From assembly GCF_005938645.2 (NCBI RefSeq), contig NZ_CP042171.1, positions 1,116,001-1,180,000 on the forward strand: 64,000 nt of DNA, given 5' to 3'. Of the stretch, positions 1-64,000 are shown piece after piece. Numbering within the stretch: the first letter of the stretch is position 1; the number at the start of each line of letters is the position of its first letter. Below the pieces are notes generated by a model. The model did not search any database, was not told the origin of the DNA, and saw only the letters and a program-made list of their open reading frames with translations. The position numbers were made by a program, and so were the translations under genes. The DNA is from Pedobacter sp. KBS0701 (lineage in GTDB: Bacteria; Bacteroidota; Bacteroidia; Sphingobacteriales; Sphingobacteriaceae).

Positions 1-1
1 C

Positions 2-715
2 AAAATAAATGCCTTGCCTTTCGAGTTATTTGCCAAGGCTGTTCCACAGCATATTTATGCCAGGCATAAAAACAATCCACACCAGATAGAAGCATTGGTT
101 TTTGGTGCTGCAGGCTTTTTAAATGATCATTTTGAAGAAGAATACCCGCGGAAGTTAAAAGCAGAATTTCAGTTTCTCCAAAAGAAATATAACATTACAC
201 CCATTAATGTTTCCCTTTGGAAGTTTATGCGCATGCGTCCTCAAAATTTCCCAACCATTCGTTTGGCACAATTTGCAGCATTAATAACCAAAGCCAATCA
301 TCTTTTTTCTAAAATTATGGAAATAAAGAATGTGGCTGAACTGCGTAGCTTATTTGAAAACCTGCCCGTAAACGATTACTGGAAAACACATTATCATTTT
401 AAAAAGATAGCTTCCACCGTAAATATACAGATCGGAAAAACATCAGTAGATAATGTCCTCTTAAATACCGTCGCCTTGTTTTTATTTGCTTATGGAAAAC
501 ATACAGCAGCACAATATTTTATCAGTAGAGCCGTAAAACTGTTAGAAAGTTTGCCTGCTGAGCAAAATGCAATTACCAATAAGTTTACTGAAGCAGGCGT
601 GAAGATGGAGAATGCATTTGCCTCTCAGGGAATTTTGCAATTAAAAAAGCAATATTGCGATGAGAAAAAATGCCTGTCTTGTGGTATTGGAATTAAAATT
701 TTAAAACAGGCCTAA
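2..715 (+). CDS. DUF2851 family protein, 3' part (start lies before the window)
   Basis: The reading frame is open to the first base of the window, so the N-terminus is missing; about 237 residues are visible. The pattern (ALPFELFAKAVP near the start, then a long helical region and a C-terminal KKYCDEKKCLSCGIG-like cysteine cluster) is that of the DUF2851 family, which is common in Bacteroidota and has no proven biochemical role. The closing C-x-x-C-type cysteines could bind metal, which is inference. Two small genes of unknown function, the second PspC-like, follow on the same strand. A TTG at 14 would be an internal codon, not a start. Confidence 0.75.
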   Translation, partial: KINALPFELFAKAVPQHIYARHKNNPHQIEALVFGAAGFLNDHFEEEYPRKLKAEFQFLQKKYNITPINVSLWKFMRMRPQNFPTIRLAQFAALITKANHLFSKIMEIKNVAELRSLFENLPVNDYWKTHYHFKKIASTVNIQIGKTSVDNVLLNTVALFLFAYGKHTAAQYFISRAVKLLESLPAEQNAITNKFTEAGVKMENAFASQGILQLKKQYCDEKKCLSCGIGIKILKQA

Positions 716-766
716 GCTTTTCTGCTTTCCGGTAAAACTTTATACACTATAATCTGTTTCCACATT

Positions 767-982
767 ATGGAATTTCCACACGAGCTAAAAGAACTATATC
801 CTAATCAGATTACTGAGGTTAGGGGTAATGCCGATGCCTTAACTGTTATTTTAAACAGAGATGTCGATATCCATCAATTTAAGGCAGAATTGATTAAAAA
901 GTTTTCAGGATTGGAAGAACAACAAACGCTTTTTATAAAACATGAAGATAGGCAGGATTTCGAAAAATTAATTTTGGAATAA
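767..982 (+). CDS. small hypothetical protein (71 aa)
   Basis: I do not recognise this family. It starts at an ATG 51 bp after the DUF2851 gene, is acidic and soluble (no signal peptide or membrane segment) and has a predicted alternation of strands and helices. Its position between DUF2851 and a PspC-like gene, all on the same strand, suggests co-transcription with the former. Codon use resembles its neighbours, which supports a real gene, but the function is unknown. Confidence 0.55.
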   Translation: MEFPHELKELYPNQITEVRGNADALTVILNRDVDIHQFKAELIKKFSGLEEQQTLFIKHEDRQDFEKLILE

Positions 983-1115
983 ATGCGTTTTCGTTTGCCA
1001 TTAAAATTTAACCAATTAAATTTCCTAAATTAGATTCTGAAATCATATAATGGTTTCGGTTTTGGATAGTTTTTATTTTGTGCAGTGCGATTAAGATTTT
1101 TAAAATAAGCTTAAA

Positions 1116-1334
1116 ATGTTCCAGAGAATTATCACTTATTTTGAACAGCAGAGTTTTGGAGTGTCTACCTATTTAGCCAATAAGCTGAATATGAGTACAG
1201 CTAAAGTGAGACTGTTTTTTATTTACTCATCGTTTTTGGCGGTGGGTTTTCCTATATTATTTTATTTTTTAGCTGCTGTTGTGCTCGATATCAGAACATA
1301 CATGAAAAGAATGCGGCTGAGGATCTGGGAATGA
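1116..1334 (+). CDS. PspC-domain small membrane protein (72 aa)
   Basis: Short protein with an N-terminal amphipathic part (MFQRIITYFEQQSFGVSTYL), an LNMSTAKVRLFFIYSSF segment and one strong hydrophobic helix at about residues 38-58 (VGFPILFYFLAAVVLD), ending in a basic tail. This is the layout of the PspC domain (phage-shock-protein C type): helix, conserved V-R-x-x-F, membrane helix. PspC proteins sit in the inner membrane and act in envelope stress; that role here is inferred. No other psp gene is visible next to it. Confidence 0.65.
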   Translation: MFQRIITYFEQQSFGVSTYLANKLNMSTAKVRLFFIYSSFLAVGFPILFYFLAAVVLDIRTYMKRMRLRIWE

Positions 1335-1339
1335 TTTCA

Positions 1340-1500
1340 GTAGGCAGTTTTCAGTTGGCAGTGTCCAATTTGCAGTTAACAGTATCCGGTTTTCAATTGA
1401 CCGTATCTGGTTGGCAGTTTTAAGTTAATAGTATCTAAGTGCTAGTTGGCAGTATTCAGTTGACAGTTAAATTAACTGGAAATTGAGAATTGAAAACTGA
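1340..1500. repeat. degenerate short repeats built on cagttggcagt
   Basis: The gap between the PspC-like gene and the ankyrin gene consists of about ten imperfect copies of an 11-15 nt word (variants: cagttttcagttggcagt, cagttaacagt, cagttgacagt). It has no coding sense. It looks like low-complexity repeat expansion in a convergent intergenic space. Confidence 0.7.
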
Positions 1501-1501
1501 A

Positions 1502-2161
1502 CTAGTCATCATCTCTTAAAATTTCGGCAATTTCATTAAAGCCTTTTTCTGCGGCCAAATCTGCCGGGAGTTTTCCGCCTTCCATGCGTAAAGAAACTTC
1601 CGCTCCGTGTTCTAACAGTAAAATAATCAATTCAATATTTCCAAGTTGAGCAGCAGTGTGTAAGGGAGCTAAGCCTGCTTTCTGACAAACATTAGGGTAT
1701 GCGCCCGCATCTAAGAGCATTTTAGTGATATTAAAATTATTAGCTGCAACTGCCGAGTGGATTGGAAATACATTGAAGCCATTTTTTGATGCCAGGTTTA
1801 CTTCAGCGCCTTTTAAAACCAGAAAACGGGCCAATTCCTCATGTCCGAAATAGCAGGCTAAACCAAGCGGTGTAAAGCCATCTTCAGAAAATTCATTGAT
1901 ACTGGCAGGGTTTTGAAAAATCAGTAGCGTAGCCGCGTCGAATTTGCCAACGGCACAGGCCTCAAACAAGGTTAAATGATCTACAAACTCAGCAATCAAA
2001 TCTGCTATTTCTTGTTTTTTGTAATAACAAGCCAATAACAATGGCGAAATGTGATGAGAAGTATTAATATTTGCCAATTTTGGATTTTCAACCAAAATTT
2101 CTTTTACTGATTGTAAATTTCCAGCCTCAATTTGCTCTTCGAGTTGCGTTATACCCATCAT
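1502..2161 (-). CDS. ankyrin-repeat protein (219 aa)
   Basis: Cytoplasmic protein made of ankyrin repeats. Repeat hallmarks are visible from about residue 90: DGFTPLGLACYFGHEELARF, NGFNVFPIHSAVAANNFNIT, AGLAPLHTAAQLGNIELIIL and a last, shorter one with KLPADLAAEKGFNEIAEIL. The N-terminal 80 residues hold weaker repeats (SPLLLACYYKKQEIADLI). No enzymatic domain, signal peptide or membrane segment is present. Such proteins mediate protein binding; the partner is unknown. It is a single gene, convergent with the PspC-like gene. Confidence 0.85.
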   Translation of the reverse strand: MMGITQLEEQIEAGNLQSVKEILVENPKLANINTSHHISPLLLACYYKKQEIADLIAEFVDHLTLFEACAVGKFDAATLLIFQNPASINEFSEDGFTPLGLACYFGHEELARFLVLKGAEVNLASKNGFNVFPIHSAVAANNFNITKMLLDAGAYPNVCQKAGLAPLHTAAQLGNIELIILLLEHGAEVSLRMEGGKLPADLAAEKGFNEIAEILRDDD

Positions 2162-2317
2162 ATTGTTTCAAAAATCGCTTTAAATTAACGAAAATTAAGG
2201 AATTGTAAACTTTAATGCTTAAATATATATAGTGTGAGGCAATCTACCAAGGCTTCGGCGGTTAAAAAACTATTATGTTTCCAAAAAGAACCAGCGGACG
2301 AAAATTGCCAGCTGAAA

Positions 2318-2450
2318 GCTGCCAATTGATTTGGGCGTTCCCCAAGCTACGCAAGGGGCGGGCTTTGCAGGGCTGCGCTGCGCTCCGGTACCGATGAAGG
2401 ATCGGTACTGGACCCTTACAATCCCTAACGCGGTATTAATGGAAGAAGAC
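2318..2450. repeat. REP-like intergenic element with a nested hairpin
   Basis: GC-rich stretch in an AT-rich gap: a block with gggcgttcccc, caaggggcgggct, gctgcgctgcgctcc and ttacaatccctaacgcgg. Similar blocks occur between genes in many Bacteroidota (from memory, not searched). It is broken by a perfect inverted repeat, gtaccgat-gaagg-atcggtac, at 2388-2408, which appears to have inserted inside the element between gctccg and ttacaatccc. Confidence 0.5.
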
Positions 2451-2560
2451 ACTGAAGTGACTAGTAGTTTTCAGCAATCTGTTAAATCTGGGGCGGTAAT
2501 ATTATATTAATATTTAAGAAAAGATTTTTCACTGCTTTCAGAATGACATAGTTTAAGCAC

Positions 2561-2725
2561 TACAGGCCCAGGTTAAATAAACCTGATAGAACGGAAAGCC
2601 CGGAGTATAGCGAGGACTTGAAGGGATAGCAGGACTACCGTAACCGAAAAGCACCGAAGCCTGCTTTACAAATAATATTGAATAAATAAGTTGACAAGGT
2701 CCTTCGACAGGCTCAGGATTGACAA
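2561..2725. repeat. second intergenic repeat block (GC-rich, plus ccttcgacaggctcagg)
   Basis: Positions 2561-2665 carry a structured GC-rich block (cggaaagcccggag, gcgaggacttgaaggg, gatagcaggacta) with no reading frame, followed at 2701-2717 by ccttcgacaggctcagg, a word often seen between bacterial genes. Together with the block at 2318-2450 this explains much of the 900-bp gap upstream of ftsK. A non-coding RNA cannot be excluded, but nothing specific supports one. Confidence 0.4.
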
Positions 2726-2727
2726 AA

Positions 2728-2768
2728 AAATCCCGTTTAACCTCTCCAGGTAAAACGGGATAAAACCT
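2728..2768. terminator. hairpin, possible terminator or attenuator
   Basis: Inverted repeat tcccgttt / aaacggga around an aacctctccaggt loop, flanked by an A-run on the left (2725-2731) and weak A/T tracts. On the minus strand it would be followed by a T-run, so it could end transcription entering from the ftsK side. Confidence 0.35.
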
Positions 2769-3018
2769 AAAACAAAATCCGCTTCATTTGATAAAAACGT
2801 CACAACTTGTGTGTTGTTAAAATAATAGACAATAATTTCTGTTTAAGGTTTAATGCCTGATGAATATTTTTATTTAATTTAAGGCAGATTAAAAAATAAG
2901 GTATAAGGATATATTTACCTGGGTTTAATGCGTTGTTTTAAAAAGAGGAGGCATGGCAGAAAGCATATAACAGTAATGGTTACAGTTTGTAATTATTTTT
3001 TTTGTCAGGCTTTCGTTA

Positions 3019-3045
3019 ATGCTGCGCAGTTTTATCTAAGTTTGT
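3019..3045 (+). promoter_or_regulatory. promoter of ftsK (-7 box TAAGTTTG)
   Basis: TAAGTTTG at 3037-3044 fits the Bacteroidota -7 consensus TAnnTTTG and lies 28 bp before the ftsK ATG. A tttcg about 21 bp upstream may act as a weak -33 element. The words aatgctgcgcag and tttatctaagtttgtt recur almost unchanged at 8210-8238 before another gene. Confidence 0.55.
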
Positions 3046-3072
3046 TCAATATTAAATTATTTAGGATAGAAA

Positions 3073-5664
3073 ATGTCGGTAAGGGGTAACCAGTTTAAAA
3101 CCAATACATTCAGAGATAAAGGTGCAGAAAGTGCACCCGGCAGATCATCATCAGGCAGGCAACCGAAAGAAAAAAGAGATTTTTTGCCAAGCTTCGATCT
3201 GGCAGATGGCCGTGCAGTTAAAATTGCAGGACTGTTTTTTGTGATCTTATCGTTATATTTTTTAATTGCCTTTACTTCATACCTATTTACCTGGCAGGAT
3301 GACCAGAGTTATGTAATCGATGCCAATGGTGGTTGGGGCAATCTTTTTAAAACAGCCGAAGAATTAAAAACTGCTGGTGTTACCACGCCTGTTGTTCAAA
3401 ACTGGCTGGGTAAGTTTGGCGCATTATTGTCACATCAGTTCATTTACGAATGGTTCGGTATTGCCTCTTTCCTGTTTGTTCTGGCCTTTTTCATTATCGG
3501 TTACCGTCTGTTATTTAAAGTTAAAATCCTTTCCATCTCTAAAACATTAGGATACAGCTTTTTCTTTTTACTGTTTATTTCATTAACCTTAGGTTTTGCA
3601 CATGGTTTCTGGTCAGAATCACCACACTACCTGGAAGGTGAATTTGGCTATTGGAGCAATAAATTATTGAGTGCCCAAATTGGCGCGGCCGGTGTTGCCG
3701 GGTTAATTGCTTTTGCCGGGTTAACCATTTTAATCATTGCATATAATATCGATTTTAAATTTCCGGAACGTAAGGCAAAAGAAGTTTACCTTGATAATGA
3801 AACACCAGATTATGTAAACGATATCAGGGAGCAGGCGGTAAAAAACAAAACTTTTGAAGAGCCGTCTGCGCCTATTGAATTTCCGGTGCGCGATAAATCT
3901 GTAAATAACGAACGTAAACAACAGAACGTAGTATTACAGCCAAACCGTTTCGAGGAAAAAGAAGAGGAAAAAACGGTAACACCTGTGGTATTATCTCCAT
4001 TGGCGGCTAATTTGCCATTGGCTACTGCTGCGGCTACATCATTGCCTCTAGTGGTAGAACCACCAATTGAAGTGGAAAAGGAACCTGCTTTTACAATAGA
4101 AAAAACCGAAGAAGAAAAAAAATCGGATGACCTGGTTGAGCAATTTGGCAATTATGACGAAAAACTGGATTTATCCGGTTATAAATATCCAACCATTGAT
4201 TTGTTAGAAAATTATGGTACGAATAAAATTTCGGTAAATGCTGAAGAACTCGAAGCCAACAAAAATAAAATTGTGGAAACGCTTAATCATTACAATATTG
4301 AAATTGATAAGATTAAGGCAACCATTGGCCCAACGGTTACCCTTTACGAAATTATTCCGGCCCCGGGGGTCAGGATTTCGAAAATTAAAAACCTGGAGGA
4401 TGACATTGCACTTTCGTTAGCTGCCCTGGGGATCCGTATTATAGCACCAATGCCTGGTAAAGGTACCATAGGTATCGAGGTGCCGAATCAACATCCGGAA
4501 ATGGTACCTATGCGCAGTATTTTAAATACCGAAAAATGGAGTCAAACCACTATGGATTTGCCGATTGCCTTAGGTAAGACCATTAGCAATGAGGTATATA
4601 TTGCCGACCTGGCTAAAATGCCGCACTTGTTGGTAGCAGGGGCAACCGGTCAGGGTAAATCGGTGGGTATTAACGCCATTTTGGTTTCGCTGCTTTTTAA
4701 GAAACACCCTGCACAACTTAAATTCGTACTCGTCGATCCTAAAAAAGTAGAGTTAACCTTATTTAATAGAATTGAAAGACACTTTTTGGCAAAACTGCCT
4801 GGAGAGGCTGATGCCATTATTACCGATACCAAAAAAGTAGTGAATACGTTAAACTCACTTTGTATCGAAATGGATCAGCGTTACGATTTATTGAAAGATG
4901 CACAGGTTAGGAATTTAAAAGAATACAACGATAAGTTTGTTAAACGCAAACTTAATCCAAATAACGGCCACCGCTTTTTACCATTCATTGTTTTAGTAGT
5001 AGATGAGTTTGCCGATTTAATGATGACGGCAGGTAAAGAGGTGGAGGCACCAATTGCACGTTTGGCACAATTGGCGAGGGCTATTGGTATTCACTTGGTT
5101 CTGGCTACTCAGCGGCCATCGGTAAATATTATTACGGGAACCATTAAAGCCAACTTCCCGGCCAGGCTGGCTTTTAGGGTATTGTCGAAAATCGATTCGA
5201 GAACCATTTTAGATAGTGGTGGTGCCGATCAGTTAATTGGCCGTGGTGATATGCTCTTATCTACCGGTAGCGACTTAATCAGGCTACAGTGTGCTTTCGT
5301 TGATACACCTGAGGTAGACCGCATTTCTGAGTATATCGGTAACCAGCGCGGTTATGCTGATGCCTATCAACTGCCAGAATACATTGATGAAGCAGGAGAG
5401 GGAAGCAAGGCCGATTTCGATCCGAACGAGCGTGATAAGTTTTTTGAAGATGCGGCAAGGTTAATTGTAATGCATCAGCAGGGCTCAACTTCATTAATAC
5501 AGCGTAAACTTAAATTAGGTTATAACAGGGCCGGTCGTATTATCGACCAGTTAGAGGCTGCCGGAATTGTTGGCCCTTTTGAAGGAAGTAAAGCAAGAGA
5601 AGTTTTATATCCTGATGAGTATTCTTTGGAACAATTCTTGAATGGTATGGATAACAAGGATTAG
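3073..5664 (+). CDS. ftsK: DNA translocase FtsK/SpoIIIE
   Basis: ATP-driven DNA pump at the division septum that clears and helps resolve chromosome termini. The order of domains is complete: four membrane helices in residues about 50-226, an acidic/proline-rich linker to about 350, the alpha/beta motor with Walker A GATGQGKS (523-530) and Walker B VLVVDEF (D644-E645), and a C-terminal winged-helix gamma domain (about 800-863, KLGYNRAGRIIDQLEAAGIV) that reads oriented DNA motifs. The 863-aa length is normal for Bacteroidota, whose linker is short. The outer-membrane lipoprotein carrier gene follows after 60 bp and may share the transcript, an order common in this phylum. Confidence 0.97.
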   Translation: MSVRGNQFKTNTFRDKGAESAPGRSSSGRQPKEKRDFLPSFDLADGRAVKIAGLFFVILSLYFLIAFTSYLFTWQDDQSYVIDANGGWGNLFKTAEELKTAGVTTPVVQNWLGKFGALLSHQFIYEWFGIASFLFVLAFFIIGYRLLFKVKILSISKTLGYSFFFLLFISLTLGFAHGFWSESPHYLEGEFGYWSNKLLSAQIGAAGVAGLIAFAGLTILIIAYNIDFKFPERKAKEVYLDNETPDYVNDIREQAVKNKTFEEPSAPIEFPVRDKSVNNERKQQNVVLQPNRFEEKEEEKTVTPVVLSPLAANLPLATAAATSLPLVVEPPIEVEKEPAFTIEKTEEEKKSDDLVEQFGNYDEKLDLSGYKYPTIDLLENYGTNKISVNAEELEANKNKIVETLNHYNIEIDKIKATIGPTVTLYEIIPAPGVRISKIKNLEDDIALSLAALGIRIIAPMPGKGTIGIEVPNQHPEMVPMRSILNTEKWSQTTMDLPIALGKTISNEVYIADLAKMPHLLVAGATGQGKSVGINAILVSLLFKKHPAQLKFVLVDPKKVELTLFNRIERHFLAKLPGEADAIITDTKKVVNTLNSLCIEMDQRYDLLKDAQVRNLKEYNDKFVKRKLNPNNGHRFLPFIVLVVDEFADLMMTAGKEVEAPIARLAQLARAIGIHLVLATQRPSVNIITGTIKANFPARLAFRVLSKIDSRTILDSGGADQLIGRGDMLLSTGSDLIRLQCAFVDTPEVDRISEYIGNQRGYADAYQLPEYIDEAGEGSKADFDPNERDKFFEDAARLIVMHQQGSTSLIQRKLKLGYNRAGRIIDQLEAAGIVGPFEGSKAREVLYPDEYSLEQFLNGMDNKD

Positions 5665-5724
5665 ATTAAACCATTTAACAATAATCTACTCTAACGTTTC
5701 AAAGAAAAACTTAAAAAAGAAAAG

Positions 5725-6375
5725 ATGAAGAAATTAATTTCAGCATTAATGGTTGTAGTTGCTTTTACAACTTCAACTTATGCTCAAACTGATGCGAAAG
5801 CTAAAGCCATTTTAGCTGAAGTGAGTAAAAAATACAAATCGTATAACGTAGTTAAAACAGATTTTACCTTTACTTTGGATAATCCAAAAGCTAAAGTAAA
5901 AGAAACCCAGCAAGGTACCTTGTATGTTAAAGCCAATTCTAACAAGTATAAAGTAGCCATGACTAACCAGGAATTGTTTAGCGATGGTAAAAGCCAGTGG
6001 ACTTATCTGAAAAAAGACAAAGAAGTACAGGTAAGTAATGTAGATAATAGCGGGGATGCCATTAATCCGGCTAAGATCTTTACCGTTTACGAAAAAGGAT
6101 TTAAATACGTTTATACTGGCGAAGAAAAAGCTGGTGCTAAAACCTATCAAATGATCGATTTAACACCAGTTGATGCTAAAAAATCGATTTTTAAAGTACG
6201 TTTAAGTATCGATAAAGCCGCTAAACAAATTGCAAATGTGGTGTTGTTTGATAAAAACGGAAACAAATACACCTACAATGTGAAAACTTTTTCGCCTAAC
6301 GTAAACATACCAGAAACTACTTTTGCTTTCGATGCCAAAAAATATCCTGGTGTTGAAGTGGTAGATTTGAGATAA
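5725..6375 (+). CDS. lolA: LolA-like outer-membrane lipoprotein carrier
   Basis: Periplasmic chaperone that carries lipoproteins from the inner to the outer membrane. It starts with a clear signal peptide (MKKLISALMVVVAFTTSTYA, cut before Q), followed by the LolA pattern: KYKSYNVVKTDFTF, QGTLYVKANSNKYKV, LFSDGKSQWTY and a C-terminal DLR. At 216 aa it has the family's usual length. It lies 60 bp after ftsK on the same strand and is followed by a strong terminator, so ftsK-lolA probably form a unit. Confidence 0.9.
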   Translation: MKKLISALMVVVAFTTSTYAQTDAKAKAILAEVSKKYKSYNVVKTDFTFTLDNPKAKVKETQQGTLYVKANSNKYKVAMTNQELFSDGKSQWTYLKKDKEVQVSNVDNSGDAINPAKIFTVYEKGFKYVYTGEEKAGAKTYQMIDLTPVDAKKSIFKVRLSIDKAAKQIANVVLFDKNGNKYTYNVKTFSPNVNIPETTFAFDAKKYPGVEVVDLR

Positions 6376-6414
6376 CAGATTTGGCAGGCAGCGCAAGGTT
6401 TTAGCGCTATCTAT

Positions 6415-6461
6415 AAAAAAGCGATTTAATCAGGAGATATCCCTGGTTAAGTCGCTTTTTC
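6415..6461 (+). terminator. rho-independent terminator after lolA
   Basis: Long stem: aaaaagcgatttaatcagg pairs with cctggttaa-gtcgcttttt around agatat, followed by TTTTTCTTTT. It lies 40 bp after the lolA stop. Confidence 0.85.
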
Positions 6462-6648
6462 TTTTATATGCCTATACGTTTATCTTTTATGATTTACATT
6501 AATGCGTATAAGCAAGATCTTGATTTTGTAATTTTATTTCGTTTTTAGTTACGGGAACGATTGCACAGATATATATGATTTATCATACATTGTTGTATTT
6601 TAATGATTAATTTCATGCTTAGTATTAACCAAATATAATTCTACAAAC

Positions 6649-7551
6649 ATGAAAAAAAAATCAGGTATTCTCGTACTCGGGATGGCTATTGCGTTGTTCG
6701 GATGCAAGAAAGACAAAACAACAGTAGCTGATGTTGCAGGTGGTCAATCCATTGTTCAGCCAAACAAACTAGGGCTAACAGTTGCGGCGGTAAGCACTAC
6801 AGTGAGCAATGAAGCGGCTTTAAAAGCTGCCATAGCAAACGCGCAACCAGGCGATGTGATTACCGTAAGCGGTACCATTTACCTCACCAGTACCCTTCAG
6901 TTACTTAAAAGCGGTACATCCAGCTCCAAAATTAATTTTACCGGCGGTATATTGGATTGTTCAGGTATTTCTGGTGCTAACTGGGGTGTAAAAGTAAATG
7001 GAAGTTACTGGAATATTACCAACATGACCATCAGAAATGCACCCGACTGCGGGATTGTTTTCCAGACAGGTGGCTACAATTATGTGAATAAGGTAACTAC
7101 TCATGGAAATAAGGACTCCGGACTTCAGATTTATAACGGCGGTCACCACAATAGCATCAATAATTCTACTTCTTATGATAATTATGATGTGGCCAACGGT
7201 GGTGAAAATGCAGATGGTTATGCCTGTAAGTTATCTGCCGGAGCGGGTAATCAGTTTAACTCCTGCAATGCCTACCACAATTCTGATGATGGCTGGGATT
7301 TATACGGACAACCTTATACTGTTGTAATCAATAATTGTACGGCCACCAATAATGGTTATGGTACGAATGGTGATGGAAATGGTTTCAAACTGGGTAGTGC
7401 CGGACAAAATGTTCCGCATACCGTTACCAATTGCAAAGCCAATAACAACAAAGGAAGCGGTTACGATGGAAATGGAAACGCCGGCCACATCACGACCACA
7501 GGCAGCGGTGGCTCTGGTAATGTAAAAGGGCTTTTTAACCGAATTTATTAA
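6649..7551 (+). CDS. pectate lyase-like right-handed beta-helix lipoprotein (PL9 type)
   Basis: Surface or periplasmic lipoprotein (signal ending in ALFGC, lipid Cys19, then KKDK) with a right-handed parallel beta-helix. The PL9 signature is intact: ENADG (D189), NSDDGWDL (D213, D214, D217) and GNGFKLG (K247). The spacing D189/D213/D214/D217 equals that of the calcium ligands of Erwinia Pel9A (209/233/234/237), and K247 is at the place of its catalytic lysine, so cleavage of polygalacturonate by beta-elimination is likely. At 300 aa it is short for the family: the C-terminal coils are reduced. It stands alone, with its own terminator. Confidence 0.85.
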   Translation: MKKKSGILVLGMAIALFGCKKDKTTVADVAGGQSIVQPNKLGLTVAAVSTTVSNEAALKAAIANAQPGDVITVSGTIYLTSTLQLLKSGTSSSKINFTGGILDCSGISGANWGVKVNGSYWNITNMTIRNAPDCGIVFQTGGYNYVNKVTTHGNKDSGLQIYNGGHHNSINNSTSYDNYDVANGGENADGYACKLSAGAGNQFNSCNAYHNSDDGWDLYGQPYTVVINNCTATNNGYGTNGDGNGFKLGSAGQNVPHTVTNCKANNNKGSGYDGNGNAGHITTTGSGGSGNVKGLFNRIY

Positions 7552-7567
7552 GAATTGTTCTCCCCGT

Positions 7568-7602
7568 AAAAAGGTTCAGTTGGAAACAGCTGAACTTTTT
7601 TT
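7568..7602 (+). terminator. rho-independent terminator after the PL9 gene
   Basis: aaaaaggttcagtt pairs with agctgaactttttt around ggaaac, ending in a T-run; 17 bp after the stop codon. Confidence 0.85.
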
Positions 7603-7684
7603 GTTACAAGGATTAATAGCTACTTAGAGGTGAGCACCTATCTAATGTTCATTAAATCATGAGAAGGCATCCTGATGAAGTTAT

Positions 7685-8045
7685 GCGTGTAGTCACATCT
7701 TTTTGAGAATAGTTTAGGCGTCATGCTAGCTTGCTTTAATAGCACACAGGTTTTACCGAAGAACGCCGTCAATCCCAAGAGCCGGTGAAATCAAAAAAAC
7801 AGGTGCACAACAGTAAAAATGGCACTAACAAACCTGAAACGCAGTGGTTTTGTGTTCATAACCGATAATTTGATTTTTTTAAAAAAAATATTGAACACAA
7901 AACGAAGTGTCGCTGTTTTTTTGATGAGCATAGGATTGTGCAAGAGGCTCATTGCTGGATCCGATAGCCATCGGATGACAATGCGCTTTGGGTACTTTGG
8001 CGCTCCAAAGTACCATGCCTCCGCGGCAAAGAGCGGGAAAATGAA
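7685..8045. repeat. dispersed intergenic repeat, copy 1 (about 360 bp)
   Basis: Nearly the whole stretch recurs in reverse orientation at 38690-39145: blocks around cacatcttttt, agtttaggcg, caatcccaagagccgg, caaaaaaacaggtgcac, acctgaaacgcagtggtttt, gaacacaaaacgaagtg, tcattgctggat and gctttgggtactttggcgc all match. Copy 1 lacks about 50 bp found in copy 2 and carries an extra 15 bp (the palindrome at 7959-7976). Short open frames exist on both strands (for example 7819-8073) but they do not survive in copy 2, so I treat this as non-coding repeat, not genes. Confidence 0.85.
7959..7976. repeat. short palindrome inserted in repeat copy 1
   Basis: atccgatagccatcggat. At the matching place in copy 2 (around 38811-38822, read on the other strand) the sequence is simply gctggattgac; here it is gctggat + 15 bp + tgac. 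This is a filled site against an empty site of the palindrome family seen in the tRNA-Leu locus. Confidence 0.8.
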
Positions 8046-8209
8046 CATTGCTCTAAAATTATTTGTTGAGTAATCAAGATAAGTTAATGGCAGAAAAGAT
8101 GCTGAAATAAGTTCAGCATGATGATCGCTTTAGTAATTGTACTTGATAGGACATTGTTCAGGATGGAAATGAACACACTGGTTGATAAATTTTTCATCCG
8201 GTATTTATG

Positions 8210-8238
8210 AATGCTGCGCAGATTTATCTAAGTTTGTT
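8210..8238 (+). promoter_or_regulatory. promoter-like segment shared with ftsK; decides the start of the next gene
   Basis: aatgctgcgcag followed by tttatctaagtttgtt repeats the ftsK promoter at 3019-3045 with one substitution. TAAGTTTG (8229-8236) is a -7 box. The transcript would begin about at the ATG at 8243, which argues against translation from the earlier ATG at 8207. Confidence 0.5.
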
Positions 8239-8242
8239 TCCA

Positions 8243-8515
8243 ATGTCATTGCCACTAACAAACCATACTTTAGAGAAATTAGAAGCCCTGCTTTTTGCTA
8301 TGGGTTATAAGGTACGTTATGAGAAAGGGAACTTTAAAACCGGTTCGTGCCTGCTCGAACACAATAAGGTTGTTGTAGTCAATAAGTTCTCCAACCTGGA
8401 AGGAAAAATTGCCGCATTGATTACCCTGGTAAAACAGACCAATGCCGACGAAAACCTTTTAGACGAGAAACAACGGCAGTTTTATCAATCTTTACAACAA
8501 ACCGAATTATTTTAA
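8243..8515 (+). CDS. conserved small hypothetical protein (90 aa)
   Basis: I do not know a function for this protein. It is soluble, with a helical N-terminus (LTNHTLEKLEALLFAMGYKV), a central beta segment (VRYEKGNFKTGSCLLEHNKVVVVN) and a helical C-terminus. An upstream ATG at 8207 would add 12 residues, but those codons coincide with a promoter-like sequence shared with ftsK, so the ATG at 8243 is preferred; the message could then be leaderless. It precedes the PhnP-like gene by 50 bp on the same strand and probably shares its transcript. Confidence 0.65.
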   Translation: MSLPLTNHTLEKLEALLFAMGYKVRYEKGNFKTGSCLLEHNKVVVVNKFSNLEGKIAALITLVKQTNADENLLDEKQRQFYQSLQQTELF

Positions 8516-8564
8516 TGAAGATACAACGCAAGGATTACTTATTTAGAAAGGAAAGTTTAAGCAG

Positions 8565-9329
8565 ATGAAAGTTACTTTTTTAGGTACCGGCACATCACAA
8601 GGCGTTCCTGTAATTGCTTGTAATTGCGAAGTTTGCAGGTCTTCAGATCATAGAGACAACCGCTTAAGAACATCTGTTTTATTAGAACTGGCTGATAAAA
8701 CCATTGTAGTAGATAGCGGACCAGACTTTCGTTACCAGCTTTTGCGCGAAAAGGTAAAAGATCTGGATGCCGTTCTGTTTACGCACGAACACAAAGACCA
8801 TATTGCAGGTTTGGATGATATCAGGCCATTTAATTACCTGCTCCATAAGGTAATTGATGTTTATGCTACCGAAAGGGTACAAACAGCATTAAAAAGAGAG
8901 TTTTATTACATCTTTGCCGAAACCAAATACCATGGTTTACCGCAGATTAATTTACATACGGTAACCAATGGCGAAGATTTTAAAATTGGCGAAACTACCA
9001 TCATTCCATTTGAGGTAATGCACCATTTATTGCCGATTACAGGCTACCGGATTGGCGACTTTACCTACATTACCGATGCCAAAACGATATCGGAGCAAAG
9101 TTTTGAAAAAATAAAGGGAACAAAAACATTGGTGCTTAATGCTTTGCAGAAAGAACCGCACATTTCGCATTTTACCCTGGGTGAGGCCATTGCCTTTGCA
9201 GAAAGGGTAGGGGCCGAAACCACCTATCTTACACACATTAGCCATACTTTGGGTAAACATGCCGATGTTGAAAAAGACTTGCCATCGAACATCAGGCTGG
9301 CTTACGATGGGTTTAGTTTCGAATGTTAG
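8565..9329 (+). CDS. MBL-fold phosphodiesterase, PhnP-like
   Basis: Cytoplasmic metallo-beta-lactamase-fold hydrolase. The metal motif THEHKDH (H74, H76, D78, H79) is intact, later histidines are at HH (about 153) and THISH near the end. The N-terminal C19-x-C21-x-x-C24 matches the extra structural zinc site of PhnP, and GTGTSQGVPVIACNC is the family's opening. PhnP opens phosphoribosyl cyclic phosphate in the C-P lyase pathway; no phn gene is nearby, so a general cyclic phosphodiesterase role is safer. Length (254 aa) is normal. Confidence 0.85.
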   Translation: MKVTFLGTGTSQGVPVIACNCEVCRSSDHRDNRLRTSVLLELADKTIVVDSGPDFRYQLLREKVKDLDAVLFTHEHKDHIAGLDDIRPFNYLLHKVIDVYATERVQTALKREFYYIFAETKYHGLPQINLHTVTNGEDFKIGETTIIPFEVMHHLLPITGYRIGDFTYITDAKTISEQSFEKIKGTKTLVLNALQKEPHISHFTLGEAIAFAERVGAETTYLTHISHTLGKHADVEKDLPSNIRLAYDGFSFEC

Positions 9330-9363
9330 CGTTATTTAACGTAAAAGCTTCATTCGTTTGTGA

Positions 9364-10002
9364 TTAAAAAACAAAACTGCCGCAATACGTACTCGCAGAT
9401 ATCCCCATTCTGTCGTCTGCAATGAAAGCCATCCAGGTGTGAAATGTCTTTCCTTTATAAAAGGAAGGAATTTCCAGGCTTTCCCTTTCTTTTAACCGCC
9501 TGGCACCACTTGTTTCATAAATGGCTGTTTTGTTGTCCACATCATAAACCATTAACATCACCTGGTCATTTTGCCTGGTGTAATCGCCGTTAGAGTTATC
9601 CGTCCAGCTGAAATGTACACCCGCATCGTCGTGTTCCAGCTTAACAACCTTTGCACCGCTGAGGTTTCCAAAGCTTAAACGTACAGCGGCATAGTCGATT
9701 TCACCGGCGGCATTTTGGGCATTCAGCATGTTATAGGATTTTGCAACGTTATGGGCGGTCATCATGCGTTTTTTCGACTCCAGGTTAAAACCAATCCTGA
9801 TAAAAGCAACAATCGGACTTAAGAAGGTCTGCATCATGGTAAAACGGGATCTGCAGGCCTTTTGATCAGCACTACCGGTTTTGTTTTTTATGGACTTTCT
9901 GCGTTTGCTCCTGATGACCCATTTTCCGTTCAGGTAATAACCGGTCACGGCGCCCACCGTCCCGGTGAAGCCACCGTTAATTCCGTTTTCTATTTTTCCC
10001 AT
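9364..10002 (-). CDS. DUF6266 family protein (212 aa)
   Basis: The opening MGKIENGINGGFTGTVGAV and the following GYYLNGKWVIRSKRR with a basic stretch are typical of DUF6266, a Bacteroidota family of unknown function whose members often occur in several copies per genome. The C-terminal half has a fibronectin-like beta pattern (HFSWTDNSNGDYTRQNDQVML, then TWMAFIADDR). No signal peptide is present. It is a single gene on the minus strand, convergent with the PhnP-like gene. Confidence 0.75.
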   Translation of the reverse strand: MGKIENGINGGFTGTVGAVTGYYLNGKWVIRSKRRKSIKNKTGSADQKACRSRFTMMQTFLSPIVAFIRIGFNLESKKRMMTAHNVAKSYNMLNAQNAAGEIDYAAVRLSFGNLSGAKVVKLEHDDAGVHFSWTDNSNGDYTRQNDQVMLMVYDVDNKTAIYETSGARRLKERESLEIPSFYKGKTFHTWMAFIADDRMGISASTYCGSFVF

Positions 10003-10279
10003 GATTGCATTAATTTAGCTTATACAATATAGTAAATTGCTGATTGATAAACAAATAAGTTGTATTTTCTTCTGACTTAAGTCGATTTTTATTCGGGCAA
10101 AATTGTCATAAGTCCGACGAAACCCCGTCTTAAGTGCGTCGAAAGTCCGACGCAACGGTTACGCTATTATGTTGGTGTCAAGTACTAAAATAAGTTTACA
10201 ATTTGTCCGATACTAGAAAAGATTTGCCATGTTAAGATTTGCTTTCCGGAATTTAAGTTCAAAAAATATTTTATGAATG

Positions 10280-10311
10280 TTGCAGCGCACTATGGTTAAT
10301 TTATATATTTG
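10280..10311 (+). promoter_or_regulatory. promoter of the tRNA-Leu locus
   Basis: ttg at 10280-10282 and tatatttg at 10304-10311, 21 bp apart, fit the Bacteroidota -33/-7 pattern (TTTG, TAnnTTTG). Transcription would begin near 10318, directly before the first partial tRNA unit at 10323 and 330 bp before the intact tRNA. Confidence 0.7.
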
Positions 10312-10322
10312 CAACAATTCAA

Positions 10323-10648
10323 ACCCAGGTGGCGATCCCGATAACTATCGGGATGGTAGACGCCCTCGGGAATGATTAATTAGTAAATACCCAGGTGGCG
10401 ATCCCGATAGCTATCGGGATGGTAGACGCTTTCGGGAATGATAAATAGTAAATACCCAGGTGGCGATCCCGATAGCTATCGGGATGGTAGACGCTTTCGG
10501 GAATGATAAATAGTAAATACCCAGGTGGCGATCCCGATAGCTATCGGGGTGGTAGACGCTTTCGGGAATGATAAATAGTAAATACCCAGGTGGCGATCCC
10601 GATAGCTATCGGGGTGGTAGACGCTTTCGGGAATGATAAATAGTAAAT
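10323..10648 (+). repeat. tandem array of five truncated tRNA-Leu 5' parts with D-loop palindromes
   Basis: Units start at 10323, 10389, 10454, 10519 and 10584 (period 65-66 bp), followed by the intact tRNA at 10649. Each unit is the first 26 or so nucleotides of the tRNA (acccaggtggcga ... tggtagacgc) with aat of the D-loop replaced by an 18-nt palindrome (tcccgatagctatcggga or a close variant), then a 25-bp spacer (tttcgggaatgataaatag and so on). Unit 1 differs most; units 2-5 are almost identical, with one shared substitution in units 4 and 5. This suggests stepwise duplication. The array lies inside the predicted tRNA precursor. Confidence 0.9.
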
Positions 10649-10732
10649 ACCCAGGTGGCGAAATTGGTAGACGCACCAGCTTGAGGGGCTGGCGCCCGTA
10701 CGGGTGTGGGAGTTCGAATCTCCTCTTGGGTA
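10649..10732 (+). tRNA. tRNA-Leu (anticodon GAG)
   Basis: Full cloverleaf: acceptor acccagg pairs with cttgggt (one G-T), anticodon stem ccagc/gctgg with loop ttgaggg gives GAG (leucine, CUC/CUU codons). A long variable arm (ggcgcccgtacgggtgtg) is as expected for class II tRNA-Leu, and the T-loop is gttcgaatc. The discriminator base is A; CCA is not encoded. It is the only intact tRNA in the window. Confidence 0.95.
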
Positions 10733-10737
10733 CTTTA

Positions 10738-10764
10738 AAGCTTCGGTATCACCGAAGCTTTTTT
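10738..10764 (+). terminator. terminator between tRNA-Leu and the GIY-YIG gene
   Basis: aagcttcggt-atc-accgaagctt followed by TTTT, only 5 bp after the tRNA. It should separate tRNA transcription from the nuclease gene, whose ATG is 9 bp further on. Confidence 0.85.
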
Positions 10765-10772
10765 GTTTGTTT

Positions 10773-11057
10773 ATGGCATCAGTTTATATCCTTTTTTCTA
10801 AAAAAATAAATCGTTTTTACACCGGTAGTTGTCTGGATTTGCTACAGCGATTACAATCGCATAAGGATAAAAGTTTTACGGATAGTTTCACATCTAAGAC
10901 AGAAGACTGGGAACTATTTTTCACTATAGATGACCTTGATTACAAACAGTCTCGATTGATCGAATTACATATCAAAAAAAAGAAAAGTATAATTTATATT
11001 AAAAACTTAAAGCAATATCCTGAGCTGGTAACTAAACTTATTGAGCGATATCGTTAA
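10773..11057 (+). CDS. small GIY-YIG endonuclease (94 aa)
   Basis: Single-domain GIY-YIG nuclease of the UPF0213/YhbQ size class. The two halves of the motif are VYIL (residues 4-7) and YTG (16-18); the conserved arginine is in LLQRLQSH and the catalytic glutamate in RLIELHIKKKK. The ATG at 10773 gives the family's usual N-terminus; an open frame reaching back to 10704 runs through the tRNA and terminator and is not the start. The gene fills the space between the intact tRNA-Leu and a damaged second copy, beginning 41 bp after one and ending 5 bp before the other. A role in cutting at tRNA-Leu sequences is suggested by this position but is inference. Confidence 0.8.
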   Translation: MASVYILFSKKINRFYTGSCLDLLQRLQSHKDKSFTDSFTSKTEDWELFFTIDDLDYKQSRLIELHIKKKKSIIYIKNLKQYPELVTKLIERYR

Positions 11058-11062
11058 AGGCT

Positions 11063-11163
11063 ACCCCGAAGTTATCGGGTTGGTAGACGCACCAGCTTGA
11101 GGGGCTGGCGCCTGTATGGGTGTGGGAGTTCGATCCGATAGCTATCGGATCTCCTCTTGGGTA
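11063..11163 (+). pseudogene. disrupted tRNA-Leu copy with palindromes in D- and T-loops
   Basis: From ttggtagacgc to tgggta this matches the intact tRNA-Leu(GAG), with two changes in the variable arm. Two disruptions make it non-functional: the 5' part is replaced by a degenerate palindrome (cccgaagttatcggg), removing the D-stem, and the T-loop is opened by a net 15-bp insertion that creates the perfect 20-bp palindrome at 11132-11151. A strong terminator follows at 11190. Confidence 0.85.
11132..11151. repeat. palindrome inserted in the T-loop of the tRNA-Leu copy
   Basis: gatccgatagctatcggatc is a perfect 20-bp palindrome. The intact tRNA reads gttcga-atctcc here; this copy reads gttcga + 15 bp + atctcc. 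Confidence 0.85.
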
Positions 11164-11189
11164 CAGTTCTAAGTATTCATGCTTAGTAT

Positions 11190-11228
11190 AAAACCCGTAC
11201 TTTGAACAATTCAAAGTACGGGTTTTTA
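11190..11228 (+). terminator. strong terminator after the tRNA-Leu copy
   Basis: aaaacccgtactttga pairs perfectly with tcaaagtacgggtttt around acaat, then a T-run. It lies 27 bp after the damaged tRNA copy. Confidence 0.9.
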
Positions 11229-11337
11229 GTATTAATCGGCGTCTAAAGCTATTTCAGCTATGTTCAAAGTATTCCTGCTAAAGGTTTTTACGATTAAGGG
11301 GGATTAGCAGATTATATTTGAATTCTTTCCCATCTGT

Positions 11338-11378
11338 CCGTAGTCTTGTGTCTGAGATTGAGTGTGAGGAGACTACGG
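11338..11378. repeat. hairpin repeat ccgtagtct...agactacgg (copy 1)
   Basis: Nine-bp perfect arms around 23 nt. A related hairpin with the same flank (cccatct before gtagtcttg) lies at 30838-30875 after the HEPN-type gene. Function is unknown; it could be a repeat or a small terminator-like structure. Confidence 0.55.
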
Positions 11379-11440
11379 ATTAATTAATTTTGAACACGAG
11401 TAGGACTGGTACCTAAAATAACGTGAGTTATGGGTCATAA

Positions 11441-11940
11441 TTAAAATATACTAGGTTTTCTGTCCAACCAAGAATATGCGCAAATGCCAGCATAAAGATT
11501 TACTAAAGCATTGATTGGGCTTCGATGTCTGGAGTGTTCAATATCGCATACCGTTTTTAGAATATCACTTACCGATTCTATCAGTCCTGTTTTGTTAAGG
11601 AGCATTTTATGTTCCATTGTCAAGAGTTTATTTTTCATGTTCTTTTTCAGCTTTGTTATTAGTAATAATCCCTTATTCATCAAACTTTCTGATGCTTTTG
11701 CATTAATAAACCCTTTGTCTGCAAAAGCGTAGCCTTTGAGGTTTCCAAAGAGTTTAACCATGGTATCAAGGTTGTTGTCGGCAATATTCCCAGGGGTAAA
11801 AAAAGCATTCATGATCTCTCCAAAGGCATTGATAACCAGGAACAATTTAAACCCATAGAACCATCCTGTTGAGCTTTTTCCTCTTGCAGCTTGATTTTTA
11901 TATAAATATTGATATATCTACAATAGGCATTCCAGAAACA
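11441..11940 (-). pseudogene. IS982-family transposase remnant
   Basis: The frame at 11441-11845, extended in sense to about 11915, encodes the C-terminal half of an IS982-type DDE transposase: ARGKSSTGWFYGFKL, LVINAFGEI, TPGNIADN, YAFADKGFI, SRHRSPINALVN. The first catalytic Asp region is lost: reading further upstream meets a stop and frame breaks around 11915-11940, and no N-terminal half is found. I see no clear terminal inverted repeats. It is a dead insertion-sequence fragment next to the tRNA locus. Confidence 0.85.
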
Positions 11941-12156
11941 TAGCCCCTTATTAATAGAATAAATATGAATAAAGAAACTAAAATCACTGCTGACAGAAGA
12001 TCCTATAAACGATCAAACAAGTTTAAAAACGTTATAAATCTTCAAATACACACTTTAAGCGGTAACCAGTGCATATTTTGGAGCGAAATGATTGGCGATT
12101 TAAGATGGAAATGAGCGACTTGGCATAAACTTTCCAGTGATAAAAAAACCAGAAAA

Positions 12157-12189
12157 TGCTACTGGCAACCAGAACGGTTACCAGTAGCA
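12157..12189 (-). terminator. terminator of uptake locus 1
   Basis: tgctactggcaacc pairs with ggttaccagtagca (one mismatch) around agaac. On the minus strand T-runs follow (12153-12156 and 12142-12148). It lies 18 bp after the stop of the TlpA gene and closes the operon. Confidence 0.8.
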
Positions 12190-12206
12190 AAAATCAGGAA
12201 ATATTT

Positions 12207-12767
12207 TTAATTTGTAACTGATTTCTTTGCTTTCTCGATACTGAAATCGCCCTTGATCAGCATCTCCATAACTGCCTCGTTGATCATGTCTGGTGAGGTT
12301 TGCCAAAGCAACTTGTTCCCCTTAATCACGAAGGTTTCGGGTATAGCGCTCACCCCGGCTGGCTTAATCCATTCCTGTTCAAAGTCACTTCCCTTTCCGC
12401 CACCGAAAGCAACATCAAAGCCCATCATTTTATCATTTGCTTTCACAAAATCCAATACTTTTTGCCTGTCGTCTTCCATCACGTCCTGCGCTATAAACAC
12501 TACTCCCCGGTTTTTAAACTTTGATGCCATCGCGTTAAAATGGGGCATGGCAGCGATACAGGGCTTGCACCATGTGGCCCAAAGATCTATAATGTATATT
12601 TTCGAAGGATCAAAGTTATTGATGGCATTTCCCTTAATCCATTCCACCTTCGGATAGGTACTAATGGTGTCTCCAACATCAAGGTATTCCCGTTTGGGAG
12701 TTTGCGCATACATACTCATGATAGTAGTTGCAATAAACGCAATTATTAATATTATTTTTCTTTTCAT
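12207..12767 (-). CDS. TlpA-like thioredoxin, exported (186 aa)
   Basis: Periplasmic thiol-disulfide oxidoreductase. A signal peptide (MKRKIILIIAFIATTIMSMYAQ) precedes a thioredoxin fold with the active site WATWCKPC (C67, C70), an AIPETFVI cis-proline loop and a C-terminal helix. It is the last gene of uptake locus 1, 2 bp after the DUF4369 protein, so co-translation is likely. The general role is to reduce or isomerise disulfides; the substrate, perhaps material brought in by the SusCD pair or the SusCD proteins themselves, is unknown. Confidence 0.88.
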   Translation of the reverse strand: MKRKIILIIAFIATTIMSMYAQTPKREYLDVGDTISTYPKVEWIKGNAINNFDPSKIYIIDLWATWCKPCIAAMPHFNAMASKFKNRGVVFIAQDVMEDDRQKVLDFVKANDKMMGFDVAFGGGKGSDFEQEWIKPAGVSAIPETFVIKGNKLLWQTSPDMINEAVMEMLIKGDFSIEKAKKSVTN

Positions 12768-12769
12768 TT

Positions 12770-13948
12770 TTATTTTATTAATTGTGCAAGTTCCTGCGCT
12801 AAACCCGTATCGTTTAACTTGAGCTGGCTGGCCAGGATTTTTCCATTTGTGTCAATTAAAAGCGCACTGGGCATGGTGTAGTAAGTAAGGCCGTAGGCTT
12901 TTGCCGTTGGGCTCACGCTACCGGCATCATTGACGCCACCAATATCATTCAGGTTCATCCAGTTGAAATTGGATCTTTTTATCGTTTCCATCCAATATGA
13001 ATCCGGCCTGTCGGCATAGCCGTAGTAAACCGTTACCATCGCCGTATTTTTTTCTTTCAAAGCCCTATTGATACGGCCGAGGTTAAATGCAAAAGCATCG
13101 TAGTTCATAAAATCCGGTGCATAGAAGCAAACGAATACATTCCTTCCACGAAGTGTGGAAAGAGAAACTTCATTCCCTGCTGTGTCCTTAAGTTTGAACT
13201 CGGGCGCTAACTGTCCCGGAGCCAGTTTTTTTGCCAGGTCAAACTTAGCCTGTATTTCTTTGCCCGCAAAGGTATTTCTAATCGCCGGACTGAACTTTTT
13301 GAACTCTGGCTCAAAGTTAGAACGAAGGGTTCCCCGGTGTTTTGATCTCCAGATGTCAAGTGAGAGAAAGCTGTTAGGGTTTTCCTTAATGAAATTGCTG
13401 TCAATTTTCCCTGTTTTAGCGTATTCTGCATTCATCTCCAGTCTGGCAGCATCCATTGCTTTAGTGTCTCCTTTTTCCTTATAACCGCCGATCAATGTAT
13501 TCAGGGAGTCGACACGGGCCTGCACCGGCTTGTAAAGCTCAAACCTCCGCTGGTAATCTCCCTGTGTTTTCCCGCCTTTGATGACAGCAGTTTTTACTCC
13601 CCCAGGCCCTGTAACCGAGATTTCTCCGGCATCGATAAAGAAATCTCGAACATCAATACTTTTTACGTTTTGCATGGTGGTCATGGCAGGTGGATCTACA
13701 CTGATCCGCGCATAGGCCGGATCTCCGATCAACCCCTTGAACATAAATTTACCCATTTCGGCTGTGGTGGAATCTTCTACACTTACGCCATTGTTTTTGT
13801 AAGACAGCAAAATCTTTTTACCGTTAATCTCCGGCGAAAGCTGCCCTTTGATGGTGAATTTGTTCTGTGAAAAGGCAGCTACTGAAAACAGTAGCAAACT
13901 TAAGGTAATCGCTAAGCGTATCTTGATTTTTAAAATATTTATGATCAT
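12770..13948 (-). CDS. DUF4369 / thioredoxin-fold protein without active-site cysteines (392 aa)
   Basis: Exported protein (signal ends LFSVAAFSQ) with an N-terminal DUF4369 beta domain (FTIKGQLSPEINGKKILLSY), a helical middle, and a C-terminal AhpC/TlpA-like fold (APEFKLKDTAGNEVSLSTLR). Where active members have W-C-x-x-C, this one has FYAPDFMNYD, so both redox cysteines are absent; the cis-proline region (TMPSALLID) is kept. It is therefore likely a binding or structural partner, while the next gene supplies an active CKPC thioredoxin. It follows SusD by 3 bp. Confidence 0.8.
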   Translation of the reverse strand: MIINILKIKIRLAITLSLLLFSVAAFSQNKFTIKGQLSPEINGKKILLSYKNNGVSVEDSTTAEMGKFMFKGLIGDPAYARISVDPPAMTTMQNVKSIDVRDFFIDAGEISVTGPGGVKTAVIKGGKTQGDYQRRFELYKPVQARVDSLNTLIGGYKEKGDTKAMDAARLEMNAEYAKTGKIDSNFIKENPNSFLSLDIWRSKHRGTLRSNFEPEFKKFSPAIRNTFAGKEIQAKFDLAKKLAPGQLAPEFKLKDTAGNEVSLSTLRGRNVFVCFYAPDFMNYDAFAFNLGRINRALKEKNTAMVTVYYGYADRPDSYWMETIKRSNFNWMNLNDIGGVNDAGSVSPTAKAYGLTYYTMPSALLIDTNGKILASQLKLNDTGLAQELAQLIK

Positions 13949-13951
13949 TAT

Positions 13952-15421
13952 TTAAGGGTTATTAGTAAAGCCTGGATTGGCATTCATTACGATTGGCGGG
14001 AGCCGGAGCGTAAGCCTTTCCTGAGGCAGATTAAAACTGGTAATATTGGTAGAAGTCTCGTCATTATAAATGATATGAGAGAAAGTCTCGCCTGAGAAAA
14101 CCGGATCGATGGAGCAGCGTCGCATATCAAACCACCGGTATCCCTCCATTGCGAATTCCCTGGTACGCTCCTGGAAGATAAACCTGATCAGTGACTCTTT
14201 ACCGGAAGCAGCCTGAACGGGAACACTGGCAACATTTACAGGCATACGGTTTCTGCGCAGCAGCTCCAGATCAGAAACTGCGGCTGCAAGGTTATTTAAC
14301 CTTGCATTTGCTTCTGCCCTTAGCAGGTATAATTCAGCCAACTGTAATCCAAACTTTGAATAATTAACTGAATATTTTGATAACCTGCCTGAAGGGTTAG
14401 GTGTAGAATACGGGAAAAAAGGGCCATAAAAATTCAGCCTCAGATCATCCGGAGCAAACAGCGCCTGTGCCTTCGGAGACAGTACAAGAAAGTCACTCCC
14501 AAATTCGTTTCCGCTGTAGGGCCCATTGTAAAATGTTTTCGCCAGCACTGATTCTGTTACGTCGTCATAGTTTATCCCAGGCGAATTATTCGGGCCATTG
14601 TAGCCAATTGGATCAAATTTCCCGCCCGAAGCAAATTCCACATTGTAATCGTAGAGCTTAGCAGGCCTGGCCTGGGCGGCAGCGTCAGTCAAAGCGGTAT
14701 TAAACAGTGCCAGGGCTTCCGCATTTCTGCCCATGTAGAGATAAACTTTGGCCAGCATACCTTCCGCGGCAGGCTTTGAAAAACGCTGGGCGAATTTATT
14801 GTTCAGGGGCAGGGTACTGATGGCGTCGTTAAAATCCTGAATGATAAAAGCATATACTTCTGCCACGCTATTTCTGACATGTCCACTCAAATTGATGTCT
14901 GCATCCCGGATAATAGGAAAACCCGGATCCTGCGATGCCGATGCAGTGTTATAAGGCTTGGCATAAATATTTATGAGCTGGAAATATATCCATGCCCGGT
15001 TAGCCAGCGCTTCGGCTTTCAATGCAATCTTTTGTTCGGCGCTCCCCCCCGTAGATTCATCGATCTCGTTAATCACCTTATTTACCATATACAGGTTACT
15101 TGTGTAAGCTTTGAAATCGAAGGTATTATCCTGAGCCCTGAATATATCTGCCTTATAATTAAATGCATTCTGGCTCATCGGTGAAGCTGATGAGAAGTAA
15201 CTGCCTTCTGCAGCTACATCGTCTCCCATGAGTACCATCGATTGCCAGCCGCCGGCATAAGAGTAAAGATAGAGATCCGGAGCGTTCATGATCTTATCAT
15301 AATCGTCCGTTGTACGGGCAACTAATAGTCCCTTGGGCACTACTTCAAGGAAAGATTTTTTACATCCTGCTACAAAAACCAGCAACAGCAGGAAAGATAA
15401 ATATTGATATATTTTCATCAT
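13952..15421 (-). CDS. SusD/RagB-family outer-membrane lipoprotein
   Basis: Surface lipoprotein that caps the SusC channel and binds the substrate. It has a signal and lipobox (LLLLVFVAGC, then KKSFLEVVPKG), a SusD-type helical (TPR-like) core, LLRAEANARLNNLAAAVSDL and the C-terminal QERTREFAMEGYRWFDMRR motif typical of RagB/SusD. The ATG at 15421 (MMKIYQY) lies 7 bp after the SusC stop and gives a clean signal peptide; an earlier ATG at 15448 would overlap susC and add nine residues. The substrate cannot be told: no carbohydrate enzymes are in the locus. Confidence 0.92.
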   Translation of the reverse strand: MMKIYQYLSFLLLLVFVAGCKKSFLEVVPKGLLVARTTDDYDKIMNAPDLYLYSYAGGWQSMVLMGDDVAAEGSYFSSASPMSQNAFNYKADIFRAQDNTFDFKAYTSNLYMVNKVINEIDESTGGSAEQKIALKAEALANRAWIYFQLINIYAKPYNTASASQDPGFPIIRDADINLSGHVRNSVAEVYAFIIQDFNDAISTLPLNNKFAQRFSKPAAEGMLAKVYLYMGRNAEALALFNTALTDAAAQARPAKLYDYNVEFASGGKFDPIGYNGPNNSPGINYDDVTESVLAKTFYNGPYSGNEFGSDFLVLSPKAQALFAPDDLRLNFYGPFFPYSTPNPSGRLSKYSVNYSKFGLQLAELYLLRAEANARLNNLAAAVSDLELLRRNRMPVNVASVPVQAASGKESLIRFIFQERTREFAMEGYRWFDMRRCSIDPVFSGETFSHIIYNDETSTNITSFNLPQERLTLRLPPIVMNANPGFTNNP

Positions 15422-15428
15422 CTTAAGA

Positions 15429-18400
15429 TTAAAAGGTAAGGTTTGCACCGAAACTGAAACTGTGCTTAAAGGCAGGCATATTTCGCCCTCCCTGATTAAA
15501 AGTCTGGAACTCAGGATCTATACCAAAATCATTCGCTTTCCAGATCATAAAGTTTCCGGTCTGTGCAAAAAGCGATAAAGACTCCACGTGCAAGCGGTTC
15601 AGCAACTTAGGCCCCACCATGTAATTCAACGTAATGTCCCTGATTTTGATATAGGAGGCGCTCACCACATTGATATCAGCATAAGTGTAATAATCAATAT
15701 TTCTCCGGCTTACATTCACTCCGGCACTGGCCACGTAAGAGGGGATATTAGTCAGGAGCTCATCCCCCGGTTTTTTCCATCTGTCCAGAAACTCCGGGCT
15801 CAGGTTACCGCCAAAACTGCCGGTGCCATATTCAATCCTTCCATAAAAATAACGGTTAACGTCACGTCTCATCACGTTGCCGAGATTATAGATCATGTTT
15901 GCCGTAAGCGAAAGATTTTTGTATCTGAAGGTATTACTCAACCCACCGTTAAATTTTGGAATAGTGGTACCCATATAAATCAGATCTTCGGCCGTAGCAA
16001 CCTCAGGATCTTTGGTAACGGTTCCATTAGCCAAACGGATCTGTGGATCGCCCAGGGCATCCAGTCCGGCAAACTGATAGGCAAACAAGGGCTGCATACC
16101 GTAGCCAACCACATAATTACTGTTTATTCTTCCATTGGTTGTCAGCTGCGTGGGCTGGGGAGTTGAATAATTCAGCAGGCGATTTCTATTCAAACTAAAA
16201 GTTAGGCCTGTTGTCCAGCTAAAATCTTTAAGCTGCAAATTTCTTGAATTCAATGTCACTTCCAATCCGCGGTTGTTCATGTTTCCAAGGTTACCCCGAA
16301 TAATAGATGCGCCGTTGACCGGATTGAGATCTACCTGCCCAAGAATATCAGTGGTTTTCTTATTATACAAATCAATGCTTCCGCTAAGCGCGTTCTGCAG
16401 CACACTAAAATCCAACCCAATATTAACGGTCGCCGTTTTTTCAAAAGTAAGCTGATTATTGGCCAGGCCTACCAGCGAATAATAGTCACCGGTTACATTG
16501 TTCCGGCCAATCTGGATCACATCCCTGGATGAACCTGCACCAATGAACGGCGAATTACCGGTGACGCCATATGTGGTACGAAGCGCCAGATTATTGATCC
16601 ATGTACTTTTCTCCAGGAAGCTTTCCTTACTAATCAGCCATTTCGTACCCACGCTAAAAGTCGGTTTGCGTTGCTTTCCCTTTTCCGAACCAAACAGATT
16701 GCTATAATCCCTCCTTACGCTGGCATCAAGCATGTACTTTTCATTCAGTGTATAATTGAACAATCCGAAAAATGATTCATTCCGGTTAAGTTGCTCAAAA
16801 GTCTCAAATGGTTTTTCGTTAAAAGTACTTCTAAAGGACGACACTGCTCCAAAGATGCCCTGGCTCAGGGCCAAATAGTTAAGGCTTGCAGAAGTCAACA
16901 GATCAAGATCATAACCCCTGGCAATGTTCGTTCTGTTGGTTGCAAGCTGTTCAAGTGCTTCGTGACCAATCTGAACATTGATCCTGTCCCGTCCATCCCT
17001 GAGGCCCATATTGTAAATCAGCTGGTTTCGTAGTGTATAATTTCGCTGATCAATATTCACCGTCTTATAAGTTCCTCCCGAGGTAGGCAAATAGTATACG
17101 GGAACATCATTCGCCGTACGTGCAACAGTAAAACCCAGCAGCTCCCTTCGCAGTTCGTAGGTTTTGCTATCATTATAAAGCTGGCTGGTAGAGGGCGCTT
17201 TCTGATAGCTGTATGTACCATCAAAGCTCAGTCCTCTCCATATTTTTAAGTTCACATTCCCGGTGAGGTTCACCGAGAGGGCATTCCCCTTTATAAATCC
17301 CATATTGACTTCGTCCAGGGGCGAATAATCCAGATTGATCCGGCTTCTGGTTTGGTAATCGCTTCTCACCTGCGGCGAAAGTCCCTGAACATAATTCATT
17401 TGCAGGTTATTGCCTGCATTATCCTGAAAGAGCTGATATGGAATAAAATTGCTGCCGATCACAATGCTTCTGTCGCTACCGGTTATGGTATTGTTCAATG
17501 CGGTATTCAGACTGATCCGAAGCCTGCTGATTGGCATAAAAGTCTGGTTGATATTTAAACGATATACGCCATTCTGATCCCCGGGATGGCTACTGGTGGT
17601 ATTGGTGTAAGAACCAGAGGCATAGAAATTGTAAGCTGATGATCCGCCTGAGGCAGAAAGCGTATGGCTGGTGGTGAAGGCATTTCTAAACAACAAATCT
17701 TTGATCTGGTCCCTGTTATCGATATTGCCCAGACTGTCCAGACTACGCTGCGCCTGAGCTGCACTGATTAGGCCCCGGTCCTGGTTGTAGAGGATTTGTT
17801 CGTGTGGAGCGATCACCGTGGTGCCAATGGATCCATATGGAAAAGCAGCTGGATTGAACAGCTCCCTCGCCGTTTCTATGTATTGCGCACTGTTCATCAT
17901 TGGAATATAATCGAGATCTGGTTTACCGAAGAGCGAGATATTTCCCGAGTAGCTGATCTTTAAGGGTTTTCCTGCAGATCCCTTTTTTGTTGTAATCACA
18001 ATTACACCGTTTGAAGCCTTCACGCCCCAGATGGAAGCTGCGGAGGCATCTCTCAACACCGAAATATCCTGAACATCATCAGGATTGATTACCGATAAGT
18101 CGGTTACAGGAACACCGTTTACCACATAGAGCGGATCACCAAGTGCCTGTACAGTCGATTTACCTCTGATGATACTTTGTTGCGTATTTCCACCGCCAAA
18201 CTGCCTGTTTCCTGCAAGTCCCTTCGGCCCGGCAATTACCGTTACCCCGGCAACCAGTCCATCCAGCCTGGAAACCAGGTCTTGCGTGGCCACCCTGTTC
18301 TGGTAAATCTGCATATCCGGTTTCCCGAAAGATCCCGTTGCCCGTTCACGCGAAAGCGTTTGGTAACCGGTAGAAACAACAGAAACCTCATCGATCATAT

Positions 18401-19061
18401 TGATTTGCTGATTCAGCATCACTAAAATTTCAGAAGCTGATTTAACCGTCAAGGTATCCGATTTGTAACCGACGTAGGAAACCACCACACTTGCATCCCG
18501 AGGAATCCTCGAAAACACAAATTCACCGTTGGTATCGGTGAAACCCATGAGGCCTGCCTCTTTTGAAGTTACGCTGGCGCTAGGCAACACCCCACCTTTT
18601 TGATCCTGTACCCGGATTTTAAGGTTGATTAAAAAAGCTTTGTTTTCTACTTTGACCCGGTTAATCACAATAATAATCCTGTTTTCTATGGTATAGTCGA
18701 AAGGCTGATCGCGAAAACATTCATCCAGAACGTCTTTCAAACCGGCATCCTTAACCTGGATGCTTACCCGTTTCGACCGGCCGATCTGCTCCCGGTTAAT
18801 CACGAAATCAAAGCCCGACTGCTTGCGAATCTCCCTAAGCACCTCACTTAGCGGCGCATCTTTTTTTGATAAGGTGATGCGCTCGTTCTGAGCAAAGGAA
18901 CTTGCCGGAAACAGCAGAAAAAAGAAAAGTAAACAATATAGTCCCGGCGAAAAACATTTCCGGGCTATCCCTGCGCCCTGAGTGATCTTCCCGAAAAGGG
19001 ACCCTGACTTACAGACATGATTAGTTGGATCATATCCATTTCCATGGTATTTTTTATACAT
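15429..19061 (-). CDS. SusC/RagA TonB-linked outer-membrane receptor with STN domain (locus 1)
   Basis: Outer-membrane importer driven by TonB. In order: a signal segment (LLFFFLLFPASSFAQ), an STN domain (ITLSKKDAPLSEVLREIRKQ) that talks to FecR, a carboxypeptidase-like beta domain (SYVGYKSDTLTV), the plug (GYQTLSRERATGSFGKPD, later LRDASAASIWGVKASNGVIV) and a long barrel ending in GANLTF. Start: the ATG at 19061 (MYKKYHGNG) is preferred over 19100, because the paralogue at 56669 starts the same way after the same caaaccaaacaaatgta words. The STN domain marks it as FecR/ECF-regulated. Confidence 0.93.
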   Translation of the reverse strand: MYKKYHGNGYDPTNHVCKSGSLFGKITQGAGIARKCFSPGLYCLLFFFLLFPASSFAQNERITLSKKDAPLSEVLREIRKQSGFDFVINREQIGRSKRVSIQVKDAGLKDVLDECFRDQPFDYTIENRIIIVINRVKVENKAFLINLKIRVQDQKGGVLPSASVTSKEAGLMGFTDTNGEFVFSRIPRDASVVVSYVGYKSDTLTVKSASEILVMLNQQINMIDEVSVVSTGYQTLSRERATGSFGKPDMQIYQNRVATQDLVSRLDGLVAGVTVIAGPKGLAGNRQFGGGNTQQSIIRGKSTVQALGDPLYVVNGVPVTDLSVINPDDVQDISVLRDASAASIWGVKASNGVIVITTKKGSAGKPLKISYSGNISLFGKPDLDYIPMMNSAQYIETARELFNPAAFPYGSIGTTVIAPHEQILYNQDRGLISAAQAQRSLDSLGNIDNRDQIKDLLFRNAFTTSHTLSASGGSSAYNFYASGSYTNTTSSHPGDQNGVYRLNINQTFMPISRLRISLNTALNNTITGSDRSIVIGSNFIPYQLFQDNAGNNLQMNYVQGLSPQVRSDYQTRSRINLDYSPLDEVNMGFIKGNALSVNLTGNVNLKIWRGLSFDGTYSYQKAPSTSQLYNDSKTYELRRELLGFTVARTANDVPVYYLPTSGGTYKTVNIDQRNYTLRNQLIYNMGLRDGRDRINVQIGHEALEQLATNRTNIARGYDLDLLTSASLNYLALSQGIFGAVSSFRSTFNEKPFETFEQLNRNESFFGLFNYTLNEKYMLDASVRRDYSNLFGSEKGKQRKPTFSVGTKWLISKESFLEKSTWINNLALRTTYGVTGNSPFIGAGSSRDVIQIGRNNVTGDYYSLVGLANNQLTFEKTATVNIGLDFSVLQNALSGSIDLYNKKTTDILGQVDLNPVNGASIIRGNLGNMNNRGLEVTLNSRNLQLKDFSWTTGLTFSLNRNRLLNYSTPQPTQLTTNGRINSNYVVGYGMQPLFAYQFAGLDALGDPQIRLANGTVTKDPEVATAEDLIYMGTTIPKFNGGLSNTFRYKNLSLTANMIYNLGNVMRRDVNRYFYGRIEYGTGSFGGNLSPEFLDRWKKPGDELLTNIPSYVASAGVNVSRRNIDYYTYADINVVSASYIKIRDITLNYMVGPKLLNRLHVESLSLFAQTGNFMIWKANDFGIDPEFQTFNQGGRNMPAFKHSFSFGANLTF

Positions 19062-19177
19062 TTGTTTGGTTGGTTTTAGTTGATAATAGTGTTTGAACAA
19101 TTACTCATCTGTACCGGCCTTTAACCGGGGGCGCCTCCAACGCTCCCGCTTTTTTACCAGTCCAGGCATTTTTCCGG

Positions 19178-20305
19178 TTAAGGCATAACAGTTACCCTCC
19201 TTCCTTCCAGTTTAAAGTGTACACCCTGATTCATGGTTAGCGCTTTCAAGATCTCTGAAAGCTTTTTATTTCTCGAAATGGTACTGTAAAATGCGGCATT
19301 ATCCTGTTCTCCATCATACACTACTTCCACATCATACCACCTTGCCACCTGCCTCATTACCGTATGGAGGTCTTCGCCATTAAACACAAAATCATCATTT
19401 ATCCAGGCATTTGCCTGTTCTGAATCTGCCTGCGAAACTGTAATTCCGTTCGTATCAAAATCTGCCTGTTCTCCAGGCTTAAGTATTTTTGCGCCCTGCT
19501 TACTGCCTGATATCTGTACCGAACCCAATAATAGTGTTGTTCTGATGTGCTTTTCATTGGAATAGGCTTGAATATTGAAATGTGTTCCCAATACCTGAAC
19601 AGTTTGCCTTTGGGCGTGCACCAGAAAAGGATGTGACTTATCATGAGCCACTTCAAAGTATCCCTCCCCTGATAATGTCACTATACGTTCCTTTTTATCC
19701 TTGAAAGAAAGCGGGTAGGTTAAGGTAGATGCTGCATTGAGCCAGGCTCTTGTCCCATCAGGAAGAACGATCGAAAACCTGCCGCCTTTAGGGGTCTCAA
19801 GTGTGTTGTTTGCATCCGTGGCCTCCTGACCAGCAGAGGCTGTGTACACCACCATTCCATCAGGCAAAGTTGATATCTGAACGCCAGGCTGGGCAATATT
19901 ACCCTGCTTAAGATGATCCAGACTAACCTTTTTCCCATCAGCGAGTGTCAAATAGGCCTTATTCCCTCCAGGGTCAATATCATTTTTGTATACGCTGGCA
20001 ATCTGGCCAGAAAGTGGCGCTTTGTGCTGAAGCAAGTAAAGCCCACCCAACGCCAGTAGTATTATTGCGGCAGCAGCAGCAATTTTAACTTTTAAAGAAA
20101 TAACCCGGGGTTTACGTTCATGTAATGATGGCTCTACTTTACTCCATATCTCATCTGAAATGTTTTCAAGATCGGCTGAGGAATATTTCACGACCGCTTC
20201 CGAGCGGTAATGGTGGAGCCAATGGCGAATGGCTTCCATTTCGGATGCATTACAGGTTCCATTTTTAAACTTCTCAAATAATTCTTCAGCCTCTCTTTGT
20301 TGCAT
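19178..20305 (-). CDS. FecR-family anti-sigma factor (locus 1)
   Basis: Inner-membrane regulator that holds the ECF sigma factor and passes on the signal from the STN domain of SusC. A cytoplasmic N-terminus (about 1-80, ending before the helix AAAAAIILLALGGLYLL) binds sigma; the periplasmic part has the FecR core (GGRFSIVLPDGTRAWLNAAS, YPLSF, LSGEGYFEVAHDKSHPFLV, VLGTHFNIQAY) and a DUF4974 C-terminal domain (DDFVFNGEDLHTVMRQVARW). It lies 68 bp after the sigma gene and before susC, the standard order. Confidence 0.95.
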   Translation of the reverse strand: MQQREAEELFEKFKNGTCNASEMEAIRHWLHHYRSEAVVKYSSADLENISDEIWSKVEPSLHERKPRVISLKVKIAAAAAIILLALGGLYLLQHKAPLSGQIASVYKNDIDPGGNKAYLTLADGKKVSLDHLKQGNIAQPGVQISTLPDGMVVYTASAGQEATDANNTLETPKGGRFSIVLPDGTRAWLNAASTLTYPLSFKDKKERIVTLSGEGYFEVAHDKSHPFLVHAQRQTVQVLGTHFNIQAYSNEKHIRTTLLLGSVQISGSKQGAKILKPGEQADFDTNGITVSQADSEQANAWINDDFVFNGEDLHTVMRQVARWYDVEVVYDGEQDNAAFYSTISRNKKLSEILKALTMNQGVHFKLEGRRVTVMP

Positions 20306-20373
20306 TCTCCTATGGTTCTATACCATACATTACACCTTACTCTGGGCATTCGGGTATAGAAGAGAAAAAAAAA

Positions 20374-20955
20374 TTAAAGATTGATGAAATAAACTGAAAA
20401 AATTGCTGAACCGAGCCTTTTTCTAAGAATTCTCAAAGCATTTTTCATCTGCGTAGCAACAGTATGTTCAGATAAATTAAGTTTGAGGGCTATTTCCTTA
20501 TTGCTTAAATACATTTTGCGTCGCAATTCAAAAACTTCCCGCATTTTATCGGGCAAATTTGAAATTTCCAATTCGATCATTGCAGAAATATCTTTCTCGC
20601 GAATCAGATAATCCGCAGAAAGATGAGATTGGCCGTTTAAAGAATACTGCAGAGATGCGATGTATTCATCAGTAACACCTTTCCCACGGAAAATATTGAG
20701 CACTTTGTTCAATACTGACCGATAAAGATAAGGCGCAAGAGGTGCACTATCGATAATTGCCGCCCTGTTGTTCCATAAGGAGATAAATACTTCCTGTACA
20801 ATATCTTTCGCAGCTTCCTCATCCTGAAGCTTTTTGACCGCAAATAAGAAGAGCAATGTTTGGTACCGACCATAAATTTCACCAAAGGCCGGCTTACTAT
20901 CCTGCTTTAGAAGTAGGACTAGTTGCTGATCATTATATGGAAGGTTTGCTGACAT
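20374..20955 (-). CDS. ECF RNA polymerase sigma-70 factor (locus 1)
   Basis: Extracytoplasmic-function sigma factor with region 2 (FGEIYGRYQTLLFLFA, KDIVQEVFISLW) and region 4 (LPDKMREVFELRRKMYLSNKEIALKLNLS). Size (193 aa) is typical of the Bacteroidota group that pairs with FecR and SusC. It opens the minus-strand locus 20955-12207 and presumably activates the genes behind it when the SusC STN domain signals uptake. Confidence 0.93.
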   Translation of the reverse strand: MSANLPYNDQQLVLLLKQDSKPAFGEIYGRYQTLLFLFAVKKLQDEEAAKDIVQEVFISLWNNRAAIIDSAPLAPYLYRSVLNKVLNIFRGKGVTDEYIASLQYSLNGQSHLSADYLIREKDISAMIELEISNLPDKMREVFELRRKMYLSNKEIALKLNLSEHTVATQMKNALRILRKRLGSAIFSVYFINL

Positions 20956-21038
20956 GTATCGAAGATGACATGCGAATCTACAAAATAAATTAATCGAATA
21001 TGTTAATTGGTTTGTCCAAAAGAGGACAGAAGGATATG

Positions 21039-21434
21039 CTAAGAGGAGTATTTATGCTGTGTCCAGCTCAATTGTGCATGCACCATCGGAAAGGTGCGAT
21101 AAAATTGACGATACCTATTAATCGAACATGCCTCGAACATATTACCCGGGCCTGCGGGTTCTTTGGGGGGCATATTTTTCACACCCATATTTCTTGAATA
21201 GACGATCGAATCTTTATTGATAATGGCGATAGACAGGCCAGGGATCTTTAACGAATCCATCTGGCCTGACAGGTATTTCTCAACATCATCAATTGCGATT
21301 GTGTTGCCGTCTATTGTTTTTATCACTTTTGCCTCCGTTTTTTGGGAGCATGCCATTACCGGATAAAAAGTCGCCAGAAAAAGCTGTACGATCACAAAGC
21401 CAAAAGCTTTAACCTTTCCTATTGTTTGATCCAC
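21039..21434 (-). pseudogene. truncated serine hydrolase (beta-lactamase family), N-terminal fragment
   Basis: The frame starts with a signal-like segment (FGFVIVQLFLATFYPVMAC), then the opening of a class C beta-lactamase-type domain (LSGQMDSLKIPGLSIAIINK, later GNMFEACSI). The family then needs S-x-x-K (FEACSISK-type), but the sequence turns into unrelated residues (NRYRQFYRTF) and stops 25 residues later. The active-site lysine and the whole catalytic domain are missing. It overlaps the end of the intact hydrolase gene by 16 bp, suggesting an old tandem pair in which the second gene was cut off. Confidence 0.7.
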
Positions 21435-22816
21435 ATGAGTTGACTTAAGTTCAGCACCGATATTTCTGAATTTTTGTCCGTGAGAAAATTATAATTGACC
21501 TCATGCCCATTCAGCCCGCTTGACTTTAACGAATTATTGCCTGAAAAAATCAATGGCTGCAGTGGTAAAACATCCGCGAGGTAGGTAGAGTACAATTTAC
21601 CATCCTTTAAATACAATTTGATGCTGTCCGCGCCGCCCACCAGCGCATACGTTCCTACATACTGGTTGAGATCGGTAACCGGTTTTTCGGCAAACAGTGG
21701 CAATACCAAACTGGAGACATATTCATTAATCCTGTTAAAGTCAAAATCGGTCACATTGGTCAGTACAGCCCAGCCCAGTTCCAGTTTAGGGTGAATCACA
21801 ATTTCAGTACGCGCACCCAGCATCGCCCCTTCGTGTTTCACGTAAGGATAAGAACGTTGCCAACCGATACCAAGTGATTGCATCATCCTGATGGATTTTT
21901 CTGAAAGTACGCCGTTTTCTGTATTGAACTGTGCACTGATGAATTTGGCCAGATCTGTTGCTGTTGAATATATTCCGCCCGCCGGTGCCATCGCATTTGC
22001 ATCATAATCGGGGGTTTTAATGAATTTCTGCGCTTCATTTGAGTAAGAATATCCTGTTGCCAACACCTTATCCTGATCGCTGACGGTGCCGAACCCGGTA
22101 TTATTAAGATGGAGGGGTCCGCAGATCCTGGTTAAAACAGCCTCCTGGTAGCTTGTTTTTGCCGCTCTGCCCAGGCCGAGACCAAGGAGTGCATAGCCCA
22201 TGTTGGAATATTGACGCGAATCCTGGGGCTTTAATTCGTATTCAGGGTATTCTCTTTTGGCCAATCTCAATGATTTTAGCAATTCATCCATAGAAGGCGC
22301 CTTGATGGAGGCCATTTCCTTGTTGGTAAGCATCCAGGTGTCCGCCTGCTTAGCAAACCCAACATCCGCCTGCGAATTTCTTGGAAGCCCGGAACTGTGT
22401 GTGGCCAGTTCTAAAAAAGTGGTTTTACCAGGTTTGCCTTGAATATCCGTAATCCTGTATTCCGGAACAAATTTCCCGACATCACCATCCAGTTTTATAA
22501 TCCCCTTTTCCCACAAGTTCATGGCCAGTGTCGCTGTGAATAGTTTAGTGATCGACTGAATCTGATATTTGGTATCTACGCTTGCCGGAACCTTCTTCTC
22601 CAGATCGGCATATCCCGATGCCTCACTGAAAATCACCGTTCCTTTGTGGACAACTATCAATACCAAACCTGGCGAGTGGTAACGCTCCTGAAATCCTTTA
22701 ACACCTGCTTTCAATTGACTGCTGATTGAGTCACTGAGCGTTGTTTGTGCCGATAGGGCATTACTGGCAAGTAGAAATGCCAACAGCAAAATTGATCTGT
22801 AATGTTTAATGGCCAT
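21419..22816 (-). CDS. beta-lactamase-family serine hydrolase (465 aa)
   Basis: Exported (signal LLLAFLLASNALSAQ) serine hydrolase of the class C beta-lactamase / DD-peptidase / esterase group. The motifs are present: S88-I-T-K91, Y203-S-N205, and a C-terminal extra beta domain (DLNQYVGTYALVGGADSIKLYLKDGKLY) common in Bacteroidota members. Such proteins are mostly peptidases or esterases acting on D-amino-acid or ester substrates; resistance to beta-lactams should not be assumed. A truncated paralogue follows with a 16-bp overlap. Confidence 0.85.
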   Translation of the reverse strand: MAIKHYRSILLLAFLLASNALSAQTTLSDSISSQLKAGVKGFQERYHSPGLVLIVVHKGTVIFSEASGYADLEKKVPASVDTKYQIQSITKLFTATLAMNLWEKGIIKLDGDVGKFVPEYRITDIQGKPGKTTFLELATHSSGLPRNSQADVGFAKQADTWMLTNKEMASIKAPSMDELLKSLRLAKREYPEYELKPQDSRQYSNMGYALLGLGLGRAAKTSYQEAVLTRICGPLHLNNTGFGTVSDQDKVLATGYSYSNEAQKFIKTPDYDANAMAPAGGIYSTATDLAKFISAQFNTENGVLSEKSIRMMQSLGIGWQRSYPYVKHEGAMLGARTEIVIHPKLELGWAVLTNVTDFDFNRINEYVSSLVLPLFAEKPVTDLNQYVGTYALVGGADSIKLYLKDGKLYSTYLADVLPLQPLIFSGNNSLKSSGLNGHEVNYNFLTDKNSEISVLNLSQLMWIKQ

Positions 22817-22918
22817 AGCTATTTTTTTTTGACAAAGGTATCCTGCTAACCTAAAAATAATGCCGCAAGACCAACGTCAATATTACGCCATCTTTATGCC
22901 AACTCCCTTTAATATCGT

Positions 22919-23527
22919 TTAAATGATATTGGGAATATACGGGATAGGGTCTTTGCCCATATTTAGCCGGGCAGCAGCTAACATTGTAATCAACAGGTGT
23001 GAAAATAGCAGCACCAGGTATATCCAGATAAATAAGGGGATTTCCAGTACTTCTCCGACATGCAGAAAACAATAGTCAATCAATGGCGTAAAGATCAATA
23101 TGAATAGCGTGGCTACTGACCATATGATCTGAAGACTCAGCATTTTCTGAGCAGTGGCCCTGTCGTTCGGGAAAACAAACTTTTTTCTAAAGATCAGATA
23201 GGTTCCGGTCACCACCACTACATTTAAAAATGGGAATAAAAGCACAGAAAGTGAGCTAACGTTAATATACTTCAGGTATCTGTCCGGGGGAACGGACCCG
23301 ATAACCTCCTGAAATGCTTTGGCCCCCTCATGATCTGAACTTTGCGAAAGACTATTCGTTTCAATACCGAGCGTTTCGCACAATGTCCGTATGACGTATG
23401 GGCTACCTGACGATTCATTTTTTTCGACCCTTTGTACGGTCCTCAAAGAAATTCCGGAACGGTCGGCAAGCTCCTTTTGTGACAAGTGTTTTGCAAGCCT
23501 ATGTTCTTTAAAGTTTTTTTGTAGCAT
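22919..23527 (-). CDS. XRE-type regulator with C-terminal membrane domain (202 aa)
   Basis: N-terminal helix-turn-helix (HLSQKELADRSGISLRTVQR, residues about 14-45) followed, after a linker, by four hydrophobic segments (LSVLLFPFLNVVVVTGTYLI, LQIIWSVATLFILIF, IPLFIWIYLVLLFSHLLI). This HTH plus four-helix layout is frequent in Bacteroidota as a membrane-bound regulator. The ATG at 23527 (MLQKNFKEHRLAK) starts the HTH directly and is preferred over the one at 23557. The target may be the adjacent hydrolase gene, which is inference. Confidence 0.8.
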   Translation of the reverse strand: MLQKNFKEHRLAKHLSQKELADRSGISLRTVQRVEKNESSGSPYVIRTLCETLGIETNSLSQSSDHEGAKAFQEVIGSVPPDRYLKYINVSSLSVLLFPFLNVVVVTGTYLIFRKKFVFPNDRATAQKMLSLQIIWSVATLFILIFTPLIDYCFLHVGEVLEIPLFIWIYLVLLFSHLLITMLAAARLNMGKDPIPYIPNII

Positions 23528-23968
23528 TTCAGAAAGAGCTAAATAAATAATGCACACGTATCTCCGGACAAGCTTTCAGTTCTTTATCCCTTTGAAGTAG
23601 TTTTTTTAGTTTCAGGCCGGCACCAGATTCAGTTGTCATATACGTATTTTATAAGCTAATATACAGTAGTAAAAAGGATTACCCAAATTGGCGTGCTTCA
23701 AAACAACACCGAAGAATTAAATGCATTGATATAAAATGTACACATCAAAAGATACACATAAAGTTGGACTAAGATTATTTTTCGGGCTTGTTCTTATCAG
23801 GTAACCACCCCCATACATCTCGTAAATCTTTGATAGTGGAAACTCTGGACTTTCTTTCCGGGTAAGTCTACGCTGATACTTTTTCTTAAAGTCCATACTA
23901 AGTGGGTCTGTAACGGAACCACCACCCAATGTCTGGGCATTTTGGATCCCCCACGCTCTTGCCTGTTA

Positions 23969-24166
23969 CTATTCGTATTTGATGGCCTTTACAGGATCAG
24001 ATTTCGCGGCATTGATGGCCTGATAACTCACGGTCAGGAAGGCTATTAAAGTGATCGAGAGTGCCGATAAGCCCATGATCCAACCATTGATCCTAATGTG
24101 AAAATCAAACTTCATCAGCCAACTGTTCATTAAATACCAGGTAAGCGGTCTTTGTGCCCAAAGTTC
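23969..24166 (-). pseudogene. ABC-transporter permease (FtsX/MacB type), C-terminal remnant
   Basis: Read on the minus strand, the segment gives PLTWYLMNSWLMKFDFHIRI, then NGWIMGLSALSITLIAFLTV and SYQAINAAKSDPVKAIKYE before a stop at 23969. This is the typical end of FtsX-like permeases in Bacteroidota (last transmembrane helix, then QAIxAAxxxPVKxLRxE). Upstream of about 24150 the similarity ends, so only about 60 residues remain. The stretch 23528-23968 between it and the XRE gene holds nothing I recognise. Confidence 0.75.
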
Positions 24167-24185
24167 TAAGCGGTGGGCATGATTC

Positions 24186-24280
24186 GTGCTTTACTAAAAT
24201 GATTATTGAATAATTAATTTATTGTGTTTTTGGAAAACAGAAGTTACCCAAAACAGTTCCTCAATCGCTAAGACTTGCGC
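24186..24280. repeat. dispersed repeat family R, copy A
   Basis: About 95 bp running from gctttactaaaatgattatt to ctaagacttgcg. Related copies lie at 28528-28620 and 42096-42188 in the same orientation. This copy is the most diverged. It has no reading frame. Confidence 0.75.
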
Positions 24281-24300
24281 CCAATGCCATTAAGTTAAGG

Positions 24301-24558
24301 GTTTTTAGCCACAGATAAGCACAGATAAACACGGATTTTCATATCTGTGTGCATCCTTTCTATCTGTGGTTAAATTATTTTCTTATGCCTAATGGCTTAA
24401 CTTAATGATATTGGACTTGCGCCAGTGTGGTTTTTAGCCACAGATAAGCACAGATAAACACGGATTTTCATATCTGTGTGCATCCTTTCTATCTGTGGTT
24501 AAATTATTTTCTTATGCCTAATGGCTTAACTTAATAACATTGGACTTGCGCCAGTGTG
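24301..24558. repeat. tandem 129-bp hairpin repeat (two units)
   Basis: Two units, 24301-24429 and 24430-24558, differ at only a few positions (taatgatattgg against taataacattgg). Each unit can fold on itself: gccacagataagcacagata pairs with tatctgtg and tatctgtgg further on. The flanking ccaatgccattaagttaa before unit 1 is complementary to ttaacttaatgatattgg at its end, so unit 1 with its flank is one large inverted repeat, like a small MITE. Confidence 0.8.
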
Positions 24559-24699
24559 AGTAATGCTGGTAATCAAGAGAAAACTGTATCCTGAAATTAA
24601 CATTTTATGTATTTTTTAAAATATACTCATTCATTTAATTGTGAATATTGATGTCTATATTAAATTACAAATTTATTATTTAGAATAATTATAAATTGA

Positions 24700-24707
24700 T
24701 ATATTTG
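24700..24707 (+). promoter_or_regulatory. -7 box of the C10 protease gene
   Basis: TATATTTG fits TAnnTTTG and lies 22 bp before the ATG; ttta about 21 bp upstream may serve as -33. Confidence 0.5.
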
Positions 24708-24729
24708 AGCCCAATCTAAAATAACATTT

Positions 24730-26124
24730 ATGAACAAAAATTTCTCGATTCTACTGATTGCATGCAGTCTTATCCTAAACTTCTCCTGTAAGAAGAGCCT
24801 TAATGAGGCACAAACCGATCATTCCCGCTTAGATTCCTTAAATAAAAGTGCCTTCATTGGGATTGATCAGGCTAAAAGCTATGCGCTAAGTTTAAATCGT
24901 AAACCCAGTGGTAAATTAATGTCGGGCTCCTTTGCCTCGGTTTCTAATTTGGCAAGCCGGAAGGGAACTTCCAGTGAGACGAATAGCGTAGATACCGTTT
25001 TTACGGTAAAAGATCGGGCTGGCATTAACGCCTTCTATATTATCAATTTTAAACCGAACGGATTTTGTATCGTATCTGCTGATGAAAGGGCACCATCGTT
25101 ACTCGCATATTCTGAGACTGCCTCATTCAACAAAGACAATGGAACGGAAGGTATACTGAGTTGGATGAGTGATGTTAAGCATAGCATAGAGAACATTCGT
25201 GCAAATCAATTTGCAATTAAACCCACTACTACATCTGGTGTAGCCATTTCAAATAGTAAAAAAACAACCTCCTGGGTGAAGGAGCAATTGCCTGCAACCA
25301 GCGATGTAGCCATTTCGAGTGGTAAAAAAACAGCCGCTTGGGTGAATGGTCAATTGCCTGCAACCAGCGATGATAATGTCCTGATCGAACATAAAGATCC
25401 TTTGGTACAAACTTACTGGGGACAAGGTGACGGATACAATGACCAATGTGACTATATGAGTTGCGGAAACACCTACGCAACCAACGGCAGGGCGGTTACC
25501 GGATGTGTAGCAACAGCCATCGCCCAGATTGCGGCCTATCATCAGTTCCCGTCTTCTTACAACTGGAGTTCCATGTCTAATTATTACGGAACACCCGAAA
25601 CGGCCAGATTAATGCATAACATCGGCGTAGCGGTAGATATGGACTATAAATGTGACGGGTCGGGAACAAATGGCGGTACAAAAACTGTTGATGGTTTTAA
25701 TTTATTAGGTTACTCCATGTCCAAAAGGGAATTCAAGGCATTCTCTGCCACCGATCCGACCAATGATTTTTTAAACGAACTGCGCGCTAACAGGCCTTTT
25801 ATCATTTCCGGAGGCAGAAAGGGTTCCTTTATTTTCTTTAATACCTATAAAGGCGGTCATGAATGGGTATGCGATGGATTTTACCGCTATGAATATACCC
25901 GTATTGTGCAAATACCTGTAGATGACTATTTTGACGAACGCGTCGAAGTAACTTATCCAACTTATTTTCATATGAACTGGGGTTGGAACGGTTCTTATAA
26001 CGGATGGTATATGGTTGGGGATTTTGGGCCTACGATTACTAACTTCCGGGATGTTTACAGAGATGATTTTGAGGGTACTTACAATTATAAAAATATCATG
26101 TACTATAATATAAAACCGTTATGA
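24730..26124 (+). CDS. C10-family cysteine protease (streptopain-like) lipoprotein
   Basis: Secreted or surface cysteine protease. It has a lipoprotein signal (LILNFSC, Cys20, then KKS) and an N-terminal propeptide of the SpeB/C10 type (FYIINFKPNGFCIVSADER). The mature domain has the catalytic C259 (AVTGCVATAIAQIAAYHQFP), H377 (GGHEWVCDGF) and N416 (HMNWGWNG). Between propeptide and protease lies a 22-residue tandem duplication at about residues 171-214 (VAIS...KKT..WV..QLPATSD twice). The next gene overlaps by 4 bp. Family members cleave host or dietary proteins and are made as zymogens. Confidence 0.92.
   Translation: MNKNFSILLIACSLILNFSCKKSLNEAQTDHSRLDSLNKSAFIGIDQAKSYALSLNRKPSGKLMSGSFASVSNLASRKGTSSETNSVDTVFTVKDRAGINAFYIINFKPNGFCIVSADERAPSLLAYSETASFNKDNGTEGILSWMSDVKHSIENIRANQFAIKPTTTSGVAISNSKKTTSWVKEQLPATSDVAISSGKKTAAWVNGQLPATSDDNVLIEHKDPLVQTYWGQGDGYNDQCDYMSCGNTYATNGRAVTGCVATAIAQIAAYHQFPSSYNWSSMSNYYGTPETARLMHNIGVAVDMDYKCDGSGTNGGTKTVDGFNLLGYSMSKREFKAFSATDPTNDFLNELRANRPFIISGGRKGSFIFFNTYKGGHEWVCDGFYRYEYTRIVQIPVDDYFDERVEVTYPTYFHMNWGWNGSYNGWYMVGDFGPTITNFRDVYRDDFEGTYNYKNIMYYNIKPL
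25240..25371 (+). repeat. in-frame 66-bp tandem duplication inside the C10 protease gene
   Basis: Two units (25240-25305, 25306-25371), each coding 22 residues with gtagccatttc at the start and caattgcctgcaaccagcga at the end. They lie in the linker before the protease domain, so the duplication lengthens a region probably removed on activation. Confidence 0.85.
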
Positions 26125-26594
26125 GAAAAATGACAAGAGTAATAGCTTTAATCTTTATGATCTACCCGTTGTTTTCCTGCAAAAAGAAGGTTGCAAATGT
26201 TTCAGTGGAAACAAGTGTGATGTTTGCTGTAAAAAATAATGTACAGGCAGATCTTCTGGCTCCTGGGACTGCAAACGGATTCAATCAGCAAAACATACAG
26301 ATTTTTAACCTAATAGATGGTACGTATCAGCTGATAAACAAACCATCAATGGATTTTCCAAAAAATATTAAAATATTCAAGAAGCAGAATGCAGCGGAAT
26401 ATCAACTTGAATTATTCGTAAACACCGAAACAGATAAAAGCGGGATAAGTTATACCCTCATCCAATTTGGGGAGAATAAGCCGGATACAGTCAAGGCAGA
26501 AATCGTAAGAAACGGGGGTTCAATCGGATTAGGAAAGGTCTGGTTAAATAACGCGCTGATAGACAGAATTACCCCAACTGTTATTGTCAAATAA
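26121..26594 (+). CDS. small lipoprotein overlapping the C10 protease gene; candidate protease inhibitor
   Basis: 157-aa lipoprotein (signal IALIFMIYPLFSC, then KKK), otherwise a beta-rich sequence without a recognised domain. Its ATG overlaps the stop of the C10 protease gene (ATGA), so the two are translationally coupled. In Streptococcus pyogenes and Bacteroides fragilis, genes next to C10 proteases encode their inhibitors (Spi-like); the tight coupling and similar size suggest the same here. This is inference: I see no sequence similarity to a propeptide that would prove it. Confidence 0.7.
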   Translation: MRKMTRVIALIFMIYPLFSCKKKVANVSVETSVMFAVKNNVQADLLAPGTANGFNQQNIQIFNLIDGTYQLINKPSMDFPKNIKIFKKQNAAEYQLELFVNTETDKSGISYTLIQFGENKPDTVKAEIVRNGGSIGLGKVWLNNALIDRITPTVIVK

Positions 26595-26660
26595 TTGATA
26601 TGCGATAATGTAAGTATTTGAACATAAGTCGAACATCCTACTGAGCAAAAAAAAAGTATA

Positions 26661-26703
26661 AAAAGGAATCCCATTGTACTCATCGGCAATGGGATTCCTT
26701 TTT
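26661..26703. terminator. terminator after the C10 protease pair
   Basis: aaaaggaatcccattg pairs with caatgggattcctttt around tactcatcgg, followed by T; an A-run precedes it, so it can work in both directions. Confidence 0.85.
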
Positions 26704-26795
26704 AGTTCTGAAAGTATATTTTTTAACTTGTTTATGGGATGCAAATTTCGCCTCTGTAGGGGGTAATAGCTATATCCTCAAGTTAATAACTGGTT

Positions 26796-28226
26796 TTAGT
26801 TACCCGGATCTTTCACTTTCTCCACCACGTCTTGTATGTTCTGCGGTAAATTTGAAAGTAAATTATAACCCGTTGCACTTTCTATATCGCGTACAGACAC
26901 AATATAGTTCTTCCAGCTTGGATTTGTGCTGTTGACGTTGGGTGTATTGATGGCAATAACCCTTGTCGAACTACTCACGCGGCTGATATCATTGTCTCCC
27001 GTTTTTAGCAGTACTGCCACTTTCCATACGTTTGCCGGAACGGTAACTTTGCCATTGTTGATGGTGTTCACTACCGATGCACTTGCTGAACCGATGCCGC
27101 CTGTGCCATAACTGCCCATAATCACATAAACCTCGTATCCGTTCAATGCCTGGGCACGGAGATAGCTTTCAAAAGATTCCCATGTTTTCTGGTTGTTGTT
27201 CGGTGCCTGAGGGATCATGTTGGTCATCAGGAAAGTTGCTGAATTGGCCGTATTTGAGCTTGTACGGTCACCGCTTGGACAGTTATGCCCCCTGTCAAAA
27301 CCAGAACCTGAATAGCTGTTGCTCTGTACCTGGTACCAATTTGCCGGCAGGCCTGTAAATGAAGCGAAATCGTCTTTTCTGCTTGCTGCACCAGTAAAGT
27401 TGTTCGGATCCAGGTGCCAGCTTACCCAGTTTGGTGTCCCGCGGGTCATACTGTAACTCTCGGTATAATATTTTTGATCGATCAGGTAATTTTCTGCTGA
27501 AACCAGGTTGGCCGTAGCGCCTGATGGGTTGCCAAAAAGTAGGTTGGAATTATCACCTCCGGCCGGTGGTGCATCCGGACCTGCATCTGGTGTGCCTCTT
27601 CCTGGTGTTGCTGAGGAACCGCCGTTATCCACAGGATCCGTATCCGCTCCACCTACGGTAATGCCCGGATCACCTGTACCTTTAAAGATGATATCGTCGA
27701 TGTTGATCCTGGTTGTACCAGCTTTTTTGATCTGAAAGCGTATTTTGCCTGTTGTATTAACCTTAAAGGAATCGGTAACCAGTGTGGTGCTGTTTTCTGT
27801 AATATCAGTACCTAACTGCGTGAAGGTTTTACCTCCATCGGTAGAAGCCAGAAGCTGCCAGGTTGAACTGGCGTCTGTTCCATATTTGGCATGGGAAACG
27901 TAAATCATTTGAGTGCCTGCGATATCAAAGTTCATAGACAGGTAACCTGTTCTTAACCGGACAGACTTCGCGCCATCCTTGGCATCAGCTGCAAGATTGC
28001 CCAGCAGCGCATCGCTCAATGTCCATTTGCCGGTTAGTAGCTGAACACTGTCTAACGCATAAGAGCCTTTGCTGCCAGATTCGAAAGTCTCCGTTATGGC
28101 ATAAGCCGTTGGCGCTTTTGTTGTTGTTGTTGGTTTTTCATCTCCGATGCTTGTTTTTTTTGAACAGGAGGATAGGATCAGGATGCCGATAAATCCTGAA
28201 TAGGTAAGGATGTTTTTTAATTTCAT
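26796..28226 (-). CDS. DNA/RNA non-specific endonuclease lipoprotein (476 aa)
   Basis: Exported nuclease with a lipobox (ILILSSC, then SKK). The N-terminal part (about 45-180) is a jelly-roll, adhesion-like domain (GYLSMNFDIAGTQMIYVSHA, INIDDIIFKG), followed by a Gly/Pro-rich linker and the NUC domain with the beta-beta-alpha-metal motif DRGHNCPSGDR (H314) and NNNQKTWESFE. Such enzymes degrade DNA and RNA outside the cell for nutrients or to clear extracellular DNA. It is a single gene, convergent with the C10 pair. Confidence 0.92.
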   Translation of the reverse strand: MKLKNILTYSGFIGILILSSCSKKTSIGDEKPTTTTKAPTAYAITETFESGSKGSYALDSVQLLTGKWTLSDALLGNLAADAKDGAKSVRLRTGYLSMNFDIAGTQMIYVSHAKYGTDASSTWQLLASTDGGKTFTQLGTDITENSTTLVTDSFKVNTTGKIRFQIKKAGTTRINIDDIIFKGTGDPGITVGGADTDPVDNGGSSATPGRGTPDAGPDAPPAGGDNSNLLFGNPSGATANLVSAENYLIDQKYYTESYSMTRGTPNWVSWHLDPNNFTGAASRKDDFASFTGLPANWYQVQSNSYSGSGFDRGHNCPSGDRTSSNTANSATFLMTNMIPQAPNNNQKTWESFESYLRAQALNGYEVYVIMGSYGTGGIGSASASVVNTINNGKVTVPANVWKVAVLLKTGDNDISRVSSSTRVIAINTPNVNSTNPSWKNYIVSVRDIESATGYNLLSNLPQNIQDVVEKVKDPGN

Positions 28227-28463
28227 GCTTTGATTTTAATGTCTGGTTGTTCGCGTTAACATAGATCATTTTTCAATGCGGCACGAAGGTATGGAGAAAA
28301 GATGTCTGTTGTGTTAAGTTAATGTTAACACAAAGTAGGTAATTGTAATTGGGTAGAATGCTGGTGTTTAATGCTCGTTTCGCCACGGTAACTCCCTGTT
28401 TCACCACGTTCGATGATTGGTTTTGATTTCTTTGGCTGAATTGATAGGGGAAGTCTCTGTTAA

Positions 28464-28620
28464 TTGGTACTTCACTGGAGTTCAAGTTTTTTAATCTTGA
28501 CTCCGGCTTTTTATTTCCTATTGATTTGCGCTTTAGTAAAATGATTATTAAGGATAATTATTTATAAGCTTTGGAAAGCACAAGTCAGCCATAACAGTTC
28601 CCAAGCGGCTAAGACTTGCG
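28464..28620. repeat. dispersed repeat family R, copy B, with terminator-like hairpin
   Basis: 28464-28527 holds aattggtacttcactgg and a hairpin (ggagttcaag / cttgactcc, then gctttttat); 28528-28620 is the family core from gcgctttagtaaaatgatta to ctaagacttgcg. Both parts recur at 42054-42188, there with the hairpin arm deleted. It lies directly before the RelA/SpoT gene. Confidence 0.75.
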
Positions 28621-28716
28621 TTAGGAAAGTGTTATAAAATTTTTGCAACGTGAAGTGACAAGAGTCAAAGTATTTCTATATACTTACATATCAAATTAAC
28701 CCCAAAGATAACTCTC

Positions 28717-29982
28717 ATGAACGTAGTCGAAGAATTTATAAAGCAGTACAACAAAGAATACGATTACTACCAAAAGCTTTCACAAATAGTGTCTAGCAAA
28801 ATTGAAGACCAGCTTTTTAAACGGGGTATAAAAGCAATCGTCACTTTTAGAGCAAAAAAGCCAGATAGACTTTTTGATAAGTTAACAAAACGAAATCAAG
28901 GCAAAAATTATGAAAGCATTAAAGATGTTTATGAGGATATCGTTGATTTGGCAGGAATAAGAGTTTCTCTTTATTTTCCATCGGATCGCGATATCTTAGA
29001 CGAAATAATCACTGAGCTTTTTAATGTTGAAAAGAAAAAGAAGTTTCCTGAACAGGCGCATAAGCCAGTGCACGAAAAACGTTTTTCTGGATACTGGGCC
29101 ACTCACTACCGAATAAAGTTAAAAGAGGAAGGGTTAATAAAAAGATATTCAGATTCAATTGTTGAAATACAGGTTGCCTCTGTGCTAATGCATGCTTGGT
29201 CGGAAGTAGAACATGATTTAGTGTATAAACCTTTTTCAGGAAATTTATCTGCTTCAGAACTCGCTATCCTTGATGAAATAAATGGTCTCGTATTAAGTGG
29301 TGAAATTGCATTAGAAAGATTACAAGTCGCTATGGCTGAAAGAACACGCTCAAAAAAAGATATAAAAGACAAGTATGAATTAACAAACTATTTGATTAAT
29401 AATCTTGATAAAGACTATCATGATAAGATTAAATTAGGCGATACTTTTTTGTTGAATAATTTTCTGAAAACCAATAAAACGCTTAACACAAACACCTTTA
29501 CAAAATTTATTAGTAAAATTAATACAGATCTTAATGAATCCGTTACTGATCAATTACTAGGTATGTTGTTTAACGAGTTTAACAGCAAGCTGAATTTGGT
29601 AGACGTGAAAGACTATTTTAAGAATTTGAAGATTTCGGAAAGAAAAGCATCAATCTTTGAGCTTTTTGTGAAATATTGGGTGATTTTGGAAAAAGCTACA
29701 CGCGAGTTTATTACCGAGGATGAAAAAAAGTCAAGAAAATACATGATCCCGAACTTTAGTGTTTTGACAGATAAAAATGTACTAAATACAAATGAGGTAA
29801 GTGAATTAAATGATCTTAGAAAATTACGAAATTATCTTCTACATGGAATCGACACACCAACCGATAACCAATTGAAGAAAAGCCTGGAAATTTTAAAAGC
29901 AATAGCATTGAAAGTGGTTAACGGGATTGAGAATCAAAAAAATCGCGAAAAATTATTAAGTGAAATAAATATGTTAGGATAA
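28717..29982 (+). CDS. RelA/SpoT-domain nucleotidyltransferase with C-terminal HEPN-like motif (421 aa)
   Basis: The N-terminal domain (about 40-175) is a RelA/SpoT-type synthetase: FRAKKPDRLFDKL, DLAGIR (77-82, metal Asp78), FSGYWATHYRIKL, VEIQV (Glu150) and HAWSEVEHDLVYK. The synthetase core thus looks intact; no hydrolase (HD) or TGS/ACT domain is present. The C-terminal half is helical and carries LRKLRNYLLHG (RN-x3-H, 371-376), the pattern of HEPN RNases. Small RelA/SpoT enzymes make alarmones or, in toxSAS toxins, modify tRNA or ATP pools. The gene is followed after 21 bp by another protein with the RN-x3-H motif. A toxin or anti-phage role is inferred, not shown. Confidence 0.85.
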   Translation: MNVVEEFIKQYNKEYDYYQKLSQIVSSKIEDQLFKRGIKAIVTFRAKKPDRLFDKLTKRNQGKNYESIKDVYEDIVDLAGIRVSLYFPSDRDILDEIITELFNVEKKKKFPEQAHKPVHEKRFSGYWATHYRIKLKEEGLIKRYSDSIVEIQVASVLMHAWSEVEHDLVYKPFSGNLSASELAILDEINGLVLSGEIALERLQVAMAERTRSKKDIKDKYELTNYLINNLDKDYHDKIKLGDTFLLNNFLKTNKTLNTNTFTKFISKINTDLNESVTDQLLGMLFNEFNSKLNLVDVKDYFKNLKISERKASIFELFVKYWVILEKATREFITEDEKKSRKYMIPNFSVLTDKNVLNTNEVSELNDLRKLRNYLLHGIDTPTDNQLKKSLEILKAIALKVVNGIENQKNREKLLSEINMLG

Positions 29983-30003
29983 CTGCTATAAAAACAATTG
30001 AAA

Positions 30004-30819
30004 ATGACTTCAAACATAGAAAAATATAAGAATGAACTATTAGACTTGATAGATGAGGGGAGTGATTTATTAAATGCTATGCAATATGAACAATTCCCTG
30101 GTCAGTTTAAGAAAGAAGCAATGGCAACTCTTAAAACCGACGAAAAAGTCATGGCTTTCATCGGGAAATTGCCTGATTTTTCTACCAGCTACCAACTTTG
30201 GTATTCGGAAGCTTTGGTTTTAATTAAGCAACTTTTGCCAGACAGAGTACTCGATTTCGTTAAGTTCTATGAAAAGCCAAAAACTAGAAAAGATGTATCT
30301 TATGGAAACTATGTTATTGAAGACTATTTACAGAAATTAACCATAACTAGAGGATATAATCAGGAAAAAGTAGTAGGACCTGATGCAGCTATTCCCCAGT
30401 TTAGACAGCAATTAAATATAGTAAGATCCGTCAAAAGGCGTTTCGAGAGCTCTTTATTTGACATTAGACAATTAGTGCAGGCAGATTTGTTCGATTCAGA
30501 GTTAGGCTCTGCTAAGGAGCTTGCCAAACATAAGTTTATACGGGCTGCGGGAGCAATTTCAGGTGTGGTTCTTGAAAAACACCTACATCAAGTAGCGATA
30601 AACCATAAGTTAAATGCGGGAAAGAAAAATCCTACGATTAATGATTTTAACGAATTATTAAAAAATAACGACGTCATAGATACAGCTAAATGGCGATTCA
30701 TTCAACATTTAGGAGACATTCGTAATTTGTGTGACCATAACAAAGAGAAAGATCCAACATTAGCTGAGGTAAGCGACTTGATTAATGGTGTTGAAAAAAT
30801 TATAAAGACAACTTTTTAA
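30004..30819 (+). CDS. HEPN-motif protein of unknown family (271 aa), partner of the RelA/SpoT gene
   Basis: I do not know this family by name. It is soluble and mostly helical. The N-terminal 120 residues form one block; the C-terminal part (KFIRAAGAISGVVLEKHLHQ, then WRFIQHLGDIRNLCDHNKEK) resembles HEPN-type domains, with RNLCDH (240-245) as the R-N-x3-H motif. The ATG at 30004 is preferred over a TTG six bases earlier. It lies 21 bp after the RelA/SpoT-domain gene and surely shares its transcript. It could be an effector RNase, an antitoxin or a sensor; the sequence does not decide. Confidence 0.75.
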   Translation: MTSNIEKYKNELLDLIDEGSDLLNAMQYEQFPGQFKKEAMATLKTDEKVMAFIGKLPDFSTSYQLWYSEALVLIKQLLPDRVLDFVKFYEKPKTRKDVSYGNYVIEDYLQKLTITRGYNQEKVVGPDAAIPQFRQQLNIVRSVKRRFESSLFDIRQLVQADLFDSELGSAKELAKHKFIRAAGAISGVVLEKHLHQVAINHKLNAGKKNPTINDFNELLKNNDVIDTAKWRFIQHLGDIRNLCDHNKEKDPTLAEVSDLINGVEKIIKTTF

Positions 30820-30837
30820 TGTTTGACCCATCTTTAA

Positions 30838-30875
30838 GTAGTCTTGAGCCTTATGATACAGGGTAGGGAGACTAC
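30838..30875. repeat. hairpin repeat gtagtct...agactac (copy 2)
   Basis: Seven-bp arms around 24 nt, preceded by cccatct as in copy 1 (11338-11378). It lies 18 bp after the HEPN-motif gene. The rest of 30876-31130 holds nothing recognisable. Confidence 0.5.
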
Positions 30876-31130
30876 ATATAAAGGATAAAACCTTGTGAAG
30901 TTTAGAAACTCAACACTACACCATAATCCGTAGAGTCGCTGTAATTAACTCTATGGGCAGATAGGGAAAGAAACTTAGATATGCATCAGCCGGTAATCAG
31001 ATTTTTGCCCAGTTTGGCATTAAACAGATAACTCACTTTCCCTGAAATACAAAGTAAGGTAGGTAAGGTAGCGAGGTTATCAGAGAATGTAAATAAGTCG
31101 TATATTGCAGCTTAAGGTAATTCAAAATTT

Positions 31131-31382
31131 ATGAGTGAATCATTAAACATTGGGGATATGGTTAAGCACCAGTTTCTAAAAGAAGGGCCAGAAATGTATG
31201 TCGCAGCAATTAACCAAGGTTCAGTAGTTTGCAGATATTTTGGTGCAGGTGTTTTTCATAGTGTAGAGTTTACATTTGAAGAGGTTCTCCCTGCAGACAA
31301 ATGTGAAGCGGTACACAAAGCGCAGGCTGAAGAACAGGCTCGAAATTCAAGAAACCTCCACAATATGTTAGGTGGAATCTAG
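31131..31382 (+). CDS. DUF2158 (YodC-like) small protein (83 aa)
   Basis: The N-terminal 55 residues follow the DUF2158/YodC pattern: IGDMVKHQFLKEGPEMYV (G-D-x-V-x-L-x-S-G-G-P-x-M-x-V in the family), then VVCRYFGAGVFHSVEFTFEE (V-x-C-x-W-F). The C-terminal tail (KAQAEEQARNSRNL) is helical. The function of YodC is unknown; it is a small SH3-like beta barrel. It is a lone gene in a repeat-rich accessory stretch. Confidence 0.75.
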   Translation: MSESLNIGDMVKHQFLKEGPEMYVAAINQGSVVCRYFGAGVFHSVEFTFEEVLPADKCEAVHKAQAEEQARNSRNLHNMLGGI

Positions 31383-31557
31383 CATGTTAAAGACCGTGTG
31401 TTTTTTTTTAAAAAGCCCTTATCCCCAATTAGGGGCTTAATCCTTTACTCTGGTGCAGTTTAAGGGTCCGAAATCGTTGTGAATTTGCTAAACGTTAATC
31501 TGCCAGTAAGTAATATATAAAGTGTGCCGCTAAGGAGGTAATTTGAATTCTAACATA

Positions 31558-31590
31558 TTTTAAGCCCTCACAATCCGCAAGGGCTTAAAT
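31558..31590. terminator. bidirectional terminator-like hairpin
   Basis: tttaagccct pairs perfectly with agggcttaaa around cacaatccgca. It sits 17 bp after the stop of the minus-strand gene at 31606 and downstream of the DUF2158 gene, so it probably serves both. A weaker hairpin (agccc/gggct) lies at 31415-31438. Confidence 0.7.
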
Positions 31591-31605
31591 TTAGTTAGCC
31601 ATTCA

Positions 31606-32244
31606 TCACTCAAAACTTCCTTTCCCATCAGCAACATAGCTGTAAATCACCATATATTCGGTTCCGTTCTTTTGGAAATGCCCGATAGGAATATCGCCTT
31701 TTTCAAAGTAAGCTGATTTACTTTCGAATGGAATACCGCAAAGCATGGTATTTGGTTCTATTTGATGATAAACAACATCGTTTCTATGGTTTGCAATGGC
31801 GATTAAGGCTGATAAATTTTTACTCGAACCTTTTTGGTTATATCTTAGATGATGCGGGTGCTGATTGGCCGATACCCAGGCACCCGGTTCCATCGGTTTA
31901 TAAAATTTGCCTAAAGGGATTTCGAAGCGGCGTGGCAAAAAACAAGAGGCTATTGTTCCATTGGTAGTGATGGTTCCGGATTCTATAAAGAAATGGGTGA
32001 TTTGAACCCAATGCCGGGTGAGCTGATACACATATTCCCGAATGGAATTTTGCCCGTCCTCTAAAAATTCTGCCCAACCGGTGTAGCGTGGCAAAGTCAT
32101 CATGATTTCTGAAACATGCCCATCAATATGATGTAAGGTAGCCTTCACTGCGCAAATGGCAGGTAATACATTAATGTTGGCTGATTCAGCTGCAACCTGA
32201 ACAGGGAGCTGTGTGTTTTGGTTTTTACTTTTGGTAGTTCGCAT
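31606..32244 (-). CDS. hypothetical protein (212 aa)
   Basis: I do not recognise a family. The protein is soluble, without signal peptide; the first 25 residues are polar and probably disordered. The rest is a mixed alpha/beta sequence with many aromatic residues (LPRYTGWAEFLEDGQNSIRE, LTRHWVQITHFFIE, GHFQKNGTEYMVIYSYVADG). Its base composition is less AT-rich than its surroundings. It stands alone on the minus strand with its own terminator. Confidence 0.6.
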   Translation of the reverse strand: MRTTKSKNQNTQLPVQVAAESANINVLPAICAVKATLHHIDGHVSEIMMTLPRYTGWAEFLEDGQNSIREYVYQLTRHWVQITHFFIESGTITTNGTIASCFLPRRFEIPLGKFYKPMEPGAWVSANQHPHHLRYNQKGSSKNLSALIAIANHRNDVVYHQIEPNTMLCGIPFESKSAYFEKGDIPIGHFQKNGTEYMVIYSYVADGKGSFE

Positions 32245-32563
32245 AACCGTAAAATAAAGTATCCTGGTCGCTGCGAACTACCAAATAACTCTTCACAGAG
32301 AAATTGAAAATGTGGGGCTACCACTCGACCAGGAATATTGTTAAAGAAATTTAATTGATTTTAGCTCTGTGTTTAAGTGAATGATGATATTAATTAGTAA
32401 TTCGCATTAGCAATTTAGAAATAATATCTTAAATCTCAAAGAACTTTAATTATTAATTTTGTTTCTCATCAGCGTCCAAAGTGGGATCGGTCATTTCCTA
32501 CTTTTTTGTCCGGTTATAATCTGGTAAAGTTGTCGATTCTAAAATCACCTTTATTTTTAACTT

Positions 32564-32662
32564 ATGACTAAAATTTATTACTCTAAATCCTCAATAATAG
32601 GCTCAGCAAGAAATAAAAGACGATTTGTATATTCAATTATTCCTGCTGATGGTACTCAGTAA
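32564..32662 (+). CDS. possible 32-aa peptide gene
   Basis: ATG to stop encodes a basic peptide with MTKIYYSKSSIIGSARN at its start and ending SIIPADGTQ. A strong terminator begins 6 bp after the stop, which supports a short transcript. A related but broken version (same ctc-aaatc-tcaat-att-ggctca words) lies at 41989-42058 in front of repeat copy C. Whether it is translated is unknown. Confidence 0.35.
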   Translation: MTKIYYSKSSIIGSARNKRRFVYSIIPADGTQ

Positions 32663-32667
32663 AAGAT

Positions 32668-32704
32668 AACGCTTTGTAAAATATAGACTTACAAAGCGTT
32701 TTTA
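32668..32704 (+). terminator. rho-independent terminator after the 32-aa frame
   Basis: aacgctttgtaa pairs perfectly with ttacaaagcgtt around aatatagac, then TTTT. Confidence 0.85.
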
Positions 32705-32977
32705 GTTTTAGTATGTATTTTTATATACAAACTTATAGCTATATCATAAATTATAATTGATATCTTCAATAAGTCGGCCGCCGAGTGTTAGGGTTGCTTG
32801 TAATGATTGGTAAATAGTTGATTTACAATTGAAAAGTTATGTAATATTTTGATAATTATATTTGGAAGTTTCAAACTTTACGCTATATTAGTTGTTATTA
32901 AGCAGAAGGAGCTAAAATAAGAATATGTTTAACGACATATTTTTTTGTAGAGTAGTATTTTATTTAAAAAATTATCC

Positions 32978-32985
32978 TACTTTTG
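32978..32985 (+). promoter_or_regulatory. -7 box before the 57-aa frame
   Basis: TACTTTTG fits TAnnTTTG, 38 bp before the ATG at 33024. No clear -33 box. The preceding stretch 32705-32977 is AT-rich and holds nothing I recognise. Confidence 0.45.
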
Positions 32986-33023
32986 CACTCCCTTAAATAA
33001 CAGAACTTTAAATCGAATTCAAA

Positions 33024-33197
33024 ATGGGTAAAGACAACAATTTTGGTCCATTGAACAGCAGGGCTGATCAAGGAGTATACATGGTTGCTTCTACAAAAAA
33101 TACCATTAAGCCAGAAGCCGTAAAGTCTCAATTAACTAAAGTCTCAACTGAAGAAATAAGAACAATAAGATGTTCCGCTTATAAATACCTTGTTTGA
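33024..33197 (+). CDS. small protein (57 aa), possibly the 5' part of a frameshifted gene
   Basis: ATG with a promoter box 38 bp upstream; encodes a soluble 57-residue peptide (MGKDNNFGPLNSRADQGVYM at the start). It has no known family. It ends inside the next frame, overlapping it by 8 bp. If one base is skipped near 33168, EEIRTI would join DVPLINTLFDNSYPFTK of the next frame to give one protein of about 235 residues. So this may be a separate small gene, a coupled gene pair, or a broken single gene. Confidence 0.5.
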   Translation: MGKDNNFGPLNSRADQGVYMVASTKNTIKPEAVKSQLTKVSTEEIRTIRCSAYKYLV

Positions 33198-33732
33198 TAA
33201 TTCTTATCCATTTACAAAGCTTTTTTCAAAGGATCTTGGTGGTAAAAATCATTTAAAAAGTAAAACTACTTACGTATTCAAGATTGATAATGGCGAGAGC
33301 TACTTAATTGATGTTGAAGAATATGGGCATAATATTTACATTATTAAATTCTGCCCAAAAAAACTAAAGCGACATCCCAAGAGGTTTAATATACTTACCA
33401 ACGAAAACAAAATGCCTCAAATCGTTGCAACTTGTGTTCAGGTTATGTTACAAACCCTCAAAAAAAATCCACTCGCCAATTTTGGTTTTTTAGGATCAAA
33501 TACTATTGATTTTTCCAAACAATATGTTGAGTCTAAATGCGAAACAAAAAGATATCGAATATATAGGTATGTTATGATGAATTATTTAAATGAAGAAACT
33601 TTTTCACATCACATGGATAGGAAAAATAGCACTTATTTAGCCATAAATAATAAGAATGAAAATAAGGACGAGATTTTGGTTAAAGCAAATAAAATGTTTG
33701 AGTCATTATTCCCTATGCTAACCGATATTTAA
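33190..33732 (+). CDS. hypothetical protein (about 180 aa), start uncertain
   Basis: Unknown family. The only start upstream in frame is a TTG at 33190; the frame is open back to 33169. The protein is basic and soluble (TTYVFKIDNGESYLIDVEEY, KKLKRHPKRFNILTNENKMP) with a C-terminal helical part. It is very AT-rich and codon use differs from the core genes, which suggests transfer. See the 57-aa frame just before it for the possible frameshift. Confidence 0.5.
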   Translation: MFDNSYPFTKLFSKDLGGKNHLKSKTTYVFKIDNGESYLIDVEEYGHNIYIIKFCPKKLKRHPKRFNILTNENKMPQIVATCVQVMLQTLKKNPLANFGFLGSNTIDFSKQYVESKCETKRYRIYRYVMMNYLNEETFSHHMDRKNSTYLAINNKNENKDEILVKANKMFESLFPMLTDI

Positions 33733-33858
33733 CATAAAAACCAAGTGGCTTAAAACTTATAGCTTTTTGCTATTCGATATCATTTATTCAACGAGCTATA
33801 GATTTTTATATTTCGCCAAATCAACAGACACCAGTGACGGCATCAAAAGGTTTATCTG

Positions 33859-34737
33859 CTATTTTCTAAAATAATTTTCCAGATATTGGCTTACAGAAGT
33901 TGGTTCCCGCTTCAAAAAACGGGCTAAAGTATCATCTTCCTGATCCATTGCCTGCTGTTTCAATGCAGTACCCCACATGGTTAACATATTAATGTACATT
34001 TCCGGGACATTTGCCTTTTGCAGAATCGCATTAAATTCGCTGATGCCAGGAGATTTATATTCAATTTCTTTGCCTAGTATTTCAGATATATGCTGTGCAA
34101 TGAATTCGAAACCTACAGCTTCGGAATTAGTCAACGTATAGGTTTTATTTTTATGGCCTTCGGTAATTAAAACATGAGCAGCAGCTTCTGCCAGTTCTTC
34201 ACGAAGCACCCAACTCGCTTTTCCTTCGCCTGCAGGAAACAAAATGCTTTTAGTTTCCGCAACCTTATCACCTGAAAAAGCCATTATCATTTCTGCATAG
34301 ATCCCATTTTGAAGTATCGTATAATCCAGTCCGCTTTCGGCCAGGTGTTTTTCAGTCTCGAGGTGGGATTTTTGAAAATCAGCAATCGCTGAGTCCTCAA
34401 ATCCTGGTTTTCTCACAAAAGAAGTATACACAATATGGTTAACGCCTGCTTCTTTAGCCGCATTTATAGCGTTTTTGTGATGCTGTGTCCGGTTTTCAAT
34501 CGCTTCTCTATTGTTGCTTGATACCAGCAATAATTTATCTACACCCGTAAAAGCCTTTACCATCGAAAATTGGTCGGTATAATCACCTTCCCTAATGGCT
34601 ATTCCTTTTTCCAGGTCCTTTGCTTTGTTGCTGTCTCTTACCAAAACCGCAATTGCTGAAGGTTCAACTCCATTCTTTAACAAATGTTCAACTGCTTTAG
34701 AACCAAATTGGCCTGTTGCTCCTGTAACTAAAATCAT
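33859..34737 (-). CDS. NmrA/QorB-like NAD(P)H-binding oxidoreductase (292 aa)
   Basis: Atypical short-chain dehydrogenase with the N-terminal Rossmann motif TGATGQFGSKAVEHL and the NmrA/QorB signature (VRDSNKAKDL, GDYTDQFSM, KLLLVSSNN, YTSFVRKPG, LQNGIYAEM). Members are NAD(P)H:quinone oxidoreductases (QorB/YtfG type) or redox sensors. It is the second gene of a minus-strand pair behind a DoxX-like gene, with an HxlR regulator facing them, an arrangement typical for quinone or electrophile response. Confidence 0.88.
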   Translation of the reverse strand: MILVTGATGQFGSKAVEHLLKNGVEPSAIAVLVRDSNKAKDLEKGIAIREGDYTDQFSMVKAFTGVDKLLLVSSNNREAIENRTQHHKNAINAAKEAGVNHIVYTSFVRKPGFEDSAIADFQKSHLETEKHLAESGLDYTILQNGIYAEMIMAFSGDKVAETKSILFPAGEGKASWVLREELAEAAAHVLITEGHKNKTYTLTNSEAVGFEFIAQHISEILGKEIEYKSPGISEFNAILQKANVPEMYINMLTMWGTALKQQAMDQEDDTLARFLKREPTSVSQYLENYFRK

Positions 34738-34758
34738 AACTTATTTTTTAAATTGTTA

Positions 34759-35127
34759 TTAATCTCTGTTTGTTTTTGGAAGTTTTGCACCACACACATA
34801 CGACACAATCAGGATCGCCAGGAAAACCAATCCTGTTATCACTTTACCAACAGGATCGCCTACTGCCGCATGTGATAGGGAAGCTGAGGCAAACATAATA
34901 GCGAAACCGATGTATGCGGCTTCCCTCAACAAGCGGACAGGCAACCAGATTAAAACTGCACCTATAATTTTTGCAATTCCCAATTCAATCCTGAAATAAT
35001 CGGGGAAACCTAAATGTGCCATGGAAATTTTAACTTCGGGCTTTGTAAGCGTTTCAAAAGCAATAAATAGCATCATTGCTGAAATAATTGCAGTTGTAGC
35101 GTAATAGGTAATTTTTAATTTGTTCAT
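34759..35127 (-). CDS. DoxX-like membrane protein (122 aa)
   Basis: Four hydrophobic helices (YATTAIISAMMLFIAFE, IIGAVLIWLPVRLL, AAYIGFAIMFASASL, VITGLVFLAILIVSYVCG) and the LGFPDYFRIELGIAKIIGAVL motif of the DoxX-like (DoxX_2) family. The biochemical role is unsettled; family members sit in the inner membrane next to redox genes. It lies 21 bp before the NmrA-like gene and is divergent from the HxlR gene. Confidence 0.85.
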   Translation of the reverse strand: MNKLKITYYATTAIISAMMLFIAFETLTKPEVKISMAHLGFPDYFRIELGIAKIIGAVLIWLPVRLLREAAYIGFAIMFASASLSHAAVGDPVGKVITGLVFLAILIVSYVCGAKLPKTNRD

Positions 35128-35147
35128 TTCTCTATTATTTTATGCTA

Positions 35148-35216
35148 CAAAGCTATGTACATTTGCTAACCAAAGTATAGTAGTATACCAAAGGTGAGTA
35201 GTAACCTTTAGGTTAG
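35148..35216. promoter_or_regulatory. divergent promoters and putative HxlR operator
   Basis: On the minus strand TAGCTTTG (35155-35148) lies 20 bp before the doxX-like ATG; on the plus strand TACATTTG (35158-35165) lies 70 bp before the HxlR ATG. The two -7 boxes are back to back. Next to them an inverted repeat, ctaaccaaag (35166-35175) and ctttaggttag (35206-35216), with an inner aaaggt/accttt pair, is a likely HxlR binding site. Confidence 0.55.
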
Positions 35217-35234
35217 TTAAATCAAATAGAAACT

Positions 35235-35597
35235 ATGGCAACGAGTAAATTAGAATACACACCAGTACAATGTACAAACCGTATATCGGCAACTGAGGAT
35301 GCCCTTTATGTTCTTGGCGGTAGGTGGACCATCAGGGTGATGATCGGGGTTTTAGGTGGCAATACCAGATTTAATGAACTGCAACGAACGGTAAAAGGAA
35401 TTTCTGCGAAAATGCTGTCGGTAGAATTAAAAAAATTAGAAATAAATCAACTGGTGGAAAGGAAAGTGCTGGCCGATCAGTTTCCGGTTATAGTGGAGTA
35501 CCTGCCCACTGAATATAGTGAATCTTTAAAGGATATCATCACGGCCCTGGCGCAATGGGGTACAAACCATAAAAAGAGAATTACAACTGATAATTAG
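35235..35597 (+). CDS. HxlR-family transcriptional regulator (120 aa)
   Basis: Winged-helix regulator with the HxlR pattern: CTNRISATEDALYVLGGRWT (conserved cysteine near the N-terminus, W of the first helix), RFNELQRTVKGISAKMLSVE recognition helix and LTEYG-like wing (VEYLPTEYSESL). HxlR proteins often sense electrophiles or quinones through that cysteine (YodB, HypR). It is divergent from the DoxX and NmrA genes, which it probably controls through the inverted repeat between them. Confidence 0.92.
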   Translation: MATSKLEYTPVQCTNRISATEDALYVLGGRWTIRVMIGVLGGNTRFNELQRTVKGISAKMLSVELKKLEINQLVERKVLADQFPVIVEYLPTEYSESLKDIITALAQWGTNHKKRITTDN

Positions 35598-35855
35598 GAG
35601 AAATATAACCGTTTTATCGAAAAGGATGGATTGTTTTTGCGTTAATTATCAGATTTCAAGGGGAAATATGTACTTATAGACTTTGTAATTTGGCTTAATT
35701 TTCAGTTTGGTAAAGTGGGAATAGCAGATTAGTTTGAACACCCGTTACAGCTTTAAATCCAAAACGTCATTTTGACTTACCATAATTCGTTTTAGACTAA
35801 TTTCAGTGTTTATGCAATGCCCACTTTTGTATAGTTCAATCTAAAACAAAGAATT

Positions 35856-36662
35856 ATGCAAAAGACAATTTTCATTACCGGAACCTCATCCGGGCTGGGC
35901 AAATCAACAGCCAAATTATTTCATGCAAATGGCTGGCATGTAATCGCAACAATGCGCGATCCCGAAAAAGAAAATGAATTGAAGGAACTTCCAAATGTAA
36001 CCATAGTTCAATTGGATGTTACTGATTCGGAAAAAATAAAGAATGCGATATCAGAGGTTTTGAAGTCCCATTCTGTTGATGTAGTATTAAACAACGCAGG
36101 TTATGGGTTAATTGGTCCGCTGGAAGCCTTTACAGATGAGCAAATCCAGACTCAGGTACAGACGAATTTATTTGGCGTGATCAATGTTACAAGAGCATTC
36201 ATCTCATATTTTAGAGAAAGAAAGAGTGGAACGTTCATCAATATTACCAGTACATTTGGCCTGCTGGGATATCCAACCTGCTCCATTTATAATGCTACCA
36301 AATTCGCTGTTGATGGTTTTTCAGAAGGTCTGGCTTATGAATTGGCACAATTTGGAATTTCGGTGAAAGTAGTGGCCCCAGGCGGAATGCAGACTAACTT
36401 TGCAGGAAGATCTCTACAGGCTGGAATGCACGAAGCTTACAGTCAACTGGTGACTAAGGTTAGTGAGGGCTATAGCGAAGAGCAGATTGCCAGTTACACA
36501 AAAGCAGAAGACGTAGCCAAAATCATTTATGATGCAGCTACAGACAATAAAGAACAGCTGAGGTATATTGCCGGCAATGATGCTAAAGGTTTATATCAAG
36601 AGCGCCTTGAATTAACTCCGGAAGGACAATTCGAAAAACTCCGTTCCCAGTTCGTATTTTAA
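35856..36662 (+). CDS. short-chain dehydrogenase (SDR) oxidoreductase (268 aa)
   Basis: Classical SDR with NAD(P) motif TGTSSGLGKSTAKLF, NNAG (YGLIG), and the catalytic Ser (NITSTFGLLGYPT), Tyr-x-x-x-Lys (YNATK). Substrate unknown. An AraC-type regulator gene follows after 67 bp, a pair often seen in Bacteroidota, with the regulator presumably inducing the SDR. A TTTTG-type box (cacttttg at 35822-35829) 27 bp upstream is a weak promoter candidate. The 258 bp between HxlR and this gene hold only AT-rich sequence and a gcagattagtttgaacac word that recurs near 11301 and 38410. Confidence 0.9.
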   Translation: MQKTIFITGTSSGLGKSTAKLFHANGWHVIATMRDPEKENELKELPNVTIVQLDVTDSEKIKNAISEVLKSHSVDVVLNNAGYGLIGPLEAFTDEQIQTQVQTNLFGVINVTRAFISYFRERKSGTFINITSTFGLLGYPTCSIYNATKFAVDGFSEGLAYELAQFGISVKVVAPGGMQTNFAGRSLQAGMHEAYSQLVTKVSEGYSEEQIASYTKAEDVAKIIYDAATDNKEQLRYIAGNDAKGLYQERLELTPEGQFEKLRSQFVF

Positions 36663-36729
36663 TAGATATAGCCATTCTATAATGGATTGACATGGGAGTG
36701 GCTGCTGATGAATTAACTAAATTTGTACA

Positions 36730-37641
36730 ATGAGAAAACATCCGGTCCTATTCGATTCGCTTTCCCAGTTGCATAAGGCGATGGGGCAGGCGGCTCCGTC
36801 CCATCCGCTGATCAGCGTTATGAATTATGGAGATGCAAAGTTTGATCCAATGGATTTTGAGCATGGCATCATCCTGAATTTTTACAAGATATCTTTCAAG
36901 ACGAGTTTTTCAGGGAAACTGAAATATGGTCAGGGATACTACGATTTTGAAGAAGGCGGAATGTCATTCATCGCCCCCGGACAGCTTTTGAAAATGCAGG
37001 ATGAGGAAGCGGACTACAGCGGGATGACGCTCCATATCCACCCGGATTTCTTAAGATCCTATCCGCTAAATTCTGGGATTAAACAATATGGTTTTTTTAG
37101 TTATTCTGCCGCAGAGGCACTATATCTTTCGGAAAAAGAAAAAGCAACCATCCTGAGCATTTACAGGTTTATACAGGATGAGCTGAATGAGCGTATTGAT
37201 AAATTTAGCCAGGATGTGATCATTTCGCAAATCGAGTTGCTGCTCAATTATGCCAATCGATTTTATGACCGGCAGTTTCTCACCAGGAAGACTGTGAGCA
37301 ACGACCTTCTTGCCGGATTGGAACGGCAATTGGATGACTATTTTAGAGGAGAACGTTCTTTAATTAAAGGGCTTCCTGATGTGAACACTTTGGCTGAAAA
37401 TCTAAATGTAACGCCAAGATATTTGAGCGATCTGTTGCGAAATCTTGTCGGATTAAATACCCGGCAATTCATACACGAAAAGGTGGTAGAAAAAGCAAAG
37501 GAATATCTTGCAAAAAATGAACTTAGCATTGCCGAGATCGCATATCATTTAGGCTTTGAGCACCCGCAGTCGTTCAATAAATTATTTAAAAATAAGACCT
37601 CCTTTTCTCCGTCAGATTATAAAAAGAGTTTGCTGAATTAG
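36730..37641 (+). CDS. AraC-family transcriptional regulator (303 aa)
   Basis: The N-terminal 190 residues form a cupin-like sensor (YGQGYYDFEEGGMSFIAPGQ); the C-terminal 100 hold two helix-turn-helices (LAENLNVTPRYLSDLLRN and IAEIAYHLGFEHPQSFNKLF followed by FSPSDYKKS), the AraC hallmark. It probably responds to a small molecule and controls the SDR gene before it, and perhaps the NTF2-like and MazG-like genes after it. Confidence 0.92.
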   Translation: MRKHPVLFDSLSQLHKAMGQAAPSHPLISVMNYGDAKFDPMDFEHGIILNFYKISFKTSFSGKLKYGQGYYDFEEGGMSFIAPGQLLKMQDEEADYSGMTLHIHPDFLRSYPLNSGIKQYGFFSYSAAEALYLSEKEKATILSIYRFIQDELNERIDKFSQDVIISQIELLLNYANRFYDRQFLTRKTVSNDLLAGLERQLDDYFRGERSLIKGLPDVNTLAENLNVTPRYLSDLLRNLVGLNTRQFIHEKVVEKAKEYLAKNELSIAEIAYHLGFEHPQSFNKLFKNKTSFSPSDYKKSLLN

Positions 37642-37685
37642 ATTGAAAGAGTAAACAACCATAGTGATATGGTAAAAAAGAAAAA

Positions 37686-38024
37686 ATGGACATACAAACT
37701 TTTATCACGGAATGGATTGCAGCCAGCAATACATTCGACACAGAAAAATATTTAAGTTTTTATTTACCTGCTGCTATTTTAGACGATCCATCGGTAGGTA
37801 GAAAGTTTAAAGGGCATAAAGGAATTCAGCAATATTTTGATGACTACTTTATAGGGTACAATACCCATACAGATCAGGTAGCGCTCAAGATAACAGATCA
37901 ACAAAATGCATATTTGGAAGTTCAATTTTCTGGTGATTTTCCGGAAGGTAAAATTGGAGGAACATTTGAATTCAAATTTGAAAATGGTAAAATCTCTTTT
38001 GTTAAAGCCAATTTAATCCACTAA
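37686..38024 (+). CDS. NTF2-like / SnoaL-like protein (112 aa)
   Basis: Small alpha+beta barrel of the NTF2/SnoaL group: an N-terminal helix (FITEWIAASNTFDTEKYLSF), DDPSVGRKFKGHKGIQQYFD and a beta C-terminus. These proteins bind small hydrophobic molecules, sometimes as isomerases, cyclases or hydrolases; the substrate is unknown. It stands 44 bp after the AraC gene. A second member at 39549 also sits next to an SDR and an AraC gene, suggesting related modules. Confidence 0.8.
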   Translation: MDIQTFITEWIAASNTFDTEKYLSFYLPAAILDDPSVGRKFKGHKGIQQYFDDYFIGYNTHTDQVALKITDQQNAYLEVQFSGDFPEGKIGGTFEFKFENGKISFVKANLIH

Positions 38025-38031
38025 ACAATAT

Positions 38032-38358
38032 ATGTCAATGAGTAAAGAAAATTTTGACGAGATTATCCACAGATCGCTGGAAATAAGAAAAAAGTACCAT
38101 GAGCTAGAGCTGCTGCATCACGGAAGTGAGTGGACAGTGGAAGAAGATGCTTTGGCTTACCTTACTGATGCCGGACTGGTTGGACGCAACATTATGTCGC
38201 AACAGCAGCGCTGGCCTAAAGCCGGTTCTGAGACAGAACTGGAACATAAACTTGCTGAAAATATCTGGTGGTTAATTGTGTTGGCCGAAGGGTCTGGAAT
38301 TGACATAAAAGAGGCGGTTGATAAATTTTTGACCAAAATGGATGTTGCGTTAAAGTAG
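38032..38358 (+). CDS. small helical protein, possibly MazG-like (108 aa)
   Basis: All-helical protein 7 bp after the NTF2-like gene, so co-transcribed. The C-terminal part (ELEHKLAENIWWLIVLAEGS, then GIDIKEAVDKFLTKM) recalls MazG-like pyrophosphohydrolases (E-x-x-D-x-x-Y-x-L-x-x-L-A-x-x-x-G-I-D), but the first metal-binding E-x-x-E helix is not clear and the Asp of the second motif is an Asn. Either a diverged member or an unrelated helical protein. ATGs at 38032 and 38038 are both possible starts. Confidence 0.6.
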   Translation: MSMSKENFDEIIHRSLEIRKKYHELELLHHGSEWTVEEDALAYLTDAGLVGRNIMSQQQRWPKAGSETELEHKLAENIWWLIVLAEGSGIDIKEAVDKFLTKMDVALK

Positions 38359-38527
38359 AAACCGTGAGAAAATGAGGATAGCATAATCTAAGGGCTTTTG
38401 CAATTAAGGGAGGATTAGCAGATTGTTTGAACGCTTTTGACCAGAAGATATATTGCGGAGACTATAGTATTTCGCTCGATACAGATTAATATACTCAATA
38501 GTAGTGTTAAACCTTTATTTAAATATC

Positions 38528-39398
38528 TAAGAGCCTGTTTAAAATTAAATAAAATTTAATTCGTATGTCAGTCTGAGCGTAGTCGATGACTATTTCAACG
38601 CATTAATAAAACAATCGACTACGCTACAATTGACAGAATCCATTAGCACGGCCGTCATTCCCGCGCAGGCCTATAGTGTAGACACAATTAATTATAACAT
38701 CTTCTATCGCTCTATGCCGCGGGGCATGGTAGTTTTTCGCAGACGATGTTGTTTTCTTTTGTGCTCAAGAATGCTATGCATTTTGGAGCGCCAAAGTACC
38801 CAAAGCGCTTTGTCAATCCAGCAATGAGCCTTTTGCACAATCCCAAGCGCATCAAAAAAACAGCGGCACTTCGTTTAATCAGGTGTTGTGTGTGTTTTCT
38901 TTGGTCTGATTGAGCCCTGCGGGGTTTGTGTTCAATATTTTTTTTAAAATTAAATCATCGGTTATGAACACAAAACCACTGCGTTTCAGGTTTGTTATTG
39001 CTATTTTTACTGTAGTGCACCTGTTTTTTTGATTTCCCCGGCTCTTGGGATTGACAGCGTCCTTAGTTAAATCCGTGCTTTATTAAAGTTGGTTAGCAAA
39101 ACGCCTAAACTAACTCAAAAAAGATGTGTCCACACGATAGGCGCAGGCGGGAACCACGCAGTGCTCAGCGAAGCTAATCTTAAACCACTTGCATTACTAT
39201 TATTCATGAGTTTACCTCGTTTCAAAGGCATTCATGATCACTCCGTGGTTCCCAATCAGGTTGGGAATGACGATTCCTCGCAGCCTATAATTCACTAAAA
39301 ATCTGTCATTTATATTGATTTTATACAATAAATTATCCCTCAGTGTGACAGCAAAAGGCTATTTATATTTGTTATAGAAATTTAAACAGGCTCTAAAT
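38528..39398. repeat. 0.87-kb non-coding island bounded by inverted repeats
   Basis: The left end taagagcctgtttaaaatt and the right end aaatttaaacaggctctaaa form an imperfect inverted repeat of about 18 bp, and the similarity continues inward (gtcagtctgag against, on the other strand, gtcacactgag). The inside holds no credible gene: it contains dispersed repeat copy 2 and unrelated short words. This looks like a MITE or other mobile island; no clear target-site duplication is visible. Confidence 0.6.
38690..39145. repeat. dispersed intergenic repeat, copy 2 (reverse orientation)
   Basis: Reverse complement of copy 1 at 7685-8045. It has about 50 extra bp (around 38880-38930, with gtgttgtgtgtgttttc) and another extra segment with gaatgctatgcattttgg, but lacks the 15-bp palindrome of copy 1. 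The open frames on both strands differ from those of copy 1. Confidence 0.85.
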
Positions 39399-39486
39399 CA
39401 GCCAAAAGCCTGCCTCTTTCATATTTTGTTAAAAATAATTTGGATAGTTAATCATTACAACATTACCCGATAATAGCATAGGGAAA

Positions 39487-39518
39487 CAAAACCGCCCTAT
39501 CTAAGATAGGCGGTTTTC
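39487..39518 (-). terminator. terminator of the minus-strand NTF2/SDR pair
   Basis: aaaaccgccctat pairs with ataggcggtttt around ctaag; located 31 bp after the stop at 39549, with T-rich sequence on the minus strand after it. Confidence 0.75.
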
Positions 39519-39548
39519 TGATGTTCGGTGTCACCGTGCTATATAATA

Positions 39549-39872
39549 TTATTCGGTCACATTTAGGGAATCGATAAGGTTGTCCTTAAAGCCAAAATTG
39601 AAATTCAACTTTACCGGACTTCCCGGAAAGGTGCCCGAAACATTTGCTGTCAGTACACCGCTTGAGCCAGTCTGCTCATAGTTGAGTGGTTCCAGCTCAG
39701 ATTTGTACGCATCCATTGCATGCCGGATCCATTGGTGAATTTCTTGTTTGCCATTATGGGTTTTCCCTTCGTCATGAACGGTGGCAGATTCGGTGAAACA
39801 ATCCGCGAAAGCCTTGCTATCGTAATTGTGCTGCGTTTCTATGAAACGCGATACTACTTGTGGTAATTCCAT
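39549..39872 (-). CDS. NTF2-like / SnoaL-like protein (107 aa)
   Basis: Same fold class as the protein at 37686: FIETQHNYDSKAFADCFTES, VHDEGKTHNGKQEIHQWIRH, then a beta C-terminus with NFGFKDNLIDSLNVTE. The substrate is unknown. It follows an SDR gene by 18 bp on the minus strand, with an AraC regulator divergent to both, so a small detoxification or conversion module is likely (inference). Confidence 0.82.
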   Translation of the reverse strand: MELPQVVSRFIETQHNYDSKAFADCFTESATVHDEGKTHNGKQEIHQWIRHAMDAYKSELEPLNYEQTGSSGVLTANVSGTFPGSPVKLNFNFGFKDNLIDSLNVTE

Positions 39873-39890
39873 GATGATATGTTTAAGTGG

Positions 39891-40685
39891 TTAAATAGTT
39901 GGTACCGTTCCGCCATCGATGACGAAGTTTGTGCCTGTTAGGTAACTGGCTCTTGGCGAGACCAGAAAGCCGACCAATTCGGCCACTTCCTCTGGTTGGG
40001 CCGGCCTGCCGAAAGGTATCCCTCCCAATGCATCCATAACACTTTGCTGAGCCTGCTCTATAGTGCTATTGGAATTTCTGGCAATCTCACCCAACCAGGC
40101 TTCCGATGCTGTAGTATTTATCCATCCCGGCGAAACGGTTAGCACACGTACACCTTTTGGCGTAACCTCATTTGATAAACTTTTACTGTAATTGATCAGT
40201 GCTGCTTTTGAAGCTGCATAGGGCAATGTAGAATCGTATAAGGGCAATTTGCCCTGGATGGAAGCGATGTGAATGATAACACCATCTTTACGATCGATCA
40301 TCTGTGGTAAAAATCCCTTGTCAAGTCTGACTGGCGCAAGTAGATTAGCTTGCAGGGTCGATATCCAATCTTCATTACTCAATGCTGAAAACCCACCGGC
40401 TGGTGTTGTTGAACTGCCAAGGTTGTTTACCAGGATATCCAGCCTGCCATAGGTTGACAGTACCTCGCTGATTATTTTTTGCGCATCTTCTGGTCTGCTC
40501 AGGTCAGCAGAAACAAAATTAAGTTCCGGATCTGGTTGTTCGGCTTTGTTCCTCGCCGTAATGATCACTGTGGCGCCAGCGGCCTTTAAACGTTCTGCAA
40601 TTGCTTTGCCGGCACCTTTGGTTCCACCTGTTACAAGGGCGATCTTTCCGGAAAGTTCATTGCTGTAATTGATTTGCTGTGTCAT
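39891..40685 (-). CDS. short-chain dehydrogenase (SDR) oxidoreductase (264 aa)
   Basis: Classical SDR: TGGTKGAGKAIAERL cofactor motif, NNLGSS (normally NNAG), IIHIASIQGKLPLYDSTLPY, catalytic YAASK and C-terminal SYLTGTNFVIDGGTVPTI. The ending is typical of the 3-oxoacyl-ACP-reductase-like group (ID-G-G). Substrate unknown. It leads a minus-strand pair with the NTF2-like gene and is divergent from an AraC regulator 165 bp away, which probably controls it. Confidence 0.9.
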   Translation of the reverse strand: MTQQINYSNELSGKIALVTGGTKGAGKAIAERLKAAGATVIITARNKAEQPDPELNFVSADLSRPEDAQKIISEVLSTYGRLDILVNNLGSSTTPAGGFSALSNEDWISTLQANLLAPVRLDKGFLPQMIDRKDGVIIHIASIQGKLPLYDSTLPYAASKAALINYSKSLSNEVTPKGVRVLTVSPGWINTTASEAWLGEIARNSNSTIEQAQQSVMDALGGIPFGRPAQPEEVAELVGFLVSPRASYLTGTNFVIDGGTVPTI

Positions 40686-40850
40686 AATTTTAATTGTTAT
40701 TTTTGACTAAATGGCTTTTGTTTTTGTTTACAATACAAATCTAGGGACTGTGAATGCTTAGAAACATGGCCAGATGCGGCCGAAATATGTTCAGATTTCC
40801 TTGCCATATTGATGTAGTATTTTAGATGATATGATTAATATTGTTATCTT

Positions 40851-41807
40851 ATGTCAACCTGCAACAAACAGGAAAAACGCCTGGGTTATAGTTTTATCGG
40901 TATAATGAAAAATAAGAAAAAACGTATTGAGGAACTGACGCTTGATTTTCTAAAGTCCCGGCTGGATATCAATACCAAATTTAAGGGCCTGTACGTTTTT
41001 GATACCGATTCGCAGGAAATGGATACATCCTTTATGTCGCCATATCGTGCCGATCATAATTCGATTCACCTGATCACTGATGGAGAGGTGAATGTAAAGA
41101 TCAATCTGCTGGAATACACGCTGAGAAAAAATGATCTTGTATTGTTTACGACCAATACTATCCGTCACTTTGGTAAGGTTACCCCAGATTGTAAAGCGAC
41201 CAATCTACTATTCTCAAATGACTACTTATTAAACTCAGCCATCCCATCGAAGACCGCAGAGGCTTATGATTACCTGACTGGTATCATTAGCCCGGTGTCC
41301 AGGCTCAGCGAAGATCAGGTCGACTTGTTCAAGGCTCAACTCTCCGTACTGGCGCTAAAGATGAAGGACACTCGAGCGAACAGGTTTTATGCGGAGGATA
41401 TCTTGCGGCACCTTTTTTCAGCGCTTATTTTCGAGGTTGGTGCATTGTATCAATCAGAAGTCCAGCCATACGTAGTACCTGGCAGCCGGAAGGAATATGT
41501 GGTTCATCAATTCCTTAAACTTGTTATGAAGAAATTTAAAGTGGAAAGAAGTGTACAGGCTTATGCTGACATGCTAAATATCACCCCAAAATACCTGACC
41601 ACTGCTACACGAGGGCTTACAGGTAAAACCGCGGGAGAACTAATTGATGAAATGCTCATTGTCGAGGCAAAGGTATTATTAAATGAATCCGGGTTGCCGA
41701 TCGCACATATCGCTGAATCATTGAACTTCAGTGACCAGTTCGTATTCAGTAAATTTTTTAAGAAACATTGTGGCCAAAATCCAAGCAGCTATCGTCGTAC
41801 TGCCTGA
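40851..41807 (+). CDS. AraC-family transcriptional regulator (318 aa)
   Basis: N-terminal cupin-type sensor (SIHLITDGEVNVKINLLEY, LRKNDLVLFTTNTIRHFG) and C-terminal AraC double helix-turn-helix (YADMLNITPKYLTTATRGLT; IAHIAESLNFSDQFVFSKFF, then CGQNPSSYRR). The start is uncertain: the ATG at 40905 (MKNKKKRIEELTLD) would give 300 residues and fits the family better than the one at 40851, whose first 18 residues have no clear match. It is divergent from the SDR gene at 40685 and is followed by a terminator at 41964. Confidence 0.9.
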   Translation: MSTCNKQEKRLGYSFIGIMKNKKKRIEELTLDFLKSRLDINTKFKGLYVFDTDSQEMDTSFMSPYRADHNSIHLITDGEVNVKINLLEYTLRKNDLVLFTTNTIRHFGKVTPDCKATNLLFSNDYLLNSAIPSKTAEAYDYLTGIISPVSRLSEDQVDLFKAQLSVLALKMKDTRANRFYAEDILRHLFSALIFEVGALYQSEVQPYVVPGSRKEYVVHQFLKLVMKKFKVERSVQAYADMLNITPKYLTTATRGLTGKTAGELIDEMLIVEAKVLLNESGLPIAHIAESLNFSDQFVFSKFFKKHCGQNPSSYRRTA

Positions 41808-41963
41808 GCACAATCAATAGATCAGATGGGCGATGGGCACAAAAATTTATTGGCGGGGTTCAAGAATTATCTTTAACTACAGCCCTGCCTGGGATGGTGT
41901 ACGGTAAAATCATCAAAGAACTTACTCTTGCACTTGTATATAGGGTTTTTTGGGTACGATTTT

Positions 41964-41989
41964 AACTCATTCTTAAATGAGTTTTTTTT
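41964..41989 (+). terminator. rho-independent terminator after the AraC gene
   Basis: aactcatt-ctta-aatgagtt followed by seven T. Confidence 0.8.
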
Positions 41990-42188
41990 CTCTCCAAATC
42001 TTCAATTATTGGCTCAATAAGCGATTTAAATGTTCAATTATTCCTGCTAATTGGTACTTCACCGGAGTTCCGTTTTTTTTATTTCCTATTGATTTGCGCT
42101 TTAGTAAAATGATTATTAAGAATAATTAATTTATTAAGTTTTGGAAAGCACAAGTCAGCCGCAACAGCCCCCAACCGTTAAGACTTGC
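41989..42188. repeat. dispersed repeat family R, copy C, with 32-aa-frame relic
   Basis: 41989-42058 resembles the 32-aa frame at 32564 (ctccaaatcttcaattattggctca, broken frame). 42054-42188 matches copy B: aattggtacttcac, ggagttcc, tttcctattgatttgcgc, then the core to taagacttgc. The rest of the gap (42189-42440) shows nothing recognisable. Confidence 0.7.
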
Positions 42189-42440
42189 ACCAGGAAAGGG
42201 ATCTTGAAAAACTATTTGTAAGAAAATCGACACCCTTAAAAGAATATCTGGCAGACATTTACGGCAACAGGCACAACCTAGACAGGTTACCGGGTTGATT
42301 GTTGATTATTTTTCATAATTCAAAATATCCTTTAAAATATTTAAGTGATATGAAGTCTGCAGATGCATGAACAAGAATGAATTGTCCTTGTCCCAAAATA
42401 GATATTAGTCGGTTATTTAGAAAATGAAGTGCTAAATTCA

Positions 42441-43031
42441 TCAAAGAAGACCTTTATGGAACATTTGAGCCAGCCAGGCTACTTTGTTCTCATAATTTGT
42501 GAATCTTCCGAAAATAATAATTTCCTGCTCAAAGCTTTTGAAGGCGGCATGTAGCGTTTCGGCCAAAAACTGACTGTCCTCATCGGGAAGTTCTGAAATG
42601 TCCCTGTTTTCCATCCCCCAGTCAATGATTCTCTTAATAACAGCAATTTCTTCCTCTGCAAATGCCCTCAATTTTATTAAAAATGAGGAGGGATTCTGCC
42701 TCAAATCATCAATTGCAAGTTTGTTTTCCCTTACCATTTCACGCAAATGCTTCAGCTTCGCATCGTTAAAAGCTTCAATATTGGCAGAAAAGGATTTTCT
42801 TTTGCTGATTGCCTGCTCACTCTCCTGTAAACATTTGGAAAATATTTTATAGCAGACAGCATCCAGTACTTCCTCTTTGTTTTTGAAATAGTGGTATAAA
42901 GTACTGCGGCCCTTCCTGCATTCCTTTGAAATATCTTGCATGGAAACCCTCACATATCCATATCGTTGAAAGACAGCCTGGGATGCACGGATAATCTCTT
43001 CTCTTATTGAATCGTTTTCCAGCTTTTTCAT
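42441..43031 (-). CDS. TetR-family regulator, divergent from the RND operon (196 aa)
   Basis: N-terminal TetR helix-turn-helix (IIRASQAVFQRYGYVRVSMQ, then STLYHYFKNKEEVLDAV) and a variable ligand-binding C-terminus. The ATG at 43031 is preferred to a TTG at 43040. A 22-bp palindrome (43045-43066) and a TATTTTTG box lie directly upstream, so it probably represses itself and the efflux genes that start 250 bp away in the other direction. Confidence 0.9.
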   Translation of the reverse strand: MKKLENDSIREEIIRASQAVFQRYGYVRVSMQDISKECRKGRSTLYHYFKNKEEVLDAVCYKIFSKCLQESEQAISKRKSFSANIEAFNDAKLKHLREMVRENKLAIDDLRQNPSSFLIKLRAFAEEEIAVIKRIIDWGMENRDISELPDEDSQFLAETLHAAFKSFEQEIIIFGRFTNYENKVAWLAQMFHKGLL

Positions 43032-43037
43032 AGTCGA

Positions 43038-43066
43038 CAAAAATACAATTAATGTTTGTTAATTGT
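43038..43066. promoter_or_regulatory. putative TetR operator and tetR promoter box
   Basis: acaattaa-tgtttg-ttaattgt (43045-43066) has perfect 8-bp arms. On the minus strand TATTTTTG (43045-43038) abuts it and lies just before the tetR ATG, so binding would block transcription. Near the adaptor gene gtcgacaaaaaaacatt (43243-43259) repeats the gtcgacaaaaatacaatt found here. Confidence 0.55.
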
Positions 43067-43152
43067 GGTAGTGTAGCGGTGTTTTATTCCTGATGAGCTT
43101 GCATTGTTGTTTTATGACAACCAGATTAATAAATATATAAATACAAAAAGTG

Positions 43153-43160
43153 TATATTTG
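43153..43160 (+). promoter_or_regulatory. -7 box of the RND operon
   Basis: TATATTTG fits TAnnTTTG; 118 bp before the adaptor ATG at 43278. No clear -33 element. Confidence 0.5.
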
Positions 43161-43277
43161 TCGAAAACTGAAATGCTTGTATGACGGTGAGTGCTGCTTT
43201 TGAATTAGACCAGCATACCTCACCTGCAAGCTTTGGTTAAATAAGTCGACAAAAAAACATTATTTGTTTAAATTACA

Positions 43278-44339
43278 ATGAAGAAAACAACAACTTTAGC
43301 CGGAATTGCTTTCGCGGCGCTCGGTTTAACCGGTTGTGCTAATCAAGCAAAGCACAAACCTGTTCAGGATACATTGGCTGTAAGCGTAATGGATCTAAGA
43401 AATGGAGGTGACAAATCCAATCACCAGATCGTTTATGACGGAACTCTCGAGGCTGATAAAACCATAGAACTTAGTTTTCAGGTTTCCGGCACGATCTTAA
43501 ATTTTCCGGCACGTACCGGAGACCATATCAAAAAAGGGCAGTTGGTAGCTACAATAGATGAAACGGTTTACCGTAACCAGTATAATGCCCAGCTTGCACA
43601 GGTTAGACTTGCCAAAGAGAACTTTATACGTATCAACGAGGTTTTTAAAAAAGGCAGTGTTGCCGAAATTAAAATGCTGGAGGCAAAGTCAAATTTCGAA
43701 CAGTTGAATGCCGCGGCAAGGGCAACCTATCAAAATATTGCTCATGCCCGCTTATATTCTCCTCAAAACGGTTATGTGGGTGAAAAAAAGGCAGAAGCCG
43801 GGGCGGTTGCGGTTCCCGGGCAATCTGTACTACAGCTACTAGACACCAGAACACTTAAAGTTATCGTAGCCGTACCGGAAAATGAAGTCAATCAGTACAA
43901 GGCAGGAACTCATGCCAGTGTTAAAATCGATGCTTTGGGCACTCAGTCCTTAAAGGGCAAAGTAACCCAGGTTGGTGTTTTAGCTTTAAACGGAAGCGCA
44001 AATTACAGTGTTACCATTGCGATAGACAATACCGACGGGAAACTAAAACCAGGAATGCTTTGTAAAGTAACCTTCGAAAAGCCCGCTCAAAATGCAACCT
44101 CCACTGCTGATTCGGTTAAAGTCACTGTTCCGGTTCAATCTGTGCAGATAGACGAAAAGGGTAACAGGTTTGTATACATTCTCAATAATCAAAATAAGGC
44201 GATCCGGAAAAATGTGGTTGTTGGACAGATATACTCCAATGGTGTTTCTATTCTCTCCGGGCTTTCCGGTAACGAGCACGTGATTACCTCGGGTTATCAA
44301 AAACTAGCAGATCAAAGCCCGGTAACTGTAATTAATTAA
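43278..44339 (+). CDS. RND efflux periplasmic adaptor (MFP) lipoprotein (353 aa)
   Basis: Membrane-fusion protein linking the inner-membrane pump to the TolC channel. It has a lipobox (AALGLTGC, Cys19), a barrel/lipoyl half (VSGTILNFPARTGDHIKKGQ LVATI), a coiled coil (about 100-145) and the second lipoyl half (ARLYSPQNGYVGEKKAEAGA), then the beta-barrel and membrane-proximal domains. Length and order are those of the AcrA/MexA group. It is the first gene of an adaptor-pump-channel operon, with gaps of only 8 and 9 bp. Confidence 0.95.
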   Translation: MKKTTTLAGIAFAALGLTGCANQAKHKPVQDTLAVSVMDLRNGGDKSNHQIVYDGTLEADKTIELSFQVSGTILNFPARTGDHIKKGQLVATIDETVYRNQYNAQLAQVRLAKENFIRINEVFKKGSVAEIKMLEAKSNFEQLNAAARATYQNIAHARLYSPQNGYVGEKKAEAGAVAVPGQSVLQLLDTRTLKVIVAVPENEVNQYKAGTHASVKIDALGTQSLKGKVTQVGVLALNGSANYSVTIAIDNTDGKLKPGMLCKVTFEKPAQNATSTADSVKVTVPVQSVQIDEKGNRFVYILNNQNKAIRKNVVVGQIYSNGVSILSGLSGNEHVITSGYQKLADQSPVTVIN

Positions 44340-44347
44340 GCGTAGAA

Positions 44348-47300
44348 ATGAAAAAGAAATCAAATTTGATAGAATGGGCCATGGAACACCATGTGCTTCC
44401 GCTTTCACTATCCGCTATTTTAGTAGTACTCGGAATTGTTGCGCTTTTCAACATGCCCAGAAATGAGTTTCCAGACTTCACCATCAGGCAAGGGCTTATT
44501 GCGAGTTCTTATCCGGGTGCCTCTTCTAAGCAGGTTGAAGAACAGCTGACCAAAAAAGTTGAAGAATACCTTTTTAGTAATAACGAAGTGAACAAGAAGA
44601 AAACCTATTCTTTTTCAAGGGATGGACAGATGTTCATCTTTGTGGAGGTGGCGGATAACCTCAATACTATGCAAACCAAAGCTTTCTGGAACAAGATTAA
44701 AAATGGTATGCTCGTGTTGCAAAGTCAGCTGCCCAAAGAAGTCAAAGGGTTTTATATTGATAGTGATTTTGGCAATACCTCGGCCTTATTGATGTCGGTA
44801 GAATCCAAAACCAGGCCTTATAAAGAATTGCTGAGAAATGTGGAGGATATTGAGGCTGAATTGAGGCAGGTCCAGGATGTGGCCAAAATCTCACATACAG
44901 GAAATCTTAATGAGCAAATTACCATTTATGTAGACAATAATAAATTGCTTCAGAAAGGTATAACAGTAGCTAATATCATGCAGGTGCTTCAAAATGAGGG
45001 TGCTATAAACGCAACAGGCAAAGAAGAGGGTGCAGTAGTTGATCAGCCCATACATATTAATACCTTTTATAAATCTGAAGCTGAACTTTCCGACCAGATT
45101 ATCAGGCAGGATGCCAATGGGAATGCAATACGTCTGCGTGATGTGGCGACTTTGAAACGTGAGTATGATGAACCGGAAAGCTATGTTACCTCAAACGGAA
45201 CCAAATCGATTATCATTTCGCTTGAAATGATAACCGGGAAAAATATAGTAAGTTTTGGTAAAGAGCTTGAAGCACATATTGAAAAGGTTAAAAGCCATTT
45301 ACCGCCGGATGTTAAGCTGGTAAAACTGGCAGATCAACCGGAAGTTGTAGATGACTCTATTAGTCATTTTATGAAAGAGTTTGCCTTTGCGCTGATCGGG
45401 GTTATTTTTGTTGCGGTGTTATTATTGCCATTGAGGGTTGCAGCAGTCGCAGCAGCAACTATCCCAATCACAATAGCGGCAACGCTTGCCATCATGTATA
45501 TGTTCGGTATAGAGCTGGATACCGTAACCCTTGCAGCCTTAATTGTTGTACTGGGCATTGTGGTAGATGACCCGATTGTAGTTATCGACAGCCATGTAGA
45601 AAAACTCGATCACGGTTTATCGGTATGGGCTGCAGCAAGAGAAAGTGCCAAAGAGTTATTTCCTTCGGTATTTACAGCCACATTGGCTATTTCGGCAACC
45701 TTTATTCCTTTAGCATTTTTTATGGTTGGTGTTTCAAAAGATTTCATCCAGCTTTTCCCGGTAACAATCGTTATTGCACTAACGCTTTCTTTACTGATAT
45801 CGATGTTGCTCGTGCCATTCTTCAATACCTTATTTATTAAAAAAGGTCTTTTGCACAGCAAGATCCAGTCGAAAAGATCATTTTTGGACAGACTGCAGGA
45901 TTTTTTCAATAATCACATTGGAAATTCTATGAAGCACTATAAGATTACCGTCTTTTTAGGGGCGCTGGCTATAGTTGCTGGTATTGGAATTATGGGCGTT
46001 TTGCCACAACAATTGTTTCCCAAGGTAGAGCGTAACCAGTTTGCCATGGAAATTTATCTGCCATCCGGGTACAGGCTGTCTCAGACTGACCGTGTAGTTA
46101 AAGGTATGGAGCAGGTGCTGAAAAACGATAAACGTATTTTAAGTTATACCAGTTTTATTGGAAGCAGTTCGCCACGTTTTCACTCTGTTTATGCACCGAA
46201 TCTTCCAGCTAAAAATTATGCGCAGATTTTGATCAAAACCGAATCAGAAGAAGCAACCGAAGAGGTGATTCTTGATTATCAGCGGAAATACGCTAATCTT
46301 TTTCCATCTGCCTTTATTCGCATGAAACAATTGAATATGATCAATGCGCTCGCACCAATCGAAGTCAGGATCAGTGGAAATAATCTGGCTGAGCTAAAAA
46401 AAGTAGCTGAGCAGGTATCTGTAATCGGTAAAAAGCATCCAAAGGTAAACTGGGTGCGGACAGATTTTAATGAGCCACAGCCTACACTCACACTGGATAT
46501 TAAGAGCGGTGAAGCGGCAAGATTAGGATTAGGTAAAAATGATATTGCAAATACGGTTTTAATGCATTCAGAAGGAATAGCTGCTACCCAGATTTGGGAA
46601 GACACCTACGCCGTGGATGTAAAGATAAAATCGCCAAAAGCCTCCAGAAGTAATCTTGATGATCTAAAGAATCTGAATGTTGTATCTCCCCAAACACATT
46701 CAATCATCCCTTTAAGACAGGTCGCCAATGTTAATTTAGATTGGAATGATGGTCAGATTGCACGCCGGAACGGTGTACGGACGCTAACGGTAAGAATGGA
46801 TGTGACGCAGGATGCTGTAGCCAATGCGGTGCTGACGGATTTTATGCCTGAGATAGAAAAGATCAAATTACCAAAGGATTTAGCCGTAACTTATGGAGGG
46901 GAACTGGAATTGCAGGGAGAAAATCAAGGACCAATGGGTATTGCCCTTGGGGTAAGTATCATCCTGATTTTTCTGATCCTGTTATGGCATTTCAAACATC
47001 TCAAACATGCGATTTTAAGTATTACCACAATGCCACTAAGTATATTGGGTGCTTCTTTCGGGTTACTGGTTGCCGGATATCCTTTTGGTTTTACCTCTTT
47101 CCTTGGCCTGCTGGCTTTATGTGGTATTGTGGTCCGGAACGGGATTATATTGATTGACCATGCCGAAGAATTAAGACTGCATGAGGGAAAATCAGCATTT
47201 GAGGCGGCCAGGCTTTCTGCTGAGCGCAGGATGCGTCCGATTTTTCTTACCTCTTCTGCCGCGGCAGTGGGCGTGATCCCAATGGTCATCAGCAGATCGT

Positions 47301-47455
47301 CACTCTGGGGTCCCCTGGGTACAGTTATCTGCTTTGGATTAATTGTTTCCATGCTTTTAACACTGTTTATTCTCCCAACTCTTTATTGGCTGTTTTTCCG
47401 TAAAGAGGATCAGAAGCAGCCTGAAAATCAAACACTTGAACCTGTACATGCTTAA
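44348..47455 (+). CDS. RND-family efflux pump, inner-membrane subunit (1035 aa)
   Basis: Proton-driven exporter of the AcrB/MexB superfamily (HAE1-like). The internal duplication is visible: helix 1 (LSLSAILVVLGIVALFNMP), the TM4 region with IVVLGIVVDDPIVVIDSHVE (motif with the paired aspartates of proton relay), and the second half with helix 7 and GLLALCGIVVRNGIILIDHA. Of the two TM4 aspartates the first pair (VVDDP) is present. Size is typical. Substrates may be drugs, dyes or metabolites; the two flanking TetR genes suggest induction by a ligand. Confidence 0.95.
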   Translation: MKKKSNLIEWAMEHHVLPLSLSAILVVLGIVALFNMPRNEFPDFTIRQGLIASSYPGASSKQVEEQLTKKVEEYLFSNNEVNKKKTYSFSRDGQMFIFVEVADNLNTMQTKAFWNKIKNGMLVLQSQLPKEVKGFYIDSDFGNTSALLMSVESKTRPYKELLRNVEDIEAELRQVQDVAKISHTGNLNEQITIYVDNNKLLQKGITVANIMQVLQNEGAINATGKEEGAVVDQPIHINTFYKSEAELSDQIIRQDANGNAIRLRDVATLKREYDEPESYVTSNGTKSIIISLEMITGKNIVSFGKELEAHIEKVKSHLPPDVKLVKLADQPEVVDDSISHFMKEFAFALIGVIFVAVLLLPLRVAAVAAATIPITIAATLAIMYMFGIELDTVTLAALIVVLGIVVDDPIVVIDSHVEKLDHGLSVWAAARESAKELFPSVFTATLAISATFIPLAFFMVGVSKDFIQLFPVTIVIALTLSLLISMLLVPFFNTLFIKKGLLHSKIQSKRSFLDRLQDFFNNHIGNSMKHYKITVFLGALAIVAGIGIMGVLPQQLFPKVERNQFAMEIYLPSGYRLSQTDRVVKGMEQVLKNDKRILSYTSFIGSSSPRFHSVYAPNLPAKNYAQILIKTESEEATEEVILDYQRKYANLFPSAFIRMKQLNMINALAPIEVRISGNNLAELKKVAEQVSVIGKKHPKVNWVRTDFNEPQPTLTLDIKSGEAARLGLGKNDIANTVLMHSEGIAATQIWEDTYAVDVKIKSPKASRSNLDDLKNLNVVSPQTHSIIPLRQVANVNLDWNDGQIARRNGVRTLTVRMDVTQDAVANAVLTDFMPEIEKIKLPKDLAVTYGGELELQGENQGPMGIALGVSIILIFLILLWHFKHLKHAILSITTMPLSILGASFGLLVAGYPFGFTSFLGLLALCGIVVRNGIILIDHAEELRLHEGKSAFEAARLSAERRMRPIFLTSSAAAVGVIPMVISRSSLWGPLGTVICFGLIVSMLLTLFILPTLYWLFFRKEDQKQPENQTLEPVHA

Positions 47456-47464
47456 GATAATACC

Positions 47465-48757
47465 ATGAAATTTTTATTATATTATATCACCTTTGTCGGA
47501 TTTCTGAGCGCAACTGCCCAGACCCACACTGTTTCTCTGGAACAAAGTAAGCAAGCTGCAATAGCTTACAGTTATTCACTTAAAAACAGTGAACTGAGAA
47601 TAAATTCTTCCAAAACAGATGTTGCTGCAGCAAAGTCTGATTACCTCCCTTCTGTTAGCGGTACAGGCCTTGGCTTATATGGCTTCAAGGATTTAGTAGC
47701 TGCTATGCCTCCTTTGCTAAATCAAAGCATAAGCAATGTTTACCTGGTTGGTGTAACGGGAACAGAAATCCTGTATGCCGGTGGAAAGATCAAAACAGGA
47801 AACGAGCTTGCTGCGCTGCAACTCGAAGTAAGCCGAATCAGAAAAAAACAATCACTCGATTCTGTAATCCTGTTAACTGAGCAAAAATACTGGAACCTGG
47901 TAAACATTCAGGAACAGCAGAAAACGCTTTCTGTTAACGAAACTTTACTGAACGCAGTACTAAAAATGCAAAAAGATATGCTCAACGCCGGATTAATCGC
48001 CCGAAATGATCTGCTTAAAGTTAAAGTTCAGCTCAGCGAATTATTGGTAAATAAAAGCAAGCTTGAAAATGGCAGACGGGTTGCTTTGCTGGATTTCTCT
48101 ATGTATACCGGCCTTGTATTTGATTCATTATTGGTCATGCAGGATAATCTGGATAATAAAACCATGCCAACGATGCTGGCACTTTGTCCGGATACCAATA
48201 TCTCTCAAAATCCAAATTACGTTCTGCTTGATAAAAGAATAAAGGCTGAGGTATTACAGACCCGGCTGACCAGAGGAGATAACCGTCCTACTTTGGCCCT
48301 TGGCGTTAGTGCTTCACAGATTGGCTCCATTAACAGTGGCCTGGGAAGCAATTTCGCACCGGCAGGGTTGGTTACTTTCAGTGTTCCTATATCCAGCGGT
48401 CTTTGGGGCAGGGGGAAGCAAAAAGTTGCGCAGCGTAAGATCAGTGAGCAAATTGCTAAAAACGATTTTCTGGATGGTCAGAATCAGATAAAAATAGGAA
48501 TTACTCGCTATTGGTATGACGTGAAAGATCAGCTGGTTCAGATTTCCTTTGCCAAAGATAATCTTGAACTTGCAACGGAGAACTTGAAGGTAAATCAGGA
48601 TAATTATAAATCAGGGCTGGCTACAATTTCTGATGTATTGGATGCGCAAGCAGCCTACCAGCAGGCTTCGAGTACTGTTGCTACTGCCTTTTCTGATTTT
48701 TATGTTAAGGTAGCTGTTTACAATTACATCACCTCGAAGATAGTTCCCTCAAAGTAA
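47465..48757 (+). CDS. TolC-family outer-membrane channel (430 aa)
   Basis: Outer-membrane factor of the RND system. It has a signal peptide (FLLYYITFVGFLSATAQ) and two OEP repeats with long helices (SLEQSKQAAIAYSYSLKNSE; LATENLKVNQDNYKSGLATI SDVLDAQAAY), giving the trimeric barrel and tunnel. It is the third gene of the operon, 9 bp after the pump gene. Confidence 0.93.
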   Translation: MKFLLYYITFVGFLSATAQTHTVSLEQSKQAAIAYSYSLKNSELRINSSKTDVAAAKSDYLPSVSGTGLGLYGFKDLVAAMPPLLNQSISNVYLVGVTGTEILYAGGKIKTGNELAALQLEVSRIRKKQSLDSVILLTEQKYWNLVNIQEQQKTLSVNETLLNAVLKMQKDMLNAGLIARNDLLKVKVQLSELLVNKSKLENGRRVALLDFSMYTGLVFDSLLVMQDNLDNKTMPTMLALCPDTNISQNPNYVLLDKRIKAEVLQTRLTRGDNRPTLALGVSASQIGSINSGLGSNFAPAGLVTFSVPISSGLWGRGKQKVAQRKISEQIAKNDFLDGQNQIKIGITRYWYDVKDQLVQISFAKDNLELATENLKVNQDNYKSGLATISDVLDAQAAYQQASSTVATAFSDFYVKVAVYNYITSKIVPSK

Positions 48758-48816
48758 GTGGCATCCTGGTTCCAAAAGCATAGGTTTTTGGGATTAGGAA
48801 ACCTCATAGGCTGAAA

Positions 48817-49413
48817 ATGAACAAAGAAAAAAGTCAGGAAATAGTTTTGGCGGCGACTAAACGTTTCATGCGCTATGGAATCGCGAAGACCACAATGGAA
48901 GATATAGCGGAGGATTTAGCCCTCACTAAGCCGACGTTATATTACTATTTTAATAACAAGAATCATTTGGTCAGGGCGGTCCTTGAGCAAATTTTCACTG
49001 AATATTTTCATCTGTTGCATACCATATCTCAAAACCAGTCATTAGAACGGATTTTAGATGAAGTGATACAGATGCAGGGCAAGCTGTTTAGGCGCTATGA
49101 ATTGCTTGGGTACACAATTGATCTTTTTTTTAAGCCTAAGGATAAAATTTTACAAGGCAGATTTGAAGAAGTTAAGTCGATTCATATGGATTTTTTGAAT
49201 AGAGTATTTCAAGCCGCTGAAAGAAGTATGGAAATTAAAAAAACAAATATAAACAAAGTAGTAAGACTCTATTTTAGTTGCATGCAAGGGATATTGTTAA
49301 ATTACTTATTTCATAAACAAGCATTAACTCCTGCCAGTCATCAGGAACATCTTCTTCTATATAAGAATGCGAGGGCATTCTCCTCTATTTTTATAAAAGG
49401 ACTCATGCGTTGA
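48817..49413 (+). CDS. TetR-family regulator following the RND operon (198 aa)
   Basis: TetR helix-turn-helix at the N-terminus (VLAATKRFMRYGIAKTTMED, then PTLYYYFNNKNHLVRAVLEQ) with a helical ligand domain. It starts 59 bp after the TolC gene on the same strand. With the divergent TetR at 43031 it brackets the efflux operon, so two inputs may control it, or this one acts on the P450 further on. An imperfect inverted repeat tatactaaaaagtata lies 90 bp after it. Confidence 0.9.
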   Translation: MNKEKSQEIVLAATKRFMRYGIAKTTMEDIAEDLALTKPTLYYYFNNKNHLVRAVLEQIFTEYFHLLHTISQNQSLERILDEVIQMQGKLFRRYELLGYTIDLFFKPKDKILQGRFEEVKSIHMDFLNRVFQAAERSMEIKKTNINKVVRLYFSCMQGILLNYLFHKQALTPASHQEHLLLYKNARAFSSIFIKGLMR

Positions 49414-49548
49414 TATAGGCCGGTTTCTAATCTGAACCTTTTGTATATTTTGAAAGCAGAATTGGCTACTTATGAAAAATGGTAACTTTTTTTGTTTAAA
49501 AATATACTAAAAAGTATAAAATATAAAATTTATAATTATGAATAGAAC

Positions 49549-49710
49549 ATGCTCAAAGATCTTGGAGCAGATGTACTGATCGATTACAGAAAGGATGATT
49601 TTGAAACCATTCTAAAAGATTACGATGTAGTGCTGAATAGCCAGGATACAAAGACGCTTGAAAAAACCAATACCTTTTTCCTATCCCAAAGAGCCAGTAT
49701 CTATAGGTGA
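49549..49710 (+). pseudogene. zinc-type/quinone oxidoreductase fragment
   Basis: The open frame encodes LKDLGADVLIDYRKDDFETI then LKDYDVVLNSQDTKTLEK, the cofactor-binding middle of MDR-type NAD(P)H:quinone oxidoreductases (normally VIDY-K-x-E-D-F, then VFD-x-x-G-G-x-x-L-E-K). Only about 45 residues match; both ends are missing. Confidence 0.7.
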
Positions 49711-49801
49711 CCATATTCGAAAGAAACGAATGGAGCTAAAACTCCTCCAAAAATGGTGGCAAGGATTTGTAGAGTCACTAATGTTTTTTAAGATATCTTA
49801 A
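49682..49801 (+). pseudogene. XRE helix-turn-helix protein fragment
   Basis: In another frame, YPKEPVSIGDHIRKKRMELK then LLQKWW resembles the start of XRE regulators (P-x-T-I-G-E-H-I-R-K-R-R-x-E-L-G-L-L-Q-K-D-V-A). The similarity ends after LLQK. It overlaps the oxidoreductase fragment, so the spot is a junction of two decayed genes just before the P450 gene. Confidence 0.6.
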
Positions 49802-49853
49802 AAATTCTACTGCTTCTTGTCCGGACCTTTGCAAGGTAATAAAGAAATTGAAT

Positions 49854-52800
49854 ATGATTAAGCCCATTCCCCAGCCAAAACTATATCCGGTGTTGAAGAA
49901 CCTCCCGGAACTTGACACCGAAGCACCGATCCAAAGCATGATGCGCCTGGCCAAAGAATATGGCGGGATCTATAAAATGCAACTGGGAGACCAAACCGTG
50001 ATCATCCTGAGTGATCCCGATCTGGTAAACGAAGTCTGTGACGAATCAAGATTTGACAAAAAAGTACATAAACCACTCCATAAGCTCCGTGACATAGGGG
50101 GAGACGGGCTATTTACTGCTTACACCCACGAAAGCAACTGGGAAAAAGCGCACAGAATCCTTGTTCCGGCCTTTGGCCCGGGTGCAATTAAGACCATGTT
50201 CCCCCAGATGCTGGATGTAGCCCAGCAACTGGTACAAAAGTGGGAAAGGATGGGCACACAAACCTTGTTTGATGTGCCCGATAATATGACAAGGCTTACC
50301 CTGGATACTATTGCACTCTGCGCATTCGACTATCGGTTTAACAGCTTTTACAGCATTGAGATGCATCCGTTTGTTGATGCAATGGTGAATACCCTGCATG
50401 AAGCCAGCCTGCATGTCAGAAGGCTTCCGATTGTTAACAAACTTAAGGTCATTACTAAAAGAGAATACGAAAGGGAGATTGAACTGCTAACATACGTTGC
50501 TGCCGATATCATCAAAGACCGCAGGGCACTTGCACCTCAGCAATGGCCCAAAGACCTGCTGACCCAAATGTTGACGGGGAAAGACCCGGTAACCGGAGAA
50601 GGCCTTGATGATGCTAACATCACTAACCAGATGATTACCTTCCTTATTGCCGGCCATGAAACGACCAGCGGTCTGTTGTCGTTCGCTATCTATCTGCTGC
50701 TGAAAAATCCGGAAAAATTGAGGAAGGCGCAGGAGCAGGTGGATCAGGTTTTAGGAAATGAGACGCCCCGTTTTGAACAGCTGAAACAATTGGACTACAT
50801 TGACCAGGTTTTGAAAGAAAGCCTCCGCCTGTGGCCCACCGCACCATTGTTCGGCCTTTATCCTTATGAAAATACCATTATCGGTAATACCTATGAGATC
50901 AGGAAAGAACATTCCGTCCTGGTGCTGCTGCCGTCGCTGCACCGAAACAGCAAAGTCTGGGAAGGAGACGTGGAAGCCTTTGAGCCAGAAAGATTTGAAA
51001 CTGATAATTTCAACAAACTGCCGGCCAATGTATATAAACCTTTTGGCAACGGCCAGCGTGCCTGCATCGGCAGACCTTTTGCTATGCAGGAAGCCACCCT
51101 GGTGCTTTCCATGATCCTTCAAAACTTTGAACTGTCCCAGGCCGACCCGAACTATCAGCTCAAGGTAAAAGAAACCCTCACGCTTAAACCGGACGGATTC
51201 TTTATCAAAGCAAAAAAGCGAACGCCAAAAGCTGCAACTGCCAATCATTCGCCGGCTGAGGGCGGTGGAAAAGCAGAACAACCGACAGGGAAAGCTTCTG
51301 TTCCGCCTCATCATACACCATTGTTGGTGCTCTTTGGTTCCAACAGCGGTACATGCCAGGATTTCGCTTACAGGATATCCACCGATGCCACGGAGCAGGG
51401 CTATGATGCAAGGATTGCTTCACTGGACAGCTTCTCAGCGAACCTGCCGGCCAGCGGTGCTGTCATTATTGTGACCGCTTCTTACGAAGGACTTCCACCG
51501 GACAATGCCAGGAAATTCGTCGCCTGGTTAAAAACGGAACAAGCTGATGACAGTTTACGGGGCGTTCAGTATGCAGTGTTCGGATGTGGCAATAAAGATT
51601 GGACGAGAACCTATCAGGCTGTACCAACCTATATAGACAACCGTTTGAGTGAACTTGGAGCTATACGCGTGCTGCCCCGTGGCGAAGCAGACGCAAAAAA
51701 TGATCTTTTCGGGGATTTTGACAGATGGTATGAGCAGTTCTGGCCCGGTCTTGCTGGTCTTTTTTCATTGGAGGTAAACGAACAGGCTGATATAAATAAA
51801 TACAGGGTTGAACTGGCCAGGGACATGCCTGCTGTAATGTTAAACGAAAAGGAAATGAAGCAGGGCATCGTCATCGTCAACGAAGAACTGGTCAATATGT
51901 CCTCACCCAATGCCCGCTCTAAAAAACACATCGAAATAGCGCTGCCTGAAGGCATGGGTTACCGTGCAGGCGATTATCTGGCGATATTGCCGCTGAATGC
52001 AAAAGAAAAGGTTGATGAACTACTCAAAAGGTTTCATTTTGATTATCATACCCAAGTGATCATCCATACCGAAAGCGCTTATACCCATCTGCCCAAAGGG
52101 TACCCCGTTGCAGTAGGCGAACTTTTGAGCCAATACGTAGAACTCAACCAGGTAGCCACCCAGAAACAAATCAGAAAACTGGCGGACTATACGATTTGCC
52201 CGCCGGAAAAAATGCGACTGGAACAATATGCTGCGGATGACATTTATAAAGCCGAGGTGCTGGGAAAAAGATTAAGCCTTGCAACGATCCTGAAGCTGAA
52301 CCCCGCCTGCGAACTTCCATTTGAAGTGCTGCTTGAAATGCTGCCCGCCATGAAAAGCCGCAGGTATTCCATCTCGTCCTCTCCATTATGGAACGACAAG
52401 CATTGCACCATAACCGTAGCCGTTGTCGATGCGCCGGCCCTTTCAGGTATAGGAAATTACCGGGGAACTGCATCGCATTATTTGTCCGCGCTACCAGTTG
52501 GTGCAAACGTTACGGTGCAGGTTAGAAAATCGCCGGAAGCGTTTCATTTGCCTAAGGAGCTAAGTACACCTGTCATCATGATCGCGGCCGGAAGTGGCAT
52601 AGCACCATTCAGGGGCTTCATCCAGGAACGTGCCCTTGAAAAAGCGAACGGTAAAACCATAGGAGAAATGCTGCTCTTTTTCGGCTGCCGTGCGGAAAAC
52701 GTGGACTTTCTTTACAAGGAGCAATTGCAAAACTGGGAAAACGAAGGTATTGTGAATGTTCATCCCGCATTTTCTGCCGCTTTGGATAATGATATAGCTT

Positions 52801-53027
52801 ATGTACAGCATAGCTTATGGAAACACCGGCAAGAAGTAAAAAGGCTGTTTGAAAATGGGGCAAAGATCTATCTCTGTGGTGATGGAAGGTATATGGGACC
52901 TGCCATGCGGGAAACACTGGTAAAGATCTACCAGGAGATCATCGGATTGGATTTCGAAACTTCATCAAGGCTTTGGGAAGAAGAGGTGGAGAATAAAGAT
53001 AGATTTGTTACTGACATCTTCGAATAA
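49854..53027 (+). CDS. self-sufficient cytochrome P450/NADPH-P450 reductase fusion (CYP102/BM3 type)
   Basis: One polypeptide of 1057 residues carrying a whole monooxygenase. Counted from the ATG at 49854: P450 domain 1-450 with I-helix AGHETTS (266-272), ESLR (322-325) and heme loop FGNGQRACIGRPFA (Cys404); linker about 455-485; FMN flavodoxin domain (LLVLFGSNSGTCQDFA); FAD/NADPH domain with RRYSISSSP, GSGIAPFRGF and the C-terminal RLWEEEVENKDRFV. This is the order of Bacillus P450 BM3, which hydroxylates long-chain fatty acids near the chain end. A TTG two codons earlier is not the start. It is less AT-rich than its surroundings. A Crp/Fnr regulator follows. Confidence 0.96.
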   Translation: MIKPIPQPKLYPVLKNLPELDTEAPIQSMMRLAKEYGGIYKMQLGDQTVIILSDPDLVNEVCDESRFDKKVHKPLHKLRDIGGDGLFTAYTHESNWEKAHRILVPAFGPGAIKTMFPQMLDVAQQLVQKWERMGTQTLFDVPDNMTRLTLDTIALCAFDYRFNSFYSIEMHPFVDAMVNTLHEASLHVRRLPIVNKLKVITKREYEREIELLTYVAADIIKDRRALAPQQWPKDLLTQMLTGKDPVTGEGLDDANITNQMITFLIAGHETTSGLLSFAIYLLLKNPEKLRKAQEQVDQVLGNETPRFEQLKQLDYIDQVLKESLRLWPTAPLFGLYPYENTIIGNTYEIRKEHSVLVLLPSLHRNSKVWEGDVEAFEPERFETDNFNKLPANVYKPFGNGQRACIGRPFAMQEATLVLSMILQNFELSQADPNYQLKVKETLTLKPDGFFIKAKKRTPKAATANHSPAEGGGKAEQPTGKASVPPHHTPLLVLFGSNSGTCQDFAYRISTDATEQGYDARIASLDSFSANLPASGAVIIVTASYEGLPPDNARKFVAWLKTEQADDSLRGVQYAVFGCGNKDWTRTYQAVPTYIDNRLSELGAIRVLPRGEADAKNDLFGDFDRWYEQFWPGLAGLFSLEVNEQADINKYRVELARDMPAVMLNEKEMKQGIVIVNEELVNMSSPNARSKKHIEIALPEGMGYRAGDYLAILPLNAKEKVDELLKRFHFDYHTQVIIHTESAYTHLPKGYPVAVGELLSQYVELNQVATQKQIRKLADYTICPPEKMRLEQYAADDIYKAEVLGKRLSLATILKLNPACELPFEVLLEMLPAMKSRRYSISSSPLWNDKHCTITVAVVDAPALSGIGNYRGTASHYLSALPVGANVTVQVRKSPEAFHLPKELSTPVIMIAAGSGIAPFRGFIQERALEKANGKTIGEMLLFFGCRAENVDFLYKEQLQNWENEGIVNVHPAFSAALDNDIAYVQHSLWKHRQEVKRLFENGAKIYLCGDGRYMGPAMRETLVKIYQEIIGLDFETSSRLWEEEVENKDRFVTDIFE

Positions 53028-53122
53028 CTAAATAAAAAGTACCATGAATTAGAATAGGGTAGTTAACGTCCGGGCTATTTGAAGTGGCCAGGGATTTTTA
53101 CTATTATTGGCAAAAAAAATAT

Positions 53123-53695
53123 ATGAAGCTTGTCGAATATTTAAGGGAAGAGGCAGGACTGCCGGGTGACACAATAGAGCTATTAGATAAGCTGTTTGAT
53201 ACTGAAGAGTTACCGAAGGGGCGCGAACTGCTCAGGGAAGGAAGCCGATCAAAAAAGTTCTTTTATCTCGAAAGCGGTTTAATGAGACTTTACTATTTCA
53301 GGGACGGAAAGGATATTACCCAACTGTTCCTGCAGGAATCTTCCGTCTATACACCTATTGAAAATGTATTTTTAAACCAATATTACCAGTACAACCTCGT
53401 TTCGCTTGAAAACTGTACCATACGCAGCGTTGATTTCTCGCTGGTGGAAAATTACCTGGATACCGATGTAAGGCTTCAGCGTTTTTCCCGCTTTTTAGCG
53501 GTGTTGACCATCAAGGAACTAGCCAACCAGTTGCATGCTATAAAATTCCAGACGGCTCAGGAAAGATATCAGAACCTGCTTGAAACCTATCCCAATATAC
53601 TGCTGCGTGCGCCCTTAGGTCATATTGCTTCCTACCTGGGCATCACCCAGCAAACCCTTAGTGTAATCAGGGCAGAATATAGTAAGTCATCCTGA
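53123..53695 (+). CDS. Crp/Fnr-family transcriptional regulator (190 aa)
   Basis: N-terminal cyclic-nucleotide-binding-type beta roll (LPKGRELLREGSRSKKFFYL, GLMRLYYFRDGKDITQLFLQ) and a C-terminal helix-turn-helix (LGHIASYLGITQQTLSVIRA). Many Bacteroidota Crp/Fnr proteins of this type lack cAMP ligands. The ATG at 53123 (MKLVEYLREE) is preferred to a GTG at 53084. It lies 95 bp after the P450 gene on the same strand and may sense the conditions for its use, which is inference. Confidence 0.88.
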   Translation: MKLVEYLREEAGLPGDTIELLDKLFDTEELPKGRELLREGSRSKKFFYLESGLMRLYYFRDGKDITQLFLQESSVYTPIENVFLNQYYQYNLVSLENCTIRSVDFSLVENYLDTDVRLQRFSRFLAVLTIKELANQLHAIKFQTAQERYQNLLETYPNILLRAPLGHIASYLGITQQTLSVIRAEYSKSS

Positions 53696-53976
53696 CCCGA
53701 TCCGGACCACCTTTGTCTCCTGTCTTTTATAGGATATTACTGGCTCCTGACCAATGAGTCCGGGTAATAGAAGTATGAATTTTACGACACTTTTTGACTA
53801 AACTAACTTACTGATGTAAAATAATTTTTATAACAATTAGTCACACAAATCGGTGTTTTATACCCCACGGAATGGTATGTTTAACCCTTAACGATTCCAC
53901 AGATAATTATTTGATAGGTAATAATTTGTTATTCTATCGAGCGTCAGAAGCTAAATTGTTCCTAATCATTTTGAAG

Positions 53977-54180
53977 GATAGAAATCAGAACCAATTATAA
54001 TCTGTATTATAAATTGGAATATTATTTCACTTAAAAAGCTTTAAGATCAGGCTGTACCGTTTAAAAATCTCAAAATTACTTTTAATTAGGGGTATCTTTG
54101 AAAATTACATTTTAACAGATGGAAATCAGAATTAATTATAGTCTTTATTATGAAATTGAGTATTATTGCGCTTAAAAAGC
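53977..54180. repeat. 63-bp direct repeat before the locus-2 sigma gene
   Basis: Units at 53977-54039 and 54118-54180 are both 63 bp, about 80% alike (gaaatcaga, aattata, attat, cttaaaaagc shared). Unit 1 can fold: ccaattataat / attataaattgg. Unit 2 lies in the predicted leader of the sigma factor mRNA. Confidence 0.75.
54093..54100 (+). promoter_or_regulatory. -7 box of the locus-2 sigma gene
   Basis: TATCTTTG fits TAnnTTTG; 108 bp before the ATG at 54209, which leaves a leader holding repeat unit 2. Confidence 0.5.
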
Positions 54181-54208
54181 GGTAAATTTACATCATAATA
54201 ACTATTAT

Positions 54209-54802
54209 ATGTCGGTCAAACCTCTGGATAACGAAGCTGAAATACTTGCTGAAATAGCTGGGGGTGATAAACATGCTTTTGAAATCCTGTTCAAAAACTA
54301 CCATAAGTACGTTCTCGCGTTCAGTAAAAAGATAACTCGTTCTGATGATTTGGCTAAAGAAATTGTTCAGGACGTTTTTTTGAAAATATGGTTAGGTAGA
54401 GAAAAGCTACAGGCTCTGGAGACCTTTGGTGCTTATTTAAACACAATAGTACGTCATCAGTGTTTTAATGCGCTTCGTCGGCTTTCTCAGGAAATCAAAT
54501 CTAATGAAGTCTATAGGTTGAAGACTAGTAACACAAGTGATTCTACAGACAATGAGCTGGATTACCGGGAGGCGGAAAATATACTGAATAAGGCGATTGA
54601 AACATTGTCTCCCCAGCAAAGGATGGTATATGTACTTTGTCATCAGGAAGGTATGAAATACGACGAGGCGGCAGTTAAAATGGGTATTTCTCCCCAAACC
54701 GTTCATTCTTATATGAAGGATGCGCTAAAAAAGATCAGGGCACATTTCAAAAAACATGCAGTTGCATATACCGTTTTCATTGTCAGTCTTTTCAGATCAT
54801 AA
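54209..54802 (+). CDS. ECF RNA polymerase sigma-70 factor (locus 2)
   Basis: ECF sigma factor with region 2 (FEILFKNYHKYVLAFSKKIT, KEIVQDVFLKIWLG) and region 4 (LSPQQRMVYVLCHQEGMKYD, AVKMGISPQTVHSYMKDALK). It starts uptake locus 2 (54209-64000 and beyond) and pairs with the FecR gene 198 bp downstream. It is a diverged paralogue of the factor at 20374. Confidence 0.93.
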   Translation: MSVKPLDNEAEILAEIAGGDKHAFEILFKNYHKYVLAFSKKITRSDDLAKEIVQDVFLKIWLGREKLQALETFGAYLNTIVRHQCFNALRRLSQEIKSNEVYRLKTSNTSDSTDNELDYREAENILNKAIETLSPQQRMVYVLCHQEGMKYDEAAVKMGISPQTVHSYMKDALKKIRAHFKKHAVAYTVFIVSLFRS

Positions 54803-55000
54803 GTTATGCTTTTACTCCGTTCGCAAGAAGAGCTGGATAAGGGCATCAAATGCGTGGGTTGTTTTTATTTTAAATTAAATAACCTGAAAATCAATCTTTT
54901 GCATAATTTTTTTTCCCCTGATACCCCGTAACAATTGAGTTACGGGTCAATGTTATTAATATGTTAAGTTGTCTTAACATGGTGATAATATTGATATGCA

Positions 55001-56164
55001 ATGAATAATATACGGCTTCGGGAATTACTTAAACTTTATCTTGATAATTCTGCTTCAGATTTAGAACAGTCAGAATTATGGGACTATGTTAATGATCCTT
55101 TTTATGATGCCGAAATCAAAAATTTAATTGGTCAGGCCTTTGAACAGCAGATTAAAGGAGAAGAGCTTAGCGAATCCGAGCAACGAAATTTTCTGGATTT
55201 AATATATGCTAAAGAAAAACCTGTTACCGCGAGATTTATAAAACTATGGCCGCGTATGACTGGTATTGCCGCCGCCATTGCTTTAATGGTTTTAGGTCTT
55301 TACTTCTTTAATTACAAAAATGATAAGCATACTCAAAATGATGTTTTTGCGGCACAGGATAGAAATCCCGGATCTTTTGGTGCGACCCTGACTTTAGCAA
55401 ATGGTAAAAAGATTAAACTTTCTGATGCTACCAATGGTGAAATTGCTAAAGAGGCTGGTATTAGTATAACTAAAACAGCAGACGGACAGCTTGTTTATGA
55501 AATCAAAGAAACAATTAACAATCCAGATCAGATTAATACATTAAGCACCGCCAAAGGAGAAACCTACATCTTAACATTACCTGATAAAAGTAAAGTCTGG
55601 CTTAACGCGGCCTCAAGCTTAACCTACTCTGCCAGCCTGAACGAGCATGGGAAGCGAAGGGTAAAGCTTGAAGGCGAAGCTTATTTTGAAATTTTTAAGG
55701 ACAAAGTCCATCCTTTTATTGTACAAACAGCTAATCAGGAAGTAGAGGTATTAGGAACACATTTTAACGTGAATAGCTATAAAGACGAACCTGGAATTGC
55801 GACAACCTTACTGGAAGGTTCGGTTAAGGTGACAGCTGGCGGCTCGTTAAAAATAATTAAGCCGGGTGAGCAGGCAATAAATAAATCCGGTACTATGGAA
55901 GTACGGAAAGTTGATTTGGACGATGTGGTGGATTGGAAAAATGGTGATTTTTATCTAAACCATATAGATTTTAAAATAGCCATGAGAAAAATTGCCAGAT
56001 GGTACAATATGGAAATTGTTTATGATGAAAATGTTCCCGATAATATGGAATCTGGGGGCTGGATATCAAGAGATAAGCCCTTATCAACAGTACTCAAATC
56101 TATAGAAGCTTCTGGCCTGGTTAAGTTTAAGGTAGAAGGGCGAAAAATCTATGTAAGTAAATAG
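55001..56164 (+). CDS. FecR-family anti-sigma factor (locus 2)
   Basis: Same layout as the locus-1 protein: cytoplasmic sigma-binding N-terminus, one membrane helix (MTGIAAAIALMVLGLYFF, about 85-103), FecR core (GETYILTLPDKSKVWLNAAS, LEGEAYFEIFKDKVHPFIV, VLGTHFNVNSY) and a C-terminal DUF4974 domain (DFYLNHIDFKIAMRKIARWY). It should hold the sigma factor until the STN domain of the SusC at 56669 signals. Confidence 0.95.
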   Translation: MNNIRLRELLKLYLDNSASDLEQSELWDYVNDPFYDAEIKNLIGQAFEQQIKGEELSESEQRNFLDLIYAKEKPVTARFIKLWPRMTGIAAAIALMVLGLYFFNYKNDKHTQNDVFAAQDRNPGSFGATLTLANGKKIKLSDATNGEIAKEAGISITKTADGQLVYEIKETINNPDQINTLSTAKGETYILTLPDKSKVWLNAASSLTYSASLNEHGKRRVKLEGEAYFEIFKDKVHPFIVQTANQEVEVLGTHFNVNSYKDEPGIATTLLEGSVKVTAGGSLKIIKPGEQAINKSGTMEVRKVDLDDVVDWKNGDFYLNHIDFKIAMRKIARWYNMEIVYDENVPDNMESGGWISRDKPLSTVLKSIEASGLVKFKVEGRKIYVSK

Positions 56165-56180
56165 TTAAAAACTGAAAAAT

Positions 56181-56474
56181 ATGAAAAGATACATTTTCTT
56201 TATAATCATTCGCCAATTGGCATTTTCAGCATTTGCACAGGATAATCACCCCGCTTTCTGCAATTTCCGCAGTGAAAAGATTGCACCTTTAAGCTATCAG
56301 ATCAAACTACATGACACGCTAAAAGAACCGTATCATATTTATCATCAGGCTTCGGCCTGCGGTATTGAACTGCCTGCAGCGTTTTTCTTCGATCAAAAAG
56401 AAAATGTTGAATTTGTTGTTGAGATGCGGGAAAGGGGTGATGAACAAAAAGATGAAGCGCAATTATCCTTTTAG
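56181..56474 (+). CDS. small exported protein, likely truncated DsbD-N-like domain (97 aa)
   Basis: Signal-like start (YIFFIIIRQLAFSAFAQ) and a short beta domain: FRSEKIAPLSYQIKLHDTLK, EPYHIYHQ, GIELPAAFFF. This parallels the start of the 149-aa protein at 61886 (W-S-Y-S-S-K-R-I..., GWHLYSQ, G-P-V-A-T-S-F-x-F), but the C-terminal half with its two cysteines is missing. It may be a decayed duplicate or a short version. It sits 16 bp after FecR, before SusC, where the locus-1 operon has nothing. Confidence 0.55.
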   Translation: MKRYIFFIIIRQLAFSAFAQDNHPAFCNFRSEKIAPLSYQIKLHDTLKEPYHIYHQASACGIELPAAFFFDQKENVEFVVEMRERGDEQKDEAQLSF

Positions 56475-56668
56475 AACTAAAAGATGATATAATAAACCTA
56501 AGTATTCACCTAAACCAACCAACATGCACAAAAATCTACTATAATAACTCAAAAAAGAAACCAGCCCCAACATTGTTGGAACTGGAAAAGCTTGGAATAA
56601 CTATATATCAACTACAGCAACCTCCCCGTCGAAAGTTAGGTGTGCTGTACATAAACCAAACTAAACAA

Positions 56669-59600
56669 ATGTATAAAATTTCTAACAGATACGGGAGAAC
56701 GTACGCATCTCCCTATCCAAAACTCATGCTGATTATGCGCTTAACCACCGTAATATTAATAGCATCCATTTTGCAGGTTAGCGCAGCTTCCTTTGGCCAG
56801 CAAATTACCATCAACCGAAAAAATGCTTCTTTGGAGTCGCTCCTGAAAGATATCAGGAAGCAAAGCCAATATGATTTCTTTTATGAGGGAAAAATTATTC
56901 CCCAAAAAAAATCGATTGATATAAGTTTAAAAAACGCAGACATCAATGAAGCGCTGAAAAGAGTGCTTGCCGGCTCATCATTAACTTATACGATTGATGG
57001 TAAAATTATAACCATAAAAAAGCAAGACGAACCTACCCTGATAGATAAGATGATTGCTGTACTTGAGCGTATCGATGTCCGTGGAAAGGTTGTAGATGAA
57101 AATGGAAAACCTTTGGCAGGAGCAACAATATTTATTGAAGATTCAAAAACCAGGACAACCACCAATGATAAGGGAGAGTTTTATTTGCAAGACGTAAGTG
57201 ACAATGCCACGATATTTATTGCTTTTATCGGCTATGAGCCGATAAAACGTAATGCAGCCAAGGACCTAGGGACTATAAAAATGCAACCTTCAACAGGAAA
57301 ACTGGAGGACGTCGAAATAAAATTTAATACAGGATATCAGCAAGTTTCAAGGGAGAGGAGCGCGGGTTCGTTTTCCAAGCCTGACCTTGATATTATGAAA
57401 AACCGCTCAGGAAGCGCCAACATCCTTTCAAGGCTCGACGGACTCGTACCCGGACTGGTGGTGAATAATTCCCCAGGTTCAACTCAGAACCCATTTCTGA
57501 TCCGTGGCTTAGCGACAATTGGCCTTTACGATTCTTTTGGCAACCCAACTTCAGGCGGAGCAAGCCGCGGGCCTCTAATTGTTGTAGATGGTGTACCGCA
57601 GGATAACATTTCAGCAATCAATACGCAGGATGTTGAAGATGTAACTGTCTTAAAAGATGCTACCTCGGCTTCTATATGGGGAACCCGTGCAGCAAACGGT
57701 GTTATAGTAATCACTACAAAAAAAGGTAAAGCCGGACAACCTTTGAAATTTGAGTACGATGGCTTTGTCAATTTCCAGGGTAAACCTGATCTCGATTACT
57801 TGCAGCGCTTGAACAGCAGACAGTTCATTCAGGCAGCTAACGAGGTATTTGAGGAAAGCAAAGTCAGCTATCCTTTTAGTCAAGCCTCAATACTGAATGC
57901 CCTGAGGCCGCATCAGGTCATTCAGTATAATAACCTGCTTTCTCCTGCACAAAGGAGTAAAAGCCTGGATAGCCTGGCCTCAATAGACAACCGCTCACAG
58001 GTCAAAGATTTATTTTACCGTAACGGCATGCTAACCAATCAGACCCTGTCAGCATCCGGTGGAGGTAAAGCATATTCTTTTTACGGATCAGCAAGCTACA
58101 CGGGAACAAGGTCAAATCAACCCGGTCAAAAAGATGATTTGTACAAAATTAACCTTCGCCAGGATCTTGAGCTTAACAAAAGAGTTTCACTTTTTTTAAT
58201 AACTGACATCAGTAATAACCTTAAATCTTCACCGAACGACATTGGATTAAGCAATAGCCTGGTGCCCTACCAGTTGTTTCAAGATGCAAATGGCAATCCG
58301 CTTACCATTAACCATATGGGTGAATACGAAGGTCTCGGATACAGCGATGCCAGACGCCTTGATTATCAAAACCGGAGCGGGATCAATCTGGAGTACAATC
58401 CCCTGAATGAACGCGATATGGGCTACAATAAAAGCGACCAGATATACAGTAGAATTGTTGGAGGAGGAACCGTAAAGATACTTAAAAACCTAAGGTTTGA
58501 AGGTAATTATGGCTATAACATCTTATCTGGTAACAGCACTAATTTTCTGGATGCGGGAGCCTATGCGGTGCGCAGGGAATTGCTGGACTTTACTGTTGCC
58601 TTGCCAGGCGAAGCACCGGTTTATTACCTTCCTTCCTCTGGTGGCAGGCTAACAGAAAGTAACCTGTACCAAAAGAATTACTCCCTTCGTAACCAGTTTG
58701 TTTTTGATCAAAACTGGAACAAACACCAGCTTACAGTACTTGCAGGTCAGGAGGCAACCTCACAGTTTGGGCGATCGAGCCAAACTATTGTCAGGGGATG
58801 GGACGATAAATTACAGACGGGCCAGCCAATCGATTATAAAACGTTGAACGAGGGCCTTGAAGAAAATACGATAACCAATGCCTCGACTTTTTTAGCTGAA
58901 AATTTTACGGGAGGGCAATCCGCAACGATCAGAACAAGTTCCTATTACGCCAACCTTAGTTACAGTTATCTCGGCCGCTATACCTTGAACGGTAGCTGGA
59001 GAAATGATCAAAGTAACCTCTTCGGTACCGACAAATCAGCACAGAATAGACCTGTATGGAGTGTTGGGGGTAAGTGGCTGCTTAGTGAGGAAACCTTTAT
59101 GAAGGACATTACGTGGTTGTCACGTTTAGACCTGAGAGCAACATATGGTATTGCAGGAAATGCTCCACAGCCGGGAACCGCTGCTTCCTACGACATCTTA
59201 AATCCTGCCTCCGGCCCATACTATGTTACTGGTAGAGGTTTACTTATCGGTACGCCTGGTAATGACAAACTCAGCTGGGAAAGTACAGTTATCAAGAATG
59301 TGGGCGTTGATTTTGCACTGTTTGAAGGAATATTATTCGGCTCGGTTGACGGATACATAAAAAATACGACAGATTTATTGGGCAATTTACCGGTAAGTCC
59401 GTTTTCCGGTTACAAAACTGTAATCGGGAACCTCGGAGCCATTGATAATAAAGGATTTGAAATTAGTTTAACATCTGTAAATGTGGTGACAAAGGATTTT
59501 TCCTGGAATGCGGGCTTTACCCTTGGATATAACAAGAGCAAAGTGAAACGTCTTTCCCTGTTAGGAAATATCACAACCGGCACAGGGATGATCAGCCAGC

Positions 59601-60271
59601 GTTATGTAGAAGGTTACCCGGCTTTCGCGCAATTTGCGTTTGATTATGTTGGGCTCAATAACCAGGGTAATCCACAGATCAGACTTGCCGATGGTACTAT
59701 TACAAGCAATCCGGAAATCAATACCGCGGCAGATGTAAAATATATGGGTACCACTCAGCCGGTTTGGGCCGGGGGTCTTTCAAATACTTTCAGCTATAAA
59801 GGTTTGTCGCTTAAGGTCAATCTGGTTTACAACCTCGGCCATGTGATGCTGAAAGATGTAAATGGATTTTGGAGCGGGCCGATGTACAACAATGTGCACA
59901 GTGATTTCGCCAACAGATGGAAGGTCCCTGGTGATGAAGCGAAAACAGATATCCCACGTTATACTGCTTCTAGCAGGAACAATAGATTAAGAAATCTTCA
60001 ATACTATACAGCTGCCAATACCAACGTTTTTGATGCTTCATTTGTAAAGGTCAGAGACATTACACTTGCCTATCGCCTTTCTCAACATATAGCTGATCAC
60101 CTGAAGGTGCGGGGAATTACATTCCGTGCGCAGCTTTCGAATTTAATGCTCTGGAAAGCAAACAAATTTGGAATAGATCCGGAATTCCAGAACGCCGGCA
60201 TTTACGGGTCAGGCAGAACGGTACGCACAGGTCAGGGTACGTTTACTTTGGGTGCACATGTTTCATTTTAG
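56669..60271 (+). CDS. SusC/RagA TonB-linked outer-membrane receptor with STN domain (locus 2)
   Basis: Paralogue of the SusC at 15429: signal (RLTTVILIASILQVSAASFG), STN domain (ITINRKNASLESLLKDIRKQ), carboxypeptidase-like domain (GKVVDENGKPLAGATIFIED), plug (GYQQVSRERSAGSFSKPD and LKDATSASIWGTRAANGVIV) and a barrel ending LGAHVSF. The ATG at 56669 (MYKISNRYG) follows accaaactaaacaaatg, almost the same leader as in locus 1; the open frame reaching back to 56573 starts with TTG. The substrate is unknown. The SusD gene follows after 19 bp. Confidence 0.93.
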   Translation: MYKISNRYGRTYASPYPKLMLIMRLTTVILIASILQVSAASFGQQITINRKNASLESLLKDIRKQSQYDFFYEGKIIPQKKSIDISLKNADINEALKRVLAGSSLTYTIDGKIITIKKQDEPTLIDKMIAVLERIDVRGKVVDENGKPLAGATIFIEDSKTRTTTNDKGEFYLQDVSDNATIFIAFIGYEPIKRNAAKDLGTIKMQPSTGKLEDVEIKFNTGYQQVSRERSAGSFSKPDLDIMKNRSGSANILSRLDGLVPGLVVNNSPGSTQNPFLIRGLATIGLYDSFGNPTSGGASRGPLIVVDGVPQDNISAINTQDVEDVTVLKDATSASIWGTRAANGVIVITTKKGKAGQPLKFEYDGFVNFQGKPDLDYLQRLNSRQFIQAANEVFEESKVSYPFSQASILNALRPHQVIQYNNLLSPAQRSKSLDSLASIDNRSQVKDLFYRNGMLTNQTLSASGGGKAYSFYGSASYTGTRSNQPGQKDDLYKINLRQDLELNKRVSLFLITDISNNLKSSPNDIGLSNSLVPYQLFQDANGNPLTINHMGEYEGLGYSDARRLDYQNRSGINLEYNPLNERDMGYNKSDQIYSRIVGGGTVKILKNLRFEGNYGYNILSGNSTNFLDAGAYAVRRELLDFTVALPGEAPVYYLPSSGGRLTESNLYQKNYSLRNQFVFDQNWNKHQLTVLAGQEATSQFGRSSQTIVRGWDDKLQTGQPIDYKTLNEGLEENTITNASTFLAENFTGGQSATIRTSSYYANLSYSYLGRYTLNGSWRNDQSNLFGTDKSAQNRPVWSVGGKWLLSEETFMKDITWLSRLDLRATYGIAGNAPQPGTAASYDILNPASGPYYVTGRGLLIGTPGNDKLSWESTVIKNVGVDFALFEGILFGSVDGYIKNTTDLLGNLPVSPFSGYKTVIGNLGAIDNKGFEISLTSVNVVTKDFSWNAGFTLGYNKSKVKRLSLLGNITTGTGMISQRYVEGYPAFAQFAFDYVGLNNQGNPQIRLADGTITSNPEINTAADVKYMGTTQPVWAGGLSNTFSYKGLSLKVNLVYNLGHVMLKDVNGFWSGPMYNNVHSDFANRWKVPGDEAKTDIPRYTASSRNNRLRNLQYYTAANTNVFDASFVKVRDITLAYRLSQHIADHLKVRGITFRAQLSNLMLWKANKFGIDPEFQNAGIYGSGRTVRTGQGTFTLGAHVSF

Positions 60272-60290
60272 ATTTTAAAGAAGTTTAACT

Positions 60291-61745
60291 ATGTATAATT
60301 TTAGCAGACAATATATTTTCTTTTTTCTTGCTGCGCTATCGGTAACACTGACCGCGTGTAAGAAAGAGTTTTTAGAAGTGGAGCCCAAAGGGGCGATCGT
60401 TGCACAAGATACAAAAGATTACGAATCCTTGCTTAATACTGCCAGGATCAGCGCTTCAAGTGCCATCTCATTTCTCGGCGACGAAGTGGCCGCACAAAAT
60501 GATTATTTCAATGGAGCTGATGTCTACAGGCAACGGTTATTTGAGTATAGCAGTAGCGCTTTACTACCCGATCAACTACCTGAAATGGATTATCTTACAC
60601 AAAATTATGTTTTCAATAAGATTATTGCAGAGGTGATGCAGTCGAAAGGTGGCACGGATCAACAAAAGCTGCAAATCATGGCCGAGGCAAAAGGGGGAAG
60701 AGCGCTCTGTCACCTGCTTTTTGTAAATGAATTCGGAAAACCCTATAATAATGGGAGCGCTGTGACTGATTTGGGGGTTCCGATTATTACAGATGCTGAT
60801 GTGACAAATACTTCGTACAAAAGGGCTACAGTCCAGGAAGTCTATGACTTTATTATTAAGGATCTGACTGAAGCCATCCCGAATCTAACCAAGCCCTTTG
60901 CCCACACTGGAAAAATGTCTAAAGCAGCTGCGGAAGCACTTTTGGCACGGACATACCTGTATATGCACAATTACCAGCAGGCGAGGGTACACCTCGATAA
61001 TTCATTCAGTGCTTTAAGCAATTCAACAAGGGTTCCTATGTTATATAACTATAACGAGACCTTGGGTACCAATGGAAGCTGGTTACCGTTGGGACCTGAC
61101 GGTTTTGGTCCGGAACTTATGCCATTAGCTACTCTTAATGAAGATCTGGAGAGCATATATAATGTGAGTATGAACTCTTTTAACATTGGCTCTGCTAATA
61201 CATTTGTGACCACTCCGGAAACCGGGGCGCTCTACAGCAAAAACGACTATAGACTGAAAATATATTCAAACCAGGAATTGTTTGGTGACGTTGTATTTTC
61301 TGAAGGAGTGAGACGATATCCAAGATTTGAGGCAGAGGTAGGAATCAGCCTGCCAGATATGTACCTGATGAGGGCTGAACTTAAAGCACGGGCGAATGAT
61401 TTAGCGGGTGCAAAGTCAGACCTTGAAATACTGCGTAAAAACCGCATGCCAGAGGATGAAGTTGAAGTCCCATCAGTTGTTGCTGCCTCACAGCAAAATC
61501 TTGTGCTGTTTATTTTGCAGGAGCGGATCAGGGAATTCGCGTTGAAAGGGATGCGCTGGTATGATATGCGGAGGTTATCTACTGACCAAGTGGAGGCCTA
61601 TCGGAATTCAGTTTCCTATTCGCATAAAATTTATGACGCAAGTGGCAACGCAGTTGAGACCTTAACTTTTGCTCCTAAAAATCTGGTGTTAAAATTTGGA
61701 AAAAAATTGATGGACCAGCATCCGCAATTAATAGAAAACGACTAA
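60291..61745 (+). CDS. SusD/RagB-family outer-membrane lipoprotein (locus 2)
   Basis: Surface partner of the SusC before it: lipobox (LAALSVTLTAC, then KKEFLEVEPKG), helical SusD core and the C-terminal LQERIREFALKGMRWYDMRR. The KKxFLEVxPKG start and the RxFAxxGxRWxDMRR end match the SusD of locus 1, so both loci derive from one ancestor. A strong terminator follows, before the thiol-redox genes. Confidence 0.92.
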   Translation: MYNFSRQYIFFFLAALSVTLTACKKEFLEVEPKGAIVAQDTKDYESLLNTARISASSAISFLGDEVAAQNDYFNGADVYRQRLFEYSSSALLPDQLPEMDYLTQNYVFNKIIAEVMQSKGGTDQQKLQIMAEAKGGRALCHLLFVNEFGKPYNNGSAVTDLGVPIITDADVTNTSYKRATVQEVYDFIIKDLTEAIPNLTKPFAHTGKMSKAAAEALLARTYLYMHNYQQARVHLDNSFSALSNSTRVPMLYNYNETLGTNGSWLPLGPDGFGPELMPLATLNEDLESIYNVSMNSFNIGSANTFVTTPETGALYSKNDYRLKIYSNQELFGDVVFSEGVRRYPRFEAEVGISLPDMYLMRAELKARANDLAGAKSDLEILRKNRMPEDEVEVPSVVAASQQNLVLFILQERIREFALKGMRWYDMRRLSTDQVEAYRNSVSYSHKIYDASGNAVETLTFAPKNLVLKFGKKLMDQHPQLIEND

Positions 61746-61764
61746 CAAATACCCGGAGACCTAA

Positions 61765-61810
61765 CTTCGTCTGGCAGCGGAATTTTTTCCGCTTTCAGAC
61801 GGAGTTTTTA
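61765..61810 (+). terminator. terminator inside locus 2, after susD
   Basis: cttcgtctggcagcgg(aa) pairs with (tt)ccgctttcagacggag around a T-rich loop, then TTTTT. It separates SusC/SusD from the DsbD/TlpA genes, which may therefore have their own promoter or be made in smaller amounts. Confidence 0.8.
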
Positions 61811-61885
61811 GTCTGTTTCATTACCATTAGTTTGAAACAGCTATCCGGAGCATAATATTTATTAACTCTACACTATTTATAAAGA

Positions 61886-62335
61886 ATGAAAAAATACATT
61901 TTATTATTTGCGCTGATCTGGTCATCTTGCCTGAGCGCATACACCCAGATTTTAAAACCCATTACCTGGAGTTATTCGTCCAAACGCATAAGCAGTACTG
62001 AAGCTATAATTTACATTAAGGCAAATCTTCAACAGGGCTGGCATCTTTATTCTCAAACAGTTGGGGAAGGAGGGCCGGTGGCCACCTCGTTCCATTTTGC
62101 TTCAGCATCATCATATGCATTGCTTGGCAGAACCGCGGAACCAAAACCAGTGAAAAAGTTTGAACCTGTTTTTATGATGGAGGTCAGTTATTTTGAGAGT
62201 TCTGCAATTTTCCAGCAAAAAGTAAAATTGAAATCCAGGAAGCCCATAGTAAGCGGCAAGGTCGAGTTTATGGTTTGTAACGACAAACAATGCCTGCCCC
62301 CCGGAGAGGTTGAATTCAGTATTCCTGTCAAATAA
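61886..62335 (+). CDS. DsbD N-terminal-domain-like protein (149 aa)
   Basis: Exported single-domain protein: signal (LLFALIWSSCLSAYTQ), then the immunoglobulin-like fold of the periplasmic DsbD alpha domain (AIIYIKANLQQGWHLYSQ, PVATSFHF, KVEFMVCNDKQCLPPGEV EF). Cys131 and Cys136 with LPP match the end of the family, where the cysteine pair passes electrons; there is no membrane part. It may hand electrons to, or protect, the TlpA thioredoxin encoded 32 bp later. Confidence 0.82.
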   Translation: MKKYILLFALIWSSCLSAYTQILKPITWSYSSKRISSTEAIIYIKANLQQGWHLYSQTVGEGGPVATSFHFASASSYALLGRTAEPKPVKKFEPVFMMEVSYFESSAIFQQKVKLKSRKPIVSGKVEFMVCNDKQCLPPGEVEFSIPVK

Positions 62336-62367
62336 AATACCCTAAGAAATAATAATCTAAATCTATT

Positions 62368-62907
62368 ATGATGAAAACAAAAGTAATTTTTACAATGGCT
62401 ATCTTACTTATTTCAGGATATACATTTGGGCAAACTAAAAAGGTTGCCGCTGGAACGAAAAAACAAACTACGGCCTCATCTATTGCTATAGACACGATGG
62501 CAGTAGGCATGAAAGCCCCTTTATTAAAAGTAGAGGAATGGTTGTCCGAAGTGCCGGACATGAAGGGTAAGTTCGTTGCTTTGGATTTTTGGGGTCCGAG
62601 TTGTAAACCATGCATCGCAGGTTTTCCGCACATCAATGAATTACACAGAAAATATAAAGACCAGGTGGTATTTATCGCCGCAACAACAGATGAGGCGCCG
62701 GGTGAGGTTTATACTTTGCAAGCGGGGGTTCCAATTGAATTTTACAGTATGATGCAGAAACCTAAAGCCTGGAAAGATTATAAAATTCAGGGCATACCTC
62801 AAATGTTACTTATGGATCCGGATGGAATTGTGCGGTATAGCGGCAATGGTTTTCTACTAACAGAAGCGATGCTTAATGATATCATTTCTAAGTATGCCCG
62901 TAAATAA
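62368..62907 (+). CDS. TlpA-like thioredoxin, exported (179 aa)
   Basis: Periplasmic thioredoxin with signal (MAILLISGYTFGQ) and the active site WGPSCKPC (C79, C82), GIPQMLLMD cis-proline loop and a C-terminal helix. It is the counterpart of the TlpA at 12207. Co-transcription with the DsbD-like gene before and the DUF4369 gene after it is likely from the short gaps (32 and 24 bp). Confidence 0.88.
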   Translation: MMKTKVIFTMAILLISGYTFGQTKKVAAGTKKQTTASSIAIDTMAVGMKAPLLKVEEWLSEVPDMKGKFVALDFWGPSCKPCIAGFPHINELHRKYKDQVVFIAATTDEAPGEVYTLQAGVPIEFYSMMQKPKAWKDYKIQGIPQMLLMDPDGIVRYSGNGFLLTEAMLNDIISKYARK

Positions 62908-62931
62908 CCTATTTAAATTATTTTTTCAATT

Positions 62932-63630
62932 ATGAAATATTCATTATTTGCAATTGCGATGTCGGTTTCACTATACGCTTCAGCGCAGAACCTGAAGTTT
63001 GAAGGCACACTTGCTGGATTAACTGGGGATACCAAAGTTATTTTATCCGATATGATGAACGTAAAATTCAATGATACGGCTTCAGTTAGTACAGATCGGT
63101 TTATACTCGATACCAAACTGCCAGGCGCAGGGCTATATGTACTTAGAGTAGGCTTGGTAGGTAAAAGCCCCGAGCACCGCGTTTTATATCTTGACTCGGG
63201 CACGGTGAAGTTAGCAGGTAAACGTGGAAATTTAAAAGCAGCTGAATTGACGGGACAGACGAATTACATGAAAGATTGGTTAAAATTCGACCGTATCATA
63301 CAAAACGACCCTATCCTGGCCTTGCAAAACCGGCAAACCGATACACTTATTATACTTGCCGGTAAAACTGGTTCTTACGACGGCGCTATGGCTGATACAG
63401 GTTTTGTCAGAAGATCATCTGAAACTTTTCCGTTAGCGGATGCTAAAAAAACCGAGCTGGCAAAAGCCTGGCTTGTCCAAAATCCTGATTCTGATATTAA
63501 CGCTTATATCATCTATAAATACCTGCGGTGGAAGCTTACTGATGAAGAATTGAAGAGGGCTATCGCTCAACTTAACCTAGCCGCTCGCAAGTCATTAATC
63601 GGAAAAATCTTGCTTTCCAGAGTTCATTAA
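62932..63630 (+). CDS. DUF4369-like exported protein without thioredoxin domain (232 aa)
   Basis: Signal peptide (FAIAMSVSLYASA), then a DUF4369-type beta domain (LKFEGTLAGLTGDTKVILSD, VLYLDSGTVKLAGKRGNLK) and a helical C-terminus (about 130-232). Relatives such as the protein at 12770 continue into a thioredoxin fold; this one stops before it with SLIGKILLSRVH. It may be a naturally short member, since the next gene begins a new DUF4369 protein, or a truncated one. Confidence 0.7.
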   Translation: MKYSLFAIAMSVSLYASAQNLKFEGTLAGLTGDTKVILSDMMNVKFNDTASVSTDRFILDTKLPGAGLYVLRVGLVGKSPEHRVLYLDSGTVKLAGKRGNLKAAELTGQTNYMKDWLKFDRIIQNDPILALQNRQTDTLIILAGKTGSYDGAMADTGFVRRSSETFPLADAKKTELAKAWLVQNPDSDINAYIIYKYLRWKLTDEELKRAIAQLNLAARKSLIGKILLSRVH

Positions 63631-63666
63631 ACCCGGAACAATAGAAGCTAATAGTTTTAAAAAGTC

Positions 63667-64000
63667 ATGAGAAAATTAAAAATGCTGGTTGCGTTAGTCC
63701 TGTTATGTTCAGGTGTGTACGCACAGAAGAAACCATATACGGTGCTTGGAAATGTGCAAGACCTTGTTAAAGAGGGCAAATACATTTACAGTTTCTATCA
63801 GAAAAATGAGGATGTGGTAATAGATTCGGTTAAAGTCCAGAACGGTAAGTATTCATTTGCGGGTGATCTTGACCAAACGGTTATGATGTCAATAAGCACC
63901 CGGCGATATGGTAGTGATGTCAAAATCTTTGTTGGTCCGTCAGAGCATATTCAGCTCATTCACAGTAAGTCTTTTAAGGACGTAACTGTTTCAGGATCTA
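63667..64000 (+). CDS. DUF4369-like exported protein, 5' part (runs off the window)
   Basis: The ATG at 63667 begins a signal peptide (LVALVLLCSGVYAQ) and a DUF4369-type domain (YTVLGNVQDLVKEGKYIYSF, VKVQNGKYSFAGDL, FVGPSEHIQLIHSKSF). About 111 residues are visible and the frame is still open at the last base. A C-terminal thioredoxin fold is expected from the family and from locus 1, but cannot be seen. Confidence 0.75.
   Translation, partial: MRKLKMLVALVLLCSGVYAQKKPYTVLGNVQDLVKEGKYIYSFYQKNEDVVIDSVKVQNGKYSFAGDLDQTVMMSISTRRYGSDVKIFVGPSEHIQLIHSKSFKDVTVSGS

Follow-up and report, generated by a model that had tools for sequence, protein, structure and literature searches.

A palindrome with 15-bp insertion footprints and a tRNA-embedded GIY-YIG nuclease cassette in Pedobacter

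Background

Short palindromes occupying many sites are known from several genomes, among them the palindromic elements of Rickettsia and Wolbachia and the GC clusters and double-hairpin elements of mitochondria. Unlike these, the palindrome described here adds 15 bp net and is physically tied to a nuclease gene embedded in a tRNA locus. SegB of phages T4 and T6 is described as a GIY-YIG homing endonuclease, free-standing and encoded in the tRNA region, that drives amplification of tRNA segments (PMC13096335). Our cassettes resemble SegB in placing a GIY-YIG nuclease gene beside tRNA genes of many types, and differ from it in residing on bacterial chromosomes, in encoding a single-domain protein of 94 aa and in carrying broken tRNA pieces and hairpin inserts. 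A second comparison is offered by the CGTC-tagged REPs of RAYT systems (PMC3733652). Like them, our palindrome is present in high copy number, mostly outside open reading frames and near CGTC, TGACG or TTGTCA tags; unlike them, the 14-mer CCGATAGCTATCGG is itself untagged and is an insert within or beside such repeats and within tRNA copies.

The 14-mer was not found in print in the literature searched, in which subscription journals were mostly not covered. Within the same coverage, the titles and abstract openings of the top matches held no description of tRNA-embedded GIY-YIG/hairpin cassettes. The 12-bp core of the 14-mer occurs in one glioma paper. Here, we report on a window of 64 kb (the whole stretch of DNA analysed) from the Pedobacter genome G000 and on its relatives across Bacteroidia.

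Results

A first-pass annotation of the window had described three palindrome footprints, each of net +15 bp, and all three are present in the sequence as stated. Two are listed in Table 1; the third lies in the D-loop of tandem tRNA 5' units, in which GGCGA-AAT-TGG has become GGCGA-18 nt-TGG (net +15). With up to two mismatches allowed, CCGATAGCTATCGG matches the window 7 times against 0.16 expected from shuffles. The three sites are not three independent accidents, since two of them share one cassette (split tRNA, intact tRNA and GIY-YIG gene) and the D-loop and T-loop fills of this cassette are common to cassettes in other species.

In this cassette a tRNA-Leu gene is opened by a segment that holds the nuclease gene (94 aa) together with one complete tRNA and several tRNA 5' pieces, with a broken copy at the far end. 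The order from 5' to 3' is the 5' pieces with their D-loop palindromes (T5*), the intact tRNA, the nuclease and the broken copy (T3*). The 5' pieces were reported by TRF as a 65-bp tandem array at 10323-10661, and single T5*-like units occur in the relatives L018, L023, L024 and L039. The broken tRNA pieces carry hairpin inserts (TCCCGATAGCTATCGGGA and relatives), while the intact tRNA copy resembles the target. An empty site was identified in the close relative L017 (genome G128), where a single tRNA-Leu has flanks matching the outer flanks of the window's cassette; because the 3' flank of T3* matches that of this single tRNA, T3* stands at the original gene's place. No intron RNA was found around the nuclease frame, the Rfam scan of the window returning only the tRNA at gathering scores. 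RNA folding of T3* allows pairing between its two palindromes (z -2.07; 7/200 shuffles as good).

Table 1 Features of the palindrome sites and the tRNA-Leu cassette in the window
Feature	Position and sequence	Strand	Remarks
Solo palindrome in dispersed repeat	7959..7976, ATCCGATAGCCATCGGAT	+	opens GCTGGAT/TGAC, net +15
T5* array: five tRNA-Leu 5' pieces, each with D-loop palindrome, ~25 nt spacer	10323..10648	+	
T5* palindrome cores	10338, 10404, 10469, 10534, 10599	+	
Intact tRNA-Leu (GAG)	10649..10733	+	ARAGORN; Rfam RF00005, 49.3 bits at 10649-10732
Terminator-like inverted repeat, then T run, between tRNA and nuclease gene	10738..10761	+	read from the letters, unscored
94-aa GIY-YIG nuclease ORF	10773..11057	+	PF01541, 32.5 bits (cut-off 22.6)
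T3*: broken tRNA-Leu copy, D-loop and T-loop each holding a palindrome	11063..11164	+	
D-loop palindrome variant of T3*	11064..11079, CCCCGAAGTTATCGGG	+	a sequence reading; absent from the first-pass annotation
T-loop palindrome of T3*	11132..11151, GATCCGATAGCTATCGGATC	+	net +15
Inserted letters of this same T-loop palindrome (T3*, second tRNA-Leu copy)	11134-11148, TCCGATAGCTATCGG	+	opens GTTCGA/ATCTCC, net +15

The GIY-YIG gene between the two tRNA-Leu copies had been overlooked by the first-pass annotation, which had proposed looking for a linked nuclease. Its product is the only match in the G000 genome at E<=1. The best of five AlphaFold2 models reached pLDDT 87, with three of the five below 54, and the PDB structures that matched it best included GIY-YIG proteins (UPF0213, Slx1, UvrC and I-TevI; best E 0.003); by these matches the domains are alike in fold, and they are only distantly alike in sequence. 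Y5, Y16, R26, H30, E64 and N78, which we take to be the GIY-YIG catalytic residues, are invariant in 10 homologues. The nearest NCBIfam model is a group I intron endonuclease at 21.2 bits, below its cut-off of 56, and a PDB sequence search with the nuclease profile gave five unrelated weak matches and no GIY-YIG match. A PADLOC search matched no known defence protein beyond marginal hits (best E 0.003). Viral origin was considered and set aside, as one scan of IMG/VR viral contigs returned 27 pattern matches with none confirmed as a relative. Internal stops in 6/16 nuclease matches within the genus indicate that many copies are dead; dN/dS of the window's gene is 0.81 against G085, 0.29 against G142 and 0.39 against G089.

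To place the window in its genome, CCGATAGCTATCGG was counted throughout G000. The exact 14-mer occurs 30 times against 0 for the reversed pattern, and the form with up to two mismatches 111 times against 10. Insert length was assessed on 57 of the 111 near-exact sites, lying within 846 kb of stretches chosen around palindromes and including all 30 exact sites; the remaining 54 fall outside this sample. An empty copy was present elsewhere in the sample for 41 sites and absent from it for 16. Against the best empty copy the insert measured 15 bp in 39 cases, 14 in one and 16 in one, with individual alignments, found by short-repeat BLAST, possibly off by one base. Of the outcomes that the annotation had named as evidence against its reading, freely varying lengths and an ancestral filled form, neither is seen in G000. 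In six repeat families the spacing between repeat anchors has two peaks that differ by 15 (10/25, 13/28, 5/20, 5/20, 10/25 and 0/15). For 13 more anchor pairs the spacing falls elsewhere (9, 19, 26, 30, 37, 40, 45, 53, 57, 58); of these, some are chance pairings and three reflect a different 24-bp insert. The claim of exactly 15 bp stands as a rule in Pedobacter but is too strict, since lengths of 13, 14, 16 and 17 are also read against best empty copies; in G055, two or more of the readings of 14 bp are misaligned filled copies. The proposed adaptation of the outer bases to the site is borne out by both the filled/empty copies and the repeat-anchor comparison. In the latter comparison, all nine filled GCTGGAT repeats carry the AGCC-centre variant, so one filled copy was multiplied, and palindrome sites are not all independent events. 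Copy number within the genus is very patchy, from 0 to 192 per genome.

Comparison with relatives supports the view of a recently mobile palindrome too small to code, as filled/empty pairs exist between species. Among 14 loci matching the dispersed-repeat site at 7959-7976, nine show the junction and all nine are empty. At six of these nine loci the junction stands 452-606 bp upstream of the MBL gene, oriented alike, as it does in the window (460 bp); the six loci represent four genomes, two of them present twice as judged by identical match figures (L018=L088, L019, L025=L090, L028). An orthologue search between G000 and Pedobacter alluvionis gave matches for only 5/56 and 4/25 sites. These comprised +15 in four and two cases and filled copies on both sides in one and one, with one bad alignment (+23). 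Of the +15 pairs, no more than two are orthologues of both great length and high identity, and these are true filled/empty pairs between the two species. A run of 71 sites against 125 Pedobacter-type loci gave scattered lengths (best 40, 20, 17, 18 and others) from what were mainly comparisons of tRNA arrays, and only its site at 7961 was used.

Across Bacteroidia, similar cassettes, sometimes in tandem, occupy tRNA genes for Leu, Asn, Met, Val, Phe, Thr, Ala and Lys, and the nuclease profile matched 105/395 genomes of the class at E<=1e-8. Outside the genus, the 29 best loci (1.8-3.3 kb fetched) have a tRNA gene in 25 cases and a CCGAT-N4-ATCGG-type palindrome in 28; of the 40 weaker loci, 32 have a tRNA no more than 250 bp away and only 6 have the canonical core near. 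A sense tRNA ends no more than 250 bp upstream of the nuclease in 7/16 loci of the genus, 16/29 best and 30/40 weaker loci of the class and 12/15 of the phylum. A CCG...CGG hairpin lies no more than 170 bp downstream in 8/16, 18/29, 17/40 and 13/15, respectively, against 18/1164 control windows of the same loci; the phylum set repeats genomes of the class set, and L174 and L181 overlap in the genus set. Tandem nuclease arrays comprise five copies 364-416 bp apart in G488, six at ~381 bp in G715 and three at 358 bp in G749. Leaving out the canonical form, hairpin cores are shared by 54/149 pairs within a locus and 26/4901 between loci, terminators and tandem duplicates included. At the genome level, the exact 14-mer is present in 28/29 genomes with a strong nuclease match (E<=1e-24) and in 91/366 others, the Fisher tests at this level ignoring kinship.

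Nuclease divergence disagrees with that of its neighbour. At silent sites, the nuclease and the neighbouring MBL gene diverge by 0.094 and 0.743 between G000 and G142, by 0.094 and 0.792 between G000 and G089, and by 0.074 and 2.17 between G000 and G085, the last MBL figure being near saturation. The nuclease is therefore 8- to 29-fold less diverged than its neighbour (three species pairs, one neighbour gene), as would be expected if it had entered one site laterally. The cassette of both G085 and G089 forms an island, mostly of 88-97% identity per 100 bp, directly adjoined by unalignable sequence.

Discussion

The recurrence of similar arrangements at different tRNA genes across the class and the discordant nuclease divergence lead us to regard the palindrome as probably the hairpin that accompanies a small mobile element of homing type living in tRNA genes. 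The locus combines a homing-superfamily nuclease domain, an empty allele (L017) and a history discordant with the flanking gene, as would be sought in a homing endonuclease gene. Such a cassette would enter tRNA sites laterally: the nuclease would cut uninvaded tRNA genes and break repair would copy the cassette in, as for homing endonuclease genes, while the full tRNA copy would keep the host alive. The hairpins may plug dead tRNA pieces, preventing cutting, recombination with the intact copy and tRNA processing. Solo hairpins in REP-like repeats may stem from the same insertion process and have then been multiplied along with the repeats, the GIY-YIG nuclease being the first candidate for the inserter.

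Several observations count against the homing-type element. The intact cassette tRNA resembles the target and should be cut too unless flanks matter, the hairpin is absent within 170 bp downstream of 44/100 nuclease loci (overlapping sets), and 25/130 genus genomes without a close nuclease homologue hold at least ten palindromes, for example G055 with 192. Spread of each cassette's own hairpin through its genome was discarded as a general rule, since it fits G343, is near but not identical in G399 and fails in G515, whose hairpin TCCCGCAGGTGCGGGA is found only in the cassette; spread does not always follow. Strict targeting of loop tips was also dropped. By ARAGORN coordinates, 46 hairpin inserts in tRNA copies fall in loops (24), stems (21) and a junction (1), and in one REP family the fill sits at the base of the stem; 55 of 101 distinct tRNA-copy inserts fail the hairpin criterion, some being imperfect palindromes and many alignment artefacts. 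A more specific proposal, which we advance as speculative and rather doubtful, is that the single-domain nuclease acts on both tRNA-like and REP-like DNA, where it would leave or copy a lineage-specific hairpin of 15-18 bp (outer TCCCG/CGGGA, variable core). The hairpin would both mark the nuclease's own cassette within split tRNA genes and spread as a mobile DNA unit that is among the smallest in the genome.

Hairpin presence correlates with both the GIY-YIG nuclease and Y1 (RAYT-type) transposases. Such a transposase might move the palindromes as REP-type hairpins, with tRNA remnants as one landing place and the nuclease as a separate element, and this we consider unlikely. In its favour, 40/51 solo sites in G000 lie within 40 bp of a CGTCA, TGACG or TTGTCA tag against 8.8% of random points, and PF01797 (two matches in G000, one at 5,853,781) is found in 36/38 palindrome-rich genomes of the genus against 46/107 others. 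The tags, however, belong to the host repeat, the 14-mer having none of its own, and filled REP copies could be multiplied merely along with the REPs. Two palindrome-rich genomes (G065, G112) lack a PF01797 match at E<=0.001, and the association of the nuclease with palindrome richness persists when only PF01797-positive genomes are compared (13/15 against 23/67). Hairpins beside the nuclease at different tRNA genes, in different families, would also be left unexplained.

Neutral template switching at quasi-palindromes could copy a hairpin tip into other hairpins and perfect their flanks with no dedicated enzyme, a route that seems less likely still. Flanks do turn complementary whatever the target base (AACTT became AAC..GTT six times and AAG..CTT once), and at 18/26 one-mismatch sites the mismatch is among the four central bases, several of these sites belonging to one multiplied repeat. 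A specific 14-bp sequence of net 15 in unrelated repeat families would nevertheless need a donor, and the patchy distribution within one genus and the tie of the palindrome to the nuclease cassette also speak against this route. That the 14-mer represents fused terminal inverted repeats (CCGATAG...CTATCGG), the excision footprint of a lost transposon, would suit its fixed length and palindromic form but is very improbable and was rejected, since CCGATAG without a following CTATCGG (>=4 mismatches) stands at background (151 in 1.8 Mb, overlapping loci included, against ~155 expected by hand from base composition), with 7/151 such half elements in REP-like context and no sequence shared by eye in the following 53 bases.

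Conclusions

The proposed homing-type element joins two puzzles, the fixed-length spread of a short non-coding sequence and the presence of small GIY-YIG genes beside tRNA genes of Bacteroidia, and dozens of natural filled/empty pairs are available for studying palindrome insertion. If this reading is true, repeated tRNA fragments like those in the window would be debris of the element, and essential tRNA genes would undergo repeated invasion by an element supplying a replacement tRNA of its own.

Palindrome insertions of nearly constant length

The first-pass annotation had placed insertion footprints of the 14-nt palindrome CCGATAGCTATCGG in the T-loop of the second tRNA-Leu copy, the D-loop of the tandem units and a dispersed repeat (site 3), and all three were found in the window sequence at the positions claimed. 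The window holds seven matches with up to two mismatches against 0.16 expected. Genome-wide counting in KBS0701 (G000) confirmed the excess, with 30 exact copies against 0 for a reversed-pattern control and 111 against 10 at up to two mismatches. Insert length was examined in 846,398 bp of this genome (37 merged segments around listed sites, covering 57 of the 111 near-exact sites) by joining the flanks of each filled site and then seeking a copy of that repeat which lacks the insert. An empty copy exists for 41 of these sites and for 16 there is none; measured from the best empty copy, the insert is 15 bp in 39 cases, 14 bp in one and 16 bp in one. Anchor spacings in six repeat families form two peaks 15 apart (empty/filled copies 20/8, 5/2, 11/7, 12/3, 7/4 and 3/9), while 13 further pairs gave other spacings, including three copies with a different 24-bp insert.

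Insert lengths from the best empty copy in other genomes
Genome	Sites	Lengths	No empty copy
G043 (Pedobacter alluvionis DSM 19624)	25	19 of 15 bp, 2 of 14	4
G055	39	18 of 15 bp, 6 of 14 (at least 2 of them misaligned filled copies), 1 of 17	14
G027	10	2 of 15 bp, 1 of 14	7
G031	12	1 of 13 bp	11
G026	8	1 of 15 bp	7

After insertion, the core and its flanks form a perfect palindrome. The target AACTT became AAC[14]GTT six times and AAG[14]CTT once, GAATC became GAT[14]ATC, and GACTG became GAT[14]ATG; these examples involve the replacement of one to three bases of the target, with a net gain that is still 15. A second mini-hairpin built on this stem (CCGAT-N5-ATCGG) lies within larger Pedobacter repeats, where its flanks adapt too, and has 23 matches across the fetched loci, duplicates included.

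Comparison with P. alluvionis identified one orthologous site filled there and empty in G000 (+15, 94% identity over 803 bp), another filled in G000 and empty in P. alluvionis (+15, 86% over 774 bp) and a third filled in both. The place corresponding to site 3 is empty in four relatives. These filled/empty pairs, together with the empty counterparts of site 3, indicate that some palindrome insertions postdate the split of these species, though site 3 itself may have been filled through conversion by a filled paralogue of that repeat.

Only 2 of 51 sampled solo sites in G000 fall wholly within an ORF of at least 120 aa, against 78% of random points, and 40 of the 51 lie within 40 bp of a CGTCA, TGACG or TTGTCA tag, against 8.8%. 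CGTC-tagged REPs are known from Bacteroidetes, and the passages on them in PMC3733652 make no mention of palindrome inserts. Palindrome-rich genomes (at least 10 copies, up to one mismatch) make up 38 of 145 in the genus: 13 of the 15 in which the nuclease described below has a close homologue are palindrome-rich, against 25 of the 130 others, and a Y1 transposase match is present in 36 of the 38, against 46 of the remaining 107. Kinship may lie behind part of both links.

A nuclease cassette at the tRNA-Leu gene

A search for a linked nuclease or transposase had also been proposed, and a GIY-YIG ORF of 94 aa does sit between the two tRNA-Leu copies (domain score 32.5 bits, cut-off 22.6); it is the sole match in G000 at E≤1. 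Y5, Y16, R26, H30, E64 and N78, which we take to be the catalytic set of a GIY-YIG nuclease, are invariant across 10 homologues. The best AlphaFold2 model has a mean pLDDT of 87, three of the five models fall below 54, and the best PDB matches of the predicted fold, weak throughout (best E 0.003), include UPF0213, Slx1, UvrC and I-TevI domains.

In the window, five 65-bp units, each a tRNA 5' piece whose D-loop carries a palindrome, are followed by the complete tRNA, then by the nuclease gene and finally by a broken tRNA copy with palindromes in both D- and T-loop. Locus L017, from a relative, has a single tRNA whose 5' flank matches the flank of the first tRNA piece in the window and whose 3' flank matches the flank of the last, broken copy, so the tRNA gene in the window was opened by a segment. 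Loci L023 and L024 share the window layout with a single upstream unit. In locus L174 the nuclease gene is itself part of the tandem unit, preceded there by a tRNA 5' piece that carries a palindrome in its D-loop and followed by a duplicate of the 5' flank. Two such units stand before an intact tRNA, and in one of them a stop interrupts the nuclease.

Coordinates of features in the window and in related sequences
Feature	Sequence	Position	Observation
Second mini-hairpin	Window	2391-2405	5-nt loops, e.g. GAAGG, GTAAA
Site 3	Window	7959-7976	Filled dispersed repeat
Nuclease ORF	Window	10773-11057	
Repeated segment	Window	11414-11858	93% copy at G000:108440-108877; transposase-like remnant by eye
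Two-copy tandem repeat	Window	24300-24558	129 bp
Two-copy tandem repeat	Window	25239-25372	66 bp
Insert TACCTGTACCGATTTTACATCGGTA	G000	near 1,743,170 and 2,325,050	+24 bp in three GAGCGGAGTGC...AACGCAGTCGAG repeat copies, two of them here
Broken tRNA copy	L173	1465-1500	D- and T-loop palindromes fused, tRNA middle missing; as if two hairpins recombined
Broken tRNA copy	L177	near 1755	As L173
Broken tRNA-Asn-like copy	L312	1817-1849	Fused hairpins, TCCCGATAACTATCGGGA then CGAAAGCTTTCGGGA, again +15 nt; as if one inserted into another

Cassettes across the class and phylum

With an E-value limit of 1e-8, a ten-homologue profile matched 105 of the 395 Bacteroidia genomes, and with a limit of 1e-12 it matched four genomes of the phylum outside the class. 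Outside the genus, tRNA genes (Leu, Val, Asn, Met, Thr, Phe or Gly) are present at 25 of the 29 best loci and a CCGAT-N4-ATCGG-type palindrome within the fetched stretch at 28, a few of the palindromes lying far from the nuclease. Alignment of intact with broken tRNA copies located hairpins in the D, anticodon, variable and T arms. Of the 40 weaker loci, 32 have a tRNA no more than 250 bp away and only six have the canonical core (up to two mismatches) nearby; hairpins with outer TCCCG/CGGGA and another core are common there and often recur within a single locus. Any CCG...CGG hairpin (stem of at least 7) was counted up to 170 bp downstream of the nuclease, and occurred in 8/16 genus, 18/29 class best, 17/40 class weaker and 13/15 phylum loci (the last set overlapping the rest); for control windows taken from these loci the figure is 18 of 1164. 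In the same four sets, 7/16, 16/29, 30/40 and 12/15 loci have a sense tRNA whose end is no more than 250 bp upstream of the nuclease. Several genomes, including G488, G715 and G749, have cassettes in tandem. The exact 14-mer is present in 28 of the 29 genomes whose nuclease match is strong against 91 of 366 others, and at the loose threshold in 62 of 105 against 57 of 290. The agent behind the cassette hairpins may also produce the solo copies in REP-like repeats: one cassette's hairpin stays local in genome G515, but in genome G343 such a hairpin matches copies genome-wide.

Probable lateral movement of the cassette

Silent divergence of the nuclease gene between G000 and genomes G142, G089 and G085 is 0.094, 0.094 and 0.074, against 0.743, 0.792 and 2.17 for the neighbouring MBL-fold gene. 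Towards G108 and G004 the nuclease is saturated and gives no value, the neighbour giving 0.91 and 0.83. The cassette in G089 and G085 forms an island, mostly of 88-97% identity per 100 bp, directly adjoined by unalignable sequence; in G142 the left flank is alignable as well. The low nuclease and high neighbour divergence and the identity islands fit repeated lateral entry into one site. Internal stops interrupt 6 of the 16 nuclease matches in the genus; this is consistent with a homing cycle in its decay stage, but it also means that many of the copies are dead.

The nearest described case is phage SegB, presented in PMC13096335 as a GIY-YIG homing endonuclease that is associated with tRNA genes and amplifies them; among the papers listed by our literature searches, neither the cassette nor the palindrome was found described. 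A homing-type element that specialises in tRNA genes is the simplest account of the cassette, the discordant divergence and the broken copies together. Such an element would bring its own replacement tRNA, and the hairpins would be marks on the dead tRNA pieces.
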